From an uncultured Lachnospiraceae bacterium (lineage in GTDB: Bacteria > Bacillota > Clostridia > Lachnospirales > Lachnospiraceae), in NCBI GenBank assembly GCA_947631505.1, contig CANRLR010000010.1:1-64000 (forward strand): a stretch of DNA of 64,000 nt, in the 5' to 3' direction. How positions within the stretch are numbered: the first letter of the stretch is position 1; every line of letters starts with the position of its first letter. A program made the translations under genes and the position numbers. Shown here one piece after another: positions 1 to 64,000 of the stretch. Under the pieces are notes generated by a model, which ran no database searches, had not been told where the DNA came from, and saw only the letters and a program-made list of their open reading frames with translations.

Positions 1-1586
1 TCCGTATCGGAATCCTTTTTCACAACGGATACTTCCGCCTTTTGTCTGCTGTTCTTGATTGTCGTTGATTCTGCCTGAACCGTTACATTCTGATCCTTGT
101 ACTCAATCTTTACAGTCTGTGGAGTTGTGTTAATGGTATATCCGTCAATGCTCTTTGTCTCAGTTACCACATAGGTGCCAAGATGAAGGTCCGATAATAC
201 TACCTGACCGTCACTTCCTGATACAAGATTCTCTGCAATGACATCTCCCTTGCTATAAACCTTTGTTCCATCCGCCTTATAGATGTCTGCTCCGGCAGTT
301 ACCTTAAATGTGGCTCCCGGAAGCTTTCTTGTCTCATAAGTGTAGTTGCTGCCATTCCATCCAACAAGGACTTCGCCCTCTTTGTAGATTGTGATATTAC
401 CAAGCTGTTCTTTATCAGTAGCCTTAATGCCTGTTGTCTGTCCGGCTTTGACTGTTAAAGTATGAACCTTACCGGATAAAACATATCCCTTTGGTGCTGT
501 GATTTCCTTCACATAATAAGTGCCTGCTGTAAGAGCCTTTGACTTTGCATATCCGTTGCTGTCTGTTGTCATTTTTCCAACAAGATTTGCGCATCCACTG
601 TCGGAATAGATTCCATATACTGCTCCTGCAAGCTTCACCCCACTGGACTCATCCGTTTTTGTGATTTCACCATATCCGATATTCTCTGTCTTAACTTTGA
701 TATATGCTGATATAGGGTCAGCAGATGGCTGCTCTGAAATAAATTCCTGATCTCCATCTTTTCCGGTGAGCCAGAATACACAGCTTGAAGTGGTATCAAC
801 AGCCCCAATGGTTGACTTAAAAGTGCCAAGTGTAGCTGTGGTATTTACGGACTTGGTGTAAACTGTCATAGAATTGCCACTCTTTGATACACTGAATCCG
901 TCGATGGAAAAATCAAAGTTTCCAAGCACTTTGTTTGCATCCTTAAAAGTGTACTCAAATCTCTTGTTCTCTTCATTCCACTTAAGCTCATAGGTTGTAG
1001 CATCACTCTTTGTCTTTGAAGCAAAACTTGGTCTTGTGGCATTGTAGGAAGCATTGATTTTGTCCCTCAATGTCTCATAGTACGAATAAGAAGATGATGA
1101 ATCCGGTGCACAGTCACAAAGCTTCTTTGCTGCCGAATCTGCACTGCTTGTTCCAAATATGCCATTTACGATAATCCATACCATGGACTGTGTGGCAATA
1201 AATTTATTGCACTGGTCATTTGTAGGTGCTTTTGCCTCTGTTGTGGAATAACCATAATACATACAATAGGCAAGAAGCTTCTCCTGCGCCGCTGAAAGGT
1301 TGGTATCCGGATTGCTGTCACTGGTCATAAGCTGTCCACCTTTTGCCGACAGACCAAAGTTCATACAGTATGCCGAATGACCATCAATCATTGCATACAG
1401 AATTCCTCCTTTGTGATTACTGTTAAACTCACTGATTACTCCATGGTCTTTCGATGATGCAACCCAGAATGCAATATTTGCACTTGAACTTGCGGCGAAA
1501 GCTGTAGTACCATTCGTAAACAGTGTTGTAAACATGGTTAATACAGCAAGAAAACCTGCCATAAATCGTCTCAATTTCTGTTTCAT
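1..1586 (-). CDS. Thioester-domain / SpaA-fold surface adhesin (C-terminus outside window)
   Basis: The frame is open from an ATG at 1586 (AGGAGG site just upstream) to the window edge, so the C-terminus is missing; the ORF track omits it for lack of a stop. A signal peptide covers about residues 1-31 and ends in TAFA. Residues about 32-160 look like a Cys-Gln thioester domain: the Cys is in SAYCMNFG (about residue 74) and the Gln in ATQSMVWIIV (about 133), matching the family's internal thioester pair used for covalent binding to host amines. From about residue 300, SpaA/prealbumin-like repeats follow, with E-box motifs YYVKEITAPKGY and TYVVTETKSIDGY; a third repeat starts at the edge. A sortase signal would be expected beyond the edge. 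Its place beside ParM and ICE-type small genes suggests a mating-contact or colonisation adhesin carried on the element. The function is inferred. Confidence 0.85.
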   Translation of the reverse strand, partial: MKQKLRRFMAGFLAVLTMFTTLFTNGTTAFAASSSANIAFWVASSKDHGVISEFNSNHKGGILYAMIDGHSAYCMNFGLSAKGGQLMTSDSNPDTNLSAAQEKLLAYCMYYGYSTTEAKAPTNDQCNKFIATQSMVWIIVNGIFGTSSADSAAKKLCDCAPDSSSSYSYYETLRDKINASYNATRPSFASKTKSDATTYELKWNEENKRFEYTFKDANKVLGNFDFSIDGFSVSKSGNSMTVYTKSVNTTATLGTFKSTIGAVDTTSSCVFWLTGKDGDQEFISEQPSADPISAYIKVKTENIGYGEITKTDESSGVKLAGAVYGIYSDSGCANLVGKMTTDSNGYAKSKALTAGTYYVKEITAPKGYVLSGKVHTLTVKAGQTTGIKATDKEQLGNITIYKEGEVLVGWNGSNYTYETRKLPGATFKVTAGADIYKADGTKVYSKGDVIAENLVSGSDGQVVLSDLHLGTYVVTETKSIDGYTINTTPQTVKIEYKDQNVTVQAESTTIKNSRQKAEVSVVKKDSDT

Positions 1587-1667
1587 TCGATATTCCTCCT
1601 AATCTTTGTTATCGCTGATAATAGAAGTGCATCCCGATTTTGCTTAGCACTTCTCGTTGACTGCACG

Positions 1668-1707
1668 AAAAAAAGAGCAGGCATAAGTTTTTGGCTTATA
1701 CCTGCTC
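1668..1707 (-). terminator. Rho-independent terminator after the lipoprotein gene
   Basis: Read on the minus strand, GAGCAGGTATAAG pairs with CTTATGCCTGCTC around a short loop and is followed by seven T. It lies just past the stop of the lipoprotein gene and before the adhesin. A second smaller hairpin (AGAAGTGC/GCACTTCT, about 1623-1654) sits between it and the adhesin start. Confidence 0.85.
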
Positions 1708-1729
1708 TCCTGATGCAGTCTGTATTCTT

Positions 1730-2545
1730 TTATCTGTAGCAACGGAACTCATAGAAAGTTTCGCCGGATGTTTTGGTTGTTCCGGTATAACGGATGTTGA
1801 ATACGGAATCCGACTCCAGCAGAAGCATATCTGCAATATGCTGTGCGATTGCCTCCTCACTTCCAAGTGCTCTTCCGGATGTTGTTGCCGCTTTATTAAG
1901 GTCAGTATTGACAAATACACTGTAGTAACTGTCCTCAAGTCCATCCAGAGGATAATACTCGTCATACTCAGCCTGCGTAATCTTTCCGGCATTCAGGTTA
2001 TCCTTCAGATTCTGTTCTGTTGTAACCATCCCGCCAGCCTGACATTTGGAAATTGCTAGGCTTACCACCCTGTCCGGGCTGTAAGAGACTGCTTTTTGTT
2101 CGGATTTTTGTTTTGTATCCTGCTTTTCAGATGCCGGTTCTTTCTTTGTCTCCTTTGGCTGTTCCGTCGGTTCCTTTGTCTCAGGACTTTTATCTCCGTC
2201 TGTCTGCTTGTCATCAGATTTATCCTCTGATGCCCTGACCGGCTGGGTATCCTTATCGGATTTATCTTCCGTTGCCCCGACTGACTGGTTATCCTTACCA
2301 GTTTCCGCCTTATCCTTTGATACATCTTCTTCTGTTACAGAAGCTGTACTCTCCGGCTGGGCTTCTTCTGTGTCCCCAGTCTCCTTCGTTTCCACCGAAA
2401 CCTCTGTAGTTACCGGCTCTTGTGCTGTTTCGACCGTCTCTGTGCTTCCTGCGTCCGTTACCTCCATACTCAAATCTCTATATGAGCCACATCCGACACT
2501 TCCTATCAGTACTACGGATAATAAGAAAAATAATAGTTTCTTCAT
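1730..2545 (-). CDS. Lipoprotein with long acidic/Thr-Lys linker and small C-terminal domain
   Basis: This 271-residue protein starts MKKLLFFLL and has a lipobox ending in VGC-G, so it should be a lipid-anchored surface protein. Residues about 30-165 are low complexity (Glu, Thr, Lys, Asp, Ser) with an imperfect internal repeat (GATEDKSDKDTQPV / RASEDKSDDKQT), as in wall-spanning linkers. The last about 105 residues form a compact domain with two Cys. I chose ATG 2545, which has AGGTGA at good spacing, over the upstream GTG at 2554. The gene is co-oriented with the ParM block and the adhesin. Lipoproteins of this build are common in conjugative elements; I do not recognise the C-terminal domain and give no function. 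Confidence 0.75.
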   Translation of the reverse strand: MKKLLFFLLSVVLIGSVGCGSYRDLSMEVTDAGSTETVETAQEPVTTEVSVETKETGDTEEAQPESTASVTEEDVSKDKAETGKDNQSVGATEDKSDKDTQPVRASEDKSDDKQTDGDKSPETKEPTEQPKETKKEPASEKQDTKQKSEQKAVSYSPDRVVSLAISKCQAGGMVTTEQNLKDNLNAGKITQAEYDEYYPLDGLEDSYYSVFVNTDLNKAATTSGRALGSEEAIAQHIADMLLLESDSVFNIRYTGTTKTSGETFYEFRCYR

Positions 2546-2697
2546 ATGAATCACCTATTCCCTTTCCGTAAGAGGGATAGGCTTTTCGTCCTCATGACAA
2601 ACTGACCTGTCCACTCTTACTCTATGTGAACAATTTATTCGGTTGTCACGGGACATCTTTTGTGGGACTGTCCCGTATTCTGTGCATTGTTAACCTC

Positions 2698-2952
2698 CTA
2701 CCAGCAGGCTCTTACTATACATGGATCTGCATATTCATCAGCATCCGCATATGCAATCTGAACATGGTGTCCTGCCCTGACTGCTTCCACTATGGAATGA
2801 ACCTCTGTGATACTTCTGTAATTTTCTGCAATGGCATCCATAACAGCATCCGCTATCTTTTCAGCCATTTTTTCGACGGTTTCCTTTGGTCCTTCCACTG
2901 TATCCGCCACTGCCTGCATGGTTCTGTTTCTCACTTCTCTGTATTCCTCCAT
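2698..2952 (-). CDS. Small helical protein of the conjugative-element block (unknown)
   Basis: The protein has 84 residues starting MEEYREVRNRT, with AAGGAG eight bases before the ATG; the longer frame from 2991 in the ORF track would overlap the next small gene and has no better site. The N-terminal half is helical and charged (TVEGPKETVEKMAEKIADAV). It lies between the lipoprotein gene and two very small ORFs on the same strand, so it is probably co-transcribed with the ParM block. I do not recognise the family. Confidence 0.6.
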   Translation of the reverse strand: MEEYREVRNRTMQAVADTVEGPKETVEKMAEKIADAVMDAIAENYRSITEVHSIVEAVRAGHHVQIAYADADEYADPCIVRACW

Positions 2953-2977
2953 GCTTCCATCTCCTTTGCTTTTTGAT

Positions 2978-3061
2978 TTACACATCCGCAAGCTTCTTCA
3001 TTGCAAAGAAATACTTAATAAATCTGCGGTTCTTAAAGTAATTATTAAATCCAAACTGCAT
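2978..3061 (-). CDS. 27-residue basic/aromatic micro-protein
   Basis: This ORF is below the size cut of the ORF track. It reads MQFGFNNYFKNRRFIKYFFA and ends MKKLADV. It has a near-perfect ribosome site (AAAGGAGGTGTGGCTT before the ATG) and starts 16 bases after the stop of the 56-residue gene. It fills the gap between two co-oriented genes without overlap. The product would be basic and rich in Phe and Tyr, as in membrane-associated peptides. It is real if the ribosome site is used; the function is unknown. Confidence 0.5.
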   Translation of the reverse strand: MQFGFNNYFKNRRFIKYFFAMKKLADV

Positions 3062-3076
3062 AAGCCACACCTCCTT

Positions 3077-3247
3077 TCATGGTGTTCCTGCTCCTACAAA
3101 TGCCAGGAACAATCTTAATACCAGATTAAGCAGAAGCAGAAAGATTTTTGCTACCTCCAATATCAATCTGAGTATTCCAAGTATGATTTTTAACATCCAT
3201 TTCAATATGGTAAGTAACACATTTCCGATTCCGCTTAATACTGTCAT
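3077..3247 (-). CDS. 56-residue hydrophobic membrane micro-protein
   Basis: This ORF is just under the ORF-track limit. It starts MTVLSGIGNVLLTILKWM and is almost wholly hydrophobic with regularly spaced Lys and Arg, giving one or two amphipathic or membrane helices. GGAGAGGAG lies upstream of the ATG, and the ATG is 7 bases from the stop of the ParR-like gene, so translation is likely coupled. A small Leu/Ile-rich membrane protein right after a ParM/ParR pair might tether or modulate the filament or the transfer machinery. That role is a guess from position. Confidence 0.6.
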   Translation of the reverse strand: MTVLSGIGNVLLTILKWMLKIILGILRLILEVAKIFLLLLNLVLRLFLAFVGAGTP

Positions 3248-3253
3248 AGGCTT

Positions 3254-3727
3254 TTACTCCTCTCCGAAATTTCCCTGGGCAAATAATACTGACATTTCCT
3301 CCAACGTTTCATCTGTTGTCTCAACAGCTTCATTATGCCCGACTGCTTCATTCTTTTTTGCCTTATCCGGCATCATCTGCATCATCTGTTGCATTAGTTC
3401 CGGGGTAACAAGATGCTGTGTATTCATGGCTGCATTTCCAAACAACTGTGCAACCTCTTTCATTACTTCTGCTTTTAGCAAAAGATTTGCTTCTGCCAGC
3501 TCCTGCCTTGTTACATATCCTTCAAGATTTTCCTTCTCATTCTTACCACTCTTTGTAAGACTTGACTTTGAAGCACCGTTAATGTACTGAATAATTGCCT
3601 TAATCACAAAGTTTGATACAGATTTGTGAATATCAGTATTCAAATCCTCCAATGTCCGGTATATCTTCAGATGGTCAGGATTATTCAGATTGAGATGAAA
3701 ACTGTACTGCTTACTTCTTTTTGCCAT
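3254..3727 (-). CDS. ParR-like partner protein of the ParM actin
   Basis: This 157-residue protein has a basic N-terminus (MAKRSKQYSFHLNL) followed by a predicted ribbon-helix-helix-like stretch (NPDHLKIYRTLEDLN to about residue 50). A Gln/Met-rich and acidic tail (PELMQQMMQMMPDK, then ETTDETLEEMSVLF) follows. It begins 6 bases after the stop of the ParM-like gene with a GGGAGG site. A small DNA-binding protein directly downstream of an actin-like ATPase, with a C-terminal tail that could touch the filament, is the usual ParMR arrangement. The ParR assignment rests on context and build, not on a recognised signature. Confidence 0.65.
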   Translation of the reverse strand: MAKRSKQYSFHLNLNNPDHLKIYRTLEDLNTDIHKSVSNFVIKAIIQYINGASKSSLTKSGKNEKENLEGYVTRQELAEANLLLKAEVMKEVAQLFGNAAMNTQHLVTPELMQQMMQMMPDKAKKNEAVGHNEAVETTDETLEEMSVLFAQGNFGEE

Positions 3728-3733
3728 CTTAAT

Positions 3734-4642
3734 TTACCTCCCGCTTCTAAGGGCTATCCTTGCCATAGTCTCAAATCCTTTGGCATTTGCCTTTACATCC
3801 AGCACGTAATGGATATTGGACTGCTGATATTTTCCGAAGTTTCTCATTACAACTGCCCCGCCGCCTGCAAAATAGACTGGTATCATATCAAGACTGTAAC
3901 CGCACTCAGTCTGATAACGGTACACTTTATCCACAAACTCATGAATCTGCTGGTCCATAATCTCCTTGAAATCCTTGGGAAGCTCTGTCTTTCCAGTTTT
4001 CATATATTCCTGAATCTCGGCTTCATCAATCTTTCTGTTTTTAACCTGTACTGCCACTCTGTTGATTGCCCTCATACACTTAATCAGACCTTCATTCTGC
4101 GTATCGCATCGACTGTTATCCGGCTTCTTATTTACAATCAGCATACTGTCTACAGTCCATGAACCGACATCAATGACAAGTGCTTTCTTTCCAAATGTGG
4201 GAAGCATACCTGCAACTGCTGCATAACACTGAGGATAAACAAGTACATTTAAAATGTGGATTCTGTAAAGCTTCTGTTCAAATCCAAATACCACATCCCC
4301 ATTCTTTGAAAGATAATCTATAAATGGCTTTCTCTCTGCGGAAAATCTTGTAAGGGGCAGTCCCACCGCAAGAACCACATCCGCTTCACTCTTTCCTCTT
4401 ATCTCCAACTCCTTTGCTATTGCCACCAGAGTCAATAAATAGAAATTCTCATTTTCCACCTTACTGTCCAGTACCTCCAGCCTTTCCTCCCCAACTGCAA
4501 AATATCTGTCATCATACTCAAGCACATTATCGTGAAATGCCGGAGCATTTGCTAATTCTTTAATGGAAGTATTGAAACAGGTATTGCTTGTTTTCATCTG
4601 TGACCAACCATGGTCAATTCCAATTATTTCAATGTTGTTCAT
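3734..4642 (-). CDS. parM: ParM/StbA-family actin-like ATPase
   Basis: This 302-residue protein has the actin-fold motifs in order: phosphate-1 loop IGIDHGWSQMKTS near residue 6, phosphate-2 loop ALVIDVGSWTVDSM near 148, and adenosine loop VYFAGGGAVVMRN near 255. In ParM systems such ATPases polymerise into filaments that push apart DNA copies bound by ParR. Here it would stabilise an element that replicates during transfer. GGAGG precedes the ATG at 4642. It lies 19 bases after the DUF5348 gene and 6 bases before the ParR-like gene. The likely centromere or control region is the repeat-bearing 5106-5340 stretch upstream. Confidence 0.88.
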   Translation of the reverse strand: MNNIEIIGIDHGWSQMKTSNTCFNTSIKELANAPAFHDNVLEYDDRYFAVGEERLEVLDSKVENENFYLLTLVAIAKELEIRGKSEADVVLAVGLPLTRFSAERKPFIDYLSKNGDVVFGFEQKLYRIHILNVLVYPQCYAAVAGMLPTFGKKALVIDVGSWTVDSMLIVNKKPDNSRCDTQNEGLIKCMRAINRVAVQVKNRKIDEAEIQEYMKTGKTELPKDFKEIMDQQIHEFVDKVYRYQTECGYSLDMIPVYFAGGGAVVMRNFGKYQQSNIHYVLDVKANAKGFETMARIALRSGR

Positions 4643-4661
4643 TCTGTGTTTCCTCCGCTTC

Positions 4662-5087
4662 TTAAATTCTCGCCCAAACGTACTCTAAATCTCCCGAATA
4701 TGGCGTATCCACCAGATACCACTGACGGTTAATATCCATTTCCATTCGGGTTTGTATCCATTTGTCATCAACCTTGACCTCTAAACATTCTCCACAATGG
4801 AAGCCGGTATGTTGCCATAAATCTGATACCAGCAAGCCATATCTTCCATTTTGGCTGTTAAATCCTAATCTGCCTTCAATCTTCTTTTCTTTATTTGCCA
4901 TAGCCACTCCTCCTTGTACACAACTGTTATCTGTTATCAACTGATTCTGTTTATCGAATGTTTCAATACTTCGTATCTCCCTAACTCTCCGATCCGCTAT
5001 ATCCGATATGCGAATCGCTGAATATAGCATTAGAAATATTCCTGCGATAAGAATTGTTACCAGAACTTCCATTAGCACCTTGCCCAT
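4662..5087 (-). CDS. Membrane-anchor ORF running in frame into a DUF5348 protein
   Basis: From ATG 5087 the frame encodes a membrane helix (LMEVLVTILIAGIFLMLYSA) and a short linker, then without a stop a C-terminal 79-residue module starting MANKEKKIEGRLGF that I recognise as DUF5348, a small domain common on Lachnospiraceae mobile elements. An excellent ribosome site (AAGGAGGAGTGGCT) sits directly before the ATG at 4901, so DUF5348 is probably also made as a separate protein of usual length. Either two genes have lost the stop between them, or this is an anchored form with internal initiation. The DUF5348 half keeps HCGECLEVKVDDKW. The function is unknown; the gene heads the ParM operon. Confidence 0.65.
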   Translation of the reverse strand: MGKVLMEVLVTILIAGIFLMLYSAIRISDIADRRVREIRSIETFDKQNQLITDNSCVQGGVAMANKEKKIEGRLGFNSQNGRYGLLVSDLWQHTGFHCGECLEVKVDDKWIQTRMEMDINRQWYLVDTPYSGDLEYVWARI

Positions 5088-5105
5088 ATACTCTCTTCCT
5101 TTCAA

Positions 5106-5340
5106 AGCAAAAGTAGGACTATATCAGCCAGACGGATTATCTCCGTTTCAAGTGCTAATTTAGTCCTACCTAAATAAAAACTATTAAATTGTCACCTCAC
5201 TTGGGTGCACAAATCCCCACTCAGGTCATGACTCCTGAATTATTGTGCAATGTTTGGATTTCGGTTTGATTTGTCAGCGCTGCCTTATCCTTGCCGATTA
5301 AATTGGTATAAAAATAAGGACTAAATTAGTGCTAACCCCT
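5106..5340. promoter_or_regulatory. Repeat-bearing control region upstream of the parM operon
   Basis: This gene-poor stretch separates the ParM block from the next gene. TAGTCCT/AGGACTA words recur (about 5112, 5158 and 5316), and the 13-mer AGGACTAAATTAG at 5317 is the exact inverse of CTAATTTAGTCCT at 5154, about 150 bases apart. Centromeres of ParMR systems and excision or control sites are built of such repeats. I see no confident promoter. Confidence 0.4.
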
Positions 5341-5764
5341 TGATTTTACTGGGTTTCTCTAACTTTGTCCTTATTATAACGCGCTCATCGTCAATATAAA
5401 TTTCCACCTGAATATATTCAGTATTTTTTGCATAAGCAAAAGCCTGTGAATTTCGGATATAATCGAAGATATTTTCACTTAAATCTTCGTTCCATACCGC
5501 CTTTTGAAATACTTTATTTTCACTCGTCGGTTTATATAGAACATCTACATGAATTTGGAAATACTCTTCCTCATCATTTGGAAATTGTCTTACCAAAGAA
5601 AAATAAAACAAAGGTTCTCCTGTAAAATCAAAAGTGCCTGTTTCAAACAGAATCATATCATTCTCAATGGTGAATTGACACATCTTTTCAAAAACGTCAA
5701 CAATATCTTCTATTGCCATTTTATCATTGATGTTCTTTTTCAAATATTCTACTAATTTGTCCAT
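5321..5764 (-). CDS. Hypothetical acidic protein, possible immunity-type fold
   Basis: This 147-residue protein starts MDKLVEYLKKNINDKM with GGGAGA before the ATG. It is acidic and mixes alpha and beta segments, with aromatic-rich strands (FYFSLVRQF, YFQIHVDVLY). It has no signal peptide or membrane helix. Base use is AT-rich like the following plus-strand genes. Such stand-alone small acidic proteins beside other orphan domains often prove to be immunity proteins of contact-dependent toxins, but I see no toxin and recognise no family. Confidence 0.6.
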   Translation of the reverse strand: MDKLVEYLKKNINDKMAIEDIVDVFEKMCQFTIENDMILFETGTFDFTGEPLFYFSLVRQFPNDEEEYFQIHVDVLYKPTSENKVFQKAVWNEDLSENIFDYIRNSQAFAYAKNTEYIQVEIYIDDERVIIRTKLEKPSKIKGLALI

Positions 5765-5934
5765 TTCTTATTCTCCCTTCTTTCAATATCGATTTATTAA
5801 CTATTATATCTTTTCTTCAAAAAAATCACAAGCTCTATACTCAATAAAATCAATTAGCAAAAGAAAGACCGATAAGATATGAGCTACTGCCGGCAACATT
5901 GATTTCTTCATCCATAGGGGGAATGATAACCTAT

Positions 5935-5965
5935 AGGCGGATTGCTAAAAATTGGCAGTCCGCCT
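5935..5965 (+). terminator. Hairpin with T-poor tail in the 5765-6050 gap
   Basis: AGGCGGA pairs with TCCGCCT around a loop containing TTGC and GCAG. The tail TTAAAAT is weak for termination on the plus strand. Apart from this hairpin the 5765-6050 gap is AT-rich and shows no gene. Confidence 0.4.
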
Positions 5966-6052
5966 TAAAATATTCAGGAAAATATAAGTGGAATATCAGA
6001 GATATGCGTGATAAAATAGGAAGTGAAATTTGAAGTTTACACTGAGGATGAT

Positions 6053-6318
6053 ATGAATGAGTTGTATTGGGTAAAAGTAAAATTTTTCTCAAATGGTATA
6101 AGGAAGAATATTTAGGAGAAACCTTCGCGGATGAGGATGCTTGTGTGTACGACAAAGAAATTAATGCGATAGTAGTATCACTCTACGAGGGAGCAGGGTA
6201 TCACAAATTGGTTAAAGGTGCAGAATTTTTAATTATGGAAGGTCCTCATATTGTAGGCGAAGGAATAGTAGAGGATGTCGAGATGGACAGTCTGAAGGGG
6301 AAAAAATGGAAAAATTGA
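6053..6318 (+). pseudogene. Frameshifted EF-Tu domain-2-like small protein
   Basis: An ATG at 6053 opens MNELYWVKVKFFSNGIRK and stops at TAG after 20 codons. The +2 frame then carries EEYLGETFADEDACVY through LVKGAEFLIMEGPHIVGEG to 6318. The first piece looks like the first strand of small EF-Tu domain-2-like proteins, and FLIMEGPHIVGEG is their characteristic later strand; the segment between them (a Pro/Arg-rich loop in the family) is missing. So this looks like one gene broken by a deletion that shifts the frame. The ORF-track version from TTG 6067 has no ribosome site. Its end overlaps the start of the next gene by 13 bases. Confidence 0.5.
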
Positions 6319-7088
6319 CACAAATACAGATAGAAAAGGGATTAGAACACTGGTTCAAATACGAATCACCAGATAAAAGTGTGGTGGAATTAGCAGAATA
6401 TGTCGGCGAAAAAGAGTTGTCAATCAATTGTACACAGCTCGATGGATATCCGTATAACCCAAAATACAAAAGTGCAAGAGAGAAAAAGCGTGTTTTATCC
6501 GAGTGGTGCGAATTTCTAACAGAAAATACCCATGCTTTTACTTCACTGAGTTTTGGAACAAGAATGCCGCAGGAGCTTTTTAATGCAGTATGCGAGCAGA
6601 AAGATCTAAAAAGATTATCTATTAAATGGGGAGTATATCCCGATATTTCAGCGATTTCAAAACTGCAAGAACTTGAATATCTTCATATTGGTTCTGGTGC
6701 CGGCGTTCTGAGTATAGAACCTCTTTCGGAGTTAAAGAATCTCTTGATGCTCTCTGTAGAAAATTTTCAGAAAATAAATGATTATCACACATTGGCTGCA
6801 CTGGAGAATTTAGAATTGCTTTCTATCGAAGGAAATGTATGGTCTCCCCAATATATACATATTGATTCTTTGGATTTTCTTCGTGAGATGAAGCAGTTAA
6901 GGTCTTTTACATTAACAACAGCGAGGGTAAAAAGTAAGGACTATACACCTATACTGGAGCTTGAAAATATTGAATATCTGAGCATTGAGTCTTGTAAGGA
7001 AGTAAAGGCGATTTATAATCAATTGATGAAACTTCCTAAATTGAAATATGGTACGCTGATTGAGCATCCAGAGCTCTATAAGTCGTAA
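6306..7088 (+). CDS. Leucine-rich-repeat-like protein
   Basis: This 260-residue protein begins MEKLTQIQIEKGLEHWF after AAGGGGAAAAA. From about residue 85 it has irregular leucine-rich repeats of about 22-25 residues (DLKRLSIKWG, ELEYLHIGSG, NLLMLSVENF, NLELLSIEGN, NIEYLSIESC). There is no signal peptide, so it is probably cytoplasmic. It overlaps the tail of the broken upstream gene, as in an old operon. LRR proteins of this type sit in orphan toxin-immunity neighbourhoods, but nothing here proves that role. Confidence 0.65.
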   Translation: MEKLTQIQIEKGLEHWFKYESPDKSVVELAEYVGEKELSINCTQLDGYPYNPKYKSAREKKRVLSEWCEFLTENTHAFTSLSFGTRMPQELFNAVCEQKDLKRLSIKWGVYPDISAISKLQELEYLHIGSGAGVLSIEPLSELKNLLMLSVENFQKINDYHTLAALENLELLSIEGNVWSPQYIHIDSLDFLREMKQLRSFTLTTARVKSKDYTPILELENIEYLSIESCKEVKAIYNQLMKLPKLKYGTLIEHPELYKS

Positions 7089-7140
7089 AATATGTTAGCA
7101 AGATTTAAATTATATGGAGGTTCGATATAAAAAAGAATGC

Positions 7141-7479
7141 CTAAAACGACGAATCTTCCGGGCTGCAGGCATAAACACCAAACCTGATTTCGTCCGTGGC
7201 GTCCCACATATGACATACCCGCATCTGGGAAAAATGAATCTCATCTTCAGAGCACTCAATGGAGCCTTTCAGCCAGTTCTCGCTGTTGAGGTACAGAACA
7301 ACACCACATTGGTCAAAACGATGTTTACTTTCAAACTCTGTTTTTACGACATTTCTAAAATGATAGTATGTTCGTTGCCATAAATCTGTATATGGTTTTG
7401 TAATAATCTCTATCTTATCATCTTTCATATCATAGCTGTTTGGCTCTCTTGTCCATTCTAATTTTTTAACATCAAACAT
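7141..7479 (-). pseudogene. Internally deleted DUF1349 protein
   Basis: AGGAGGAATAGCA precedes the ATG at 7479, and the product starts MFDVKKLEWTREPNSYD. It matches the concanavalin-A-like DUF1349 family, usually about 180-200 residues, but is only 112 long. Compared with the family as I remember it, pieces are missing after YYHFRN and after LKGSIE, and the C-terminal strand after ACSPEDSSF is gone. Kept motifs include FESKHRFDQCGVVLYL and HFSQMRVCHMWD. The deletions are in frame, so a protein may be made, but a fold lacking these strands is unlikely to work. The frame also runs upstream to 7566 through the att repeat of the mobile element. Confidence 0.55.
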
Positions 7480-7534
7480 TGCTATTCCTCCTATAAATTC
7501 CGGTTTATCTACTAACTGCCTTAACTTTTCCCTA

Positions 7535-7551
7535 TTTTCAAGGCTTTGCGG
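7535..7551 (+). other. Left attachment core (direct repeat) of the mobilizable element
   Basis: TTTTCAAGGCTTTGCGG here recurs as TTTTCAAGGGTTTGCGG at 15262, in the same orientation with one mismatch. The pair brackets integrase, excisionase, relaxase and cargo. This end lies beside the integrase 3' end, as is usual for tyrosine-integrase elements. Confidence 0.65.
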
Positions 7552-7576
7552 TATGCCCAACCTCAAAATATGTATC

Positions 7577-7622
7577 CTTTTCCCTTGTTTTTGCCCTTAT
7601 GGGCATGTTACAAGGGAAAGTT
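7577..7622. other. Subterminal integrase arm-site-like repeats, left end
   Basis: TTTTCCCTTG...GCCC...GGGC...CAAGGGAAA forms a nested inverted repeat between the left core and the integrase stop. The same words (TTTCCCTTATTTTTGCCC, CAAGGGAAAG) recur just inside the right end at 15161-15240. This fits arm-type binding sites of the integrase or excisionase; it could also act as the integrase terminator. Confidence 0.45.
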
Positions 7623-7636
7623 TTTCTTATCCAGTT

Positions 7637-8934
7637 TTAATTCATTCCCACAACCTTATCCAAGAGTTTTGCGGAATCCCGCTTTGCCTCCCTTGTGGCG
7701 TGTGCATAGACATTCATGGTAGTGCTTACGTCCGAATGTCCTAAGAGTTCCTGCACATCTTTTGGCTGCGCTCCGTTTGATAACAGGTTTGTTGTGTAGG
7801 TATGCCTTAATGTGTGGAAATGGAAACCCTCTAACTCCGGTACTTTCTTTGCCGCTGTCCGGCAGGCTGTTTCTACGGTGGCAGGAAGTTCAAGACAGCC
7901 ATCCCCCTCAGACATACAAAGGAGATTTCCGTATAATCCTCCGGCGCATCCTCTGTCATTCCCAAGCTGTAATACTCATAATGCACCCGATTTTTCTCTG
8001 TAACTTCCTTGTAGAAATTCCTGTGGTAGAGTTCGCCATACTGCATACGGTTTTTAAGCTGCTGTTTCCTTGTTTTCTTCAAGATATCAGCGAGGGCGTT
8101 CCCAAAATCAACTATCCGAACTTTCTTCCTTTTTGTCGAGCCGATTTCGTGCTTATGGGTAGCACCGTTGTAGCGGACGCTTCTTCGGACTGTCAGATAT
8201 TGTTCCTCAAGGTTGATGTCCTGCCATGTAAGCCCTGCCACTTCCCCAAGCCTGAGCCCTGTAAAATAGGCTATCTGGACGGGCAGAATTGCGTCTTTGC
8301 TGCGCTTTCCAAGCTGTGCAACCAGCTTTTGGTACTGCTCAAATGACAGCGGATTGACCTTGCCCGTTTCGGTGTCCGTTTCCTCCGCAAACAAATCCAT
8401 ATCGTCCTTTTTATGCCGCATGACCACATACTGCATGGGATTGAATGTAATGTACTGTTTCGGGAACACCGCAAAACGGAATGACTGCTGTAATACTGCG
8501 GAAAATGACCTTACATAGTCTTTGGAGTACCCTTTGGAAACAAAATCTTCGATAGTGCCGCCAAAAGACATGATATCCATAAACTGCTGTAAATGCCCCG
8601 AAGTAACCGTTTTGAGCTTCCGTCTGCTTACAGGGTGCTGCTTAATGCGGTTGATTGCCTGCAAATAAGTACCGACAGTGCCATTGCTGAGTGTCCCTGT
8701 CTTTAATTCTTCCTCCGCCCACGTGTCAAGCAACTGTCCGAGAGTGATATTGTCAGCCTTTGCAATAAATTTCTTGCTTTCGTAATCCTCCATTGCCTGC
8801 CTTAACAGCTTTTCCGTTTCACTCTTGCTCTCTGTTCCTGCACATTCTTTCTGTACCAGGTTCCCGCTTGCATCCTCCACATAGAAGCGGTAGTACCATT
8901 TTTTGCCTTTCTTCCGTACTGATCCTTTTGCCAT
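7637..8934 (-). pseudogene. int: Tyrosine recombinase/integrase with a frameshift
   Basis: ATG 8934 (AAAGGAGAAACGATT) starts MAKGSVRKKGKKWYYRF, followed by an AP2-like arm-binding N-domain, a SAM-like core-binding domain and the catalytic domain with Arg in YFTGLRLGEVAGL. The frame breaks at a C5 run (7903-7907). Frame one ends after FVCLRGMAVLNFLPP; the remainder, with HTLRHTY, LGHSDVSTTMNVYAH and the Tyr nucleophile, is in the next frame as ORF 7637-7915. One extra base restores FVCLR-DGCLELP and a protein of about 432 residues. If real, the break removes the HxxR-Y half of the active site and would immobilise the element; a homopolymer sequencing error is an equally good explanation. The gene starts about 100 bases after the XRE gene. 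Confidence 0.8.
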
Positions 8935-9036
8935 AATCGTTTCTCCTTTCGATAAACGCAACCTTTATTGCGTATGGCAATCGGAACTGATGAAATGCTT
9001 TCTGCGTGTAAGTATATCATAACTCCGGCTACCAAT

Positions 9037-9666
9037 CTATACCGATTCGGATTCCTCCCCTGAGACCATAGAAAGAAGGTTTGCAAGCCTCGTTGTGGCT
9101 GTTTCGGGATTTTTGGAATAGAGCCTCACAATATCGCCCATATCATTAAACATATTTACGGTGTGGGTGATTTCCCGAAGGAACATAATCTCGTTATATT
9201 CCTTATTTGATTCAAATCCCATTGTCCGGGCGAGTGCGGCATTTTCCGCATTGTCCTTGAAATTCTTACAGGCAAACTGAAAAGAATCTACGAACAACTC
9301 ATACTCCCTTAACATCAGCAGCAGTATGTCTTTTGTAAAGTCTGATTCCGCCTGTTCCATATCGTAAGGCAGCTTTGCGAGAATGGAGGATATCACATCA
9401 CGAATCAATAATTCCCTTTTATCCGTAATGTCCGTTTCATATTCCTCTGTTTCTCCCTTTAACCACTCCACAGACACATGGAGGGCTTCTGAAAGACCTT
9501 CCAAGACCAGCTTCTTTGTGTTGTCGATTGTCCCCGCCTCATAGCGCACGATTGTGGAAGTGGCTACCCCCATCTTCTCTGCGACATAAGGCTGGTTTAA
9601 TCCCAGCTCAACCCTCCGCTGTTTTGCCCTGCTACCGATTAACTTGCGCAACTCTTTATCTTTCAT
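9037..9666 (-). CDS. XRE-family repressor of the mobilizable element
   Basis: The start is ATG 9666 (AAAGGAGGCGTATCAGT), not the track's 9726. The N-terminal helix-turn-helix covers about residues 7-65 (LGLNQPYVAEKMGVATSTIVRYEAG). The C-terminal about 130 residues are helical and probably dimerise. It is divergent to the excisionase, with repeated TTGCAT-type words in the gap, so it most likely represses its own and the xis promoter. It reads toward the integrase on the same strand. Full length 209 residues. Confidence 0.82.
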   Translation of the reverse strand: MKDKELRKLIGSRAKQRRVELGLNQPYVAEKMGVATSTIVRYEAGTIDNTKKLVLEGLSEALHVSVEWLKGETEEYETDITDKRELLIRDVISSILAKLPYDMEQAESDFTKDILLLMLREYELFVDSFQFACKNFKDNAENAALARTMGFESNKEYNEIMFLREITHTVNMFNDMGDIVRLYSKNPETATTRLANLLSMVSGEESESV

Positions 9667-9716
9667 ACTGATACGCCTCCTTTGTCGGTATGCCCTTACT
9701 ATACCACAGAAAATGC

Positions 9717-9815
9717 AACAATGCAATATGCAACTTAAAATAAATATTTAAATTGTCATAACGCTTGACAAGAGATTATAAAAGCGTTATAGTATTCATA
9801 CCATAAATTGCGTTA
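9717..9815. promoter_or_regulatory. Divergent xre/xis control region with consensus promoter and repeats
   Basis: On the plus strand TTGACA (9765-9770), a 17-base spacer and TATAGT (9788-9793) form a strong sigma-70 promoter for xis. Around it lie TTGC/GCAA words: TTGCATATTGCATTGTTGCAT on the minus strand at 9717-9737, and TTGCGTTATGCAA at 9807-9819. CGCAA-N6-TTGCG recurs upstream of int near 8957-8972. These are likely operators of the XRE protein. Confidence 0.65.
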
Positions 9816-9839
9816 TGCAATCTAAAAGGAGGTGATCCA

Positions 9840-10013
9840 ATGACCGGAATGAAAATCGCACTATCCATTGAAGAAGCTGCCGACTATACGGGTATCGGGA
9901 GGAATACCCTGCGGAACCTTGTGGAGTGGGGAAAGCTGCCCGTCCTCAAAGTCGGGAGAAAGGTACTTATCAAAAAAGACATCTTGGAGAAGTTCATGGA
10001 AGTGAACGAGTGA
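9840..10013 (+). CDS. xis: Excisionase (57-residue helix-turn-helix, Xis/MerR-like fold)
   Basis: This ORF is below the ORF-track cut. ATG 9840 follows AAAGGAGGTGATCCA. The protein MTGMKIALSIEEAADYTGIG...RNLVEWGKLPVLKVGRKVLI has the winged-helix excisionase pattern (SIEEAADYTGIGRNTLRNLV plus wing LKVGRKVLIKKDIL). It would bend DNA at the element ends and steer the integrase to excision. It is transcribed from the strong promoter at 9765 and sits divergent to its likely repressor. Confidence 0.85.
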   Translation: MTGMKIALSIEEAADYTGIGRNTLRNLVEWGKLPVLKVGRKVLIKKDILEKFMEVNE

Positions 10014-10531
10014 AAAGACCTGCGGGATAAGAATGATGTAAGAACAGTTACAAGAAAATCAGCAGTATAAAAGGCGGCTTCTAAAGAAACCGCCCAATGG
10101 TATGTATCAGACCGAAGCCATGATATACCTACACGCAAATAGATTATATCATGTGCTTCCTTCCGGTACAAGCGGAAATTTTGGGAAAGGCGAAAAAGTG
10201 AGTTGAAATAATCAGTCCATTTTCCAGAAGTGAACTGAAAAAATCAACTGATTTCTGTATGTTCAGTTAAAAAAGTCAACTGATTTTTCAGACAGTATTT
10301 TTATTGTTGTCATGGTAGCACCTTTCACTATCATGTGTGGCATCACTTTTTGCCATCATTTTAAGGCAGATGATAGCATTTTTTACTATCATGGCGGCAT
10401 TTTTTACAGGCACAGTTCAGGCATTTTCGGGGGGGGGATTTTTCTCTCTTTTAAGCCCTCGGCGTTTGAGAGCGAAATACACCCACTGCACAAACTTCGT
10501 TTATGCAATGGGGATTTCGCCCTTGCAGGGA
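10014..10531. other. Non-coding region between xis and oriT with direct and inverted repeats
   Basis: I find no supported gene in about 500 bases; the track's 10312-10606 ORFs have no ribosome sites. TCAACTGATTT occurs twice (about 10244 and 10277) with TGAACTGAAAAAA/GTTCAGTTAAAAAA around it. Near 10311-10408, ATGATAG...CTATCAT and GGCATCACTTTTTGCC words recur. A run of nine G lies at 10429-10437. The region could hold relaxosome-protein sites or a small RNA; neither can be shown from sequence. Confidence 0.4.
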
Positions 10532-10611
10532 GCAAAGTCACGCCAGCGTGACTTGCAAATGCTAACGCATTTGAACAGCCGCCAATCGGCGGATATGTCC
10601 GTATGAGGACA
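10532..10611 (+). other. oriT: Probable origin of transfer (oriT): four tandem hairpins
   Basis: Four inverted repeats follow in 80 bases: GCAAAGTCACGC/GCGTGACTTGC (10532-10556), CAAATGC/GCATTTG (10556-10573), CCGCC/GGCGG (10579-10592) and TGTCC/GGACA (10596-10611). They lie directly upstream of the relaxase gene, the usual site of a MobP-type oriT. The nick site cannot be placed with certainty. Confidence 0.6.
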
Positions 10612-10711
10612 GCCTGTACTTGTGCATTTGAGATACCGTCGATTTTCCTCAATTCGCTGCCATTTGCAGGAAGGAGAACAAGGCACAATACAAAGACATT
10701 CATTTATCCGC

Positions 10712-12214
10712 ATGAGCAAGCTGCCCGATGTCAGGGGCAGGATCACTTATATATCCAGCCATGCGAAACAGGAAAATCTGTATGCGGTCTATGAAACAAC
10801 AGACCGCCACTATTGGACAGAGATTGCGAAATGCAATCAGCAGGAATTTCAGAAAAGCGGCACAGAGGGAAAATGTATCGAGGCGAGGGAATTTATCATT
10901 GCCCTGCCCGAATCCTTTACCAATCTTTATGAGCCGGGCAGGCTGTTACAGTTGTTTACAGACCGCTTTAAGGAAAAGTATGGCGTTGAGTGCGTATCGG
11001 CTCTGCATCATAACAAACGAAAGACAAACTACCACATCCACCTTGTTTTTTCAGAGAGGGAGATGTTGCCCGAACCAACAGAAAAGACTGCAACGAGGAA
11101 TATGTTCTATGACGAACAGGGGAAACACGTCCGAACCAAGAAGGAAATACTTGACGAAAACGGGAATGTCCGCAAAGGCTGTAAGATTGTGAAGAAAGGC
11201 GAAGTATATGAGCGTAGCCTATTTACCGTCAAGAACAGGCTGTTCAAGCAAGACGATTTTGTGGACGAGGTAAAGCATTTTTATACAGACCTTATCAATA
11301 CGCTGGTAAAGGACGACAAGGAGAAACAGCAGGTTTTTGATGAAAACGGTCTGTACCTTGCTACCAAGAAAATAGGGAAGAATAATCCGAAAGAGGAACA
11401 GATACAGACGGATAACGAATACCGTATGCGTTGGAATCGTGAAGTTGACAGGGCGATTGTCAGTGGCGTGGCGGAAACGGAGATACAACAGATAAAAAAA
11501 GAATACATCTCCGACCGCATCAGGGAATCCGTTGATGTATTCGGCAGTCAGCCGGAACGGTTGGGGACAATTCTTATGAGCGCTGTTGCGGTGCTGGCAA
11601 TGCTGGTTTCAAAGGTGCTGCAAAAGGCAAGGGAACTGTCTGCAAAACTTTTTGATACAGGACAGATACCGCCGCAGACACCAAAACAAGAGCCTGTTCC
11701 AAAACCAGCGGAAAAAGAAATGCCAAACAAGCCAAAAATACCACCAAAGCCTGTCATGTCAGCCGAGGCAGCCGCCTATCCAAAACTGTTTAAGATTTAC
11801 AAGGAACTGAAGCGGCAGAATGAAATCATTTTTGAGGCGGAAAAGGAACGCAATGCGTGGGAGCTTGAACGTGACGATCTGAAAGGACTTGCGAAATTTA
11901 TCAAGAAAGGGGAAGTCCAAAGCAGGATTGACCGCAAAAATGAGGAGATTGACATCTTAAAAATTGGATTATCCGGTATAGCCAAAAGATATGGTTATCA
12001 GAATGTGCAGGAGTTTTATCGGATTTACTACCAATCCCATAGTGCCTATGTAGCTTATAGGAAACAAGAGGCTGAATGGGATAAGAGATACAATGGGGGT
12101 AATCGAAAGCAGAATAAGGAAAGTGTTCATGAGAAGTTAAAGAATCCATCAAAGAAAACAATGGATTATCAGCATCAAAGAACAGTTAAAAGTAAAGACA
12201 AAGGGGCGAGATAA
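10712..12214 (+). CDS. mob: MobA/MobL-type relaxase
   Basis: I start at ATG 10712 (MSKLPDVRGRITYISSHAKQ), where family homology should begin; the track start 10622 reads through oriT. The product is about 500 residues. The relaxase domain covers about 1-230, with metal-binding KTNYHIHLVFSER (HxH) near residue 110 and the catalytic Tyr region near the N-terminus (ISSHAKQENLYAVYETT). A hydrophobic stretch (ILMSAVAVLAMLVSKVL) near residue 295, a Pro-rich linker and a coiled coil (about 355-430) follow. It nicks oriT and pilots the strand through a helper's type IV secretion channel. No coupling protein or channel genes lie between the att repeats, so the element is mobilizable rather than self-conjugative. 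Confidence 0.88.
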   Translation: MSKLPDVRGRITYISSHAKQENLYAVYETTDRHYWTEIAKCNQQEFQKSGTEGKCIEAREFIIALPESFTNLYEPGRLLQLFTDRFKEKYGVECVSALHHNKRKTNYHIHLVFSEREMLPEPTEKTATRNMFYDEQGKHVRTKKEILDENGNVRKGCKIVKKGEVYERSLFTVKNRLFKQDDFVDEVKHFYTDLINTLVKDDKEKQQVFDENGLYLATKKIGKNNPKEEQIQTDNEYRMRWNREVDRAIVSGVAETEIQQIKKEYISDRIRESVDVFGSQPERLGTILMSAVAVLAMLVSKVLQKARELSAKLFDTGQIPPQTPKQEPVPKPAEKEMPNKPKIPPKPVMSAEAAAYPKLFKIYKELKRQNEIIFEAEKERNAWELERDDLKGLAKFIKKGEVQSRIDRKNEEIDILKIGLSGIAKRYGYQNVQEFYRIYYQSHSAYVAYRKQEAEWDKRYNGGNRKQNKESVHEKLKNPSKKTMDYQHQRTVKSKDKGAR

Positions 12215-12300
12215 GCTCCTTTGTTTAACTAAAAATATATGGTATTGTATAGGGGGTTATGCTATAATTCTAAAAAATGTGTATGAAAGGAAAATTTAGT

Positions 12301-13065
12301 ATGGCAGTATTAAAAAATCAAATACCAATATTGGAATTTGATACAGAGCAAAGTGCAGTTATAATGCCGGGGCATCACTCTGATTATAATTTTCCACAGA
12401 AGGCCGTAATGCTTTTTATGGAGCCTGAAATAGATGATTTTGTAGCCCAAAATAAATGTGAAGTCGTCGGAAAATTTGTCAGCGTGACAAAAAATTTTTA
12501 CGTCTATAAAACTCAAATTAATAGCATGGATATCGCATTTGTACAAGCACCTCTTGGCGGAGCAGGCGCTGTACAGATTATGGAACAGTTAATTGCAGGA
12601 GGCGTGAAAGAAATAATAGCTGCAGGATGTTGTGGGGCTTTAGTGGAAGATACCGAGGGCTCATTTTTTGTTCCTACTGCAGCACTTAGACAGGAAGGAA
12701 CATCATATCATTATTTGCCGCCATCACGAGAAATCGAATTAGACGCTGCACCAATTAAAGCAATATGCAGTGTATTAGAAAATGCAAAAATAAGTTATAG
12801 ATCCTGCAAAACATGGACAACAGATGGATTTTACCGAGAAACAAAGGATATGGTTCGGTATCGAAAATCAGAAGGATATGCCATTGTAGAAATGGAATGT
12901 GCATCTATGGCTGCGTGTGCAAAAATGAGAGGTATCCTATTTGGACAAGTGCTTTTTACCGCAGATTCTTTGGTAAATGTCGATGCACATGATATAAGAA
13001 ATTGGGGAAATAATTTTTTTGCAGCAGCCATGAAAATTGCAATGGAAGCAATAACGGAGGTGTAG
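12301..13065 (+). CDS. Nucleoside phosphorylase-family protein (cargo)
   Basis: ATG 12301 follows AAAGGAAAATTTAGT; the track start 12277 lies upstream of that site. This 254-residue protein has the purine/uridine phosphorylase fold: AFVQAPLGGAGAVQIMEQL near residue 80, the Gly-rich IIAAGCCGALVEDTEGSF, and the substrate-binding segment AIVEMECASMAACAKMRG (family signature VEMEAA). The family cleaves nucleosides with phosphate. The adenylyltransferase gene starts 3 bases after its stop, so the two are one operon. The pairing is found in other Firmicutes elements, as I recall. Whether it acts on a nucleoside antibiotic or on a normal nucleoside is unknown. Confidence 0.8.
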   Translation: MAVLKNQIPILEFDTEQSAVIMPGHHSDYNFPQKAVMLFMEPEIDDFVAQNKCEVVGKFVSVTKNFYVYKTQINSMDIAFVQAPLGGAGAVQIMEQLIAGGVKEIIAAGCCGALVEDTEGSFFVPTAALRQEGTSYHYLPPSREIELDAAPIKAICSVLENAKISYRSCKTWTTDGFYRETKDMVRYRKSEGYAIVEMECASMAACAKMRGILFGQVLFTADSLVNVDAHDIRNWGNNFFAAAMKIAMEAITEV

Positions 13066-13067
13066 AT

Positions 13068-13940
13068 ATGAGATCAGAAAATGAAATGTATAACCTTATA
13101 TTAGAGGTTGCGAAAAATGATGTTAGTATTAAAGCTGTTTATATGAACGGTTCAAGAACAAACGAAAATGTTCCAAAAGATATTTTTCAGGATTATGATA
13201 TCGTTTATGTGGTGGAGGATACCCAAAGTTTTATAGAGGACAAAGACTGGATTGGGATTTTCGGAGAAATTCTTTATATGCAGTATCCTGATGAAAATCC
13301 TAATTATCCTAGCGATAAGAAAAATTCTTATGGTTATTTAATGCAATTTGCAGACGGAATCAGAATCGACTTAACGGTGCAGTCTGTGAATTACGCACAA
13401 AACCATATTAAAGATGATAAACTTTGCAGGATTTTATTGGATAAAGAAAATATATTGCCCGAAATAGAAGCGGCAACAGATTGCCAGTATTGGGTAAAAA
13501 AGCCTACAAAAGAACAATATCTGGCGACCTGTAATGAATTTTGGTGGTGTACCAATAATATAGCAAAGGGCTTATGGCGGGAGGAAATCCCTTATGTGCA
13601 GGACATGACAAATTATGTTGTAAGACCTCAACTTATCAGAATGTTAGATTGGAAAGCAGGTATTTTGACAGGATGGACAGTAAGCACCGGAAAATCATCA
13701 AAATACTTGTATCAATGGCTTCCTGAGGAAGAATGGCAGATGCTTTTATCAACTTATTTCGATGGTAATGTTGGTAATGCATGGAAGTCTATTTTGGGCA
13801 TGTGTGTTCTGTTTAGAGACGTGGCGCAGTTTGTCGGGAAGAAATTAGGATGGGAATATAATGAAAAAGAGGGGAAAGCAGCTTACGATTTCTTGGAATA
13901 TGTACATCAATTATCAAAAAAGGATGATTGTGTTAGATAA
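13068..13940 (+). CDS. aadE: Aminoglycoside 6-adenylyltransferase, ANT(6)/AadE family
   Basis: This 290-residue protein has the nucleotidyltransferase motif GSRTNENVPKDIFQDYDIVYVV near residue 27 (GSR and catalytic Asp pair DYD), and family stretches MQFADGIRIDLTVQ, EFWWCTNNIAKGLWREEIPYVQDMTN and VRPQLIRMLDWK. Length and order match ANT(6)-I enzymes, which adenylylate streptomycin at position 6. It differs at many positions from the classical AadE as I remember it, so the spectrum is uncertain. It lies 3 bases after the phosphorylase gene, in an AT-rich cargo block unlike the relaxase, which suggests later acquisition by the element. Confidence 0.88.
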   Translation: MRSENEMYNLILEVAKNDVSIKAVYMNGSRTNENVPKDIFQDYDIVYVVEDTQSFIEDKDWIGIFGEILYMQYPDENPNYPSDKKNSYGYLMQFADGIRIDLTVQSVNYAQNHIKDDKLCRILLDKENILPEIEAATDCQYWVKKPTKEQYLATCNEFWWCTNNIAKGLWREEIPYVQDMTNYVVRPQLIRMLDWKAGILTGWTVSTGKSSKYLYQWLPEEEWQMLLSTYFDGNVGNAWKSILGMCVLFRDVAQFVGKKLGWEYNEKEGKAAYDFLEYVHQLSKKDDCVR

Positions 13941-13979
13941 TAAAAATGTTGATGCATAATAAACGAAAGGATTTTGCTT

Positions 13980-14780
13980 ATGGGGAAACTTAATGTCGAT
14001 GGTACAGAAATACAAGTACTGCAAATTGACGAAGATGATTATATCTCATTAACCGATATGGTAAGGAAAATTGACAATGGACCTGCCCTGATAGAAAAAT
14101 GGTTACGCAATAAGAACACAATAGAATTTCTTGGCATATGGGAAGAAATGTATAATGCGGATTTCAATACCTCCGCCTATGAAGAAATCATGCTGGAGGC
14201 GGGATTAAACCGTTTTATTATGTCTGTTAAGCAATGGGTATCCCGCACAAATTCAAAGGGAATTGTAGCAAAAGCGGGACGGTATGGTGGAACATACGCA
14301 TATAAAGATATTGCGTTTGAGTTTGCAAGCTGGGTATCTCCACAGTTCAAATTATATCTTATCAAGGAATTTGAACGCTTAAAGAAAGAAGAACAGGCTT
14401 TACTTGGATGGAGTGCCAAGAGGGAATTGGCAAAAATCAATTATCGGATACATACTGATGCAATTAAAGTCAATCTCATTCCGCCAGAACTTACACCACA
14501 GCAGACTTCTATCATTTACGCATCGGAGGCTGATGTACTGAATATGGCATTATTTGGTATGACAGCGAAACAATGGAGGGATAAGAATCCTGATAAAAAA
14601 GGTAATATCCGAGATTATGCAAGTATAAATGAATTGATATGCCTGTCAAATATGGAAAATATCAATGCAGTGCTGATTGAAGATGGGCTGAGCCAAAAAG
14701 AACGCTTAATAAAACTCAATAAAATTGCCATACATCAGATGTCTATTTTGGAAGAACAGACTACAAGGGTCTTAAAATAA
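13980..14780 (+). CDS. KilA-N domain protein
   Basis: Start ATG 13980 follows AAAGGATTTTGCTT. This 266-residue protein has a KilA-N DNA-binding-type domain in about residues 15-125, with WVSRTNSKGIVAKAGRYGGTYAYKDIAFEFASWVS as the hallmark block, then a helical tail (PPELTPQQTSIIYASEADVLNMALFGMTAKQWR). KilA-N proteins are typical of phages and mobile islands and may act in regulation or defence; the role here is unknown. A strong palindromic terminator follows at once. Confidence 0.85.
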   Translation: MGKLNVDGTEIQVLQIDEDDYISLTDMVRKIDNGPALIEKWLRNKNTIEFLGIWEEMYNADFNTSAYEEIMLEAGLNRFIMSVKQWVSRTNSKGIVAKAGRYGGTYAYKDIAFEFASWVSPQFKLYLIKEFERLKKEEQALLGWSAKRELAKINYRIHTDAIKVNLIPPELTPQQTSIIYASEADVLNMALFGMTAKQWRDKNPDKKGNIRDYASINELICLSNMENINAVLIEDGLSQKERLIKLNKIAIHQMSILEEQTTRVLK

Positions 14781-14810
14781 TTTAATTCCCCCGAATTCGG
14801 GGGAATTAAA
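14781..14810. terminator. Perfect 30-base palindromic terminator, bidirectional
   Basis: TTTAATTCCCCCGAATTC and its exact complement form a perfect palindrome. It begins at the stop of the KilA-N gene and ends at the stop of the convergent DUF6061 gene, so it can end both transcripts. Confidence 0.85.
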
Positions 14811-14811
14811 A

Positions 14812-15051
14812 TTACCATAGTTCAAGACTATCCTCTGCATCAACCCACATTTGCAAGTTACCGTCAAGTGCCAATCGTGCATATTCAAGCGGTTCATCTA
14901 TTGCCAAAGCATCTAACGCACATTGAGAGCAAGGCGTAATCCGTAATCCATCTTCCGCTACATTACAGTCAATCCGTAAGATATATCCGTCAAAGGTTGT
15001 TACATCAACGCTGTTGTGGTACATATTGTATTCTGCATATATGAATTTCAT
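14812..15051 (-). CDS. DUF6061 protein
   Basis: This 79-residue protein, MKFIYAEYNMYHNSVDVTTFDGYILRIDC..., matches the small DUF6061 family frequent in Firmicutes elements (conserved AEYN, a TTFDG strand, ALDALAIDEPLEYARLAL). Its ribosome site (AAAGAAAGGACAGGTAAGAT upstream) is moderate. It is the last gene before the right end of the element and convergent to the cargo. Function unknown. Confidence 0.75.
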   Translation of the reverse strand: MKFIYAEYNMYHNSVDVTTFDGYILRIDCNVAEDGLRITPCSQCALDALAIDEPLEYARLALDGNLQMWVDAEDSLELW

Positions 15052-15160
15052 ATCTTACCTGTCCTTTCTTTGTTAATTGAATCTTCGGAGAAATTAGGAA
15101 AGCATTTCAATCAGTTCTTTTCGCCCGGTTTATTTTGTGTCATACTTTGTTATAGGTTTT

Positions 15161-15240
15161 TCTTTCCCTTATTTTTGCCCTTATAAGGGTTCTTAATACG
15201 AGGAAAAAGGATATAACACAAGGGAAAGTCTAAGGGCAAA
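15161..15240. other. Subterminal arm-site-like repeats, right end
   Basis: TTTCCCTTATTTTTGCCC, then AAAAAGGATATAAC and CAAGGGAAAG, mirror the words at 7577-7622 just inside the left core. Arm-type integrase sites at both ends are expected for this class. The rest of 15052-15395 holds no gene I can support. Confidence 0.45.
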
Positions 15241-15261
15241 CTCACATGCTATAATTTAGCA

Positions 15262-15278
15262 TTTTCAAGGGTTTGCGG
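15262..15278 (+). other. Right attachment core (direct repeat)
   Basis: TTTTCAAGGGTTTGCGG matches the left core at 7535-7551 with one mismatch and the same orientation. The element between is about 7.7 kb. Confidence 0.65.
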
Positions 15279-15395
15279 ACTTTTTGAAGATAAGATATAA
15301 CAGTTAATAAATGCTATAAAAAATGTCTTATCAGAATTCCTGTTTGTACGAAAGTTGAATAAAGCGAAAAATCCTGATTTGTCTGTTCTGTATTC

Positions 15396-15887
15396 TTATT
15401 CAACCATAACAAGTCCGAAGTAATCAGGAATCTCTTCTTTTGATTTAAGTGTATGTATTTCGAGTCCATTATTTCTTACTGTAGCAAATACATCAATTCC
15501 ACATGCTTCCATTGAAGGCACAGTTTCTTTTGGAAAATTACAAAAATCAGGATTACATATTTTGCATTTTTCACAAGACCCACATCCAAAAGCGATAGTC
15601 TTGTAATAATCATCAAGGAATAGTTCTCTTGCAGTCTTTACTGCCAATGGGGTCACTACATTCATATCATGACATCTGAAAAGAATACCATAGCTGTAAC
15701 AATCAATCATCTGCTGTGTTTTATCCCATGTGGGCACATTAGGTGGACAACAATGGTTTTTGCCATAAGAATTGCATCCAAATTGACAACGATAAATTGT
15801 CCATGGGGCAGTTACTATTGATTTAGATTCGATTTTTATTGCTGTATCAGCACCGTTTTCCATTAAAAATTTCAAATATTTTTCCAT
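15396..15887 (-). CDS. DUF2284 predicted metal-binding protein
   Basis: Start ATG 15887 (GGAGGTATGGTA) gives MEKYLKFLMENGADTAI, 163 residues. Cysteines are many and ordered: YRCQFGCNSYGKNHCCPPNVP near residue 32, then GCGSCEKCKICNPDFCNFP near 105. This matches DUF2284, a small protein thought to bind an Fe-S cluster or metal by Cys motifs. It lies just outside the right att repeat. Nothing nearby names a partner. Confidence 0.85.
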   Translation of the reverse strand: MEKYLKFLMENGADTAIKIESKSIVTAPWTIYRCQFGCNSYGKNHCCPPNVPTWDKTQQMIDCYSYGILFRCHDMNVVTPLAVKTARELFLDDYYKTIAFGCGSCEKCKICNPDFCNFPKETVPSMEACGIDVFATVRNNGLEIHTLKSKEEIPDYFGLVMVE

Positions 15888-16174
15888 TACCATACCTCCA
15901 TAACTCTCGATTGGGTTTCCACTCAATCTAAAGAATTTAAAAATCGTTATATTTTGTTATCGTGAATTGCTCTAACCCTTGATAATACTAAATTTGTATG
16001 GGATGAGGAGCCTGCCCTTAGGATTTCCCTTATGCTATTTCCTTTCTCCTGCTGTTACCAACCCTGATAAAGGCAATTATAAGAGAAAGAAGACCTGCAA
16101 TACATTATAACACAAATCGATTACAGCGTTTACAGTGCGGACAGCTTTACCACTTGAATTACTATAGGAAATTG

Positions 16175-16684
16175 TTAAAACTGTATGACATAACGATAAT
16201 GCGGCATATCTATACCTCGGTAATGTTTTGTCCAAATATCTGTTATTGTCATACCATTTCTAACAGCTACATTTTGAGATGCAATATTCGTATCTCTAAT
16301 AATAGAGCATACTTCATCTGCTTTTAATATTTCAACAGCATATTTTTTACAAGCCTTTGCGGCTTCTGTTGCATAACCTTTATGCCAATATGACCTATTG
16401 AAAAGATAACCTATTTCAAGCACTTCTTTCTCTTTCCACGGCTGCATTGTAAGTCCGCACTGACCTATCATTTTATTGGTTTCTTTTAAAATTACTGCCC
16501 ATAAACCAAATTTCCATTTTTGATAACGGGAAATCTGTTTGTCAAGCCATTCTTGTACTTCATTATCGCTGAATGCACCCTCATACGCATACATTGTATC
16601 TTCATCCTGCAAGATTTCGCACAAAGAATTGAAATCTGCCTGATTCATCTCTCTTAGATATAATCTTTCTGTTTTAAGTATCAT
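16175..16684 (-). CDS. GNAT acetyltransferase, RimJ/RimL type
   Basis: This 169-residue protein starts MILKTERLYLREMNQADF. It follows the ribosomal-protein acetyltransferase pattern, with LWAVILKETNKMIGQCGL, IGYLFNRSYWHKGYATEAAKACKKYA (acetyl-CoA loop) and NIASQNVAVRNGM. The ATG lies 5 bases after the stop of the short GNAT fragment, so the two were probably one operon. The substrate is unknown; candidates are a protein N-terminus or a small amine. Confidence 0.85.
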   Translation of the reverse strand: MILKTERLYLREMNQADFNSLCEILQDEDTMYAYEGAFSDNEVQEWLDKQISRYQKWKFGLWAVILKETNKMIGQCGLTMQPWKEKEVLEIGYLFNRSYWHKGYATEAAKACKKYAVEILKADEVCSIIRDTNIASQNVAVRNGMTITDIWTKHYRGIDMPHYRYVIQF

Positions 16685-16688
16685 ATTT

Positions 16689-16805
16689 TTATCTCCGTAA
16701 TTCTTCGTTTTTACCGACTTCGCCTATTTCCTCAAACAGATTTATCCTTAAATGCCAAAAATCATCTACTGATTTTTCATCTAACTGCAAAATATCATTT
16801 TTCAT
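16689..16805 (-). pseudogene. N-terminal remnant of a second GNAT acetyltransferase
   Basis: This ORF is below the track cut. GAGGTGATTTCTATATT precedes the ATG. The product MKNDILQLDEKSVDDFWHLRINLFEEIGEVGKNEELRR ends after 38 residues. The first about 30 residues look like the opening helices of a GNAT of about 150 residues; the acetyl-CoA-binding part is absent. It abuts the next GNAT gene, so a deletion has probably fused the start of one gene to the start of another. Confidence 0.45.
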
Positions 16806-16992
16806 AATATAGAAATCACCTCACAACTCCCTGTTTATCATCTTAAACTCTGTACCGACAAACAAAACTTTTTATTTTAGTTTACCATACACACCAGATA
16901 CTTTCCACTCCTACTTCTGTTCCCTCTCCTGCATTGAATTCCTCTGAGACCGTATTTGGAAAAAGCAGCTTCTAGCTTCTTCAATACCAATT

Positions 16993-17021
16993 TGACTTTT
17001 TCCCCGATTCCCTTTACAATA
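16993..17021 (+). promoter_or_regulatory. Sigma-70 type promoter for trpS
   Basis: TTGACT, a 17-base spacer and TACAAT. The transcript leader would be about 175 bases and holds three hairpins (about 17061-17095, 17096-17122 and 17137-17166). I looked for a T-box (AGGGTGG...ACCGCG) and found none. The rest of 16806-16990 shows no gene. Confidence 0.7.
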
Positions 17022-17060
17022 GAGTTAATTATGTTTTGACGCTATAGAATGGAGGCTAGT

Positions 17061-17123
17061 GTGAAAAACATGCTCGATAGCATATTTTTCGCACTACTAT
17101 TTGTGCCGAAGCACCACAAATAG
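17061..17123 (+). other. Possible 20-residue leader ORF overlapping a REP-C palindrome
   Basis: GGAGG at 17051 precedes a GTG that opens a 20-codon frame ([20 protein letters not shown]). Its first half is the REP-C palindrome (17061-17095). It has no Trp codon, so it is not a classical trp attenuator. It could be chance coding inside a repeat. Confidence 0.3.
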
Positions 17124-17167
17124 TAATGATGCACAGGGCAAAAACAATAACATTGATTTTTGCCCGT

Positions 17168-17197
17168 GCTTCCTACGCTTGTGCTTCGGAATGGAGG
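17168..17197 (+). repeat. REP-D copy 1, carries the trpS ribosome site
   Basis: GCTTCCTACGCTTGTGCTTC plus GGAATGGAGG (30 bases) recurs with one mismatch at 61598-61627. In both copies the GGAGG is the ribosome site of the gene that follows. Confidence 0.7.
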
Positions 17198-17202
17198 ATA
17201 TC

Positions 17203-18246
17203 ATGAAAAAAATTATTTTGACTGGCGACCGTCCTACCGGCAAACTTCATGTTGGACATTATGTCGGCTCTTTGAAACGCCGTGTAGAATTACAAAATTC
17301 CGGTGAATATGATGATATTTATATTATGATTGCAGATGCACAGGCATTGACCGACAACGCAGACAATCCCGAAAAGGTCAGAAGCAATATTTCTGAGGTT
17401 GCTCTTGATTATATATCCTGTGGACTGAACCCTGAAAAATCCACCTTGTTTGTTCAGTCTTACGTTTCGGAACTGACTGAACTGACTTTCTACTACAGCA
17501 ATTTAGTTACGGTTTCCCGTCTGAAACGTAATCCTACCGTAAAGTCCGAAATTTCTCTTCGCGGCTTTCATTCAAGTATTCCGGTCGGATTTTTTACCTA
17601 TCCAATCAGTCAGGCTGCTGATATTACTGCTTTCAAGGCAACAACAGTGCCAGTTGGCGAAGACCAGCTTCCGATGATTGAACAGACGAGGGAAATTGTC
17701 CGCAGCTTTAACTCCACGTATGACGAGGTATTGGTAGAGCCTAATGTCCTTCTTCCTGACAATCAGGCCTGTATGCGTTTGCCAGGTACTGACGGAAAAG
17801 CAAAAATGAGTAAATCTCTTGGAAACTGCATTTATTTGTCGGATGAACCGGAAGATATCCGCAAGAAAATCATGAGTATGTATACAGATCCTGACCATAT
17901 CCGAATTGAAGATCCGGGTAAACTGGAAGGCAACACGGTATTTACTTATTTGGATGCTTTTTGCAGGGATGATATGTTTGCAGAATATCTGCCGGAATAT
18001 AGCTGCCTTCAGGAATTAAAGGACCACTATACCCGCGGCGGTCTCGGCGATGTGAAGGTAAAGAAATTCTTGTATGCTGTTCTCATGGAGGAACTTTCTC
18101 CTATTCAGGCAAGAAGAAAGGAATTGGAAAAGGATATTCCGGCAATTATGGATATTCTTCATCAAGGAAGCAGGAAGGCTAAAGAAGTGGCAGCCCAGAC
18201 ATTAGAAGAGGTGAAAAAAGCCATGAAAATTAATTACTTTGATTAA
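17203..18246 (+). CDS. trpS: Tryptophanyl-tRNA synthetase
   Basis: The start is ATG 17203 (GGAGGATATC), not the track's 17101, which reads through the leader hairpins. This 347-residue class I synthetase has the HIGH-type motif [12 protein letters not shown] near residue 9 and KMSKS in [12 protein letters not shown] near 200; length is typical. It charges tRNA-Trp with tryptophan. A hairpin (CATGG/CCATG) and the terminator at 18302 follow, so it is a single-gene unit with its own promoter. Some TrpRS come in two copies with one antibiotic-resistant; one copy cannot tell which this is. Confidence 0.95.
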
Positions 18247-18301
18247 TTTTCATGGCTCCGCCATGAGGATAAATTATTTCTCTTAATAAGATTAATCATT
18301 T

Positions 18302-18335
18302 GAAGCAGAGAAGCTTTTTTTCTGCTTTTTTTTGC
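18302..18335 (+). terminator. Terminator after trpS
   Basis: AAGCAGA pairs with TCTGCTT around an AGCTTTTT loop and is followed by a run of T. It separates trpS from the convergent HipT-like gene. Confidence 0.75.
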
Positions 18336-18343
18336 TTGTTTTT

Positions 18344-19168
18344 TCATATAGAAAAGAGGTATGCATATTTTGCCATCTGTTTTACTATAATATCATAGAT
18401 TCTTTCTTTTATATTCGGCGGATAATTTTTTTCACTATCTAAGAGTTTTCGGACATCTTTTTTGCTAAATCTGAATATAAGCTGCTGCCCATACAATTGT
18501 TCCACTGCGTCAAGCTGTTTGTCAAAATCCCTGCAGAATGTCTTTGGCTCTACCTCTGACATTAGTGTCCGTATATCTATGTCCATTGGGTAATCCAGCG
18601 TGGTATCAGACAGCAGGGAACTTCCATTATCAAAAATCGGGCAATACCGGAATTCTTCTTTCTCATCCATCAGTACCGCAATGTTATGAGTGTGCCGGTC
18701 CTCATTCAGGAAAAAAGCATCTAATGTCAAAAGCTGACTCATATATACTCCAAATTTTTTTAACCCAGTAATACGGATTGTCTGATTTACTAAAAACTGA
18801 ATTCTCTCCGAAATTCCCTCTAGTGAATAAATGCACTGGTTCAGACTTTTCCCGTACTGTGTTTGAAACAAACGCTCCAACGTCATAAGTTTCCAACCAT
18901 TTGGAAGAAAATTTTTACTGACACATCCCAAATAAGTCTGGTGCCTATATCGAATAGTTTCTGTTTCATATAAAATATACTCCTGTTCGTTGAGTGACGA
19001 TAAAGCCAACAAATGAGATACCATATATTCTGCCAGACCTTCATAACCGGTATAATCTGCTTTATACCAATCTTCGCTTTCCGCAAGCCATTTTAACTGA
19101 TTCCCTTTCGATGACTGCCGCTCTTCTTTTTGCATATTTTTCTCAAACAACGTTACCACTGTCATCAC
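18344..19168 (-). CDS. HipT/HipA-like serine-threonine kinase
   Basis: This 274-residue protein resembles the kinase core of HipA. It has an N-terminal Ser/Gly/Lys loop (RQSSKGNQLKWL near residue 18), catalytic loop LNEDRHTHNIAVLM near 155, and metal-binding IFDNGSSLL near 178. The usual N-subdomain 1 of HipA is absent and is instead fused to the neighbouring HTH protein. HipA-type kinases phosphorylate targets such as aminoacyl-tRNA synthetases and halt growth. The paired Ser in the loop recall the autophosphorylation site of HipT. The gene starts inside the stop of the HTH gene (ATGA overlap). Many Lachnospiraceae carry such pairs, so toxin status is plausible but unproven; it is striking that trpS (the HipT target in E. 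coli) is the next gene. Confidence 0.8.
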   Translation of the reverse strand: MMTVVTLFEKNMQKEERQSSKGNQLKWLAESEDWYKADYTGYEGLAEYMVSHLLALSSLNEQEYILYETETIRYRHQTYLGCVSKNFLPNGWKLMTLERLFQTQYGKSLNQCIYSLEGISERIQFLVNQTIRITGLKKFGVYMSQLLTLDAFFLNEDRHTHNIAVLMDEKEEFRYCPIFDNGSSLLSDTTLDYPMDIDIRTLMSEVEPKTFCRDFDKQLDAVEQLYGQQLIFRFSKKDVRKLLDSEKNYPPNIKERIYDIIVKQMAKYAYLFSI

Positions 19169-19710
19169 CTCTCAATCCGAAGCCAAAAATCGTCCTCTGC
19201 CATTCTCCCTTGAGTTTTTTCAATAATCAGAATCGGATCATAAAAAGGAATGTTGATTTCTTTTAACATCAGTTTCATTTTATCCCTGCCTCTGGGGAAA
19301 CAACGTGATTCCATAAATTCTTCATACTGTTCAAAGGTTGGTGTCTCAATTTTCCCGAACGCTCTTTTCAGTAAATCGTTTGTGTAATTATAAATCCGAA
19401 CATCCCGGAATCGCTCATTTACATCAATAATGGTGCAGACATCGCTTTTGCACATGTACCAGATTCGCATAGAACTTTTCTTTTCGGGCACTCTCAGCTC
19501 CTGTTCTATATTGGGATTTTCATTCAAGATTTTTACCAGAGGAACAATCGGGCCAGTAATTGCTCTCTTTTCCGATTCCCAACGTTCTACGGTTTTTACG
19601 GACACATGTACAAAATCCGCAAAATCCCGCTGCGTAAATCCCAATTTTTTTCGCGCTGCTTTCAAATCATTTGCTGTCAGTGCCTCCGAAATCGCATATT
19701 GATTTTTCAA
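19165..19710 (-). CDS. HTH regulator fused to a HipS-like N-subdomain (antitoxin candidate)
   Basis: This 181-residue protein has an XRE-type helix-turn-helix in about residues 12-70 (LGFTQRDFADFVHVSVKTVERWESEKRAI), then about 95 residues (SMRIWYMCKSDVCTIIDV ... MAEDDFWLRIER) resembling the small beta subdomain at the HipA N-terminus, called HipS when separate. So HipB and HipS functions seem joined here, with HipT separate, unlike HipBA or three-gene HipBST. The strong promoter at 19744-19772 has a palindrome in its spacer, which the HTH would bind for autorepression. Translation of the kinase is coupled by a 4-base overlap. Confidence 0.8.
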   Translation of the reverse strand: MKNQYAISEALTANDLKAARKKLGFTQRDFADFVHVSVKTVERWESEKRAITGPIVPLVKILNENPNIEQELRVPEKKSSMRIWYMCKSDVCTIIDVNERFRDVRIYNYTNDLLKRAFGKIETPTFEQYEEFMESRCFPRGRDKMKLMLKEINIPFYDPILIIEKTQGRMAEDDFWLRIER

Positions 19711-19743
19711 CGTTTCCTTTCCTCCTTCTCTGAATTTTATATT

Positions 19744-19799
19744 ATTATACCCTTAAAATAAGGGTATGTCAAATAAAAACAACCCTTATTTTAAGGGTA
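19744..19799 (-). promoter_or_regulatory. Consensus promoter with operator palindromes for the hip-like operon
   Basis: On the minus strand, TTGACA (19767-19772), exactly 17 bases, then TATAAT (19744-19749) is a full consensus promoter. The spacer is almost filled by the palindrome TACCCTTAAAATAAGGGTA (19748-19766). A second copy, ACCCTTATTTTAAGGGT (19782-19798), lies just upstream of -35. Two cooperative sites in and next to the promoter are typical of HipB-type autorepression. Confidence 0.85.
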
Positions 19800-19803
19800 T
19801 AAT

Positions 19804-19836
19804 AAAAAATATGCTATCAAGCATATTTTTTACACT
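19804..19836. repeat. REP-C copy 2 (short palindrome)
   Basis: AAATATGCTATCAAGCATATTT with flanking ACACT matches copies at 17061-17095 and 38361-38391. Confidence 0.65.
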
Positions 19837-19883
19837 AATTTCCTATTTATTCATCCGGATAGGATTCAAGATAACACAATCTT

Positions 19884-19981
19884 ATGATGTTGGGGTCAAA
19901 AGGTATTTTGCCCCCAACTGATGTCCACGGATAGCTTTCGTGCAAGCACGTGCAATGTTGACCTTTTGACCCTGACATCAT
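19884..19981. repeat. REP-A copy 1 (98 bases, inverted ends)
   Basis: The ends ATGATGTTGGGGTCAAAAGG and CCTTTTGACCCTGACATCAT are imperfect inverted repeats. The centre GTGCAAGCACGTGCA is itself palindromic. It abuts the bioY stop codon. Confidence 0.75.
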
Positions 19982-19982
19982 T

Positions 19983-20561
19983 TTATTTTTCTAATTTACG
20001 AATCTGTGTTCCGATTACCGGGCCTGCGACAGCCGCAATCGCAATTTTCACTGCATCTCCAATTAAAAATGGAAATACGCACATTGCCAGTGCTGCTGCC
20101 ACTCCTGTTCCTGTCGAAAAACAAAACCAAATGGTTCCGAAAGTATAAGCGACGGCAGTTCCCACAATCATTCCGGCTGCCGACACTGCAATTCCCGCAC
20201 CGCGGCTCATGGTATAACCCTTTTCAATCGCAAGACCACATATAAGAATCATCGGAATAAACCCAATCAAATATCCTCCTGTTGGCCCTGCCAATTTGCC
20301 AAGGCCGCCTTCCCAGCCGGAAAATACCGGCAGACCAGCCATTCCGATCAACAAGTAGACAATATACGTTGCCAGCCCTCGTTTCCAGCCTAATACGTAA
20401 ATACTAATAAAAATTACCAGCATCGTTATAGAAATCGGTACCGGACCGATTGGTATCGAAAATGGTGCTAAGACACAGGTAATTGCGGCAAACAATGCCA
20501 TTAATACCATACTGGTAGTCGTAAATAAAGATTTGTTTTTTGTGATTGCTTCTGTTGACAT
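19983..20561 (-). CDS. bioY: Biotin ECF transporter S component
   Basis: The start is ATG 20561 (GGAGGAAATT), not the track's 20720, giving 192 residues and five to six membrane helices. Family stretches are IPIGPVPISITMLVIF and GMAGLPVFSGWEGGLGKLAGPTGGYLIGF. BioY binds biotin in the membrane and works with the shared ECF energy module, which is not in this window. Regulation is clear: a BirA box overlaps the -10 of its promoter at 20616-20669. No biotin synthesis genes are nearby, suggesting the cell relies on uptake. Confidence 0.93.
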   Translation of the reverse strand: MSTEAITKNKSLFTTTSMVLMALFAAITCVLAPFSIPIGPVPISITMLVIFISIYVLGWKRGLATYIVYLLIGMAGLPVFSGWEGGLGKLAGPTGGYLIGFIPMILICGLAIEKGYTMSRGAGIAVSAAGMIVGTAVAYTFGTIWFCFSTGTGVAAALAMCVFPFLIGDAVKIAIAAVAGPVIGTQIRKLEK

Positions 20562-20615
20562 AATTTCCTCCATTCCGGAATGTGAGAGCAATTGCTTCTT
20601 TTCACATCCCGTCTT

Positions 20616-20669
20616 AAATGTAAACTTATTTTTGATAATAAGTATACATTTAAAAATTATATCTGTCAA
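20616..20669 (-). promoter_or_regulatory. bioY promoter with overlapping BirA operator
   Basis: On the minus strand TTGACA (20664-20669), 17 bases and TATACT (20641-20646). The inverted repeat TGTATAC-N16-GTTTACA covers 20619-20648 and includes the -10. This matches the Firmicutes BirA operator pattern, so biotin-bound BirA should block transcription. Confidence 0.8.
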
Positions 20670-20700
20670 TCCCTTGTTTTGATTTTCCGATTCCGCTATT

Positions 20701-21435
20701 CTAATTTTTCTTTGCTCCACTACCTGCTAACCAGCGTTCATATGAATCTTTTAGCTCTTTTGTCCACTCTAAAATTTCATACTTCACCTCTGTTCTCTCA
20801 TTGGTTATTGATGCACCATCAATCATTTTTTTTATTTCCTTTTTCGACAGCATCTTATTACTATCCCGAATCTCTGTCATGTAATTACTGTTTCGGAACA
20901 AAATCCATATTCTATGTTCCTCTTTATTTTCCGCAAGGTAAGCAGTTCCATTCATTGTCTCATATTTTTCTGTATTTTTTGCCTTTGGCAAAATGTTGAG
21001 AAACTCATCTTGTAAATGAAAATAGGCAACCGTAAAAAAATCTGTTTCTCCTTTTCTTCCATAATACAAACTTGTATCCTTTTTATCACATTGATATCCA
21101 TCCGGAATGTAATTTAATTGCAGGTAAAACTTTTCTTCTTTTTTACTTTTTTCTGCTGCATTTTTATTATTTTTTGTTCCCTTTATCTGAACTCCCTTAC
21201 TCCCAGCATATTCTGTTTCGCTAATATTATCTGGCTGAATCCATTGTTTAAAAGCAGGGTTCACAGCTGCTATAACTGGTATCCCGATTCCTGTCACAAG
21301 TAGACAGACGACGGCTGCTGCCACCGCTTTCCTAATTCCTGACATTTTACTTTTGCCCGCAGGTGCTTTTGATGCCTCCATAATGTACTTATCGTCAATT
21401 CCATCTAACATCGTTTCTATTTCTTCCCTTTTCAT
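20701..21435 (-). CDS. Membrane-anchored anti-sigma-like protein
   Basis: This 244-residue protein has a cytoplasmic N-terminus of about 35 residues (MKREEIETMLDGIDDKYIMEA), one membrane helix (AVAAAVVCLLVTGIGIPVIAA) and an extracytoplasmic domain with FYLQLNYIPDGYQC and a DUF4367-like character. Its ATG overlaps the stop of the sigma gene (ATGA), so the two are translated together, the usual arrangement for an ECF sigma factor and its inhibitor. The signal sensed is unknown. Confidence 0.78.
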   Translation of the reverse strand: MKREEIETMLDGIDDKYIMEASKAPAGKSKMSGIRKAVAAAVVCLLVTGIGIPVIAAVNPAFKQWIQPDNISETEYAGSKGVQIKGTKNNKNAAEKSKKEEKFYLQLNYIPDGYQCDKKDTSLYYGRKGETDFFTVAYFHLQDEFLNILPKAKNTEKYETMNGTAYLAENKEEHRIWILFRNSNYMTEIRDSNKMLSKKEIKKMIDGASITNERTEVKYEILEWTKELKDSYERWLAGSGAKKN

Positions 21436-21989
21436 TGTATCAACCCTTCCTTCGTCAAATATTTTTTTAATTTTTCTCTCGTTCTATGCAGGTGCACCGT
21501 CACGTAATTATTACTTTTTCCATAACATTCTGCGATTTCTGAAATGGATTCCATAAACCAATACCGTTTTACAAAAAAGATACTATCCATTTTCTTTTGC
21601 TTAGAAAGAAAATGATTGATTGCTTTTTTTAATTCCTTCGCCATACATTCTTTTTCGACCGAGCATGTCCCAGCCAGTGTGTCCCCTAACTCATCCAATG
21701 CGACATCATAAAAATGATTTCTCTTTTGTGCTGTATTCTTGGCATATCGTTTTAAAGCAAGATTCCTTGTTATTTTACATAGATAAGAAATCAACGGGGC
21801 TGGATTCTCTGGAGGAATATTATTCCATGCCGCAAGCAGAGTATCATTTACACATTCCTCTGCATCCTGCTCATCTTTTAGAATGCGGCTGGCGATGGAT
21901 TTACATAGAACACCATATTTTCTTTCTACTGCTGTTATTGCTTCTTGCGACCGCTCAAAAAACAATTGAATAATCAGCTGATCTTCCAT
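21432..21989 (-). CDS. ECF-type RNA polymerase sigma factor
   Basis: The start is ATG 21989 (AGGAGGTGGAAGA). This 185-residue protein has region 2 around AVERKYGVLCKSIASRILKDEQDAEECVNDTLLAAWNNIPP and region 4 around VKRYWFMESISEIAECYGKSNNYVTVHLHRTREKLKKYL. Its gene overlaps the anti-sigma gene, so both come from one mRNA. Targets are unknown; often the pair controls itself and an envelope response. Confidence 0.88.
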   Translation of the reverse strand: MEDQLIIQLFFERSQEAITAVERKYGVLCKSIASRILKDEQDAEECVNDTLLAAWNNIPPENPAPLISYLCKITRNLALKRYAKNTAQKRNHFYDVALDELGDTLAGTCSVEKECMAKELKKAINHFLSKQKKMDSIFFVKRYWFMESISEIAECYGKSNNYVTVHLHRTREKLKKYLTKEGLIQ

Positions 21990-22069
21990 TCTTCCACCTC
22001 CTGACACTTATATACTACGAAATGGAACATGCATATTACAAAAATAATTTTTCTGCCCCGTTTATCGCA

Positions 22070-22591
22070 CTACAAACTCACAAGGAAGACTGCCACAACC
22101 GCCCCCGTAAAAGTAGCCACCAATGCTCCCGCCAATGTAAATCTGGTCTTGGTGACCTTTGCCGTCATAAAATAAACACTCATGGTATAAAAAATCGTTT
22201 CGGAACAGCTCATGAGCACCGACGCCAATGTTCCTAAATAGGAATCCGTTCCATAATTTTTATATACATCCAAAAGAAGGCTGGTCGCCGCCGAGGAGGA
22301 GAACATTTTAACAATGAACAGGGGCAGCAGCTCTCCCGGAAAATGCAGAATGGAAACGACTGGTTTTAACAGATTGGCAAAGGCTTCCATAGCACCAGAT
22401 TCCCGCAAAATTCCAACTCCTACCATCAATCCGATGAGCGTTGGCATAATTTTATATACCGTCATAAAGCCATCCTTCGCCCCATCAATGAATTCATCAA
22501 ATATATCGACCTTTTTAATCATGCCATAGCAAACAAGATAAAGAATGACAAAGGGAATCATACAGTCAGATATATAATACAATACTCTCAT
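22070..22591 (-). CDS. spmB: Spore maturation protein B
   Basis: This 173-residue membrane protein of the nucleoside-recognition (Gate) family has four to five helices, with the conserved GAKDGFMTVYKIMPTLIGLMVGVGILRESGAM and KMFSSSAATSLLLDVY. In Bacillus SpmA and SpmB are needed for spore core dehydration. The gene starts inside the stop of spmA (ATGA overlap), so the pair is coupled. Its presence suggests an endospore former. Confidence 0.92.
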   Translation of the reverse strand: MRVLYYISDCMIPFVILYLVCYGMIKKVDIFDEFIDGAKDGFMTVYKIMPTLIGLMVGVGILRESGAMEAFANLLKPVVSILHFPGELLPLFIVKMFSSSAATSLLLDVYKNYGTDSYLGTLASVLMSCSETIFYTMSVYFMTAKVTKTRFTLAGALVATFTGAVVAVFLVSL

Positions 22592-23187
22592 ACACGGCCC
22601 CTCTCTTTCCTGCTTTCTATTTTTCTCGCTATCACGGAGAAAATTACACCGGCAGCAGTAGATGCTATCGTTGCCACTAAGCCCATTCCGATTATGGACG
22701 TAGGCGTGACAGAACCATATTGACTGCGATAAGCAATAATATTTACGGGAATCAGCTGAAGTGAAGAAATATTAATGATCAGAAACGTACACATATCTGT
22801 GCTGGCAATATGGCTTCCATGGTTCAATTCTTTTAACTGTTCCATTGCCTTTAACCCCACCGGTGTAGCCGCCCAGCCAAGTCCCAGAACATTGCTGATC
22901 ATATTAGCAGCCATATATTCATTTGCTTTATGGTCTTTCGGAACTCCCGGAAATAAAAAAGCAAGAACCGGTCGAAGCCCTCTTGTCAGAGCATCCATAA
23001 TTCCTGCTTTCTTTGCGATATTCATGAGTCCTGTCCACATGGACATAATGCCAAGCATGGTAATACAGAGGGTAACTGCCTCCTTGGATGAGTCAATCGC
23101 CGCCGTTCCCACAGCTCCCATCCGGCCGTTCAAGGCGGCAAACAGTATTCCTATAAAAATCATGAACCCCCATAATTTATTTAGCAT
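22588..23187 (-). CDS. spmA: Spore maturation protein A
   Basis: This 199-residue membrane protein carries the same fold as SpmB, with GTAAIDSSKEAVTLCITMLGIMSMWTGLMNIAKKAG and NVLGLGWAATPVGLKAMEQL. The start follows AAGGAAGAGTGTA. Together with spmB it forms a two-gene unit; no sigma-G-type promoter was identified with confidence. Confidence 0.92.
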   Translation of the reverse strand: MLNKLWGFMIFIGILFAALNGRMGAVGTAAIDSSKEAVTLCITMLGIMSMWTGLMNIAKKAGIMDALTRGLRPVLAFLFPGVPKDHKANEYMAANMISNVLGLGWAATPVGLKAMEQLKELNHGSHIASTDMCTFLIINISSLQLIPVNIIAYRSQYGSVTPTSIIGMGLVATIASTAAGVIFSVIARKIESRKERGRV

Positions 23188-23284
23188 TACACTCTTCCTT
23201 TTACATAAGTTTACTATTAACCTATGTGCCGATAAATAAATTTATACTATTATCCCTAAAGTTGCGGAGCCTCAGGCTGCTTTT

Positions 23285-24331
23285 TTATTCTATCCGGCTG
23301 TCTCCCCGGGAAACGGCAATATGATATCCTATAGATTCTACCCGGCGGTTCAGGGAGTCTTTCCCTTGGGCAGATTCTTCTCCGGTACATATCTTGTCAT
23401 GATAGAGCTCATATTTTTTTCGGACAGATTTGGGAGACAAATTCGGCATTAACACGTTTGCTCCTGCCAAGAGTCCCTGCTCTCTTCCGTCTGGTGCAAT
23501 CGTTCCAAGTGCTGTTGTTGCCGGAAGCAAAACGGCCGGAAACAACAACCGTAAAACAGAAAGAAGAACAAGAGTCCTTTCATAGGAACCATCCGGCTGC
23601 CCGGCAAAAGGCGTGTCCGGATGGGAAAGATAAGGACCGATTCCTATCATATGCGGTTTTAATTCTTGCAAAAAACGTAGGTCATCGACAAGATTGTCCA
23701 CCTTCTGTCCCGGCGAACCCACCATAAAACCGGCACCGACCTGATAACCGATATCACGCAAAAGGAACAGACATTTCTTCCGGTTCTGCAATGTCATATC
23801 CGGTGGGTGAAGGCTCTGATAATGATTCTCACTGGCAGTTTCATGCCGGAGCAGATAACGGTCTGCCCCCGCCTGATACCATCTTTTATAGTCTTCCTTT
23901 GTCCGCTCCCCCACTGACAGGGTAATGGCACACTCTGGAAATTCACCCTTGATGGAACGGATTATCTCTTCCAGACGCTCACCGGTAAACCACCCATCTT
24001 CTCCTCCTTGAAGGACAAAGGTGCGAAATCCCAATTCATATCCTTCCCGTGCACAATTTAAAATATCATCCGGAGTGAGACGGTAGCGCTGTGCTTTGTC
24101 ATTACTTTTTCGGATTCCACAGTAATAGCAGTCATTTTTACAGATATTCGTAAATTCAATAAGTCCGCGTATATAAACGTCCTTACCATATTCCTGCTCT
24201 CTTACCATTCTTGCCTGTCTGGCTAAAAAATCCCTCTCATTTTGTGTTATTGTCTCCAATAACAGTTTAAAATCTTCATCGGGTAAATTCTTTTCCTGCT
24301 TCAGTTCTTCTATTCTCTCTATGTTCGTCAT
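23285..24331 (-). CDS. hydE: [FeFe] hydrogenase maturation radical SAM protein
   Basis: This 348-residue protein has the radical-SAM motif NICKNDCYYCGI (CxxxCxxC, near residue 63), RTFVLQGGEDGWFT and RYLLRHETASENHYQSLHP, typical of HydE. HydE helps build the dithiolate bridge or cyanide/CO ligand precursor of the H-cluster, with HydF and HydG elsewhere. The start follows GAGGATGTGGTCAG. It lies 21 bases after an unknown 122-residue gene ending in a CSC motif, in one operon. It implies hydrogen metabolism by [FeFe] hydrogenase. Confidence 0.9.
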   Translation of the reverse strand: MTNIERIEELKQEKNLPDEDFKLLLETITQNERDFLARQARMVREQEYGKDVYIRGLIEFTNICKNDCYYCGIRKSNDKAQRYRLTPDDILNCAREGYELGFRTFVLQGGEDGWFTGERLEEIIRSIKGEFPECAITLSVGERTKEDYKRWYQAGADRYLLRHETASENHYQSLHPPDMTLQNRKKCLFLLRDIGYQVGAGFMVGSPGQKVDNLVDDLRFLQELKPHMIGIGPYLSHPDTPFAGQPDGSYERTLVLLSVLRLLFPAVLLPATTALGTIAPDGREQGLLAGANVLMPNLSPKSVRKKYELYHDKICTGEESAQGKDSLNRRVESIGYHIAVSRGDSRIE

Positions 24332-24352
24332 CTGACCACATCCTCATAACTT

Positions 24353-24721
24353 TTATTCCCTTTGACAGGAACAGCTTCCGCTTTGTCCGTGAAGTTTTTT
24401 TGCCATGTCAAATTTTAAAATCTGTTTTCTTCTCACATTATGTCCTACCGCATTCCGGTATTCTTCATTCACGTAATGCAATATTTCCGCCAATTTGTCC
24501 TGCACGCCCGGCACGTCATAATATACCGCTACTACGACATAATTCATAGGACCAGTCTGGTATAACTGTAAATCAGCAAAATAACCCGCATATTGCTTTT
24601 TTAAATAACAGTCAATTTTCTTTACTAATGTACAATAGCGGTCCTGCCAGCCCGGATTCACATAAGACATACTGACATCAAATAAATATTTACCAGCTTC
24701 CATTATAAAAACCCCCAACAT
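24353..24721 (-). CDS. Unknown small protein co-operonic with hydE
   Basis: The product is 122 residues from ATG 24721, or 116 from ATG 24703 (MEAGKYLFDVSMSYVNPGW). It is alpha/beta, with conserved-looking VNPGWQDRYC, AVYYDVPGVQDKLAEILHYVNEE and a C-terminal SGSCSCQRE. The end cysteines could bind metal. It has no signal peptide. Being 21 bases upstream of hydE it may take part in hydrogenase assembly or control, but I do not recognise the family. Confidence 0.6.
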   Translation of the reverse strand: MLGVFIMEAGKYLFDVSMSYVNPGWQDRYCTLVKKIDCYLKKQYAGYFADLQLYQTGPMNYVVVAVYYDVPGVQDKLAEILHYVNEEYRNAVGHNVRRKQILKFDMAKKLHGQSGSCSCQRE

Positions 24722-24768
24722 AATCTTCTCTTATCATTCTATGCCAAAGGTTCCAAATGGCTACTTAT

Positions 24769-24847
24769 ACTTTTGACCCTGACTGATGTCCACGGATTGC
24801 TTTCGTGCAAGCACGTGCAATGTTGACCTTTTGACCCTGACATCATA
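24769..24847. repeat. REP-A copy 2
   Basis: The core GATGTCCACGGATTGCTTTC is identical to the other copies; the right end CTTTTGACCCTGACATCAT is intact and the left end altered. It lies upstream of the hydE operon. Confidence 0.7.
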
Positions 24848-24892
24848 ATAACACAGATCTCACTATTTGACGATACTCAAAATATGTTGGCA

Positions 24893-25080
24893 CTTTTTTC
24901 AAGTTTCGTATTTCAATAAATAAGTTTTACTCACATGGGCACTTTCGCTTAGTAAACACGCAGCGGTATGGACACTGAAAAGTGAATAGAATTCATTTTT
25001 CAGTGTCTCATACCGGCGCGTTTATAACCCATGTTCGTTAAATCCTTATTTATTGAAATACTGGAACACTCAAAGAATTG
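24893..25080. repeat. MITE-like long palindrome (full-length copy, E1)
   Basis: Outer arms TTTCGTATTTCAATAAATAAG and CTTATTTATTGAAATACTGG, middle arms ACATGGG/CCCATGT, and inner arms CGGTATG-GACACTGAAAAG / TTTTTCAGTGTC-CATACCG fold into one hairpin of about 180 bases. A 66-base copy with matching ends but no centre is at 53138-53203. The 64-codon frame on the minus strand (25000-25194) runs into its right arm and is probably not a gene. Confidence 0.65.
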
Positions 25081-25235
25081 GAACAATTGCACAATTTTTT
25101 TGGGGACAAAATAAACCTTGTCTTTGTAATCATATATCAAGTCTGAATTCCCAAACTGTCTGGTTTCCTCCCCCTGCCAGCAATAGAGAACCAATAGAAT
25201 TCTTACCGTGGGTATGATAAAAGCAGAATGGAGAG

Positions 25236-25421
25236 TTCCGCTGTACGCCAGTGCACAGCAGGAAGCGGCATGGATTTCTATTCGAGTGGTGTTATGAACT
25301 CGCTGGTTCTTAAAGGGCGTAGTATGCCTTTAAGAACCACTGCGTAGTTCATTTAAGCTGCAAAGCGCCCACGAGAGAGAAATCCATGCTGCTTCCTGCG
25401 TCAAAAAGACCACAGCGAAAT
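25236..25421. repeat. Large imperfect palindrome upstream of pncB (element F)
   Basis: Arms GCAGGAAGCGGCATGGATTT and AAATCCATGCTGCTTCCTGC enclose a second stem ATGAACT/AGTTCAT and a third GGTTCTTAAAGG/CCTTTAAGAACC; CCGCTGT/ACAGCG extends the base. The whole is about 186 bases with a cruciform-like layout. It ends a few bases before the -35 of pncB, so it is not part of the pncB leader. No matching copy was seen in this window. Together with E1 and REP-A2 it fills the 24722-25499 gap. Confidence 0.6.
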
Positions 25422-25425
25422 TTGC

Positions 25426-25454
25426 TTGACATAACCATTGGGCAAAAGTAAAAT
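25426..25454 (+). promoter_or_regulatory. Promoter for pncB
   Basis: TTGACA, a 17-base spacer and TAAAAT, about 45 bases before the ATG. The leader is too short for a riboswitch. Confidence 0.75.
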
Positions 25455-25499
25455 AAAAAAACAGAGAACTTATGGAAACACTTCGGATTGGAGGATACT

Positions 25500-26945
25500 A
25501 TGGATAACCGTAATTTTACTTTACTGACAGATTTTTATGAATTGACCATGATGCAGGGTTATTTTCAAAATAATACAAATGAACTTGTTGTATTTGACCT
25601 TTTTTACCGTCAAAATCCAGATGACGGAGGGTATGCGGTATGTGCCGGACTTGCTCAGGTAATTGATTACATCAAAAGTCTTCATTTTGATTATGATGAT
25701 ATTGATTATCTTCGGGGGCTTGATACTTTTAGTGAAGAGTTTTTAGATTATCTTGCCAGCTTTCATTTTACCGGAGATCTTTACGCTATCCCGGAGGGTA
25801 CCGTTATTTTCCCACAGGAACCTCTGATTAAGGTAGTAGCTCCTATTATGGAAGCACAATTAGTCGAAACAGCTCTTTTAAATTTAATCAATCATCAATC
25901 CCTTATTGCCACAAAAGCCGCCAGAGTATGTTATGCGGCAAAAGGAGGTGGCGTGATGGAATTTGGCCTTCGACGTGCTCAGGGACCCGATGCCGGGACC
26001 TTCGGTGCCCGTGCCGCAGTAATCGGCGGCTGCATCGGAACCAGCAATGTAATTTGTGCCAAAGAGTTCGGTATTCCTGCCTTGGGCACACATGCCCACA
26101 GCTGGATTATGAGTTTTGGGGATGAGCTTACAGCGTTCCGCAAATATGCCGAATTATATCCACAAAATACAACTCTTTTGGTCGATACGTATGATACTCT
26201 CCGCTCCGGTGTACCTCATGCCATTCAGATATTTACTGAGCTGCGGGAGCAGAATAAAATGCCGGAAAAGTATGGGATTCGGTTAGACAGCGGTGATCTG
26301 GCTTATTTATCTAAAAAGGCCAGAAAGCTGTTAGATGATGCCGGCTTTCCGGACGCCTCTATTTGTGCCTCCAGTGATCTGGATGAATACCTCATTGATT
26401 CCCTTCTATCACAGGGCGCCTGCATTGATACATGGGGAGTCGGTACGAATCTGATTACGTCCAAAACAACTCCTGCTTTTGGAGGAGTATACAAATTGGC
26501 GGCAGTCAAAACAGAAAACGGAACACTGATTCCTAAAATTAAATTATCCGAAAATCCGGCTAAAATTACAAATCCGGGAAATAAAACCGTCTATCGTATT
26601 TATGATAAGGAAACAGGAAAAATCCGTGCCGACTATATTACACTGGCAGATGAAGTTTTTGATTCTTCCAGAGATTTAATGTTGTTCGATCCCAATGCTA
26701 CATGGAAGAAAACCAAACTTGCCGGAGGCAGTTATGAAATGAAAGAAATTTTAGTACCGGTGTTCAAAAACGGACAATGCGTCTATGAAACACCAAGTGT
26801 CATGGAAATACAAAAATATTGTAAGGAACAGTTAGATACGCTCTGGGAAGAAACTAGACGGCTTGTTAATCCTCAGGAAGTGTATGTGGATCTATCCGAC
26901 AGACTGTACGAGATGAAAGAAGAACTGCTGAACCGCTATCATTAA
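25500..26945 (+). CDS. pncB: Nicotinate phosphoribosyltransferase
   Basis: The start is ATG 25500 (GGAGGATACT). The 481-residue enzyme matches the long PncB form: NFTLLTDFYELTMMQGYF at the N-terminus, GLRRAQGPDAG, THAHSWIMSF with the catalytic His region, and GIRLDSGDLAYLSKKAR for PRPP binding. It joins nicotinate to PRPP, with ATP hydrolysis, in NAD salvage. It has its own strong promoter and a long terminator, so it is a single-gene unit. Confidence 0.95.
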   Translation: MDNRNFTLLTDFYELTMMQGYFQNNTNELVVFDLFYRQNPDDGGYAVCAGLAQVIDYIKSLHFDYDDIDYLRGLDTFSEEFLDYLASFHFTGDLYAIPEGTVIFPQEPLIKVVAPIMEAQLVETALLNLINHQSLIATKAARVCYAAKGGGVMEFGLRRAQGPDAGTFGARAAVIGGCIGTSNVICAKEFGIPALGTHAHSWIMSFGDELTAFRKYAELYPQNTTLLVDTYDTLRSGVPHAIQIFTELREQNKMPEKYGIRLDSGDLAYLSKKARKLLDDAGFPDASICASSDLDEYLIDSLLSQGACIDTWGVGTNLITSKTTPAFGGVYKLAAVKTENGTLIPKIKLSENPAKITNPGNKTVYRIYDKETGKIRADYITLADEVFDSSRDLMLFDPNATWKKTKLAGGSYEMKEILVPVFKNGQCVYETPSVMEIQKYCKEQLDTLWEETRRLVNPQEVYVDLSDRLYEMKEELLNRYH

Positions 26946-26994
26946 TGGAGCAGGAGGAAATTTCTCAATTAAAGAAATTTCCTCCTGCTCCATT
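26944..26994. terminator. Strong bidirectional terminator
   Basis: AATGGAGCAGGAGGAAATTT and its complement pair perfectly over 22 bases around a seven-base loop. It lies between the convergent pncB and peptidase genes. Confidence 0.9.
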
Positions 26995-26995
26995 A

Positions 26996-27940
26996 TTATT
27001 CCCCTGTTTTCCAATTAGACGGCAGAATACATTTTCCTGTAAATTCCGTATTCCGCCAAGTATCATTCTTTTTCTTATAGGAGAGCACCGATAAATACTG
27101 GCTGCCCTCTGTTTTTTTCAGGGAATGATACACCTTCTTCAACGGTACCCAGTGACGGTTCCGCTCATAACTGCCGGAGTCCGCAAGAAATACCTGATCC
27201 GTTTTCTTATCATACAAAAATAAAGTAACATAATGTCCTGTCGTATTTTTCCAATAGCTCTTTTTTCCCTGACTTACAAGTGCAATCACTGCCTTGGATT
27301 TCTGAACCATTTTTTGAAAATCCTCATAATCCTTTGGCTTCTTTCCCCTTATATAGGTAAATCCCGTCTTTGTAAGGACGGCTCCCATATTCCACCATTC
27401 AATCGCTCCGCCCCCTTGGTAATCGGTATTCTCACAGGCATATTCATACATATCTAATGGCGAACAACGGTAATCCGTCAGGGAAGAATACACATTTGCC
27501 AGACAGCATAGACCACAGCCAAAAGAGCCAAATGTTTTCTTTTTAAATTTTTTCTTCCCCCAGTTTCCTGACCAGATAAGTTTGGATTGATAGGATAAAT
27601 CTCCCTGATAAAAAGAAGCCAGCCGGTCTGTTCTGTCCTTCGTAACCGATGGCGTCGGAACCGCAGTCGGCTTTGGCGGCTTTGGTGTTTTTGCTGCCTT
27701 CGGTACTTTTTCCTTTATTGTCCGCGGCAGCTCAGTGACCGAAACTCCCGATACCGTTGTCCCTAAAACAATTCTCTCCGATACTGCCGCAGGTGTTGCT
27801 TGAACTGCGACAGAAGAGGTTCCTTTTCCACAAATTTCCGGCTCCGCCTGATTGATAAAAAGAAGTGCCGCCAATAGAAAGGCACAACCGGCAAGCACAA
27901 GTATAATATGCCGTTTGTACCTATTCACCTTATCATCCAC
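26996..27940 (-). CDS. Membrane-anchored C39-like (papain-fold) peptidase
   Basis: This 314-residue protein has an N-terminal membrane helix (HIILVLAGCAFLLAALLFI), a Pro/Thr/Lys-rich linker to about residue 105, then a papain-like domain of the Peptidase_C39_2 type. The Cys is in SFGCGLCCLANVYSSLT near 142 and the His in TGHYVTLFLYD near 238, with ADSGS following. It should sit outside the cell and act on peptides or cell-wall material. It lies next to a glycosyltransferase and UDP-galactopyranose mutase on the same strand, which suggests an envelope role; the substrate is unknown. Confidence 0.8.
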   Translation of the reverse strand: MDDKVNRYKRHIILVLAGCAFLLAALLFINQAEPEICGKGTSSVAVQATPAAVSERIVLGTTVSGVSVTELPRTIKEKVPKAAKTPKPPKPTAVPTPSVTKDRTDRLASFYQGDLSYQSKLIWSGNWGKKKFKKKTFGSFGCGLCCLANVYSSLTDYRCSPLDMYEYACENTDYQGGGAIEWWNMGAVLTKTGFTYIRGKKPKDYEDFQKMVQKSKAVIALVSQGKKSYWKNTTGHYVTLFLYDKKTDQVFLADSGSYERNRHWVPLKKVYHSLKKTEGSQYLSVLSYKKKNDTWRNTEFTGKCILPSNWKTGE

Positions 27941-27970
27941 AAGACTTTCCCCCCTGTTCTATACCGATTC

Positions 27971-28987
27971 CTAATTAAATCCGTAAATCTTCTGTGACAG
28001 GGAATACCCCCATACGACCATTTTCCGCCCTGCACGATTCCGAATCTGCATTGGCTTACTCAAAGCCATTTTATTCACCATGCGGAACATTCCTTTATTC
28101 TGGAGCTTTAAATACTCCCATAATTCTTCTCTTTTGGCAAGGCTTTCCTCTGTTCCTTCTTTAATAAGAAATACAGAACTTACTGTCATCATCATCGTTA
28201 GGTATTTCACCATATAATTGCGCAGCTTTTTATTACGGATTTTTGTTAAATCATACGCATCAATCATTAGTTTATTGACTTTGATCTGCTGGTCAATTCT
28301 GCCCATCATTACTTTTTCATTGACGGACTGGTCCTCCCGCCCAATAAAATAACGATATAGATCTACATTCACATAATACATGGATTTCACAAAAGGAAGC
28401 GGATTATATACAAAAATATTGTCCACATAGAAAGTATGCTCCGGCAGTTCAAGATTACAGTCCCGAAGCATCTTAGTACGATAAATAACGGAATGCATTA
28501 ATATATTCTGGCTCATTTTGAAGCGCTTTACCTCGTTCCAGCTAAATACTTCATTTTCCGGAAATACACCATCGTAACGAATCGCCTTATGCTTATGAAG
28601 GCTTGGTTTCTCATATACATAATTAGCCAGAAGCATGTCAACCCTATTTCCATCATGAACAAAATTGCGAAGTATGTCCATAACTTTCAAAAGAGCTTCC
28701 CTGTCAAACCAGTCATCACTATCCAACACTTTGTAATATATTCCGGCGGCATTTGCCAGCCCCATATTCACCGCACTTCCATGTCCGCCGTTTTCCTTGT
28801 GAATCGCCTTAATAATCGTTGGATATTCTTTCTCCAGACGATCTGCAATTTCCGCTGTGTTATCGGTCGAACCATCATCCACCAACAGAATTTCAATGTC
28901 CTCTCCTCCCACAAGAGCGGTTTCTACAGCATGTTCCATATAGTCCTGAGAATTGTAACAAGGAATTGCTACCGTTAATAGCTTCAT
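27971..28987 (-). CDS. Family 2 glycosyltransferase
   Basis: The start is ATG 28987 (GGAGGAAATAC), giving 338 residues. The GT-A fold shows in LTVAIPCYNSQDYMEHAVET, ILLVDDGSTDNT and the metal-binding KVLDSDDWFD. The C-terminal half is basic and helical with no clear membrane helix. It lies 26 bases after glf, so a galactofuranose donor may be made and used by this pair to build a surface glycan. The linkage cannot be read from sequence. Confidence 0.88.
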   Translation of the reverse strand: MKLLTVAIPCYNSQDYMEHAVETALVGGEDIEILLVDDGSTDNTAEIADRLEKEYPTIIKAIHKENGGHGSAVNMGLANAAGIYYKVLDSDDWFDREALLKVMDILRNFVHDGNRVDMLLANYVYEKPSLHKHKAIRYDGVFPENEVFSWNEVKRFKMSQNILMHSVIYRTKMLRDCNLELPEHTFYVDNIFVYNPLPFVKSMYYVNVDLYRYFIGREDQSVNEKVMMGRIDQQIKVNKLMIDAYDLTKIRNKKLRNYMVKYLTMMMTVSSVFLIKEGTEESLAKREELWEYLKLQNKGMFRMVNKMALSKPMQIRNRAGRKMVVWGYSLSQKIYGFN

Positions 28988-29013
28988 GTATTTCCTCCAT
29001 TTCATAAAATAAA

Positions 29014-30162
29014 TTAGATTTCTTCTGCTACACTCAATGCCCGGTCCACAATAGCATCAATATTATAGTATTTGTACTCTGCCAGTCTTCCTAACAAATA
29101 GAACCTTGGCAGTTTGTCTACCAGTGCTTTATATTTTGCAAATAAGCCATCGTTTTCTTCATTATTAATTGCATAGTATGGAATTTCTCCGGCAGCCCCG
29201 TTATATGGCATTGGATACTCTTTCACAATCGTTGTATCTGGAGCATCCAGCTGTCCTGCCAGATATTTGAATTCCGTAATACGTGTAAAATCTTCCGATA
29301 CCGTATAATTTACGACACCGTGGCTCTGATAATACGGTCTGTTATAATGTTCAAACTGAAAACGAAGGGAACGATAAGGAAGCCTGCCGTACCGGCAGTC
29401 GAAAAGTTCATCCAGTGCCCCGGTAAAAATAATGCTGCCCTGAAATGGTTCTCCCTCAAATCGTATCGGTTCCCCGGATTCCGGTGCAATCGTCAGTACC
29501 TCTTTTGCCTCGCAATTTAAGCGTATTTCAATGCCCGGATAATCCAGCATCTTTTCAAATACCGGTGTAAATCCATGTAAGGGAAGTCCCTGATATGTGT
29601 CTTGAAAATAGCGGTTATCTCTTGATAAGAGAACCGGCACCCGGCCGGAAACAGACGGATCAATTTCCTTTGGAGATTTGCCCCACTGCTTCATTGTATA
29701 TTTTAAAAATATATTTTCATAAACATATTGTGCGATTTCCTGCAATTCTTTATTCTCATGATTCATCAGATCCAAAATCGGAACCCGTGCACCCTCACCA
29801 AAATTATCCAATAATAATTTCTCCAGATAAGGGGCTCTTTCACCATACACCATTTCAAGTGTATTCAAATTAAACGGAACTGGAAGTTCTTTCCCATACA
29901 CATTGCCCACGACTTCATGGCAATACGGATACCACTCCGTAAAACGGGATAAATAGTCATACACCCGTTTTATATTGGTATGAAAAATATGCGGACCGTA
30001 TTGATGAATCAATATACCATGCTCGTCCAAGCGGTCATAGCAATTGCCGCCAATATGAGAACGGGCATCGATTACCAGAACATGCTGTCCCTTTTTCTCC
30101 GCCAGCTCTCTGGCAACAACGGCTCCCGCAAATCCACATCCAATTATAATGCTGTCATACAT
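29014..30162 (-). CDS. glf: UDP-galactopyranose mutase
   Basis: This 382-residue flavoenzyme has the FAD-binding start IIIGCGFAGAVVARELAEK, the substrate region SHIGGNCYDRLDEHGILIHQYGPHIFHT, and a conserved GRLAEYKYYNID near the C-terminus. It converts UDP-galactopyranose to UDP-galactofuranose for cell-surface glycans. GGAGGTAAGTT precedes the ATG. It heads an operon with the glycosyltransferase and possibly the peptidase. A REP-A copy lies just upstream. Confidence 0.95.
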   Translation of the reverse strand: MYDSIIIGCGFAGAVVARELAEKKGQHVLVIDARSHIGGNCYDRLDEHGILIHQYGPHIFHTNIKRVYDYLSRFTEWYPYCHEVVGNVYGKELPVPFNLNTLEMVYGERAPYLEKLLLDNFGEGARVPILDLMNHENKELQEIAQYVYENIFLKYTMKQWGKSPKEIDPSVSGRVPVLLSRDNRYFQDTYQGLPLHGFTPVFEKMLDYPGIEIRLNCEAKEVLTIAPESGEPIRFEGEPFQGSIIFTGALDELFDCRYGRLPYRSLRFQFEHYNRPYYQSHGVVNYTVSEDFTRITEFKYLAGQLDAPDTTIVKEYPMPYNGAAGEIPYYAINNEENDGLFAKYKALVDKLPRFYLLGRLAEYKYYNIDAIVDRALSVAEEI

Positions 30163-30181
30163 AACTTACCTCCATTCCGAA

Positions 30182-30257
30182 CCAACTGATGTCCACGGAT
30201 TGCTCCATTGCTTTCGTGCAAGCACGTGCAATGTTGACCTTTTGACTCTGACATCAT
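30182..30257. repeat. REP-A copy 3
   Basis: It shares the core with copies 1 and 2 but carries the longer centre GATTGCTCCATTGCTTTCG. It lies between the pdp stop and the glf start. Confidence 0.7.
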
Positions 30258-30272
30258 ATTATTTTACCAAAA

Positions 30273-31604
30273 TTAACTCATAATATCTACTACTAATTTC
30301 AATGAATCCGGCTTTTTCACAGAAATTTCATAACATTTTTCAAAATGCTCTGCTGCCTTTTGAAATTTCTTCTTCGATGACGTGTGCAGAACGGCAACCA
30401 CATCCCCGGCTTCTACTCTGTCACCGATTTTTTTCTTCATCACGATTCCGGCACTGTAGTCTATCTCACTGTCCTTCTTTTCTCTTCCCGCTCCTAAAAG
30501 TCCGGCGGCAACACCAATTCCTTCTGTATCCATGCCACCGATATAGCCGCTCTTCTTTGCCAGAACTTCCCCACAGATTTCTGCTTTTGGAAATTTTTCC
30601 GGATTTTCAATATAAGATAAATCACCGCCCTGATTTACTACCATCCTTTTGAAGCTCTCAAAGGCCGCCCCGCTTTCCAATGTCTGCTTCGCCAGTTCTT
30701 TCCCCTCTTCATAAGAAAGCTCTTTCCTGTTTTCCGCACCGGAACTTCCCATTGACAGCATCATTCCTGCCAATGCAAAGCATACCTCTTTTAAGTCCTC
30801 CGGCCCGTTTCCCCGCAGCGTCTCAACCGCCTCCTTCACTTCTAAGCTATTGCCGATAGCAAAACCGAGAGGCTCCTCCATACTGGTAATCATGGCAGCC
30901 GTTTCTTTTCCGGCACCTTTTCCAATCGCAACCATCCGTTGTGCCAATTCCCGTGAGCCGTCCAGATCCTTGATAAAAGCTCCGCTTCCCGTCGTGACAT
31001 CCAGCAAAATCTTATCGCTGCCCGCTGCCAGCTTTTTACTCATAATGGAAGCTGCAATCAACGGAATACTTTCTACCGTTGCCGTTACATCACGAAGAGC
31101 GTACAGCATCTTATCTGCCGGAGCAAGATTCCCCGTCTGCCCAATCACACTGATTCCACCTTCCCGGACAGCACGGAAAAACTCTTCACTGGTAAGCCCT
31201 ATCCGAAATCCCGGTATGGATTCCAGCTTATCCAAGGTCCCTCCTGTAAACCCTAAACCCCTTCCGCTCATTTTTGCTACCGGAATTCCGCATGCTGCTA
31301 CAATTGGTCCGATAATCAAGGTTGTTTTATCTCCTACGCCTCCCGTTGAGTGTTTGTCCACCTTGATACCGGGAATCGGAGACAGATCTACAATATCCCC
31401 GGAATCCCTCATCGCTAACGTCATCGTAGTCAGCTCGTCATCATCCATCCCCTGAAAACAGATTGCCATAAGCATGGCTGACATCTGGTAGTCGGGAATA
31501 TCCCCTTTTACGTAGTCTGCTATCATGTTCCGAATTTCATCTTTTTCCAATTTTTCTCCTGCTCTTTTTTTGTGTATGACATCAACAAAACGCCCCGTTC
31601 CCAT
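30273..31604 (-). CDS. pdp: Pyrimidine-nucleoside phosphorylase
   Basis: This 443-residue enzyme has the signature KVDKHSTGGVGDKTTLIIGPIV, GRGLGFTGGTLDKLESIPG, and C-terminal lid residues GIGVAAGLLGAGREKKDSEIDYSAG. It splits uridine, thymidine and deoxyuridine with phosphate, feeding the ribose or deoxyribose to catabolism. GGAGTGAAAGCTT precedes the ATG. It stands alone rather than in a deo operon. It is divergent to the symporter gene. Confidence 0.94.
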   Translation of the reverse strand: MGTGRFVDVIHKKRAGEKLEKDEIRNMIADYVKGDIPDYQMSAMLMAICFQGMDDDELTTMTLAMRDSGDIVDLSPIPGIKVDKHSTGGVGDKTTLIIGPIVAACGIPVAKMSGRGLGFTGGTLDKLESIPGFRIGLTSEEFFRAVREGGISVIGQTGNLAPADKMLYALRDVTATVESIPLIAASIMSKKLAAGSDKILLDVTTGSGAFIKDLDGSRELAQRMVAIGKGAGKETAAMITSMEEPLGFAIGNSLEVKEAVETLRGNGPEDLKEVCFALAGMMLSMGSSGAENRKELSYEEGKELAKQTLESGAAFESFKRMVVNQGGDLSYIENPEKFPKAEICGEVLAKKSGYIGGMDTEGIGVAAGLLGAGREKKDSEIDYSAGIVMKKKIGDRVEAGDVVAVLHTSSKKKFQKAAEHFEKCYEISVKKPDSLKLVVDIMS

Positions 31605-31682
31605 AAGCTTTCACTCCTAAATCTTTTCTTATCCCATATTGTACGCCTCTTTCTTATGTATGTCAAAGCAATTCCCCCTGAC

Positions 31683-31711
31683 TTGCCACATCCCGGAAAA
31701 TATGCTATACT
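31683..31711 (+). promoter_or_regulatory. Promoter for the symporter gene
   Basis: TTGCCA, a 17-base spacer and TATACT, about 55 bases before the start codon. Confidence 0.65.
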
Positions 31712-31765
31712 GTGCTGTAAAATGTATTTTTTAACTACGACTTATGAAAAGAAAGGGGATTTATT

Positions 31766-33298
31766 ATGTCTGGAAGTACAATCGCTATCCTAATAGCCTT
31801 TGTCTGTTACTTGTTGTTAATGATCTATATCGGTATCCTGTCTATGAAAAAGACAAAAAATACGGAAGATTATTTTTTGGGAGGCCGTGGACTGAATAGC
31901 TGGGTAGCTGCCCTGTCCGCACAGGCCTCTGATATGAGCGGATGGCTTCTTATGGGACTTCCGGGTTCTATTTATGCAGCAGGAACGGGAAAAGCATGGA
32001 TTGCTGTCGGTCTTTTTATTGGAACTGCTTTGAACTGGATTTTGATTTCGAAGCGGCTGCGCCGCTACACAATTGTAGCCAATAATTCACTTACCTTACC
32101 GGAATTTTTTCAAAATCGATTCCATGATAAAAAGAAAATCCTTCTAGGAATCTCTTCGATTGTAATCGTAATTTTCTTCCTTGTATACACCGCTTCTGCC
32201 CTTGCATCCGGCGGTAAACTGTTCCATACGGTATTTGGTGTCGACTACCATATTGCACTTCTGATTGGTGCTGCTGTTATTCTGATCTACACATTCCTTG
32301 GCGGCTTCCTTGCCGTATGTACAACCGATTTTATCCAAGGTACTCTGATGCTCATTGGTCTAATGATCGTTCCTATTGTTGCCTATGCCGTAATCAGCGG
32401 TGATTTTGCCGGCGCATTAAATGCCAATGGCATTGAAAACACCGGACACTACATGAGCTTATTCTATGCTGCGGATGGCTCACGGTTAAGCTTCGTCAGC
32501 ATTATATCCGATCTGGCATGGGGACTTGGTTACTGTGGTATGCCACATATTCTTGTACGCTTTATGGCCGTTAAAAGTGAAAAGGAATTAAAGAAATCCA
32601 GCGCCATTGCCATTATATGGGTCGCTATTTCTCTGTTCGCTGCCTGTGCCATCGGTGTTATCGGCCGCGGATATCTTGCTCAGGTATTGGCAGATTCAGC
32701 AACAGAAACCGTATTTATCTCCATGATAAAACAGATTTTCTCCGGTAACTTTATATTGGTATTTATCGGTGGTCTATTCCTTTGTGGAATTCTCGCCGCT
32801 ATTATGTCTACGGCAGATTCCCAGCTATTGGTCTGTGCCTCTTCCGTATCCAAGGACATCTATAAAAACATTTTAAAACCGGAAGCAGATGATAAAAAGG
32901 TTTTAAAAATGAGCCGGATTACAGTTATGATCGTAGCCGTTCTGGCTTTCCTCATTGCATGGAACCCGGACAGCAGTATTATGGATTTAGTATCCGATGC
33001 CTGGGCAGGGCTCGGCTCTGCGTTCGGTCCTTTGGTAGTATGCTCGCTATTTTGGAAACGAACAAACTTACCGGGTGCTGTAGCCGGAATTATTTCCGGT
33101 GGCCTTTTTGTTATCGTCTGGGACTATCTCCCACTGGTAAATGGAGAAACACTGTATGCCGCAACCAGAATTTATTCTCTGCTGCTCGGTTTCTTTATCA
33201 GCCTGATTTGTATTGTCATTGTCAGTCTGGTTACCAAAGCACCATCCGCAGAAATTCTTACGGATTTTGAAAACGTAAATCAGTATAAGGAAGATTAA
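31766..33298 (+). CDS. putP: Sodium/proline-type symporter (SSS family)
   Basis: This 510-residue protein has about 13 membrane helices. Family motifs: TEDYFLGGRGLNSWVAALSAQASDMSGWLLMGLPG at the N-terminus (Na+ and substrate site), IYTFLGGFLAVCTTDFIQGTLM, and GILAAIMSTADSQLLVCAS (second Na+ site). The match to PutP is close, so Na+-coupled proline uptake is likely. It is a single gene with its own promoter and terminator. Confidence 0.92.
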   Translation: MSGSTIAILIAFVCYLLLMIYIGILSMKKTKNTEDYFLGGRGLNSWVAALSAQASDMSGWLLMGLPGSIYAAGTGKAWIAVGLFIGTALNWILISKRLRRYTIVANNSLTLPEFFQNRFHDKKKILLGISSIVIVIFFLVYTASALASGGKLFHTVFGVDYHIALLIGAAVILIYTFLGGFLAVCTTDFIQGTLMLIGLMIVPIVAYAVISGDFAGALNANGIENTGHYMSLFYAADGSRLSFVSIISDLAWGLGYCGMPHILVRFMAVKSEKELKKSSAIAIIWVAISLFAACAIGVIGRGYLAQVLADSATETVFISMIKQIFSGNFILVFIGGLFLCGILAAIMSTADSQLLVCASSVSKDIYKNILKPEADDKKVLKMSRITVMIVAVLAFLIAWNPDSSIMDLVSDAWAGLGSAFGPLVVCSLFWKRTNLPGAVAGIISGGLFVIVWDYLPLVNGETLYAATRIYSLLLGFFISLICIVIVSLVTKAPSAEILTDFENVNQYKED

Positions 33299-33311
33299 TC
33301 ATTCTTGCAGC

Positions 33312-33343
33312 AAAATGGGGCGGTTTCAAAATCGCCCCATTTT
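33312..33343 (+). terminator. Terminator after putP
   Basis: AAAATGGGGCG pairs with CGCCCCATTTT around TTTCAAAAT and is followed by A/T sequence. Confidence 0.85.
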
Positions 33344-33347
33344 ATTC

Positions 33348-33376
33348 TTGCACTTTCTTTCTATCTATGTTACGAT
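33348..33376 (+). promoter_or_regulatory. Promoter for the Big2 protein gene
   Basis: TTGCAC, a 17-base spacer and TACGAT, starting right after the putP terminator. Confidence 0.5.
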
Positions 33377-33417
33377 TCTTATTACCCTCTTACTACTCCC
33401 AAAAGGGAGGTCTAAGT

Positions 33418-34221
33418 ATGAGAAATTCTATTACTCGAAAAGCAGTTCATTATCGTCTTATCACTGCGATTCTTATTATAGTGCTTTTGAGCACTGTCAC
33501 AACCGTATCGAATACATCCGACTGCTGTGCTTCCGGCAGCCTGTCACTTGTTATCCTGTCAAAATATCAAAAGACAATGAAAATCGGTCAGTCCTTTTAC
33601 CTGACAGGGATTGCCACAAACGGAAAGACCATTACGTGGAAAAGCAGCAATTCCCGCATTGCCTCTGTGAATACATATGGAGAAGTGACTGCTAAAAAAG
33701 CAGGTTCCTGTAAGATTACCGGAAAGGTAAGGGGAGCAGAGGCCAGCTGCAGAATCACGGTAAAGAAAACCATAATTACGTTAACTGCCAGCACGGTAAC
33801 AATGGAGAACGGTTCTTTTTACCGTCTGAGCGGCAGGGCAACAAGCGGCTCTGCCCTGACATGGAAATCCTCAAAAAGGAGTGTTGCTGTCATAGACGAA
33901 AACGGTAAAATCGAGGCATTAAAGCCCGGCAGCACAACAATTACGGCATCCGCAGACGGTGTAAAACGCACTTGCAAAGTCACAGTAAAAAAACCAAAGG
34001 TAACACTAAATAAAACAAGTATTACCCTTTCTGCCGGCAGAACATTCCGTCTTACTGCCAAGGTTTCTTCCCATCGAAGTGTCACCTGGAAGTCAAGAAA
34101 AACAAGCGTTGCTGTCATTAATGACCATGGGCTTGTCACGGCAAGGAAAAAAGGAACTGCCATTGTTACTGCCAAGGTCGATGGTGTTACAAAGGAGTGC
34201 AAAATCATTGTCCGGTCATAA
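33418..34221 (+). CDS. Secreted protein with three Big2 (Ig-like) repeats
   Basis: The start is ATG 33418 (GGGAGGTCTAAGT). A signal peptide (AVHYRLITAILIIVLLSTVTTVS) is followed by three bacterial Ig-like group 2 repeats of about 75 residues, each with a TWKSS(N/K)...(I/V)A(S/V)(V/I) strand and a final TVKK or IIVRS. No catalytic domain, sortase signal or membrane anchor follows, so it may be a free or wall-bound accessory protein. The ends are rich in Lys and Arg. It is a single-gene unit. Confidence 0.85.
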   Translation: MRNSITRKAVHYRLITAILIIVLLSTVTTVSNTSDCCASGSLSLVILSKYQKTMKIGQSFYLTGIATNGKTITWKSSNSRIASVNTYGEVTAKKAGSCKITGKVRGAEASCRITVKKTIITLTASTVTMENGSFYRLSGRATSGSALTWKSSKRSVAVIDENGKIEALKPGSTTITASADGVKRTCKVTVKKPKVTLNKTSITLSAGRTFRLTAKVSSHRSVTWKSRKTSVAVINDHGLVTARKKGTAIVTAKVDGVTKECKIIVRS

Positions 34222-34297
34222 AACATTTCGTTACTTCTAAAATTCAGATTTTCTTAAAATTATCATGAATATTCAGTTATGAGTAGTAAGAGGGTTC

Positions 34298-34326
34298 TTG
34301 AAAAAAGAGCAGAAACATTGTAAAAT
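34298..34326 (+). promoter_or_regulatory. Promoter for the ClC gene
   Basis: TTGAAA, 17 bases and TAAAAT. A hairpin (AGCG-TTAT / ATAA-CGCT, 34336-34359) lies in the leader. Confidence 0.6.
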
Positions 34327-34383
34327 AAAGGAGGTAGCGGTTATTCGCGATAAATCGCTCAGAAATGAGAGGTAGTGTGAAAA

Positions 34384-35658
34384 ATGAAAAAAAAAGTCTA
34401 TCTGACACTGATTGCAGAAGGCGGACTTGTTGGGATTCTTGCCGGCCTCACTGCTGTTCTGTACCGATACTTACTTACATGGGCAGAATCCGGTCTATAT
34501 GCAGTTTTGAACTTTATTCAAAGCAGACCATTTTATATTATCTTGTGGTTTGCGATTTTAATTCTATTCGGACTTTTCGTCGGTGTTATTGTCCGCTGGG
34601 AAAGCATGGCATCCGGTTCCGGTATCCCTCAGGTATCCGGAGAAATAAAAAAGAAATTAGATCCTTGTTGGTGGCGTGTTCTCCTTGCCAAATTGACCGG
34701 CGGAACGATCAGCATTTTAGGCGGTTTATCTTTAGGAAGAGAAGGTCCTTCCGTTCAGCTCGGTGCAATGACAGCAAAAGGATTTTCCCGTATTACCAAA
34801 AAGAAAAAAAAGCATGAGTTGATTCTGATTTCCTGCGGTGCCGGAGCAGGACTTGCCGCCGCCTTTAATGCTCCCCTTGCCGGTATCTTATTCATTTTGG
34901 AAGAAATCCATCATGCTTATAACAAGACACTTCTTGCTGCCGGTATCACGGCGACCATTACTGCTGATTTTGTTTCCAAAATATTCTTTGGCCAGCATGT
35001 TATTTTTTCTTATCCCAGTTCAACAATTCCTTTAAAGGAATATTGGTTATTGCTTTTGCTCGGAATTTTACTAGGACTGGCAGGGGCATTTTATAACTTT
35101 TTTATGCTGAAGGTTCAGAAGTTCTTTCAGACAATGAAAAAGGTTCCTTCCGTTCTCCGTATTGTAATTCCTTTTCTTCTGGCAGGCTTTTTAGGTCTCG
35201 TGCTTCCTCAGGTACTGGCCGGAGGACATTCTATGGTAGAATTACTGGAAACCAGCCATCCGTCGGTCGGTTTTTTACTTCTGCTATTGTTTGTTAAGTT
35301 CCTTTTCTCTGCTGTAAGTTTTGGATCCGGTGCTCCGGGCGGTATTTTCTTTCCGCTCCTTGTTTTAGGCTCTTACATCGGTGCTGTTTATGGAGATTTA
35401 TCAATCCAGCTTTTCGGGCTTTCGGATAATCTGTGGTCCCAATTTATTATACTCGGAATGGCGGGACTATTTTCTTCCATTACAAGAGCACCTCTGACCG
35501 GCATCATCCTGATTACAGAAATGAGCGGAAATATGCAGCGTCTGCTTGATATTGGTGTTGTTTGCATCCTCGCCTATGCTACCGCTAACCTGCTGGGAAG
35601 CAAACCGATTTATGATTCACTGTTAGAGAATATTATGATGTCAAGGTCAAAATATTGA
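34384..35658 (+). CDS. ClC-family chloride/proton antiporter
   Basis: This 424-residue membrane protein has the ClC selectivity motifs GSGIPQ, GREGPSVQLG (with the gating Glu) and GAPGGIFFP, plus an internal Glu in GILFILEEIHHAY at the place of the proton-transfer Glu. These fit a coupled Cl-/H+ exchanger. The GSGIP motif differs from the GNGIP of fluoride-type ClC, and no fluoride riboswitch is seen upstream. No cytoplasmic CBS domains follow. It acts in ion balance, perhaps acid resistance. Confidence 0.92.
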   Translation: MKKKVYLTLIAEGGLVGILAGLTAVLYRYLLTWAESGLYAVLNFIQSRPFYIILWFAILILFGLFVGVIVRWESMASGSGIPQVSGEIKKKLDPCWWRVLLAKLTGGTISILGGLSLGREGPSVQLGAMTAKGFSRITKKKKKHELILISCGAGAGLAAAFNAPLAGILFILEEIHHAYNKTLLAAGITATITADFVSKIFFGQHVIFSYPSSTIPLKEYWLLLLLGILLGLAGAFYNFFMLKVQKFFQTMKKVPSVLRIVIPFLLAGFLGLVLPQVLAGGHSMVELLETSHPSVGFLLLLLFVKFLFSAVSFGSGAPGGIFFPLLVLGSYIGAVYGDLSIQLFGLSDNLWSQFIILGMAGLFSSITRAPLTGIILITEMSGNMQRLLDIGVVCILAYATANLLGSKPIYDSLLENIMMSRSKY

Positions 35659-35730
35659 CCCGCCAAACATGAGAAAGTAGCCGTTTCCTACGGAAACGCG
35701 CGGATTTCGAATGTTTGCAGGATTGCGGGA
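35655..35730. repeat. REP-B copy 1
   Basis: TTGACCCGCCAAACATGAGA... with an inner hairpin CGTTTCC/GGAAACG and an outer stem CAAACAT/ATGTTTG. A near-identical copy lies inside a REP-A element at 45903-45979. Confidence 0.75.
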
Positions 35731-35740
35731 TCTCTTGTAA

Positions 35741-37735
35741 TCACTTTTCCACATATTTTCCGGTTCTCACCACTTCGCCTGTGATATCCAAAAATATCTC
35801 ATAGTGGTCAGACGGTAAAGAATCAAATTGCATAGAATAATAATATTCATTATTCTTAAATATTTCCATCGTCTGATACGTGTCGTCAAAATCTACCGCA
35901 TACGTTCCTTTTTCACCGACAAAATACACTTTCAGCAAGTCATGGTCAATATAACGGACAAATAAAAGCTGTTCCTGCACCATATATTTTAATTTTCGGC
36001 TCTTAAAAAGACGACAGGAGGAAAAATCCCTACTCTGTTCCACTTTATAGGGACGTTTCGTATGTCCCACCAAATAATTATGTGTAATCGGCATTGGCTC
36101 AGCAAGAGCCTCCATATCCGGTGCGAATTCATACGCACGAAAATATCCCGGTCTCACACCATACTCAGCTAAGAGTTCTCCGGTCTTGAAATCGTACTCG
36201 TAGACACCGCCGCCGCACCCTTTTACATTTTCCGCATAAGCTCCCGCCATGGAATAGATGTGTCCCTCTTCCTTACAGTAAATGCCATTGGCCCGAATAC
36301 GGGTCTTCGGACATCCAAAACGTTTGAACTGCTCTACGGTACCCTCTTTCTCATTTACAGTATAAATGCTGACGTAGGACAGCGGATCACCGTCAAAAGA
36401 TTTTGCTTTTCTCCGTTTCGCCCAGTGATTGTCAAAAATCATAATATGCTTTGTGTCAGGATTTCCATCAAAATTCTCATCCAGCTCATAGGCCGCATGC
36501 TGCTGATAAGTCCACTTTACATCGCCGATCGGTTTTAATAGTTTATCTACCATTCCGGTTTTTTTCCAGAACTTCACATCGGATAAGAGCCAGCGTAATT
36601 TCTTTGTCTTATAATCCACGCTGATCACAGCATGGATATTTCGGAGAGAAATCAGCACAGTTTCATCCTTCGGATAATAAACGACTGAATTTACATGAGC
36701 CCAGTCCATCATGTTCTTGTACTTATCATCAAATAAATCTTCTATTTTTAATTCCCAGACATTTTCTCCCGTTTCCCGGTCGATTTCCACTACCATATCT
36801 TCTGTATGTTCCATCATCGTATTGCTTCCGGTCAAGAAGTTGCCGCCTTCTTTTTCTTCCAGTGTGTGATGAACTCCTTTTTTCGACAGGTAAGTGCGGT
36901 ACACACGTCCCAAGTAATCCATATCGTGATATACCGATGTCTGTGGATTGGAGTAGGATGGAACAGCGATCTCCTTTTCCATAAAGACAAAGCGTCCCCC
37001 GGATAACGGGAAAATGCCATAACCGCGCACTTTACGCCGGAGATAATAACGGATACTTCCCTGCTTATCAAAAGCACAGGTCTTGATATCCACGCCACCG
37101 TTAATCATAATATTTTTAAACGCAGGATTTTCCGCCACTTTAAATGTCTGTATTACATCTTTCAGATCCATTGGCAGTGCTTTTGTCTTAACCGGCACAA
37201 CACGTCTTTCTATCACTTCATTTTTCTCGTTCAAAAGCTCTATTTTCACCTTGTTTTTCCGGTTCGGGTACAATCCTACGACCGGAATCCGATGATATTT
37301 GGTATATGGCAGATGATAAACGAAGTCTGTCTCCTGAATCTTTCCCGGCACTGTGACACGAATTCCACAGCTTCCCTCTGTTTCAAAAAGAATCAATGCT
37401 GTTAAAGGTGCTTCACCAAAAGGATTGACAACCAAGAACATATTGGGATAAAGGTACATTCCGCTATGCAGCAATTCTTCAAAATATAAGTCTCTCGCCA
37501 ATGTTTTTACCGGCAATGCTGCCGTTTGTTTGATATTGGTACGTACGGCTTTCGCCTCTTCCCTTGTGATCTTTTCCCGAAAAGGCATTGCTTCCTTTGC
37601 CATCTTGCTAAGTCCACATATTTCTAATGTGCCGCCCTCCTTTAATCGTATCACTTCCGTACGCCGTTTTAACCGGTCATCCGCCTTTCTCTGTAACTTT
37701 CCCAATCCTCTCTTACACGTAGCCACAAAATTCAT
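35741..37735 (-). CDS. Arylsulfate sulfotransferase (ASST) family protein
   Basis: The start is ATG 37735 (GGAGGGCAAGATA), about 664 residues. An N-terminal beta domain (NPFGEAPLTALILFETEG, near residue 105) matches the ASST N-domain and precedes a six-bladed propeller. Active-site stretches are present: DWAHVNS near 345 and TYQQHAAYELD near 410 with the probable catalytic His, then HIMIFDNHW. There is no signal peptide, unlike the periplasmic enterobacterial enzymes, so it should act in the cytoplasm. ASSTs move sulfate from a phenol sulfate to another phenol without PAPS. Here it is the last gene of a PAPS-making operon (18 bases after cysC), which suggests a link with activated sulfate. 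Confidence 0.85.
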   Translation of the reverse strand: MNFVATCKRGLGKLQRKADDRLKRRTEVIRLKEGGTLEICGLSKMAKEAMPFREKITREEAKAVRTNIKQTAALPVKTLARDLYFEELLHSGMYLYPNMFLVVNPFGEAPLTALILFETEGSCGIRVTVPGKIQETDFVYHLPYTKYHRIPVVGLYPNRKNKVKIELLNEKNEVIERRVVPVKTKALPMDLKDVIQTFKVAENPAFKNIMINGGVDIKTCAFDKQGSIRYYLRRKVRGYGIFPLSGGRFVFMEKEIAVPSYSNPQTSVYHDMDYLGRVYRTYLSKKGVHHTLEEKEGGNFLTGSNTMMEHTEDMVVEIDRETGENVWELKIEDLFDDKYKNMMDWAHVNSVVYYPKDETVLISLRNIHAVISVDYKTKKLRWLLSDVKFWKKTGMVDKLLKPIGDVKWTYQQHAAYELDENFDGNPDTKHIMIFDNHWAKRRKAKSFDGDPLSYVSIYTVNEKEGTVEQFKRFGCPKTRIRANGIYCKEEGHIYSMAGAYAENVKGCGGGVYEYDFKTGELLAEYGVRPGYFRAYEFAPDMEALAEPMPITHNYLVGHTKRPYKVEQSRDFSSCRLFKSRKLKYMVQEQLLFVRYIDHDLLKVYFVGEKGTYAVDFDDTYQTMEIFKNNEYYYSMQFDSLPSDHYEIFLDITGEVVRTGKYVEK

Positions 37736-37753
37736 TATCTTGCCCTCCATGCT

Positions 37754-38335
37754 TTACAGATATTTTATTATCTCCTGATATACTTTTTCCGCACACTCCT
37801 CTGGATCATACGCCACAGTATCTAAAATAAGTTCCGGCTTCTCCGGCTCTTCATAGACAGAATCTTTTCCTGTAAAATTTGTTATGTTTTTTTGATAGAG
37901 CCCTTTGGGATCTCTTTTTTGGCACGTTTCAAAGTCCGTACTCACATATACCTCAATGAAGTTCCCCTCCCCCGCCCGTTCTCTGGCAAATTCTCTCATT
38001 GCCCGGAACGGCGAAATAAAAGAAACGAGTGCAATCATTCCCGCTTCCTGAAACAACGCAGCAATTTCACTGATTCGCCGGATATTTTCATTCCGGTCCT
38101 CATCGGAAAATCCAAGGTCTGAATTGATACCATGACGAATATTGTCACCATCCAGCAGATAGGCCGCTCTCCCGGAATCTATCAGCTTTTTCTCTACCTC
38201 TACTGCTATTGTGGACTTGCCGGAACCGGATAATCCGGTAAACCAGACGACCAGTCCCTTCTGCCCTAACACCCGTTTTCGGTCTTCCCTGCTGACCTTA
38301 TTCGGATGCCATACAATATTTTCGTTTTTATTCAT
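37754..38335 (-). CDS. cysC: Adenylylsulfate (APS) kinase
   Basis: The start is ATG 38335 (GGAGAGAACG). This 193-residue enzyme has intact motifs: Walker A WFTGLSGSGKSTIA, the APS-binding LLDGDNIRHGINSDLGFSDEDR, and FISPFRAMREFAR. It phosphorylates APS to PAPS. It differs from the APS-kinase-like tail of the CysN protein next door, which has lost these motifs; this copy should therefore supply the activity. It lies between cysN (58-base gap holding REP-C copy 3) and the sulfotransferase gene. Confidence 0.94.
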   Translation of the reverse strand: MNKNENIVWHPNKVSREDRKRVLGQKGLVVWFTGLSGSGKSTIAVEVEKKLIDSGRAAYLLDGDNIRHGINSDLGFSDEDRNENIRRISEIAALFQEAGMIALVSFISPFRAMREFARERAGEGNFIEVYVSTDFETCQKRDPKGLYQKNITNFTGKDSVYEEPEKPELILDTVAYDPEECAEKVYQEIIKYL

Positions 38336-38360
38336 CGTTCTCTCCATTTCAAAACCAATA

Positions 38361-38391
38361 GAAAAATATGCTATCGAGCATATTTTAACAC
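38361..38391. repeat. REP-C copy 3
   Basis: AAATATGCTATCGAGCATATTT with flanking ACACT, in the cysN-cysC gap inside an operon. Confidence 0.65.
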
Positions 38392-38393
38392 TA

Positions 38394-40181
38394 TTATGCC
38401 TTAAAAATAGTTCCCGTATCCTTCAGCATATTCTTGATCTTATAAATACTCTTTTCGTAATCCTTATCTGCCAGATGCATATCGGCGGAGATATCGGTCG
38501 TCACCTCATTGCCGACCCAGACAACCTCAAATTCCCGCTGCATAACGGTTTTCATAATTTTGTAATCGGACTGGGTAAGTCCGGTCGCCGTAACAATAAG
38601 AATCATACCTGCATCCAGCATAAGATTAGCAACCTCTGCAAAACGCCGTATCTGTTCTTTATGATTCTGCACATCTGCCTTCTTCGTATCAGCACCGACA
38701 CCATAGAGATAGCTTCCCATTCCCATATAGTACACATAACGTCCACAATTCATGAGTTCTCTCTCAAGAAGTTTTGCAAGCTTCTTCTTTCCGGTTCCGT
38801 CCGGTCCTGTCAGAACAATCAGATTTGGTCTTTGGGCATAATGTTCCATACGGTCTTCTACCGAGATCTCACTCATTTCCCACTTATAGTTCCGAAGCAT
38901 CGTTCCTTCCCGAAGTTCCTGCTCATCGTCCTCCAAGGCAGCTGTAATAATACCACCGCCGGCGATTTCATAATCATCTACAATGACAAAACGGCTGGTT
39001 CCGGCAATATCTTCTACCAGATCAAAGGCAATCGGTTTATCCGTACGCAAAATACATTCTGCCACTTCATTTTTTCCCACGGATGTCTGCTCTTCATTGG
39101 CATCCAAATTAGAAGAATTAATGACACCCTTGACCTTTTCGACTTCCATTTTCACTTTTTCAGAACCGATCTTCAAGAAATAAGTTTTACCCGGTGTCAG
39201 ATTTTTCTTGCCAAGCCAGAATATGTTGGCAGCAATGCGGGATGAGGTCTGCGGTGCTTTTTCCCCGGCAATACTCATCAGTTCACCGCGGGTAATATAT
39301 ATCTGCTCGACCATAGTAAAGCCGATTGCCATACCCGGTCTTCCTACTTCAATCGGATCGGCATGGAATACTTCAATGTTCTTTATATGGCTTCTTTTTC
39401 CCGATGGGTAAAATACAACTTCCTGCCCCGGACGGATGGTACCCGTTTCAATCGTTCCTGCCACGATCCGGCGGTCATCGCCATTTCTTGTAAACTTGTA
39501 TACATCCTGTACCGGCATACGGAACGGCTGGTCTTCATGAGGCTGTTCGCACTCAAATTCATCCAGCACTTCTAAAACACACATACCATCATACCACGGC
39601 ATTTTATCACTTTTCTTCACAATATTTTCTCCCATAAAGGAGCTTACCGGAAGAACAAACTTCGGTGTAATGTTTATCTTTTTCAAAAATTCTAAGTATT
39701 CTGTCTTCACACGTTCGTAAACGCTCTGGTCATAATCCACTAAATCCATTTTGTTGATCACTACCGCAATCTGACGGATTCCGAGCATCGACAGCATATA
39801 GGCATGCCGGCGGGAGTTCTCCTGTACCCCCTCTTTGGCATCTATCATAAGAAGGGCTGCCTCTGCACGGGAAGCACCGGTTATCATATTTTTTAAAAAT
39901 TCAATATGTCCCGGAGCATCCAAAATAATATAATCCCGTTTCTCTGTCTTAAAAAAACATCTTGCCGTATCAATCGTAATTCCCTGTGCCTGTTCATCCT
40001 TCAGGGCATCCAGCAGAAACGCATATTCAAAAGGTTTTGAGTTTCTGCGGCAGGTCTCCTTCACCTGCTCTAATTTCCCCTCCGGCAAAGAGTCGGTATC
40101 TGCTAACAAACGGCCCATAAGAGTCGATTTACCGTGATCCACATGTCCCACAATGACGATATTCATATCTTCTTTTTTCAT
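38394..40181 (-). CDS. cysN: Sulfate adenylyltransferase large subunit with degenerate APS-kinase tail (CysNC-type)
   Basis: This 595-residue protein has CysN GTPase motifs [28 protein letters not shown] and [11 protein letters not shown], followed by EF-Tu-like beta domains to about residue 430. The last about 155 residues align with APS kinase but are eroded: [12 protein letters not shown] replaces GLSGSGKST, and [12 protein letters not shown] stands where DGDNIRHG should be. So the fused kinase is probably dead and may serve in structure or regulation, with the separate CysC active. With CysD it makes APS from sulfate and ATP, driven by GTP. It lies 3 bases after cysD. Confidence 0.93.
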
Positions 40182-40184
40182 AGC

Positions 40185-41066
40185 TTACATGTAACCTCCT
40201 CTTCTAAGTTCTTCCAGACCGCCGCCCCCTTCTTTATCCTGAGCACGTCCAGAACGCTCTGCAATATTGGCAAACTTTCCTGTCTTTAATTCCTCAATCA
40301 CTTCATGAACATTTTTCGCGGTCGACTCCACCGGGAACGTACATGGGCCACAGCCAAGAGAACGGTATCTGGTTCCATTTCCCTGATCAAAATACAAAGA
40401 AACAACCGGGATATTTTCCCGCTCAATATATTCCCACACATCCAGCTCTGTCCAGTCAAGCAGCGGATGAACACGGACATGGGTACCCGGTGCCCAGTCT
40501 GTCTTATACTGATTCCAGAATTCCGGCGGCTGGTCACCTACATCCCAATCGTTATTCTTGTCACGTGGTGAGAAATAACGCTCCTTGGAACGGCTTCCCT
40601 CTTCATCCGCTCTTGCCCCTACAATAACTCCGGTATAAGGTTCACAGTTCGTATCTTTCTCATAAATCCCTTTGCTGTGATTAAAACGGTATCTTGGCCA
40701 GCTGGCATTCAGCGTATTCGTCAATGCCTCCGTTTTTAACCGCTTACAGCATTCCAGATGGGAAACATTACCTGACGGAAATGTTTCATTCTTCTCCAAT
40801 GCCTCGGTGTTTTCTCCATAAATCATGTCGAGATTCCATTCTGCTGCCAAACGGTCCCGGTACTCAATCATCTCCGGAATTTTGTGATGGGTATCAATGT
40901 GCACCAAAGGAATCGGTACATGCCCGAAAAATGCCTTTCGTGCCAGCCACAATAATACTGTAGAATCCTTCCCGATTGACCACAGCATACATAGATTACC
41001 CAACTCACTATATGCCTCCCGCAATATGTGTACGCTTTTGTACTCCAACATATCCAAATGATCCAT
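40185..41066 (-). CDS. cysD: Sulfate adenylyltransferase small subunit
   Basis: This 293-residue ATP-pyrophosphatase-fold protein has the PP-loop-like [41 protein letters not shown] and [16 protein letters not shown]. It is the catalytic half of the CysDN ATP sulfurylase. It is the first gene of the operon cysD-cysN-cysC-ASST, all minus strand with short gaps. GGAGGTCATAAAC precedes the ATG. No cysH, sulfite reductase or sulfate ABC transporter follows in the operon. Confidence 0.95.
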
Positions 41067-41103
41067 GTTTATGACCTCCGCATATTTTTTCGTATATTAA
41101 TCG

Positions 41104-41131
41104 TTGATAGATTATCGGAAAAATATGTCAA
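41104..41131 (-). promoter_or_regulatory. Candidate promoter of the sulfate-activation operon
   Basis: On the minus strand TTGACA, 16 bases, then TATCAA. It lies about 40 bases before cysD, just past the MATE gene stop. The -10 is imperfect. Confidence 0.45.
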
Positions 41132-41142
41132 TTCGGTGACAT

Positions 41143-42513
41143 CTATTCATTTTTTTCAATTTTAATTTTTTTGTCTAATTGTCTGTATACCGTTACATAC
41201 ATTGTTGCAAAGCAGGCCCCTCCCCCAATAAAATTAGAGATGGGTTCTGCCAAGAACACTCCCATTACACCAATGGATTCTATGTTAGGCAGAAAAATGG
41301 TAAGAGGAACTACAATAATTACCTTTCGGAAAATTGAGAAGAACACAGAACGTTTGCTGAAGCCAAGACCAGTAAAGGTATTCTGGCCGGAAAACTGCAA
41401 TGCCATCATAAAGAATCCAAAAAAATATATATGCAGGCAGTTTACTCCTTTTTCAATGACTTCCATGTCGGTGCTGAATACCCCTAAGAAAAACCGGGGG
41501 AAGAGAAAGACCAGCAGCCATGCCAGTAAAGTATAAATAAACAGAGTTATTGACATAAAGGAAATACTCTGCCGGACACGGTCTTCCCTTCCTGCTCCGT
41601 AATTATATCCCATGACCGGCTGTGCTCCTGCGCCAATGCCCGAAACCGGCATCGCTACCACTTCCCGTATCGAATTAATAATCGTCATAACTCCCACATA
41701 AATGTCTCCGCCATAGTTCTGCAAGGTAGCATTACAGACCATCTGTACAAGTGAATTCGTTACTGACATAGTAAATCCCGACACTCCCAGTCCCATCATC
41801 CGAAGTACACGCTTCCGGGCCAGTCGGAGACGGCATCTTCGCAGCCGTATCACTGCCTTTTTTCCCACTAAAAAATGTAACGTCCACAGAGCCGCCACCG
41901 CCTGCGATATTACAGTTGCAACGGCAGCCCCCTGCACACCAAGATCTAATCCGAAAATAAAGACCGGGTCCAGTATAATATTAAGCCCGGCCCCGATAAT
42001 AACCGTTGCCATTCCTATCTTTCCGAACCCCTGTCCACTAATGAAACTATTTAATCCCAAACTGAGCAGCACAAAAATATTCCCCATCAGATAAATGGTA
42101 AGATAACGGTCTGCATAGGGATAGGTAGCATCACTGGCCCCCAATAAGTATAAAACGGGACGTTTTAAGAGTAATCCGGCAACCGTTAAGCCAATACCGA
42201 ACAGAATTAACAGCACAAAGCTGTTCCCTAAGAGATATTCTGCTTCCGTGTCATTCCCCTTTCCTCTCTCAATCGAAAACAGGGGGGCGCCTCCCATCCC
42301 AATTAAATTAGCAAAGGCAATGACGATTGTAATGACCGGAAGGCACACGCCAAGACCGGTCAATGCCAACGCACTGCCCTGTTCCATTCTCCCAATATAA
42401 ATTCTGTCAATAATATTATACAAAACATTAATCAGCTGGGCGAGTGTCATCGGTACTGCCAGCCTTATAATATTCCGCCGGATACTTCCCTTTGTAAAGT
42501 CTGTTACTTCCAA
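41143..42513 (-). CDS. MATE-family efflux transporter
   Basis: This 456-residue protein has 12 membrane helices. The typical start IRRNIIRLAVPMTLAQLINVLYNIIDRIYIGRM and the later IGAGAQPVMGYNYGAGREDRVRQ place it in the MATE family. It exports drugs or metabolites against Na+ or H+ entry. The start is a TTG inside the end of the DUF5662 gene (10-base overlap) with AAGGATAAAGCACA upstream, so expression is probably coupled. It lies just upstream of the sulfation operon on the same strand, so export of a sulfated product is possible but speculative. Confidence 0.88.
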   Translation of the reverse strand: MEVTDFTKGSIRRNIIRLAVPMTLAQLINVLYNIIDRIYIGRMEQGSALALTGLGVCLPVITIVIAFANLIGMGGAPLFSIERGKGNDTEAEYLLGNSFVLLILFGIGLTVAGLLLKRPVLYLLGASDATYPYADRYLTIYLMGNIFVLLSLGLNSFISGQGFGKIGMATVIIGAGLNIILDPVFIFGLDLGVQGAAVATVISQAVAALWTLHFLVGKKAVIRLRRCRLRLARKRVLRMMGLGVSGFTMSVTNSLVQMVCNATLQNYGGDIYVGVMTIINSIREVVAMPVSGIGAGAQPVMGYNYGAGREDRVRQSISFMSITLFIYTLLAWLLVFLFPRFFLGVFSTDMEVIEKGVNCLHIYFFGFFMMALQFSGQNTFTGLGFSKRSVFFSIFRKVIIVVPLTIFLPNIESIGVMGVFLAEPISNFIGGGACFATMYVTVYRQLDKKIKIEKNE

Positions 42514-43058
42514 TGTGCTTTATCCTTCTTTCCTTCTACACGAACCACATTTTTGATATAAGAAAAAGTCTCCTTTTCCCCTTTATCCCGAAGCATTATA
42601 AGAAGCTCTTCCAATTTTCTTGAAGTTTCCTTATGCATCCACCGACGCTTCCGTCCCTTGTCAAAATATTCATACGGTTTCTTTTCATCATAATCACTGC
42701 CATAATATATCTTACTTGCTGCCACCCGGTCACAGAACATTTCAATCAGATACTTTGTCGGCATTTCCACCGGCTTTTTGCAGTTCAGCTCTTCATCATA
42801 ATCCACCCAGTATTCAAAATGGTGTTTATTCCGTCCCTGATGATGCAGCCATGCACGGGAAAAGCCATACTGTTCCCGCTCCTTTACATTCGGACTTTCA
42901 TCCCCCAGATAATTTCTGGCCCCCGGGATAAACTCTGTTAAACTGTATTTGGACAAATCATGAAAAAGTCCCTGCCATAATATTCCAGCCTTATAACAAT
43001 GTGCAATCACCTTATGACGATGTCGTGTAATGGTGGAAAAATGTTTCCATATATGCAT
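42504..43058 (-). CDS. DUF5662 protein (HD-like)
   Basis: This 184-residue protein matches DUF5662: ITRHRHKVIAHCYKAGILWQGLFHDLSKYSLTEF with an HD-type His-Asp pair, then LHHQGRNKHHFEYWVDY and FCDRVAASKIYYG. The ordered His and Asp residues suggest a metal-dependent phosphohydrolase fold. GGAGGAAATC precedes the ATG. It overlaps the MATE gene and follows chrA by 14 bases, so the three are likely one transcript. The substrate is unknown. Confidence 0.82.
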   Translation of the reverse strand: MHIWKHFSTITRHRHKVIAHCYKAGILWQGLFHDLSKYSLTEFIPGARNYLGDESPNVKEREQYGFSRAWLHHQGRNKHHFEYWVDYDEELNCKKPVEMPTKYLIEMFCDRVAASKIYYGSDYDEKKPYEYFDKGRKRRWMHKETSRKLEELLIMLRDKGEKETFSYIKNVVRVEGKKDKAHWK

Positions 43059-43072
43059 GATTTCCTCCGTTC

Positions 43073-44374
43073 TTATAATCCAATAAAATTACAGGCTCCC
43101 ACCGATAGGGCAAGCGAGATCAGAATCAGTGTAAGATTTTTACACTTTCCCTTATGAAATAATACCATATTTAACCCATAAAGTGCAAATATCATAATTA
43201 GAACGGTATACCATGGTAAAGATGGATTGGAATTCATATCAATTCCGGATTTTATCAGACCCGCCATAACGGTCAATAATAATCCTGATACAATGACACG
43301 GATTACTTTTTTTATAATGATAAAAATATGAACCTTCTCCAGCCACTCATAAGCATGATAAATAACATGAAAGATTCCGCAGGATGCCGCCACACTACAG
43401 GAAAATCCTGCTGATGCCAACGCAAAACCTCCCCACATATTACCGCATACTCCCTCCCCATATACATAACCGATTCCGGATAAGGTCTTACAAAGAATCG
43501 ACCCCGGCAGCACATTGACAACTAATACCAGATGGTTATAAAATTCATTTTCCTCAATAAAATCCGGCACAAATAATCCATCCGCAATCGTCAGGTACGC
43601 ATCTCCTCCCCCAAATGATAACAGGGAAGAAGCCAGACCGTGTAAATCAAAGGAAATTGCAGAATAGGAAGCAGCCAGTATTGCCGGCAGAGACATCACA
43701 ATAAGAAAGATGATCCAAATTGCTGTTCTGCTCATAATCGGTTTCATGTCCAGCTTCTTTAACTTCTTTTTCTTTTTATCCGTTCTCTTCCAAATCAGAC
43801 TATAAACAATACTTCCTAATATTGTTACCAATAGTACATGAATGGTCGAAAATTTTACCATCGGTATTCCTGTTATATGGGCTATTTTTAAAACCGTCGT
43901 TCCGCCCGTTACAACAAATACCCCTGCCATTACAAACCACAAGAACACACGAAAACGTGATGTCCTGTAGACACGCAGGGTATCTAATATGTATTGTGTC
44001 AAAAGGCACATAATAAATGCGGTTACTCCAATTGATGCATATTGAATCTGTGTAAGAATGCCGGCATCCAAACGGCGAAGTACAGACATTAAAAGTACCG
44101 TTGCTGCAGAGCCGGGCAGTGCCATCGCAATACCTCCCGCTAACATCCCTCGTTTTCCACAGGTCTGCAGGCCTACTCCGGATGCAATCTCTACCGGAAG
44201 TGCTCCCGGTGTAAGAGTTGCCGCAATAATATCTTTGTCATACTCTTCCTTTGAAATCAGCTTTTTTTCCTGTACGACTTCTTGCTCAATTACAGGAATT
44301 AAAGCATTGCCACCCCCAAACCCTATGATGCCGACTTTTAACATAGATGACAACAATGACTTCATTTTTCCCAT
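43073..44374 (-). CDS. chrA: ChrA-type (CHR superfamily) anion transporter, two-domain
   Basis: This 433-residue membrane protein has two homologous halves. The first contains GIIGFGGGNALIPVIEQEVVQ and AATLTPGALPVEIASGVG; the second FGGGDAYLTIADGLFVPDFIEE and VVNVLPGSILCKTLSGIGYVYG. This is the bidomain CHR form, known to export chromate as a sulfate analogue. Because the sulfate-activation operon lies 2 kb downstream on the same strand and no other sulfate carrier is in view, sulfate transport is a reasonable alternative role, but unproven. Confidence 0.85.
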   Translation of the reverse strand: MGKMKSLLSSMLKVGIIGFGGGNALIPVIEQEVVQEKKLISKEEYDKDIIAATLTPGALPVEIASGVGLQTCGKRGMLAGGIAMALPGSAATVLLMSVLRRLDAGILTQIQYASIGVTAFIMCLLTQYILDTLRVYRTSRFRVFLWFVMAGVFVVTGGTTVLKIAHITGIPMVKFSTIHVLLVTILGSIVYSLIWKRTDKKKKKLKKLDMKPIMSRTAIWIIFLIVMSLPAILAASYSAISFDLHGLASSLLSFGGGDAYLTIADGLFVPDFIEENEFYNHLVLVVNVLPGSILCKTLSGIGYVYGEGVCGNMWGGFALASAGFSCSVAASCGIFHVIYHAYEWLEKVHIFIIIKKVIRVIVSGLLLTVMAGLIKSGIDMNSNPSLPWYTVLIMIFALYGLNMVLFHKGKCKNLTLILISLALSVGACNFIGL

Positions 44375-44509
44375 TGATTATCTCTGCCTCTCATTGAAAT
44401 TTTTCGTTTTATTATATGGTAGAAAAATGTCAAAAAAGTGGCCTTTCCTTTTTCATGTTTTCCCCTTTTGGCACATATAGTTTACTAATCCCTTATTCGG
44501 AGTGCTTCT

Positions 44510-45805
44510 ATGTCCATTTTACATATGGTAAATCAATTTTTGTGGAGTGGCCCGCTTCTGATCCTTCTCATGGGTATTCATATTTATTACACATATTCCC
44601 TTCATTTTGTACAAAAACATATTTTTAAAGGAATCCGTCTTTCTCTTGGTGATAAAAAAGAAGACAACAGATCCGGATTCAGCCGATTCGGCTCACTGAC
44701 TACAACTCTTGCTGCCACACTCGGCACAGGCAATATTGTAGGGATATCTACCGCTGTTTTCCTCGGTGGCCCCGGTGCTGTGTTCTGGTGCTGGCTTACC
44801 GGTGTTTTTGGCATGGCGACCACCTATGCCGAAACTTTTCTCTGTACGAAATACCGTTTTCCTGATTACCAGAACGTAGTACAGGGCGGCCCTATGTATG
44901 TTTTAGCTCATCTGCTCCAAAAAAAATCCATGGCTGTCCTGTATAGCATTGCCCTCTGTCTGTCCGCCTTTTTTATTGGCTGCACCACCCAGAGCAATGC
45001 GATATCCGATACCTGCCAGCAGGTCTTTGGGACGTTTCCACCTGTTACTTCCATTCTTACTGCTTTTATCGTCGGAATTATTCTTATTCAGGGAAAGCAT
45101 TGGATTGAAAAATTTACAATGGCAGTAGTTCCTACTATGGCTATCTTTTTCTTTGGCGGATGTATTTTATACCTTATTCTGCATTCCGATTATTTATTTC
45201 CGGCACTGTCGCAAATTATGTCCTCTGCCTTCGGACTTTCCCAGATCGGAGGGGGAATTGCCGGATTTACGTTAGGAAAGGCAGTGCGTTACGGTGTTGC
45301 CAGAGGGCTTTTTACGAATGAGGCAGGACTTGGCACTGCCGGCTTGGTCGCTGGCAGCTCTTCCGAGGATAATGCCGGAAATCAAGCTTTAATTTCCATG
45401 AGCGCTTCTTTTTGGGACACGGTCGTGCTCTGTGCTGTTACCGGACTTGTTCTGGTGGCATTCCAGCTGGAATTCCCTCAGGAGTGGTATTTGTATTCTG
45501 CCGGTTCTCTTACCGCTGCTGCCTTTTCCAAACTGCCTTTCTTCGGTGACGAAATTCTTGCTATTGCCATCATCAGTTTTGCGCTCGCAACCTTGGTGGG
45601 ATGGAGTTACTATGGCAGGCAGGGATTTTCATTTCTATTTCGGGGAAAAGGAGAATTTTTCTATCTGTCATTTTATATTCTTATGATTTTTATCGGAGGG
45701 GTTCTTCCCTTGACTCTCGTATGGGAAATGACAGATTTCATTAATTTATTTCTATTTATCCCGGCATTTTATATGCTTGTCCGATGCCGAAATAAAATTT
45801 TCTAA
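44510..45805 (+). CDS. Sodium:alanine/glycine symporter (AGCS family)
   Basis: This 431-residue protein has about 11 membrane helices and the family blocks ATLGTGNIVGISTAVFLGGPGAVFWCWLTGVFGMATTYAETFL and ARGLFTNEAGLGTAGLVAGSS. It carries out Na+-driven uptake of alanine or glycine. It is a single gene in the plus direction, divergent to chrA. CGGAG precedes the ATG. A REP-A/REP-B compound repeat follows. Confidence 0.92.
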   Translation: MSILHMVNQFLWSGPLLILLMGIHIYYTYSLHFVQKHIFKGIRLSLGDKKEDNRSGFSRFGSLTTTLAATLGTGNIVGISTAVFLGGPGAVFWCWLTGVFGMATTYAETFLCTKYRFPDYQNVVQGGPMYVLAHLLQKKSMAVLYSIALCLSAFFIGCTTQSNAISDTCQQVFGTFPPVTSILTAFIVGIILIQGKHWIEKFTMAVVPTMAIFFFGGCILYLILHSDYLFPALSQIMSSAFGLSQIGGGIAGFTLGKAVRYGVARGLFTNEAGLGTAGLVAGSSSEDNAGNQALISMSASFWDTVVLCAVTGLVLVAFQLEFPQEWYLYSAGSLTAAAFSKLPFFGDEILAIAIISFALATLVGWSYYGRQGFSFLFRGKGEFFYLSFYILMIFIGGVLPLTLVWEMTDFINLFLFIPAFYMLVRCRNKIF

Positions 45806-45841
45806 ATGAAAACATATTTTTTTCATACATTTTGTTATATA

Positions 45842-46047
45842 ATAATGTCAGGGTCAAAAGGTCAACATTGCACGTGCTTGCACGAAAGCAATGTTTGACC
45901 TTATTGACCCGCCAAATATGAGAAAGTAGCCGTTTCCTACGGAAACGCGCGAATTTCGAATGTTTGCAGGATTGCGGGAATTACGAAGCAATGGAGCAAT
46001 CCGTGGACATCCGTTGGGGGCAACATACCGTTTGACCCCAACATCAT
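45842..46047. repeat. REP-A copy 4, split by an inserted REP-B copy
   Basis: The left end ATGTCAGGGTCAAAAGGTCA and the right end ACCGTTTGACCCCAACATCAT are REP-A ends in reverse orientation to copies 1-3. The REP-A sequence breaks after GCACGAAAGCAAT and resumes at GAAGCAATGGAGCAATCCG. Between them lies REP-B. Confidence 0.75.
45903..45979. repeat. REP-B copy 2, nested in REP-A copy 4
   Basis: About 76 bases nearly identical to 35655-35730, with the same hairpin CGTTTCC/GGAAACG. The nesting shows that REP-B can insert as a unit. Confidence 0.75.
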
Positions 46048-46079
46048 ATAATAGTAGTAAAAGTACGAAGGAGGATTGT

Positions 46080-47393
46080 ATGACAAGAACAATAAGCACC
46101 CGTTTCAAAGAGTGGAAACAGGCCCATTTGTCGCCACTTAAAATTGATTTTATGAGCTTGAACCGTCTCCGTCTGAATCAGACGGCAGAAAGTATATTTG
46201 AAGGAAGAGAAGCTTATAACCATGCTTCGCTCCGGGGAAGTCAGAATTTGTCTGTATGGAACCGCAATGGTGTTTTTTCTTTTTCTGCACCAAAGGTAAT
46301 CCAAAACCCATATGGCACAACACCTCTCACTGCTTGTGTTATTTTTGATACCGAGAATCCCTGCCGTCTTACTTACACCGTAAAGGGGAGAAGGGACTTT
46401 TCTTATACCGATGGACAATATCACAGACACCATACGTTATTGATTCATGGTCTGTATCCGTCTGCTGAGAATCACGTTGTATTACAGCTTACCGATACAG
46501 ATGGTGATCCGGTAGAAGAAAGGGAGCTGACCATTCAGACGGATCCTCTTCCAAAAGATTTTTTCGATGAAGATCAAACCCCGAACTATCCCTGCATACA
46601 GGATGAATATGGTGAAGTACGGTATTATCTCTCTATTCCTGCTTCTCATGAGGGCGTTATCTTTTTGCAGAACGGTCATCTGCTCGTCGTTGACCGGGAA
46701 TTTATGACAATGGATTATCAGAATCCGTTTCCTACACATATGCATGAGGTGGGTCTAAATGGTTATGTACACAGAACCTATTATGTCGGGACAGGCATAC
46801 AGGGAATACCTTGCGAATCTGCAAATGGCAACCTCTTTCTTCCCCTTTCCGAGCCATCGGATAAGGGTGAAAAATATATGGAACTGGACTGTACCAGCGG
46901 TGCGGTTATAAAACTCCATAATAAAATCACAGAAACATCTGTGCCGTTCACTCTTCAGGAGGAATGTTTTGGACAAGATGCCTTTGTCCCGGAGGAACCT
47001 GTATTGGCTGAGAACCCATTCACAACACTTGGCTGGCTGAATGCTCCCGGACTTCATAAAGGGGCCTCCATCCAAACGACAGATACCATATCGACAGAGC
47101 AGTTGTCTGACTTTTATGGTGTGGACGCCTTTTTAATGGGCGATACCTTATGTTTTCACATGAAAAAGGACGTACTACAGGAAGTTCTATTCTCAAAATT
47201 TGATATGATCTATCAGATGGATTTATCTTCCTATATTGAAAAAGAGCACCCGGAAGTGGATGCTCCTTATACCATTGCGATTCCTTTGACAGAAATGCAC
47301 AGCGGAACCTATACGCTTGTTCTCCGGTTTGTGGGAGGAGAACAAACCGTTCTTTCGGATGCCGTTATGCTGTCAAGAAAGAGAACTTCTTAA
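46080..47393 (+). CDS. ASST-like protein lacking the catalytic propeller residues
   Basis: The start is ATG 46080 (AAGGAGGATTGT); the track start 45960 lies in a repeat. This 437-residue protein shares the ASST N-domain with the 35741 gene: NPYGTTPLTACVIFDTEN against NPFGEAPLTALILFETEG, then VRYYLS/IRYYLR and NGYVHRTYYV/LGRVYRTYLS. After about residue 260 the match fades. Where DWAHVNS should be stands GWLNAPG, no QQHAA-type catalytic His follows, and about 230 residues are missing. So it is a shortened paralogue, perhaps binding substrate or regulating. It has no signal peptide and is a single gene. Confidence 0.7.
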   Translation: MTRTISTRFKEWKQAHLSPLKIDFMSLNRLRLNQTAESIFEGREAYNHASLRGSQNLSVWNRNGVFSFSAPKVIQNPYGTTPLTACVIFDTENPCRLTYTVKGRRDFSYTDGQYHRHHTLLIHGLYPSAENHVVLQLTDTDGDPVEERELTIQTDPLPKDFFDEDQTPNYPCIQDEYGEVRYYLSIPASHEGVIFLQNGHLLVVDREFMTMDYQNPFPTHMHEVGLNGYVHRTYYVGTGIQGIPCESANGNLFLPLSEPSDKGEKYMELDCTSGAVIKLHNKITETSVPFTLQEECFGQDAFVPEEPVLAENPFTTLGWLNAPGLHKGASIQTTDTISTEQLSDFYGVDAFLMGDTLCFHMKKDVLQEVLFSKFDMIYQMDLSSYIEKEHPEVDAPYTIAIPLTEMHSGTYTLVLRFVGGEQTVLSDAVMLSRKRTS

Positions 47394-47436
47394 TCGTATA
47401 TGAGGGAATCTCCCTTTTCTGCTGCACAGCACCGAT

Positions 47437-48171
47437 CTATTCCCTCACTTCATATAAATAGCTGTTCCCTGCTTTTCCCACACGTTCGACCACTTCCAGA
47501 TCAAAGAGAACATTTAATGCGGTCCGGGCATTTTTTACCGTTAGTTTTGACGCCTTGGCATACTCCTTTGAAGTAAAGCAGGAAAGCTCCGGCGGCACTA
47601 ACATTCGATAATCCAAAGGACAATCAATCGTGAGGTCTTCTACCAGTTCTACGGGTATGCGGTCATAACGGCATGAGCCTTTCTTCCGATTCGCACTCCA
47701 TCCATTTAACAGACGAAATTCTTCCACATCAATTAATAAAATCCGAATGGATAAATTCGGATTTTTTAAAAATGGTTTGATGCGGTATAACTCTTTAAAA
47801 ACCGCCTGCGGTGTCCCCTTTTTGGGCGACTTATTCCGTTCCGTCACTTCTCCGGTTTCCTCATCCATCCAGTTCAGCCATTTTGTTGCCGGCACCGGAT
47901 ACACGATCGTAACATGATACAGGGGAAGAAAAGCATTCAGCTTTCCCCTCATTGTATTAAAGTTCGCTGTCTGAATCTCATAGATCTGTCCCTGACGGTA
48001 CACATCTGCCACGTATCCTTCCAGTGGGACTTCATGATAATCTTCATCGGGCTCAATATAATTTTTAACCACGGCATGGAGCGTTTTTTCCCCTAACGTC
48101 CCAATGCCGTGGTTTTCTTGTTCTCTCGAAAGGATTTTTGCAACCGATTGATTAAATATTATTCTGTCCAT
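47437..48171 (-). CDS. Nuclease-like fold plus winged helix, unknown
   Basis: The product is about 244 residues from ATG 48171; upstream in-frame ATGs exist and none has a clear ribosome site. N-terminal [32 protein letters not shown] and [10 protein letters not shown] give an E...D...ExQ pattern like PD-(D/E)xK nucleases with Gln for the Lys. The C-terminal 65 residues read as a winged helix ([33 protein letters not shown]). So a DNA-acting or DNA-sensing protein is likely. It starts inside the end of araD, so translation is coupled, but no functional link is obvious. Confidence 0.65.
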
Positions 48172-48847
48172 AGTATGCATTTGCACCATGTTTTCTGAAA
48201 TAATGTTTATCCATTAAATACTGCGGTGCACGCTGAACACGAGGATTCAATGTCAGGGTATGATGTGCCATCTCTGCTACTTTATCCATTACAACAGCAT
48301 TGTAAACAGCATTTGCCGGAGAAGTTCCCCATGCAAATGGTCCGTGATTCTTAACAACGATACCCGGTACTTCCATCGGATCTTTATCACCAATTGTCTC
48401 AATAATGACAAGTCCGGTATTTCTCTCATAATCCAGATTAATTTCCTCTGCAGTCAAATCTCTTGTACACGGAATATCACCATAAAAATAGTCTGCATGT
48501 GTTGTTCCCATAGCAGGAATTGCCATACCTGCCTGTGCAAAGGTAACTGCCCATGTAGAGTGGGTATGTACGACACCGGCTAAATCCGGATATACTCTGT
48601 ATAATTCAATATGAGTCGCGGTATCAGAAGATGGACGGTATTTTCCCTCAATTACGTTCTGGTCAAAGTCTACAACAACCATATCTTCCGGTGATAGCTC
48701 ATCATATTCTACTCCGCTTGGTTTGATTACTACATAATTATTCTCACGGTCAATACCACTTACATTTCCCCATGTGTAAATAACCATGCCTTTTTCCTGA
48801 AGTTCCATGTTGGCTTCATATACATCTTTTTTCAACTGCTCTAACAT
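48152..48847 (-). CDS. araD: L-ribulose-5-phosphate 4-epimerase
   Basis: The start is ATG 48847 (GGAGGATTATT). This 231-residue class II aldolase-fold enzyme has the metal site [39 protein letters not shown] and the family end GANAYYGQ. It turns L-ribulose-5-P to D-xylulose-5-P in pentose use; related UlaF/SgbE act in ascorbate and xylulose paths. No arabinose kinase, isomerase or transporter is nearby, so the pathway is open. Confidence 0.92.
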
Positions 48848-48974
48848 AATAATCCTCCGTTCTGTCACAATCTCTGTGACCATATTTTATTCTGCCGTCT
48901 GGCTGTCATTCATATCTTTCATTATACCTTACAATTTCCCTTACTGCAACAAATTTTCTCTGATAAAACACACC

Positions 48975-49916
48975 TTACAAAAATCCCATGCTATGTAAAA
49001 CATAAATCCATCCTGTCAGGGTCACCGCTGACAACAATGTCGTCAGCACAATGACACTGGAGGTCAGCACCGCATCGTTTCCTGTATTCTTCGCCATAAT
49101 ATAACAGGATACCGTGGCAGGCGAGCCAAGCATGATCAGAATTGCCATCAGTTCCTGATCGCGGTAACCGATATGTATAGCGAGAGGCAAAAAGAGTCCT
49201 GCCAATAATACCAGCTTTATGAATGAGGCAATAATGGTCGGTTTTATTTTCTTAATTGCCTGATATCCCTCAAACGTAGCGCCGATTGAAATCAGTGCTA
49301 ACGGCGTCGCCGTATTGGCAATTCCCGCAATGGCTTTATTCATAAAGGCAGGAAAATGCCAGTGAAAGAAAGCGAACGGTAACGACACAAGAATACTGAG
49401 AAGTATCGGGTTCTTGATGACCTGAATCAAGGTCGTTTTTAAATCCGGTTTCCGTCCGCCGTTATCCCCTTTTAATGTCAAAATAATAACAGCAAAAATA
49501 TTAAAGAGCGGCACTGCCCCGATAATCATAAGGGGAGCCATCCCCACACCGTCGAACATATTGTCAATAAAAGCAAGGCCGAGGATTGCCGCACTGCTCC
49601 GATAGGAAACCTGTATAAATGCCCCCTGCTCGGATTGATTCTTCATGAACAGGCTGGTCAGTCCCCATATAGCAAGAATCACCACCAGAGTGACCAAAAA
49701 ACAAAAGAGAACATAGCCACCATTAAAGTTCGAGCGAATATCATTCTCCGTCAAATCCTTAAACACTAATGCCGGCAGTGCAACAACAAAGACATATTTG
49801 TCGGCAATTTTTGTAAAATGATGATCAATAATATTCAATTTCTGCAGCACCTTTCCCACGATTATCATAAGAAAAATCGGGAGGGTGGCATTCAGACTGT
49901 ATAAAAAATTGTCCAT
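48975..49916 (-). CDS. AEC-family (auxin efflux carrier-like) transporter
   Basis: This 313-residue protein has ten membrane helices. The start LNATLPIFLMIIVGKVLQKLNIID, the mid stretch FKDLTENDI and the late block LGSPATVSCYIMAKNTGNDAVLTSSVIVLTTLLSAVTL match the AEC (malate/malonate permease-type) family. Substrates are organic acids or amino-acid products. AGGAAAATAAGACA precedes the ATG. It lies alone, about 90 bases upstream of the araD start in the same direction. Confidence 0.88.
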   Translation of the reverse strand: MDNFLYSLNATLPIFLMIIVGKVLQKLNIIDHHFTKIADKYVFVVALPALVFKDLTENDIRSNFNGGYVLFCFLVTLVVILAIWGLTSLFMKNQSEQGAFIQVSYRSSAAILGLAFIDNMFDGVGMAPLMIIGAVPLFNIFAVIILTLKGDNGGRKPDLKTTLIQVIKNPILLSILVSLPFAFFHWHFPAFMNKAIAGIANTATPLALISIGATFEGYQAIKKIKPTIIASFIKLVLLAGLFLPLAIHIGYRDQELMAILIMLGSPATVSCYIMAKNTGNDAVLTSSVIVLTTLLSAVTLTGWIYVLHSMGFL

Positions 49917-49973
49917 TGTCTTATTTTCCTATCTATATGTATTCGTTTTAACACCCTATGATTCTACCATTAT

Positions 49974-50060
49974 ATGATGTCAGGGTCAAAAGGTCAACAT
50001 TGCACGAAAGCAATCCGTGGACATCCGTCAGGGTCAAACGGTATTTCAGCCCCGTAACAT
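49974..50060. repeat. REP-A copy 5
   Basis: ATGATGTCAGGGTCAAAAGG...AATCCGTGGACATCC...GGGTCAAACGG. It is in reverse orientation like copy 4. The CGTGCTTGCA half of the central palindrome is deleted. Confidence 0.7.
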
Positions 50061-50070
50061 TCCCCACAGA

Positions 50071-50098
50071 AACAGCCGGACATCCCTGCCCGGCTGTT
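50071..50098 (-). terminator. Hairpin terminator after the YwmB-like gene
   Basis: AACAGCCGG pairs with CCGGCTGTT around a ten-base loop; on the minus strand it is followed by TTTCTG. It lies at the end of the gene at 50102. Confidence 0.65.
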
Positions 50099-50101
50099 CT
50101 T

Positions 50102-50614
50102 TTAAAAATCTGAATTCACAAGAGGACTTCCCATGATGATATGAGTAACATCTTTTTCCTCATCATAATTCATCGCAACGGTCAAATTAATAGATTTTCC
50201 ATTGACCTTCCGCACGGTATCAATTCCATTCGTATAACCATATGCCACATAACTTTGTTTCAGTTTTCCCGTGTCATAAAAATCTGCTGCCATTTTCTTA
50301 AATCCTACAAACGGAGTTTCTGAACTGTCCAACACAACTCCACCGCCCATTTGACGGAATAATGACTCTGCCAGCTCCCGCTTCGCCTTATCACTAAGTT
50401 TGCCGGAAACCTCTCCCTCCCTGATGTCATTTCCTTCTTTTGTATTCCGGGAGTCCTTTTCACTTTCTGAAACGGTTACCGTAACCTGATTTCTTGCAAA
50501 TGCCTGCGTAAAATCGTTATGGGAAACATGCCATCTCGTTAATAATATCTGAAGCAGCACAATCGCCCACAAAACTGCTGCGGCACCAATTGCACATTTA
50601 AATTTCGCGTTCAT
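50102..50614 (-). CDS. YwmB-like secreted/anchored protein
   Basis: The start is ATG 50614 (AAGGTTGAAC). This 170-residue protein has one N-terminal membrane helix (KCAIGAAAVLWAIVLLQILL). The domain after about residue 75 (SDKAKRELAESLFRQMGG, SYVAYGYTNGIDTVRKVNGKSINLTVAMNYDE, IIMGSPLVNSDF) resembles the YwmB family of Firmicutes. YwmB genes often accompany murA/spoIID in spore formers, but no such neighbours are here. The function is unknown. Confidence 0.65.
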   Translation of the reverse strand: MNAKFKCAIGAAAVLWAIVLLQILLTRWHVSHNDFTQAFARNQVTVTVSESEKDSRNTKEGNDIREGEVSGKLSDKAKRELAESLFRQMGGGVVLDSSETPFVGFKKMAADFYDTGKLKQSYVAYGYTNGIDTVRKVNGKSINLTVAMNYDEEKDVTHIIMGSPLVNSDF

Positions 50615-50740
50615 GTTCAACCTTCTTTCTATTTCCAAAGCCACCAAATATTGTTTTGACTTTGTAATAGCATTTCCCTCTTTCTCTATTTTTATTCATA
50701 ATATAATTAACAATTTGTCAAACATGATCGTACGCATTTT

Positions 50741-51481
50741 CTATCGAACTTTTGAAAGAAATTCTCTTAATCTTTCATTCTTTGGATTTTCAAAAAATGC
50801 TTTCGGTTCATTTTCTTCCATTATATTTTTTTCATCAATAAAAATCACACGATTTGCCACGTCTCTGGCAAAACCCATCTCATGGGTAACAACAACCATC
50901 GTCATGCCATCCTCTGCCATTTCCTGCATAAGTGCCAGAACTTCTCCTACCATCTCGGGATCAAGAGCAGAAGTCGGCTCATCGAATAACACCAGATCCG
51001 GATTCATGGCAATCGTCCGGGCAATGGCAATGCGCTGTTTCTGACCACCGGATAAGTTATTCGGATAGGCATCTGCCTTGTCGGCAAGTCCTACACGGAC
51101 CAGCAGCTCATCTGCCCTTTGGGAAGCTTCTGCTTTTGTCATCATTTTATGCTTCACCGGTGCCAGCATTATATTTTCCTTCACCGTTTTATTCGGAAAC
51201 AGGTTGAACTGCTGGAATACCATCCCAATCTTACGGCGAATCTCATTGATATTTATTTTTTCATTTACAATGTCGGTGCCCTCGAATATAATTTCACCGG
51301 AATCCGGCTCCTCCATAAGATTCAGAGAACGCAGAAAAGTAGATTTCCCACAGCCGGATGGACCTACAATGGCAATTACTTCTCCTTTGTAAATATTCGT
51401 GGAAAGGTTTTCTAAAACTACGTGGTTCCCAAAGGATTTACACAGATCCTTCACCTCAATTAATACTTCTCTATCTTGCAT
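50741..51481 (-). CDS. Polar amino-acid ABC transporter ATPase
   Basis: This 246-residue protein has Walker [17 protein letters not shown]-loop [14 protein letters not shown], signature [36 protein letters not shown] and a His switch [14 protein letters not shown]. It belongs to the GlnQ-type (PAAT) family. ATG 51481 lies inside the end of the permease gene (11-base overlap) with AGGAGG upstream. It powers the fused receptor-permease next to it. The amino acid carried is unknown. Confidence 0.94.
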
Positions 51482-53021
51482 CACGTTTTAACCTCCTCTC
51501 CAAACGGTTTACCAGTGCCGTCATAATCATTACAGTGATCAGATACATAAGAGCTACGGAGAACAACGGAACCATTGCTTCATATGTGTTTCCACGGATA
51601 ATATCTCCCGCCTTTGTTACATCAATCATACCAATATATCCCACAATGGAACTTTCTTTGAGCAGAGCAATAAATTCATTGCACATTGCCGGCAGAGAGT
51701 TCTTAATTGCCTGTGGGAAAATGATATACTGCATCGTCTGCCGGTATGTAAATCCAAGACTTCTTCCTGCCTCAAACTGTCCAATATCCAGTGCCATAAT
51801 TCCAGACCGGATTACCTCTGCTACATAGGCAGCGGAATTTAAACCAAAAGCGAGTATCGCTACAATAACCGGGTTCACGTTCACGCTGGCAAAAACAACA
51901 TAATACATAATCAACAGCTGCACTAATACCGGCGTTCCACGAAATAGGGTAAGATAGATTTTTACAACGGTATTGGCAGCACGAAGAATAACATGCTTCT
52001 TTCCGATCATATCATAAGCTGCACGAATCGCCGCCATGACAAATCCGAGCATAATTCCGATAATTCCGGCAAAAAGAGTAATCAGTACCGTATTTAGCAT
52101 TCCCTGTGGGAAATATTTCCAACGAGCCTTTTCCACGAAACACTGGTAGAATTTCTGTCCCAGACTGGCTTTTTCCCCGCTCTCTTTATCTTTTACAATA
52201 ATAACCTGCTTTGATGTGGTATAAGAATTGGTAAAATCGATGTTCTTCAACCGGTCCTCGGTCACCGTCATACCGGCAATTCCCATATCTGCTTTCCCGG
52301 ACTGGACTGCCACAATAATAGAATCAAATTCAATATCGGAAATCTTCAGCTTCATATCAAGCTTGTCCGCAATCGCCTGAGCGATATCCACATCGATTCC
52401 CACTGCCGTATTTCCCTCATAGTATTCATAAGGTGGAAATGCCACATTGGTCGCCATCGTCAATGTACCATTCGCTTCCGTAACGCCAGCCTTTTTCTTG
52501 TATGGTGTTTTCCCTTTTGTTTCATCCCCGATATAGTTATCAATAATATCCTGTAAGGTCCCTTCCTCTTTTAACTCACTGAGGGCCTTGTTAATTTTAT
52601 CCTTCAGCCCGGTATTTCCCTTGGCCACACAAATTGCATAATCCTCCAAGGCAAATTCCTGCTTCAGAATGGATAGATCCGTATTCTTTTCTACAAATGC
52701 CTTTGCCGGCTGTTCATCAATAATCACACAGTCGATCTTACCCTGACGAAGAGACTGTACCGCATCGGTTCCCTTATTAAAGCGGGTGACCTTTGTTCCG
52801 GCATCATCTCCCTCATAATCCGAGGCATAAATATCACCTATCGTACCAATCTGCACTCCGATATTCTTGCCGGCCAAATCATCTACCGACTGAATTTTAA
52901 CCGGTTGTGCTTCCTCTTTCTTACCGCAGGCACATGCCGTCACAGCAGCAGCAAATACTGCCATAAAAAGCAGTATCGTCCGCAGCCGGATTTTGTTCCC
53001 CTGCCAAAATTGTCTGTTCAT
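51471..53021 (-). CDS. Fused amino-acid ABC receptor and permease with permuted receptor
   Basis: The start is ATG 53021, giving 516 residues. A signal with lipobox-like VTAC-A leads into the receptor. The order is unusual: residues about 45-185 match the second lobe and C-terminal part of a family 3 solute receptor ([37 protein letters not shown]). Residues about 200-300 match the first lobe ([52 protein letters not shown]). The permease follows from about 310 ([50 protein letters not shown]). So the receptor seems circularly permuted. I recall similar proteins in other Lachnospiraceae, so it is a family trait. GGAGG lies 13 bases before the ATG. Confidence 0.88.
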
Positions 53022-53137
53022 AACTTTTACTTTTCCTCCAATCCTGCTAACTTTTTGCTTTCTCTTATATAGATTAGCATACTTTTCCCTTTTTTCCAAT
53101 ATAACTTTTTAGGTGTTTGTGTCAAACATTCATTGGC

Positions 53138-53203
53138 TTTTTTTCAAGTTCCGTATTTCAATGAATAAGTTTTCATTGAAATACGGGAACGCTGAAAGAA
53201 TTG
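53138..53203. repeat. MITE-like palindrome, internally deleted copy (E2)
   Basis: TTCCGTATTTCAATGA pairs with TCATTGAAATACGGGAA around a six-base loop, followed by CGCTGAAAGAATTG. The ends match those of the 188-base element at 24893-25080, which has CACTCAAAGAATTG at the same place. Confidence 0.65.
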
Positions 53204-53225
53204 AAAATATGTTGCAGGAATTATA

Positions 53226-53749
53226 ATGAAATTTATGAAATATTCTGATATAATTGAGAGGGAGAAAAAAGTAACGGCATTCTCGTTTTAGGAAGTATAG
53301 AATTTTTCGGAGGTATCTGGCAATCAAAGTTACATTTATTGGACCAAAGTATTGACTTGACCTTGACAGATTTTTCGGAAAATATGGTCTCTATTGCCAA
53401 AAATGCTTTAGGAGAGCAAAATCATATTTCGTATGGTGTAGTAAATATTGAAAACATACCTTATACAGATAACTGTTTTGACAGGGTCATCGCAAATATG
53501 ATGTTATATCATGTTTCTAATCTGGATAAGGGATTATCGGAAGTAAAACGGATATTGACTCAGGATTACGAAGATTCGTTGGCAATTACAGATATTGACG
53601 ATGTGTTGAATTATATTTATTCTTTAACCAATATGTCATCCATTGCTGAACTGGAAAGACAGTCTTTAAAAGAAGTTTTAGAAAAAGAAATGGTAAATGG
53701 AGTTCTGAACATACCAAAAGAATATGGGATGTTTATTTGCACGAAATAA
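53226..53749 (+). pseudogene. Decayed class I SAM methyltransferase
   Basis: ATG 53226 opens MKFMKYSDIIEREKKVTAF but stops at 53287. Another frame continues as ILVLGSIEFFGGIW (eroded SAM motif I), SIDLTLTDFSENMV, VVNIENIPYTDNCFDRVIANMMLYHVSN and EVKRILT. It then jumps to QDYEDSLAITDIDDVLNYIYSL, skipping the about 35 residues that usually follow the Gly-rich turn. So the gene has a frameshift, a damaged SAM site and an in-frame deletion. The track's TTG start at 53339 is not a real start. Confidence 0.6.
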
Positions 53750-53769
53750 TGATTTGGAGGTATTAAACG

Positions 53770-54852
53770 ATGCAGGAAATATTGGATAAATATTGGGAAG
53801 CTGTTTCAAAAAACTATATGTTTTACAAAAAAGAAACCATAAAAAGTGCAGTAGATGATTTTGATAAAATAAAAAAAGAAAATCCTGATTTTGATCCGGA
53901 CAAGCTGGCAAGAGAGTATGCGAAAGAGCATATTTGCATAGATGGATCAGAAGAATATAAAATAGCATACAGATATGATTGCTTCAAAAATGAGATACAT
54001 TCTCTGGTAGTGGGTTCGCATAATATCATGGATGCTACTTTCCGTTGGAATCCAGACATAGATTGCTGTGCTGTGGTGCAGAGGCTCATTCAGAACAAAG
54101 ATTGGAACGGATTAAATAATCTTATCTATCAGCTACTCAGAATAAAACTGATTCCTAATAATCTCAGTAACGGTTATGATCATAGTTTTTACTTTCATGA
54201 AATTCTCTTAGCATATCTTTGTGGAGAAAGAACAGTATTTGAAAAAATAAATACAAAGAAGAACGGACTGGGGAATAATGGGTATCGCCCTTATGTGCTA
54301 TGTAATAACATATTAATTGCAAAGCATTATAAAGATGATAGTAAGCTGCTTACTTCACTAGAGAAGGCAGAAGCTTATGCAAAGACGAAAGCAGCAAAAT
54401 GGCACATTGCATTATGTAATTTTTTTGTCGGACTCGGTAAAAAGGATTTTGAACGGATAAATAAAAGTTTAGCTGATTTTTGTAAACTTTCAAAGCGGCT
54501 GCATCATGACTATCCACTGGAGAAGGAATTGGCGGTTATGGCTTTGGGTCTCTATATGATCGCTGTAGAGTGGCTTGGTGAAGAAGAAATAAAATTAATA
54601 AAAATGCCGGAAGAAAGGCGTTTTTGCAAAGAGTATGTATTGTGGCGCATGGAAAATAAAAATCCAGAACGGAAGCTGTTTTTTCGTTATCCAGAGGAAT
54701 ATGGCATTTTAAATGTTATGCTTGAAACCGATCTTCCAGATATGATTCTTTACGAGAAGACGGAGTATGGGCATACGAAGAGATATGAAGATCATAGGAC
54801 ACGTTTCCTTCTATTTGTTGAAGCGCTGGAAAAGAATTTGAGGAATATGTAA
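53770..54852 (+). CDS. Unknown helical protein, 360 residues
   Basis: ATG 53770 follows GGAGGTATTAAACG. The protein is mostly alpha-helical and rich in charged and aromatic residues, with no signal peptide or membrane helix. Notable stretches are DCCAVVQRLIQNKDWNGLNNLIYQLL, GYRPYVLCNNILIAKHYKDDSKLLTSLEKAEAYAKTKAAKWHIALCNFF (TPR-like helix pairs) and RYPEEYGILNVMLETDLPDMI. It could be an immunity-type helical repeat protein (Imm49-like in build), but I do not recognise a signature. It follows the dead methyltransferase by 20 bases. Confidence 0.65.
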   Translation: MQEILDKYWEAVSKNYMFYKKETIKSAVDDFDKIKKENPDFDPDKLAREYAKEHICIDGSEEYKIAYRYDCFKNEIHSLVVGSHNIMDATFRWNPDIDCCAVVQRLIQNKDWNGLNNLIYQLLRIKLIPNNLSNGYDHSFYFHEILLAYLCGERTVFEKINTKKNGLGNNGYRPYVLCNNILIAKHYKDDSKLLTSLEKAEAYAKTKAAKWHIALCNFFVGLGKKDFERINKSLADFCKLSKRLHHDYPLEKELAVMALGLYMIAVEWLGEEEIKLIKMPEERRFCKEYVLWRMENKNPERKLFFRYPEEYGILNVMLETDLPDMILYEKTEYGHTKRYEDHRTRFLLFVEALEKNLRNM

Positions 54853-54940
54853 GAAAGACAAATGACAGTGGACTTGTCGATACATTGTGCAGGATTATGG
54901 ATTAGTTTGTAATTATGAATAGTATAGAAGGAGAACGCTC

Positions 54941-55489
54941 ATGAAGAAGAACATACCAACAATCGAGGAAATTAAAGATCTAGTGGAAAAAAGGAGAACA
55001 TTATCAACGACCAAATGGAGCGAAGTTGCCGCCCGGTATTCAGGAAAAGAAGTTTGGATCAGAAGCGATTACATGACAGAGCATCTTCTGGAGAATGCTC
55101 CGGAACACAGGTATGAGGATGTGTGGAAATTTGCCCGAAAACTGAATTCCTATTGGCATTGTCCGGTCAAGCCGGCGGAGTACGCAAGAATGAGTGCATA
55201 TGCGGAGGATGAAGAACTTGTTGCTGTCACACTGAAAGCATTAAATGATGAAGAGTATCCATTTGAGGAAGAAAAACGGGAATTCATCACCTATTTTTAT
55301 GCGGTGGCATTAATATCACAGTCGAATCATCACCGGGAGGAATGTCTTGAAACATTGGAACGGCTGACCCGGTTCTTTATAAAAAATAAACCCTTTACTT
55401 ATGATGCTCTGCTGCGGAATATGGAGGTTTTATCAAAGAAGTTTCCGGACTTAAAACCATTTGCAGTGGAATTGGGAAAGAAGATATAA
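54941..55489 (+). CDS. Unknown helical protein, 182 residues
   Basis: ATG 54941 follows GAAGGAGAACGCTC. The protein is helical and soluble: IPTIEEIKDLVEKRRTLSTTKW, YEDVWKFARKLNSYWHCPVKPAEYARM and FITYFYAVALISQSNHHREECLETLERLTRFF. It lies between the 360-residue unknown and a GNAT gene, 6 bases before the latter. No family was recognised. Confidence 0.6.
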   Translation: MKKNIPTIEEIKDLVEKRRTLSTTKWSEVAARYSGKEVWIRSDYMTEHLLENAPEHRYEDVWKFARKLNSYWHCPVKPAEYARMSAYAEDEELVAVTLKALNDEEYPFEEEKREFITYFYAVALISQSNHHREECLETLERLTRFFIKNKPFTYDALLRNMEVLSKKFPDLKPFAVELGKKI

Positions 55490-55495
55490 GAATAT

Positions 55496-55960
55496 ATGGA
55501 AATAAGGGAAATTAAAAAAGACAAAAAACAATTTCTTTCGTTGCTATTATTGGCAGATGAACAAGAAAATATGATAGACCGATATATTGATAAGGGCACA
55601 ATGTATGTATTAGATGATGAAGAAATTGTGTGTGAATGTATTGTAACGGATGAAGGTAATGGTATTCTTGAAATCAAGAATATTGCCACAAGACCAGACT
55701 GTCAAGGCAAGGGGTACGGAAAAGCACTAATTGATTTTGTCGCTATGAAATATAAAGGCCAGTATTCCGTTTTACAAGTTGGAACAGGTGATAGTCCACT
55801 GACAATTCCTTTTTATGAAAAATGTGGATTTGCCCGTTCACATAGCATTAAAAATTTTTTTACAGATAACTATGACCACCCAATATATGAAGGTGGTGTC
55901 CAACTCGTGGATATGATCTATTTAAAGAGATTTCTTACGGAGGAGGAATCAAAGAGATGA
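55496..55960 (+). CDS. GNAT acetyltransferase
   Basis: This 154-residue protein has the acetyl-CoA motif IKNIATRPDCQGKGYGKALIDFV near residue 63 and the C-terminal PFYEKCGFARSHSIKNFFTDNYDHPIYEGGVQLVDMIYLK. This matches a common Firmicutes GNAT group of unknown substrate. It sits 6 bases after the helical gene, likely in one transcript ending at the terminator at 55979. Confidence 0.85.
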   Translation: MEIREIKKDKKQFLSLLLLADEQENMIDRYIDKGTMYVLDDEEIVCECIVTDEGNGILEIKNIATRPDCQGKGYGKALIDFVAMKYKGQYSVLQVGTGDSPLTIPFYEKCGFARSHSIKNFFTDNYDHPIYEGGVQLVDMIYLKRFLTEEESKR

Positions 55961-55978
55961 AGATACTCAAAAAAAACA

Positions 55979-56008
55979 GCACATCCGCATCTTTAGCAAC
56001 GGATGTGC
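55979..56008. terminator. Terminator shared by convergent GNAT and fabF genes
   Basis: GCACATCCG pairs with CGGATGTGC. On the minus strand it is followed by TGTTTTTTTT, so it mainly ends the fabF transcript. Confidence 0.8.
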
Positions 56009-56017
56009 CATACATTC

Positions 56018-57274
56018 TTAATCTTCATACCTCTTAAAAATCACACTGGAGTTCTGTCCTCCAAATCCAAAGGAATTACTCATTGCCACTTTGACCTCTT
56101 TCTTTTGTGCCTCACCCTGTACATAATTCAGCGGCACACATTTTTCATCAACATGATCAAGATTCAATGTCGGCGGCACAATGCCCTCGCGAATACACTG
56201 AATACAAGTAATTGCCTCCGTAATTCCTCCCGCTCCCATCATATGACCGGTAGCTCCCTTTGTAGAAGTAACTGCCATTTCCTTTGCATGGTCACCAAAC
56301 AATTCCGCAATCGCATTGGTCTCAATCGGATCTCCTATTGGCGTAGCGGTTCCGTGGGTATTGATGTAATCCACATCAGAAACAGAAAGACCGGCGTGCT
56401 CAATCGCCTTTTCCATACAGAATACAGCACCGATTCCCTCTGGATGCGGACTCGTTACATGATAACCGTCGGTACAGTTCGAGAATCCTGCCAGTTCACA
56501 AAGAATATCAGCACCACGTTCTTTGGCGTGTTCCTCTGTTTCAATCATTAAGGCCCCGCCGCCCTCACCGATGACAAAACCGTCACGGTCTTTATCAAAC
56601 GGCCGGCTGGCTCCCTGCGGGTTATCGTTATTGGTTGACAATGCATGGGCAGAGCTTAGTCCTAAGATAAACAACGGTGCTAAAGCGGATTCTGTTCCCA
56701 TGGCAAGAACGGCATCTGCCTGACCCGACATAAGAAGCATACAGGCTGTACTGATCGCATCTCCCCCGGAAGAACATGCGGTACTTACCGTAAGGCTAGG
56801 CCCCCGGTATCCCTTTTCAATGGCGACCTGTGCCGCTGCCTCATTGCCGATTATTTTTGGCACGAACCGCGGACTTACTTTTTTGTGCTCCCCCTTACTG
56901 ACACCATCTTGTGTTTCAGTAATCGGAGCAATACCTCCCAGAGCAGTCCCCACTACAATGCCCATCCGCTCCGGGTCAGCAATCCTATCATCCCCTGCCT
57001 GTGCAATTGCCTCCATTGCAGCAGCATAGCCATACTGCATAAACACATCCATTTCACGGGTAAGTTTCTTCGGCATATACTGTAAGGCATCAAAATTCTT
57101 TACTTCTGCTGCAATTTTCACCGGCAGCTCTGTTGTATCAAAACGGGTAATCTTACCTACTCCGCATTTTCCTGCCACTAGATTGTTCCAATACTCATTA
57201 ACGCCGATACCAATTGGTGTTACCGCCCCCATTCCAGTAATGACAAGGCGACTATTATTCGTCTTCATTTTCAT
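56018..57274 (-). CDS. fabF: Beta-ketoacyl-ACP synthase II-type enzyme
   Basis: The start is ATG 57274 (AAGGAGAACGACTGGA), giving 418 residues. KAS motifs: the Cys in TVSTACSSGGDAIS near residue 165, the His in INTHGTATPIGDP near 305, and the His in KGATGHMMGAGG near 340. It elongates acyl-ACP with malonyl-ACP. It is not among fab genes but overlaps the end of an acyl-CoA ligase gene by 20 bases. So it may serve a special acyl chain or a scavenged fatty acid rather than bulk synthesis. Confidence 0.92.
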   Translation of the reverse strand: MKMKTNNSRLVITGMGAVTPIGIGVNEYWNNLVAGKCGVGKITRFDTTELPVKIAAEVKNFDALQYMPKKLTREMDVFMQYGYAAAMEAIAQAGDDRIADPERMGIVVGTALGGIAPITETQDGVSKGEHKKVSPRFVPKIIGNEAAAQVAIEKGYRGPSLTVSTACSSGGDAISTACMLLMSGQADAVLAMGTESALAPLFILGLSSAHALSTNNDNPQGASRPFDKDRDGFVIGEGGGALMIETEEHAKERGADILCELAGFSNCTDGYHVTSPHPEGIGAVFCMEKAIEHAGLSVSDVDYINTHGTATPIGDPIETNAIAELFGDHAKEMAVTSTKGATGHMMGAGGITEAITCIQCIREGIVPPTLNLDHVDEKCVPLNYVQGEAQKKEVKVAMSNSFGFGGQNSSVIFKRYED

Positions 57275-58940
57275 TCCAGTCGTTCTCCTTAATTTCTTTT
57301 CTGCGGATCTTTCCACTGATGGTCTTTGGCAATTCCTTCGTAAAATCAAGAATTTTAGGCCATTTGTAAGATGCAATATTTTTCTTCAGCGATTTCATAA
57401 TCTCACTTTTTAACTTATCGGATGCTTCTGCCCCGTTCGTCAGCACGATACTGGCTTTAATTGCCTGCCCGCGGATCGGATCAGGCACAGAAGTGACGGC
57501 GCACTCCAATACATATGGAAGTTTCATAATTTCATTTTCAATTTCAAACGGTCCGATCCGGTATCCGCTGGATTTAATAACATCATCGGTGCGCCCGACA
57601 TACCATAAATAACCATCCTCATCATAGTAAGCCGTATCCCCGGTATGATAATATCCGTCATGCCATGCGGCAGCTGTCTTTTCCTCATCTCCGTAATATT
57701 CCATGAAAAGTCCGTTCGGCGTATTTTTCTCTGTACCAATTACAATTTCGCCTTCTTCTTCCGGCTCTGCAATTCTTCCATCCGGCATCATGACTTTTAC
57801 ATTATATTGCGGACTTGGCTTACCCATAGAACCCGGTTTTGGTGTATCTCCTTTCAGATTCCCGATCGTCAGTGTTGTCTCTGTCTGACCAAAGCCCTCC
57901 ATAATAACAAGTCCGGTCTTATTCTTGAATTTTTCAAAAATTTCAGGATTCAATGCTTCTCCTGCCGTTGTTACATTTTGCAGAGAGGACAGATCATACT
58001 GGTCCAGTTTCATATGAACCATAACACGATACACGGTAGGTGGTGCACAAAATGTTGTTATTTTATATTTCTCTATCATGCGGAGAATCTCTTTGGCATC
58101 AAAATCATCAAAATCGTAGGTAAAAATACAAGCTTCGCACAACCACTGTCCATAAATTTTACCCCACAATGCCTTTCCCCAGCCAGTATCGGAAATGGCA
58201 AAATGAATCCCGTCCGGGTCGACCTGATGCCAGTATTTTGCCGTAATGTAATGTCCCAAGGGATATTTGAAATTATGTGTTGTAATTTTCGGATAGGAAG
58301 TAGTTCCGGAAGTGAAAAACATAATCGACGGATCGTCTCCATGAACCGCAGCCTCACCTCTTGGCCGCTTAAAATGACTGGAAAAATATTTCACTTCTTT
58401 ATTAAAGCTGTGCCATCCTTTACGGCTGGCTCCTACCATAATTTTCACTTTCAGATCTTTATAACTTCTGGTCGCCTTATCTACTTCACGGGAGACCTGA
58501 CCGTCCGCCGTACATAAAATGGCATCCACATTTCCCGCCTTAAAGCGGTATTCAAAATCAGATTTTAATAGTAAATTTGTAGCCGGAATTGCCACAGCAC
58601 CGATTTTGTGCAGGGCCAGAAGAGCAAACCAGAACTGATAATGGCGTTTCAGCACGAGCATTACACGGTCGCCTTTTCGGATTCCTAAATATTGGAAATA
58701 ATTTGCTACTTTAGAAGAGTAACGAGACATATCATAAAAGGTAAAAGAGCGTTCCTTTCCTTCACGGGAAATATGAAGCATTGCTACTTTATCCGGACAC
58801 TTTTTTGCCATTTTGTCCACAACGTCATAGGCAAAATTGAAATTATCATCATTTACAAATTCGATGTTCTTTAATACTCCGTTGCTGTCTTCCTCCACCT
58901 TAATGAATGGAGCTGCAATCGCATCTTTGTTCATGCTCAT
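57255..58940 (-). CDS. AMP-forming acyl-CoA synthetase (medium-chain type)
   Basis: The start is ATG 58940 (AAAGGATGACAGT), giving 561 residues. Adenylation motifs: SIMFFTSGTTSYPKITTHN (P-loop), EGFGQTETTLTIGNLKG, YYHTGDTAYYDEDGYLWYVGRTDDVIKSSGYRIGPFEIEN and the catalytic Lys in ISGKIRRKEIKEND. The overall sequence is close to ACSM-type ligases, which join medium-chain or aromatic acids to CoA. It forms an operon with the ketoacyl synthase. A palindrome in its leader (58970-58986) suggests control by a dimeric repressor. Confidence 0.92.
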   Translation of the reverse strand: MSMNKDAIAAPFIKVEEDSNGVLKNIEFVNDDNFNFAYDVVDKMAKKCPDKVAMLHISREGKERSFTFYDMSRYSSKVANYFQYLGIRKGDRVMLVLKRHYQFWFALLALHKIGAVAIPATNLLLKSDFEYRFKAGNVDAILCTADGQVSREVDKATRSYKDLKVKIMVGASRKGWHSFNKEVKYFSSHFKRPRGEAAVHGDDPSIMFFTSGTTSYPKITTHNFKYPLGHYITAKYWHQVDPDGIHFAISDTGWGKALWGKIYGQWLCEACIFTYDFDDFDAKEILRMIEKYKITTFCAPPTVYRVMVHMKLDQYDLSSLQNVTTAGEALNPEIFEKFKNKTGLVIMEGFGQTETTLTIGNLKGDTPKPGSMGKPSPQYNVKVMMPDGRIAEPEEEGEIVIGTEKNTPNGLFMEYYGDEEKTAAAWHDGYYHTGDTAYYDEDGYLWYVGRTDDVIKSSGYRIGPFEIENEIMKLPYVLECAVTSVPDPIRGQAIKASIVLTNGAEASDKLKSEIMKSLKKNIASYKWPKILDFTKELPKTISGKIRRKEIKENDWNENEDE

Positions 58941-58969
58941 ACTGTCATCCTTTCTTAACAATTATGCTT

Positions 58970-59027
58970 GTGGTTTTCAAAACCACCTCTTAAAGTAAAG
59001 AGTACATCATCCATATAGCTTTGTCAA
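58970..59027 (-). promoter_or_regulatory. Promoter and palindromic operator of the ligase/KAS operon
   Basis: On the minus strand TTGACA (59022-59027), 17 bases and TACTCT (58999-59004). Downstream, at about +10 to +30, is the near-perfect palindrome GTGGTTTTCAAAACCAC (58970-58986). The regulator is not in the window. Confidence 0.65.
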
Positions 59028-59108
59028 TTAAAAATATGTAAAAAGACACATTTTCTTCTATTTTATTAATAAAGAAGTATTTTTTATGTAAAGAACAAAA
59101 TAAATAAT

Positions 59109-59137
59109 TTGAATTTACCTATCTTATGTGATAAAAT
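59109..59137 (+). promoter_or_regulatory. Promoter for nfnAB
   Basis: TTGAAT, 17 bases and TAAAAT, about 70 bases before nfnA. Confidence 0.6.
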
Positions 59138-59204
59138 GGAAGCGCTACGTGAAAACATATACATGTACACGGTTTTTGTGTGCAGAATGGAGGATAATGT
59201 TATA

Positions 59205-60047
59205 ATGTTCAAAATTGTAGAGAAAAAGTCCTTAAATCCAACAGTTGCAAAAATGACTGTGGAAGCTCCTCTCATTGCGAAAAAAGCAGAGCCCGGACAA
59301 TTTATCATTTTTCGTGCAAAGGAAGATAGTGAAAGAATTCCTTTGACCATTGCGGATTTTGACAGAAAAGCCGGAACGGTAACCATTATTTATCAGATTG
59401 TTGGTGCCGGTACAATGGAACTGGATTCTCTGAATGAAGGGGAATACATTCACGATTTTGTAGGTCCACTGGGTGTTCCAACCCGCACAGAAGGTTTAAA
59501 GAAGGTTGCCGTAGTAGGCGGTGGTGTAGGCTGTGCCATTGCATATCCTGTGACCAAAAAACTTCATGAGATGGGTGCTGAGGTTCACGCAATCGTTGGT
59601 TTCCGTAATCAGGATCTAGTAATTTTGGAGGATGAGTTCAAAGCAGCAAGCGATCGGCTTGTCATGATGACAGATGACGGAAGCTATGGAGAAAAAGGTC
59701 TTGTAACGGACGCTTTGGAGAAATTAATTAACGAGGGAAATGAGTATGACGAGGTAATTGCCATCGGACCATTGATTATGATGAAATTCGTATGTCTTAC
59801 GACAAAAAAATATGATATTAAAACCGTTGTCAGCATGAACCCGATTATGATTGACGGTACCGGTATGTGCGGTGGATGTCGTCTGACCGTTGGCGGTGAA
59901 ACGAAATTTGCCTGTGTGGACGGTCCTGACTTTGACGGCCATTTGGTAGATTTTGACGAGGCCATGCACCGCGGAACGATGTATAAAGAATTTGAAACTC
60001 ATGCCCGCGAGGAAGCTTGTAATTTGCTGAAGAAGGGGGACAAATAA
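59205..60047 (+). CDS. nfnA: NfnA / ferredoxin-NADP+ reductase-type FAD, [2Fe-2S] subunit
   Basis: The start is ATG 59205 with GGAGG upstream; 280 residues. It has an FAD domain (GQFIIFRAKEDSERIPLTIAD), an NAD(P) domain (KVAVVGGGVGCAIAYPVTKKL) and a C-terminal Cys set GTGMCGGCRLTVGGETKFACVDGPDFDG for [2Fe-2S]. With the next gene, 2 bases away, it forms the NADH-dependent ferredoxin:NADP+ oxidoreductase (Nfn), which bifurcates electrons from NADPH to ferredoxin and NAD+. Some homologues are named sulfide dehydrogenase or dihydroorotate dehydrogenase-B-like. Confidence 0.9.
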   Translation: MFKIVEKKSLNPTVAKMTVEAPLIAKKAEPGQFIIFRAKEDSERIPLTIADFDRKAGTVTIIYQIVGAGTMELDSLNEGEYIHDFVGPLGVPTRTEGLKKVAVVGGGVGCAIAYPVTKKLHEMGAEVHAIVGFRNQDLVILEDEFKAASDRLVMMTDDGSYGEKGLVTDALEKLINEGNEYDEVIAIGPLIMMKFVCLTTKKYDIKTVVSMNPIMIDGTGMCGGCRLTVGGETKFACVDGPDFDGHLVDFDEAMHRGTMYKEFETHAREEACNLLKKGDK

Positions 60048-60049
60048 TC

Positions 60050-61441
60050 ATGGCAGAAAAAAATATGGATATGAATAAATGTCCTATGCCGGTTCAGGAT
60101 CCGGATGTAAGAAATAAAAATTTTGACGAAGTTGCTCTTGGCTATACTTATGATATGGCAGTTAAGGAAGCTCGTCGTTGTTTAAATTGTAAAAACAAAC
60201 CATGTGTCAGTGCCTGTCCGGTACAGATAGATATCCCGGCATTTATCGAGCGTGTGGCAAATGAAGATATGGAGGGAGCATTTGAAATTCTTTCCCAATC
60301 CACTTCCCTTCCTGCTGTCTGCGGTCGAGTGTGTCCACAGGAGAACCAATGTGAAGGAAAATGTGTCCGCGGTATTAAAGGCGAGCCTGTGGGCATTGGA
60401 CGTCTGGAGCGTTTTGTTGCAGACTATCACAGAGAAAACTGTAAAGAAACTCCTGTGAGACCAGAGCCAAATGGTCATAAGGTAGCGGTTATCGGTGCTG
60501 GTCCAAGTGGTCTGACGGTTGCCGGTGACCTTGCTAAAATGGGTTATCAGGTAACAATTTTTGAGGCACTTCATCTTGCTGGCGGTGTTCTGGTATATGG
60601 TATTCCGGAATTCCGTCTTCCGAAGGCAATTGTTCAGAAAGAAATTGATAACTTAAAAGCAATCGGTGTTGATATTCAGACCAATATGGTCATTGGTAAA
60701 GTTCTGACCATTGATGAAATTTTTGAGATGGGTAACGAAGCTATTTTTGTTGGTTCCGGTGCCGGCCTTCCGAGATTCATGAATATTCCGGGTGAGAGCT
60801 TGAAGGGAGTATATTCTGCCAATGAATTCTTGACCCGTATTAACTTAATGAAGGCTTATACCGATGGCAGTAAAACCCCAATTCAGCATGCAAAGAAAGT
60901 TGCTGTCGTTGGTGGAGGAAACGTGGCAATGGATGCTGCCCGCAGTGCCAAACGTCTTGGTGCAGAGGAAGTTTATATTGTTTACCGCCGTGGTATGGAA
61001 GAGCTTCCTGCCCGTAAGGAAGAGGTTGAGCATGCAGAGGAAGAAGGCATTATCTTTAAAACACTGAATAATCCGGTAGAAATCCTCGGCAATGATGAAG
61101 GTATGGTATGTGGAATGAAGTGCATTGAAATGGAACTTGGCGAACCGGATGAAAGCGGACGCCGCAGTCCGGTGGAAAAAGCAGGCAGTGAATTTGTTCT
61201 AGATGTTGATTCCGTTATTATGTCGATTGGAACCAGTCCAAATCCATTGATTCGTTCAACAACCCCTGGATTGGAAGCCAATAACCGTGGCTGCCTCATT
61301 ACAAAAGATGATTCCGGTCTTACAACCCGTGAAAACGTATATGCTGGTGGTGACGCTGTAACAGGTGCCGCAACCGTAATTCTCGCCATGGGCGCAGGAA
61401 AAGCTGCTGCAAAGGCGATTGATGAGGCAATACGAGGTTAA
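60050..61441 (+). CDS. nfnB: NfnB / GltA-type NADPH oxidoreductase subunit
   Basis: This 463-residue protein has an N-terminal two-[4Fe-4S] domain (CLNCKNKPCVSACPVQIDIPAF, VCGRVCPQENQCEGKCVRG), then FAD (KVAVIGAGPSGLTVAGDLAKMG) and NADPH (KVAVVGGGNVAMDAARSAKRLGA) binding folds and the closing GGDAVTGAATVILAMGAGKAAAKAID. It is often annotated as NADPH-dependent glutamate synthase small chain. No large glutamate synthase gene is next to it, while NfnA is, so Nfn is the better name. A strong terminator follows. Confidence 0.93.
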   Translation: MAEKNMDMNKCPMPVQDPDVRNKNFDEVALGYTYDMAVKEARRCLNCKNKPCVSACPVQIDIPAFIERVANEDMEGAFEILSQSTSLPAVCGRVCPQENQCEGKCVRGIKGEPVGIGRLERFVADYHRENCKETPVRPEPNGHKVAVIGAGPSGLTVAGDLAKMGYQVTIFEALHLAGGVLVYGIPEFRLPKAIVQKEIDNLKAIGVDIQTNMVIGKVLTIDEIFEMGNEAIFVGSGAGLPRFMNIPGESLKGVYSANEFLTRINLMKAYTDGSKTPIQHAKKVAVVGGGNVAMDAARSAKRLGAEEVYIVYRRGMEELPARKEEVEHAEEEGIIFKTLNNPVEILGNDEGMVCGMKCIEMELGEPDESGRRSPVEKAGSEFVLDVDSVIMSIGTSPNPLIRSTTPGLEANNRGCLITKDDSGLTTRENVYAGGDAVTGAATVILAMGAGKAAAKAIDEAIRG

Positions 61442-61464
61442 ATTAAATTTTGCAACATGATTAG

Positions 61465-61502
61465 AAAAGACTGCCGCATCACAACGGATGCGGCAGTCTT
61501 TT
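61465..61502 (+). terminator. Terminator after nfnB
   Basis: AAAAGACTGCCGCATC pairs with GATGCGGCAGTCTTTT around a six-base loop, with a T-rich tail. Confidence 0.9.
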
Positions 61503-61597
61503 CTATTATCTATTTCATGATGCATATCTTTTTCAAAATTTCTTATACTATTAATATAAGTGTTACAATTTCTAGTTTCTCAGGAGATTATTGCATT

Positions 61598-61627
61598 GCT
61601 TCCTACGCTTGCGCTTCGGAATGGAGG
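61598..61627 (+). repeat. REP-D copy 2, carries the DUF6512 ribosome site
   Basis: GCTTCCTACGCTTGCGCTTC plus GGAATGGAGG, one mismatch from 17168-17197. Confidence 0.7.
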
Positions 61628-61633
61628 TTTTTT

Positions 61634-62164
61634 ATGTCCACAACATCCACTGTCCCAAAAAAATATTATATTGGCGGCTTTTTGTTCGTTTCCCTCTTAG
61701 GAACACTGGGACATTTTTTTTATAACTGGAGCGGTCAGAACCCTGTTTGGGGACTTTTCTTTCCCGTCAATGAATCCACTTGGGAACATATGAAGCTTGT
61801 CTTCTTCCCCATGCTTTTATGGACCGGACTTTTTATGCATCTGTTCCAAAAAAGCAACCCCTGCTTCGTCTTTCTCTCACTCTGTGCTGCTCTATTTGGA
61901 ACCAGTCTGATTCCCATTCTTTTTTACAGCTACCGTGGTATTCTCGGCTATAGCCTTCCGGCAGCCGATATCAGCACCTTTTACATCAGTGTTTTTTTAA
62001 TGTTTATTCTACTTTATAAAATACAAAATAAATGCTTTAAAAAAATGGTAAATGCTTTTATTATTGCACTTACCATTCTTTTCTTCCTTGGATTCGTTGT
62101 ATTCTCCTATCATGCCCCGGAATTAGGGATTTTTGAAAATCCGGTTTCTACTGCAGACAATTAA
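61634..62164 (+). CDS. DUF6512 membrane protein
   Basis: The start is ATG 61634 (GGAGGTTTTTT); the track start 61457 would read through a terminator. This 176-residue protein has about five membrane helices. FLFVSLLGTLGHFFYNWSGQNPVWGLFFPVNESTWEHMKLVFFPMLLW is the family hallmark, with a conserved Glu-His pair inside the membrane. I match it to DUF6512. The function is unknown. It is convergent to the pilT gene with a short gap. Confidence 0.8.
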   Translation: MSTTSTVPKKYYIGGFLFVSLLGTLGHFFYNWSGQNPVWGLFFPVNESTWEHMKLVFFPMLLWTGLFMHLFQKSNPCFVFLSLCAALFGTSLIPILFYSYRGILGYSLPAADISTFYISVFLMFILLYKIQNKCFKKMVNAFIIALTILFFLGFVVFSYHAPELGIFENPVSTADN

Positions 62165-62178
62165 CGGCAACCATCTTC

Positions 62179-63243
62179 CTATTTTCTGATTTTCCTTTTG
62201 ATCTGTTCCGGATTCATGCAGTTCAAAATTGCCGTCTCTTCTGTTATCAATCCCTTTTGAACAAGATTTACAATATACTGGTCCATGGAGACCATTCCAA
62301 GATTTCCAGACGTCTGAATGACATTATCAATCTGATAATTCTTGCTGTCACGAATCATGTTACTGATTGCCGGTACCGTCTTCATGATTTCCAATGCCGG
62401 AATCATGCCGCCTTTGGCACAGGGCAGCAGCTGTTGGGATACAATGCAGTCCAGTACAAGAGAAAGCTGAATCTTAATTTGGTCCTGCTGGTCTGCCGGA
62501 AAGGAATCTACAATACGGTCAATCGTATTAACAGCACCTTTCGTATGAAGGGTTGCTATCACAAGGTGTCCTGTCTCCGCAGCCGTCATCGCCGTACGGA
62601 TTGTCTCTGCATCCCGCATCTCCCCTAAGAGAATCACATCCGGTGCCTGACGAAGGCAGGCCCGCAGGCCCGTCAGATAATTATCCGTATCAATGGCTAC
62701 CTCTCTCTGACTGACAATTGATTTTTTATTTTTATGTAAATATTCTATCGGGTCCTCCAAAGTAATAATATGAGCCTCCCGATTCTCATTAATCGCATCA
62801 ATAATACAAGCCTGCGTAGTAGACTTACCACTGCCGGCAGTACCGGATATTATAATCATTCCATGCTGTAATTTAGACAACTCAATAATATCATCTGGAA
62901 TCCCCAGCTGTTTATGGTCAGGAATGCTGAAAGCAACCACACGGATGACCGTTGCCTGTGAACCACGCTGCATATAGGCATTCACACGAAATCTTGCCAA
63001 GGTATCCACAGCAAAGGAAAAATCATCATCTCCCTTTTGCAAAAAATGCTCCTTGGAGCGCTTGGCATAACTGTAAATCTCATCAATAAAATAGGAGGTT
63101 TCGGTCGGTGTCAGTTTCGTCGTATTATCCATTGGACGAATTTCCCCATCCACTTTATAACTCAAATATCCTCCGGCAATGATAAAAATATCTGAAGCAC
63201 TGTCCTGTACTGCTCTCTTCAAAACTTCTTCCAAATTTGTCAT
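62179..63243 (-). CDS. pilT: Type IV pilus retraction ATPase
   Basis: The start is uncertain: ATG 63243 has AAAGGA 12 bases away, ATG 63255 touches it. The product is about 354 residues. PilT motifs: Walker A SGTAGSGKSTTQACI, Asp box TLEDPIEYLH, Walker B DVILLGEMRDAETI, His box GHLVIATLHT, and the C-terminal retraction signature ISNMIRDSKNYQIDNVIQT. It depolymerises the pilus for twitching, adhesion or DNA uptake. It ends a minus-strand cluster with two small pilus-type genes and continues beyond the window. Confidence 0.92.
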   Translation of the reverse strand: MTNLEEVLKRAVQDSASDIFIIAGGYLSYKVDGEIRPMDNTTKLTPTETSYFIDEIYSYAKRSKEHFLQKGDDDFSFAVDTLARFRVNAYMQRGSQATVIRVVAFSIPDHKQLGIPDDIIELSKLQHGMIIISGTAGSGKSTTQACIIDAINENREAHIITLEDPIEYLHKNKKSIVSQREVAIDTDNYLTGLRACLRQAPDVILLGEMRDAETIRTAMTAAETGHLVIATLHTKGAVNTIDRIVDSFPADQQDQIKIQLSLVLDCIVSQQLLPCAKGGMIPALEIMKTVPAISNMIRDSKNYQIDNVIQTSGNLGMVSMDQYIVNLVQKGLITEETAILNCMNPEQIKRKIRK

Positions 63244-63263
63244 TGTTGTATTCATTCCTTTCA

Positions 63264-63674
63264 CTACTCATTAATCTCTGTTCCTTCGAATACTTCGATC
63301 GAATCATCGGCTTTCCACTCACCGACATAAGTTTTTTTCCACTGTTTGATCCTGTACTTGTCATTCTGAATTTCAACCTTGACCTGTATTTCCTGTTTAT
63401 CATCAATTTTACAGGAGTAGCTGTATTCGTTATAACCGGATTTCATAACTCCTTCCGGAATCTCCCCACTGCGGAGCTTCCCAAGTATCTCCTCCGCCTC
63501 TGTATCCGCTCTGTAATAATTTTGCGTTGCTGTAATGGTCTTATCCGCCAGTGTCCGGTCTGCCTTTGCTGTCGACAGAGACAAAAGGGCAAATACAATA
63601 AAACAAAGTACCGCAAATATTGTTAATATGGAACTTCCGCCTACCGAAGTGAAGGACATTTTTTTTCTTTTCAC
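63264..63674 (-). CDS. Small membrane-anchored pilus-cluster protein
   Basis: The likely start is GTG 63674, overlapping the upstream stop (GTGA), with AAGGGGGAAGATTC before it; 136 residues. It has one N-terminal membrane helix (SSILTIFAVLCFIVFALLSLSTA) and a mixed periplasm-side domain (EAEEILGKLRSGEIPEGVMKSG, YSYSCKIDDKQEIQVKVEI). The build is like minor pseudopilins or PilX-type proteins, though no G/FTLxE cleavage motif is evident. Its place directly before pilT supports a pilus role. Confidence 0.65.
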   Translation of the reverse strand: MKRKKMSFTSVGGSSILTIFAVLCFIVFALLSLSTAKADRTLADKTITATQNYYRADTEAEEILGKLRSGEIPEGVMKSGYNEYSYSCKIDDKQEIQVKVEIQNDKYRIKQWKKTYVGEWKADDSIEVFEGTEINE

Positions 63675-64000
63675 GAATCTTCCCCCTTCTGCCATGCTGC
63701 TTCCATACGATAAATTTCCTCACCATCTGTCTCACAGACACGAATCGTTGCCTTTTGGATATAATCCGTATATTCTGTCACTTGAAGAATTAACCTCATT
63801 TCTTCCTTTTCATACGAAATAACAAGTCCATCCTCCTGACACTCCCCGCCAAGAATCTCACATACCTTATCCAGATCCCCCTGATTATCTTTACAGTATT
63901 CAGTTACCGCCTGTGCCTTGTTCATTGCGATTTCTGTCCGGTCACCTTTCTTGGACAACTGATCCGAATATACAAATGCCTGCATACACACCGCAGAAGC
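63671..64000 (-). CDS. Pilus-cluster protein, C-terminal part (start outside window)
   Basis: The frame is open through the window edge, so the track start at 63991 is not the real N-terminus. The visible 109 residues read ASAVCMQAFVYSDQLSKKGDRTEIAMNKAQAVTEY, then VCEILGGECQEDGLVISYEKEEMRLILQV and RVCETDGEEIYRMEAAWQKG. The start looks like the helix after a membrane segment, as in pseudopilins. It is coupled to the next gene by a GTGA overlap. Confidence 0.6.
   Translation of the reverse strand, partial: ASAVCMQAFVYSDQLSKKGDRTEIAMNKAQAVTEYCKDNQGDLDKVCEILGGECQEDGLVISYEKEEMRLILQVTEYTDYIQKATIRVCETDGEEIYRMEAAWQKGEDS

Follow-up and report, generated by a model that had tools for sequence, protein, structure and literature searches.

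A two-gene module of an HTH–HipS-like protein and a short HipA/CtkA-like kinase in an uncultured Lachnospiraceae bacterium

We identified a two-gene module on the minus strand of the window (the whole stretch of 64,000 nucleotides that was analysed) that is likely a type II toxin-antitoxin-like system, in which a protein combining a helix-turn-helix (HTH) domain with a HipS-like lid would cap a short HipA/CtkA-like kinase and repress the operon. HipA-like kinases are classic persistence toxins. The module represents a common gut-bacterial form with inhibitor and repressor in one protein, and provides a clean two-protein system for asking whether capping of the kinase is coupled to repression of the promoter. 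The two open reading frames, the promoter, the palindromes and the convergent trpS were all found at the positions given in a preliminary description of this DNA, as judged from the ORF list, the sequence and TIGR00233.

Genes and domains of the module

The first gene (19165..19710, minus strand) encodes a 181-aa Xre-HTH protein with a TTG start and is preceded by the ribosome-binding site AAGGAGG (19721-19727, minus strand). Domain and fold matches assign residues 1-73 (19492..19710) to an Xre/MqsA/HigA2-like HTH domain (HTH_3, E=2.9e-8), and residues 80-181 (19165..19473) form a HipS-like (N-subdomain-1-like) domain, hereafter S domain, according to AF2, Foldseek and hhalign. The second gene (18344..19168, minus strand) encodes the HipA-like kinase, a short Ser/Thr kinase core of 274 aa. 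Three in-frame starts are available to it, namely GTG 19168 (4-base overlap with the first gene), ATG 19165 (1-base overlap) and GTG 19159 (5-base gap), and the 4-base overlap noted previously holds with the first of these but not with the other two. GTG 19159 coincides in the alignment with the start seen in most relatives ('MVELFE'), is preceded by the SD-like GAGAGGTGA, and is likely the true start, giving 271 aa. Junctions with -4 overlaps and with +2 to +7 gaps are both common across the family. A search of Rfam found no match.

The sequence motifs of HipA-like Ser/Thr kinases are present in the window kinase: the Gly-rich loop SSKGNQLK, K36, the catalytic motif NEDRHTHN (D157, N162) and the Mg-binding motif PIFDNG (D180). 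Among 49 homologues, the three motifs (SSKGNQ.K, NEDRH.HN and FD.G) are conserved or invariant, residues G22, K26, K36, D157, H159, N162 and D180 are invariant, and conservation is 90% or more at S19, the Ser57 equivalent, and at S20. The match of the window kinase to Pfam HipA_C is weak (E=0.0028, under Pfam's cut-off); 48 of the 49 aligned family members match this model. The AlphaFold model (pLDDT 92, pTM 0.90) is most similar in Foldseek to CtkA (7.8e-10), followed by HipT(Lp) at 1e-4, with HipA and HipT(Ec) within 1e-4 to 1e-3. A profile search of PDB sequences likewise ranked CtkA (6e-5) before HipT(Lp) (0.1), and the single sequence returned only noise from the same source. Comparison scores were 25 for HipT(Ec) versus 42 for HipA. 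CtkA of Helicobacter pylori (3akj/3akk) is thus the closest solved structure and sequence, but shares only about 16% identity with the module kinase in the Foldseek alignment. By sequence and model, the protein is an active-looking short Hip kinase. Because CtkA outranks HipT in both the Foldseek and the PDB profile search, it is nearest to CtkA and not specifically a HipT, which was its initial designation. In two related loci, L039 (kinase region 7983-8570) and L040:4404-5021, the kinase is broken or shortened (internal TGA; in-frame loss near the N-terminus) and the gene for the HTH-S protein is intact, which is what a cost imposed by the kinase would lead one to expect.

The AlphaFold model of the HTH-S protein (pLDDT 94) shows the HTH domain followed by three strands, three helices and one strand; this succession of strands, helices and a final strand is the one described for HipS (PMC10627512). 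Foldseek aligned this model with full-length Legionella HipS 7vkb_B at a TM(target) of 0.65, 3.6 A and a probability of 0.94, with a weak E-value of 0.2 that was obtained with the full-length HTH-S protein as query in a search whose hits were mostly HTH proteins. In hhalign, the S domain scored 34 against the HipS-like domain of HipN (here L164) versus a maximum of 22 among 267 random proteins, and this HipN domain itself passes Pfam Couple_hipA, the HipA N-terminal domain, with 25.8 bits. The S domain further matched the N-terminal region of the single-chain clostridial kinases L267 and L030 (probability 96-97%, P 2e-10 and 7e-9), a region that lies ahead of the kinase core, in the place occupied by the lid in HipA. 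Fold and controlled profile comparison therefore bear out the earlier proposal that the C-terminal part of the HTH protein is HipS-like.

Other comparisons of this domain were negative. The S domain gave no hhalign signal with E. coli O127 HipS (245 of the 267 random proteins scored equally high) or with a HipA N-domain, and nothing credible was found in Pfam, including the HipA N-terminal model. Its profile recovered only noise from the PDB (kynureninase, E 0.34), and the HTH-S protein as a single sequence yielded HTH matches and noise from PDB sequences. A PF13657 search over 150 genomes of the phylum matched three genomes, the genome of the window not among them. Hand alignment at a conserved Pro places Arg142, which is at least 90% conserved in S domains, at the position of Trp65 of HipS. 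The matches to HipN and to the single-chain kinases, together with the two branches of the Hip family tree (PMC8262856), lead us to infer from sequence that the S domain is HipS-like but belongs to the hipIN/hipL side of the family and not to the hipBST side.

Promoter, operators and proposed mechanism

The module is preceded by a promoter (TTGACA-17-TATAAT, 19744..19772, minus strand) that matches the sigma-70 consensus at 12/12 positions. The palindrome TACCCTTATTTTAAGGGTA (candidate operator 1, 19748..19766) takes up its 17-nt spacer, and a second copy, TACCCTTAAAATAAGGGTT (candidate operator 2, 19781..19799), lies 33 bp upstream. The palindrome core CCCTTANNNTAAGGG occurs twice in the whole 2.74-Mb genome, both times at this promoter, and the full-consensus promoter with one palindrome in the spacer and another upstream is as first described. 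Alike palindrome pairs, 32-34 bp apart, were found upstream of 25 of 76 related modules versus none in 20 shuffled sets; one of the pairs (L146) looks spurious, which leaves 24/76 credible cases with spacings of 32-33 bp, or about a third of modules with the strict pattern applied. The operator half-site covaries with residue 39 of the recognition helix, CCC occurring with K (27/27) and CCA with P or S (12/12). A tree of both traits indicates about two changes per trait, so that this covariation is not independent statistical proof and is suggestive only. From the arrangement of these sites, the HTH-S protein probably represses its own promoter through the operator pair.

A reading of the palindromes as terminators was dropped; the segment marked by the terminator scan, 19798-19782, corresponds to operator 2. 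Separately, a 25-bp inverted-repeat element, AAAATATGCTCGATAGCATATTTTT, is present in 17 genome copies at up to 2 mismatches versus none in a reversed-pattern control. Copies in the window are located at 17065-17089 (plus strand), upstream of trpS, and at 19805-19829 (minus strand), just upstream of the module operators, and the element looks like a dispersed intergenic repeat.

By analogy with HipS on HipT, the lid would sit against the N-lobe of the kinase, next to the Gly-rich loop, and block kinase activity. The capping contact may differ in detail from that of HipS-HipT, because the HipS wedge residues Trp65 and Glu63 are not conserved in the alignment of the S domain. HTH dimers would bind the two operators 33 bp apart, one of them inside the promoter spacer, and thereby silence the operon, and binding of the kinase would probably tighten this repression. 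Once the antitoxin is lost, promoter and kinase would both be released, and the freed, presumably toxic kinase would phosphorylate a target that plausibly belongs to translation, as do those of HipA and HipT.

Distribution, domain arrangements and relation to named systems

An alignment query of genome contigs retrieved 441 relatives, and a single-protein query retrieved none. In the best 80 kinase loci, an S domain adjoins the kinase in 80/80 and is fused to an HTH in 76/80; conversely, a kinase sequence lies beside the antitoxin gene in all 29 antitoxin loci. The module is widespread in gut Lachnospiraceae with a patchy distribution: of the 397 genomes sampled from this family, 37 encode the full-length HTH-S protein. 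Firmicutes contributed only 5% of the sequences in the Hip family phylogeny (PMC8262856). Among mobile DNA, relatives are carried by a single viral contig, by ten plasmid entries and by five entries labelled as phage.

At least four kinds of DNA-binding partner are joined to the S domain where it is separate from the kinase: two Xre types (the second in L265), a resolvase-type HTH (L041, L257) and a MazE/AbrB-like domain (L261:1270-1815, plus strand, upstream of a kinase of the same family). A stand-alone S domain is encoded upstream of the kinase in L043, L044, L047, L048 and L264, and downstream of it in L042 and in L272 on a Bacillaceae plasmid. One-chain forms are S-kinase (L267) and HTH-S-kinase (L030), and the N-terminal S assignment is weaker (probability 11-25%) in the single-chain L021, L023 and L029. 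These arrangements bear on the exchange of DNA-binding and lid domains between toxin-antitoxin modules. We consider it an evenly balanced proposition that Clostridia freely re-cut the Hip functions B (DNA binding), S (lid) and T (kinase) into B-S + T, S + T, T + S, S-T and all-in-one forms, and that the HTH-S form would bring the inhibitor of the kinase to the operator itself, with the 33-bp pair setting the geometry of repressor and kinase.

The same distribution can be read as that of an anti-phage abortive infection system, in which a phage product would remove the antitoxin and free the kinase. The patchy occurrence and the few plasmid and phage-labelled contigs fit this role, as do the match of the kinase to PDC-M03A of PADLOC (1.9e-14) and the weak matches of relatives' S domains to PDC-M03B, which differs in carrying a HIRAN domain (L164). 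To our knowledge, the candidate PDC-M03 has not been validated. The genes around the 80 modules are mixed, and we regard an anti-phage function as rather unlikely, although it is compatible with the capped and self-repressed toxin-antitoxin-like module and not exclusive of it.

Five Hip modules, hipBST, hipJS, hipIN, hipL and hipRG, have been described already, hipIN and hipRG being covered by PMC8262856. A fused HTH-HipS antitoxin was not found in the literature (open-access papers, with HipR known by description only); while Hip kinase modules as such are known, the fusion is a variant for which we found no earlier description in the open-access literature. The hipIN module (HipI kinase and HipN; PMC8262856) resembles ours in its short core kinase, in a two-domain partner that is HipS-like and DNA-binding, and in the profile match between the S domains. 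It differs in that HipN has a C-terminal HIRAN domain and is encoded downstream of the kinase, whereas the partner described here has an N-terminal HTH, the only domain that Pfam shows in it, and is encoded upstream; the kinases are distantly alike.

The hipRG module of Gerdes et al. 2021 likewise consists of two genes, for an Stl-like HTH antitoxin (HipR) and a short core kinase (HipG), and our module might be an instance of it, perhaps with a second domain of HipR that is in fact HipS-like. Gene order is the same and kinase sizes are similar, with 279-321 aa in the short Hip kinase families (PMC8262856) and 249-281 aa among our relatives. However, HipG is described as lacking Ser/Thr in the Gly-rich loop, where S19 and S20 are conserved here, and no Stl was among the top 50 folds for the HTH-S model, so that this identity appears improbable, HipR having been compared by description only. 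More doubtful still is a non-toxic regulatory pair, in which the kinase would phosphorylate its repressor partner or another regulator. The HTH partner and the restriction of the operators to the module's own promoter agree with such a pair, but the HipS fold of the partner domain and the strict pairing fit capping better.

The preliminary description regarded the module as a HipBST system re-partitioned into BS + T. The BS + T architecture stands, with an HTH-HipS fusion and a kinase without S, but descent from proteobacterial HipBST is not supported, in view of the CtkA-like kinase and of an S domain whose profile shows no similarity to that of E. coli HipS. With hipBST of E. coli O127 and Legionella the module shares the order of HTH, HipS-like domain and kinase, the HipS fold and a Ser at the Ser57 position. 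It differs in having two genes instead of three and in the Arg at the site of the Trp65 wedge, which is present in some but not all HipS.

The trpS neighbourhood

The module is flanked by trpS (17203..18246, plus strand; TIGR00233, 5e-74), a convergent neighbour outside the module, and on the other side by a gene that we take to be bioY-like (19983..20561, minus strand). The genomic survey proposed earlier was run, and it placed homologous modules in unrelated surroundings, the outcome that the preliminary description had named as refuting a trpS link: trpS was found near none of the best 80 loci (flanks up to 6 kb) and beside none of 29 antitoxin-centred loci (1.5-kb flanks), and the commonest neighbouring family, an ABC ATPase, occurred in 11/80. 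Conversely, trpS is conserved in the genus with 84-92% identity, and none of 29 other trpS loci examined had a module within the flank covered. In eight congener loci (L194, L195, L202, L203, L213, L214, L217, L218), trpS directly faces the bioY-like gene at a distance of 9-513 bp, and only the window genome, among those examined, has the module between them. Kinase-bearing congeners (G013, G023, G024, G026) carry kinase and trpS on different contigs. Since congeners have trpS directly convergent with bioY, comparison of these loci indicates that in this lineage the module was inserted between trpS and bioY and that its adjacency to trpS is a coincidence of the insertion place, contrary to the conserved association that had been suggested.

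It is accordingly very improbable that the module is a true HipBST with a clade III HipT, fused HipB-HipS and a kinase that phosphorylates TrpS encoded next door: its B-S-T order, HipS-like fold and conserved S19, and the universal KMSKS loop in the adjacent trpS product, which is the loop that HipT phosphorylates, speak for it, but CtkA and HipA are closer to the kinase than HipT is, the S domain departs from E. coli HipS in profile and at Trp65, and trpS-bioY sites are empty in congeners. TrpS as a target is compatible with an adjacency that is not conserved, but the adjacency gives it no support and is no guide to the kinase target. In one related locus, L032, a methionyl-tRNA-synthetase-like gene lies about 0.3 kb upstream of the antitoxin gene; as a single case, this neighbourhood is probably due to chance.
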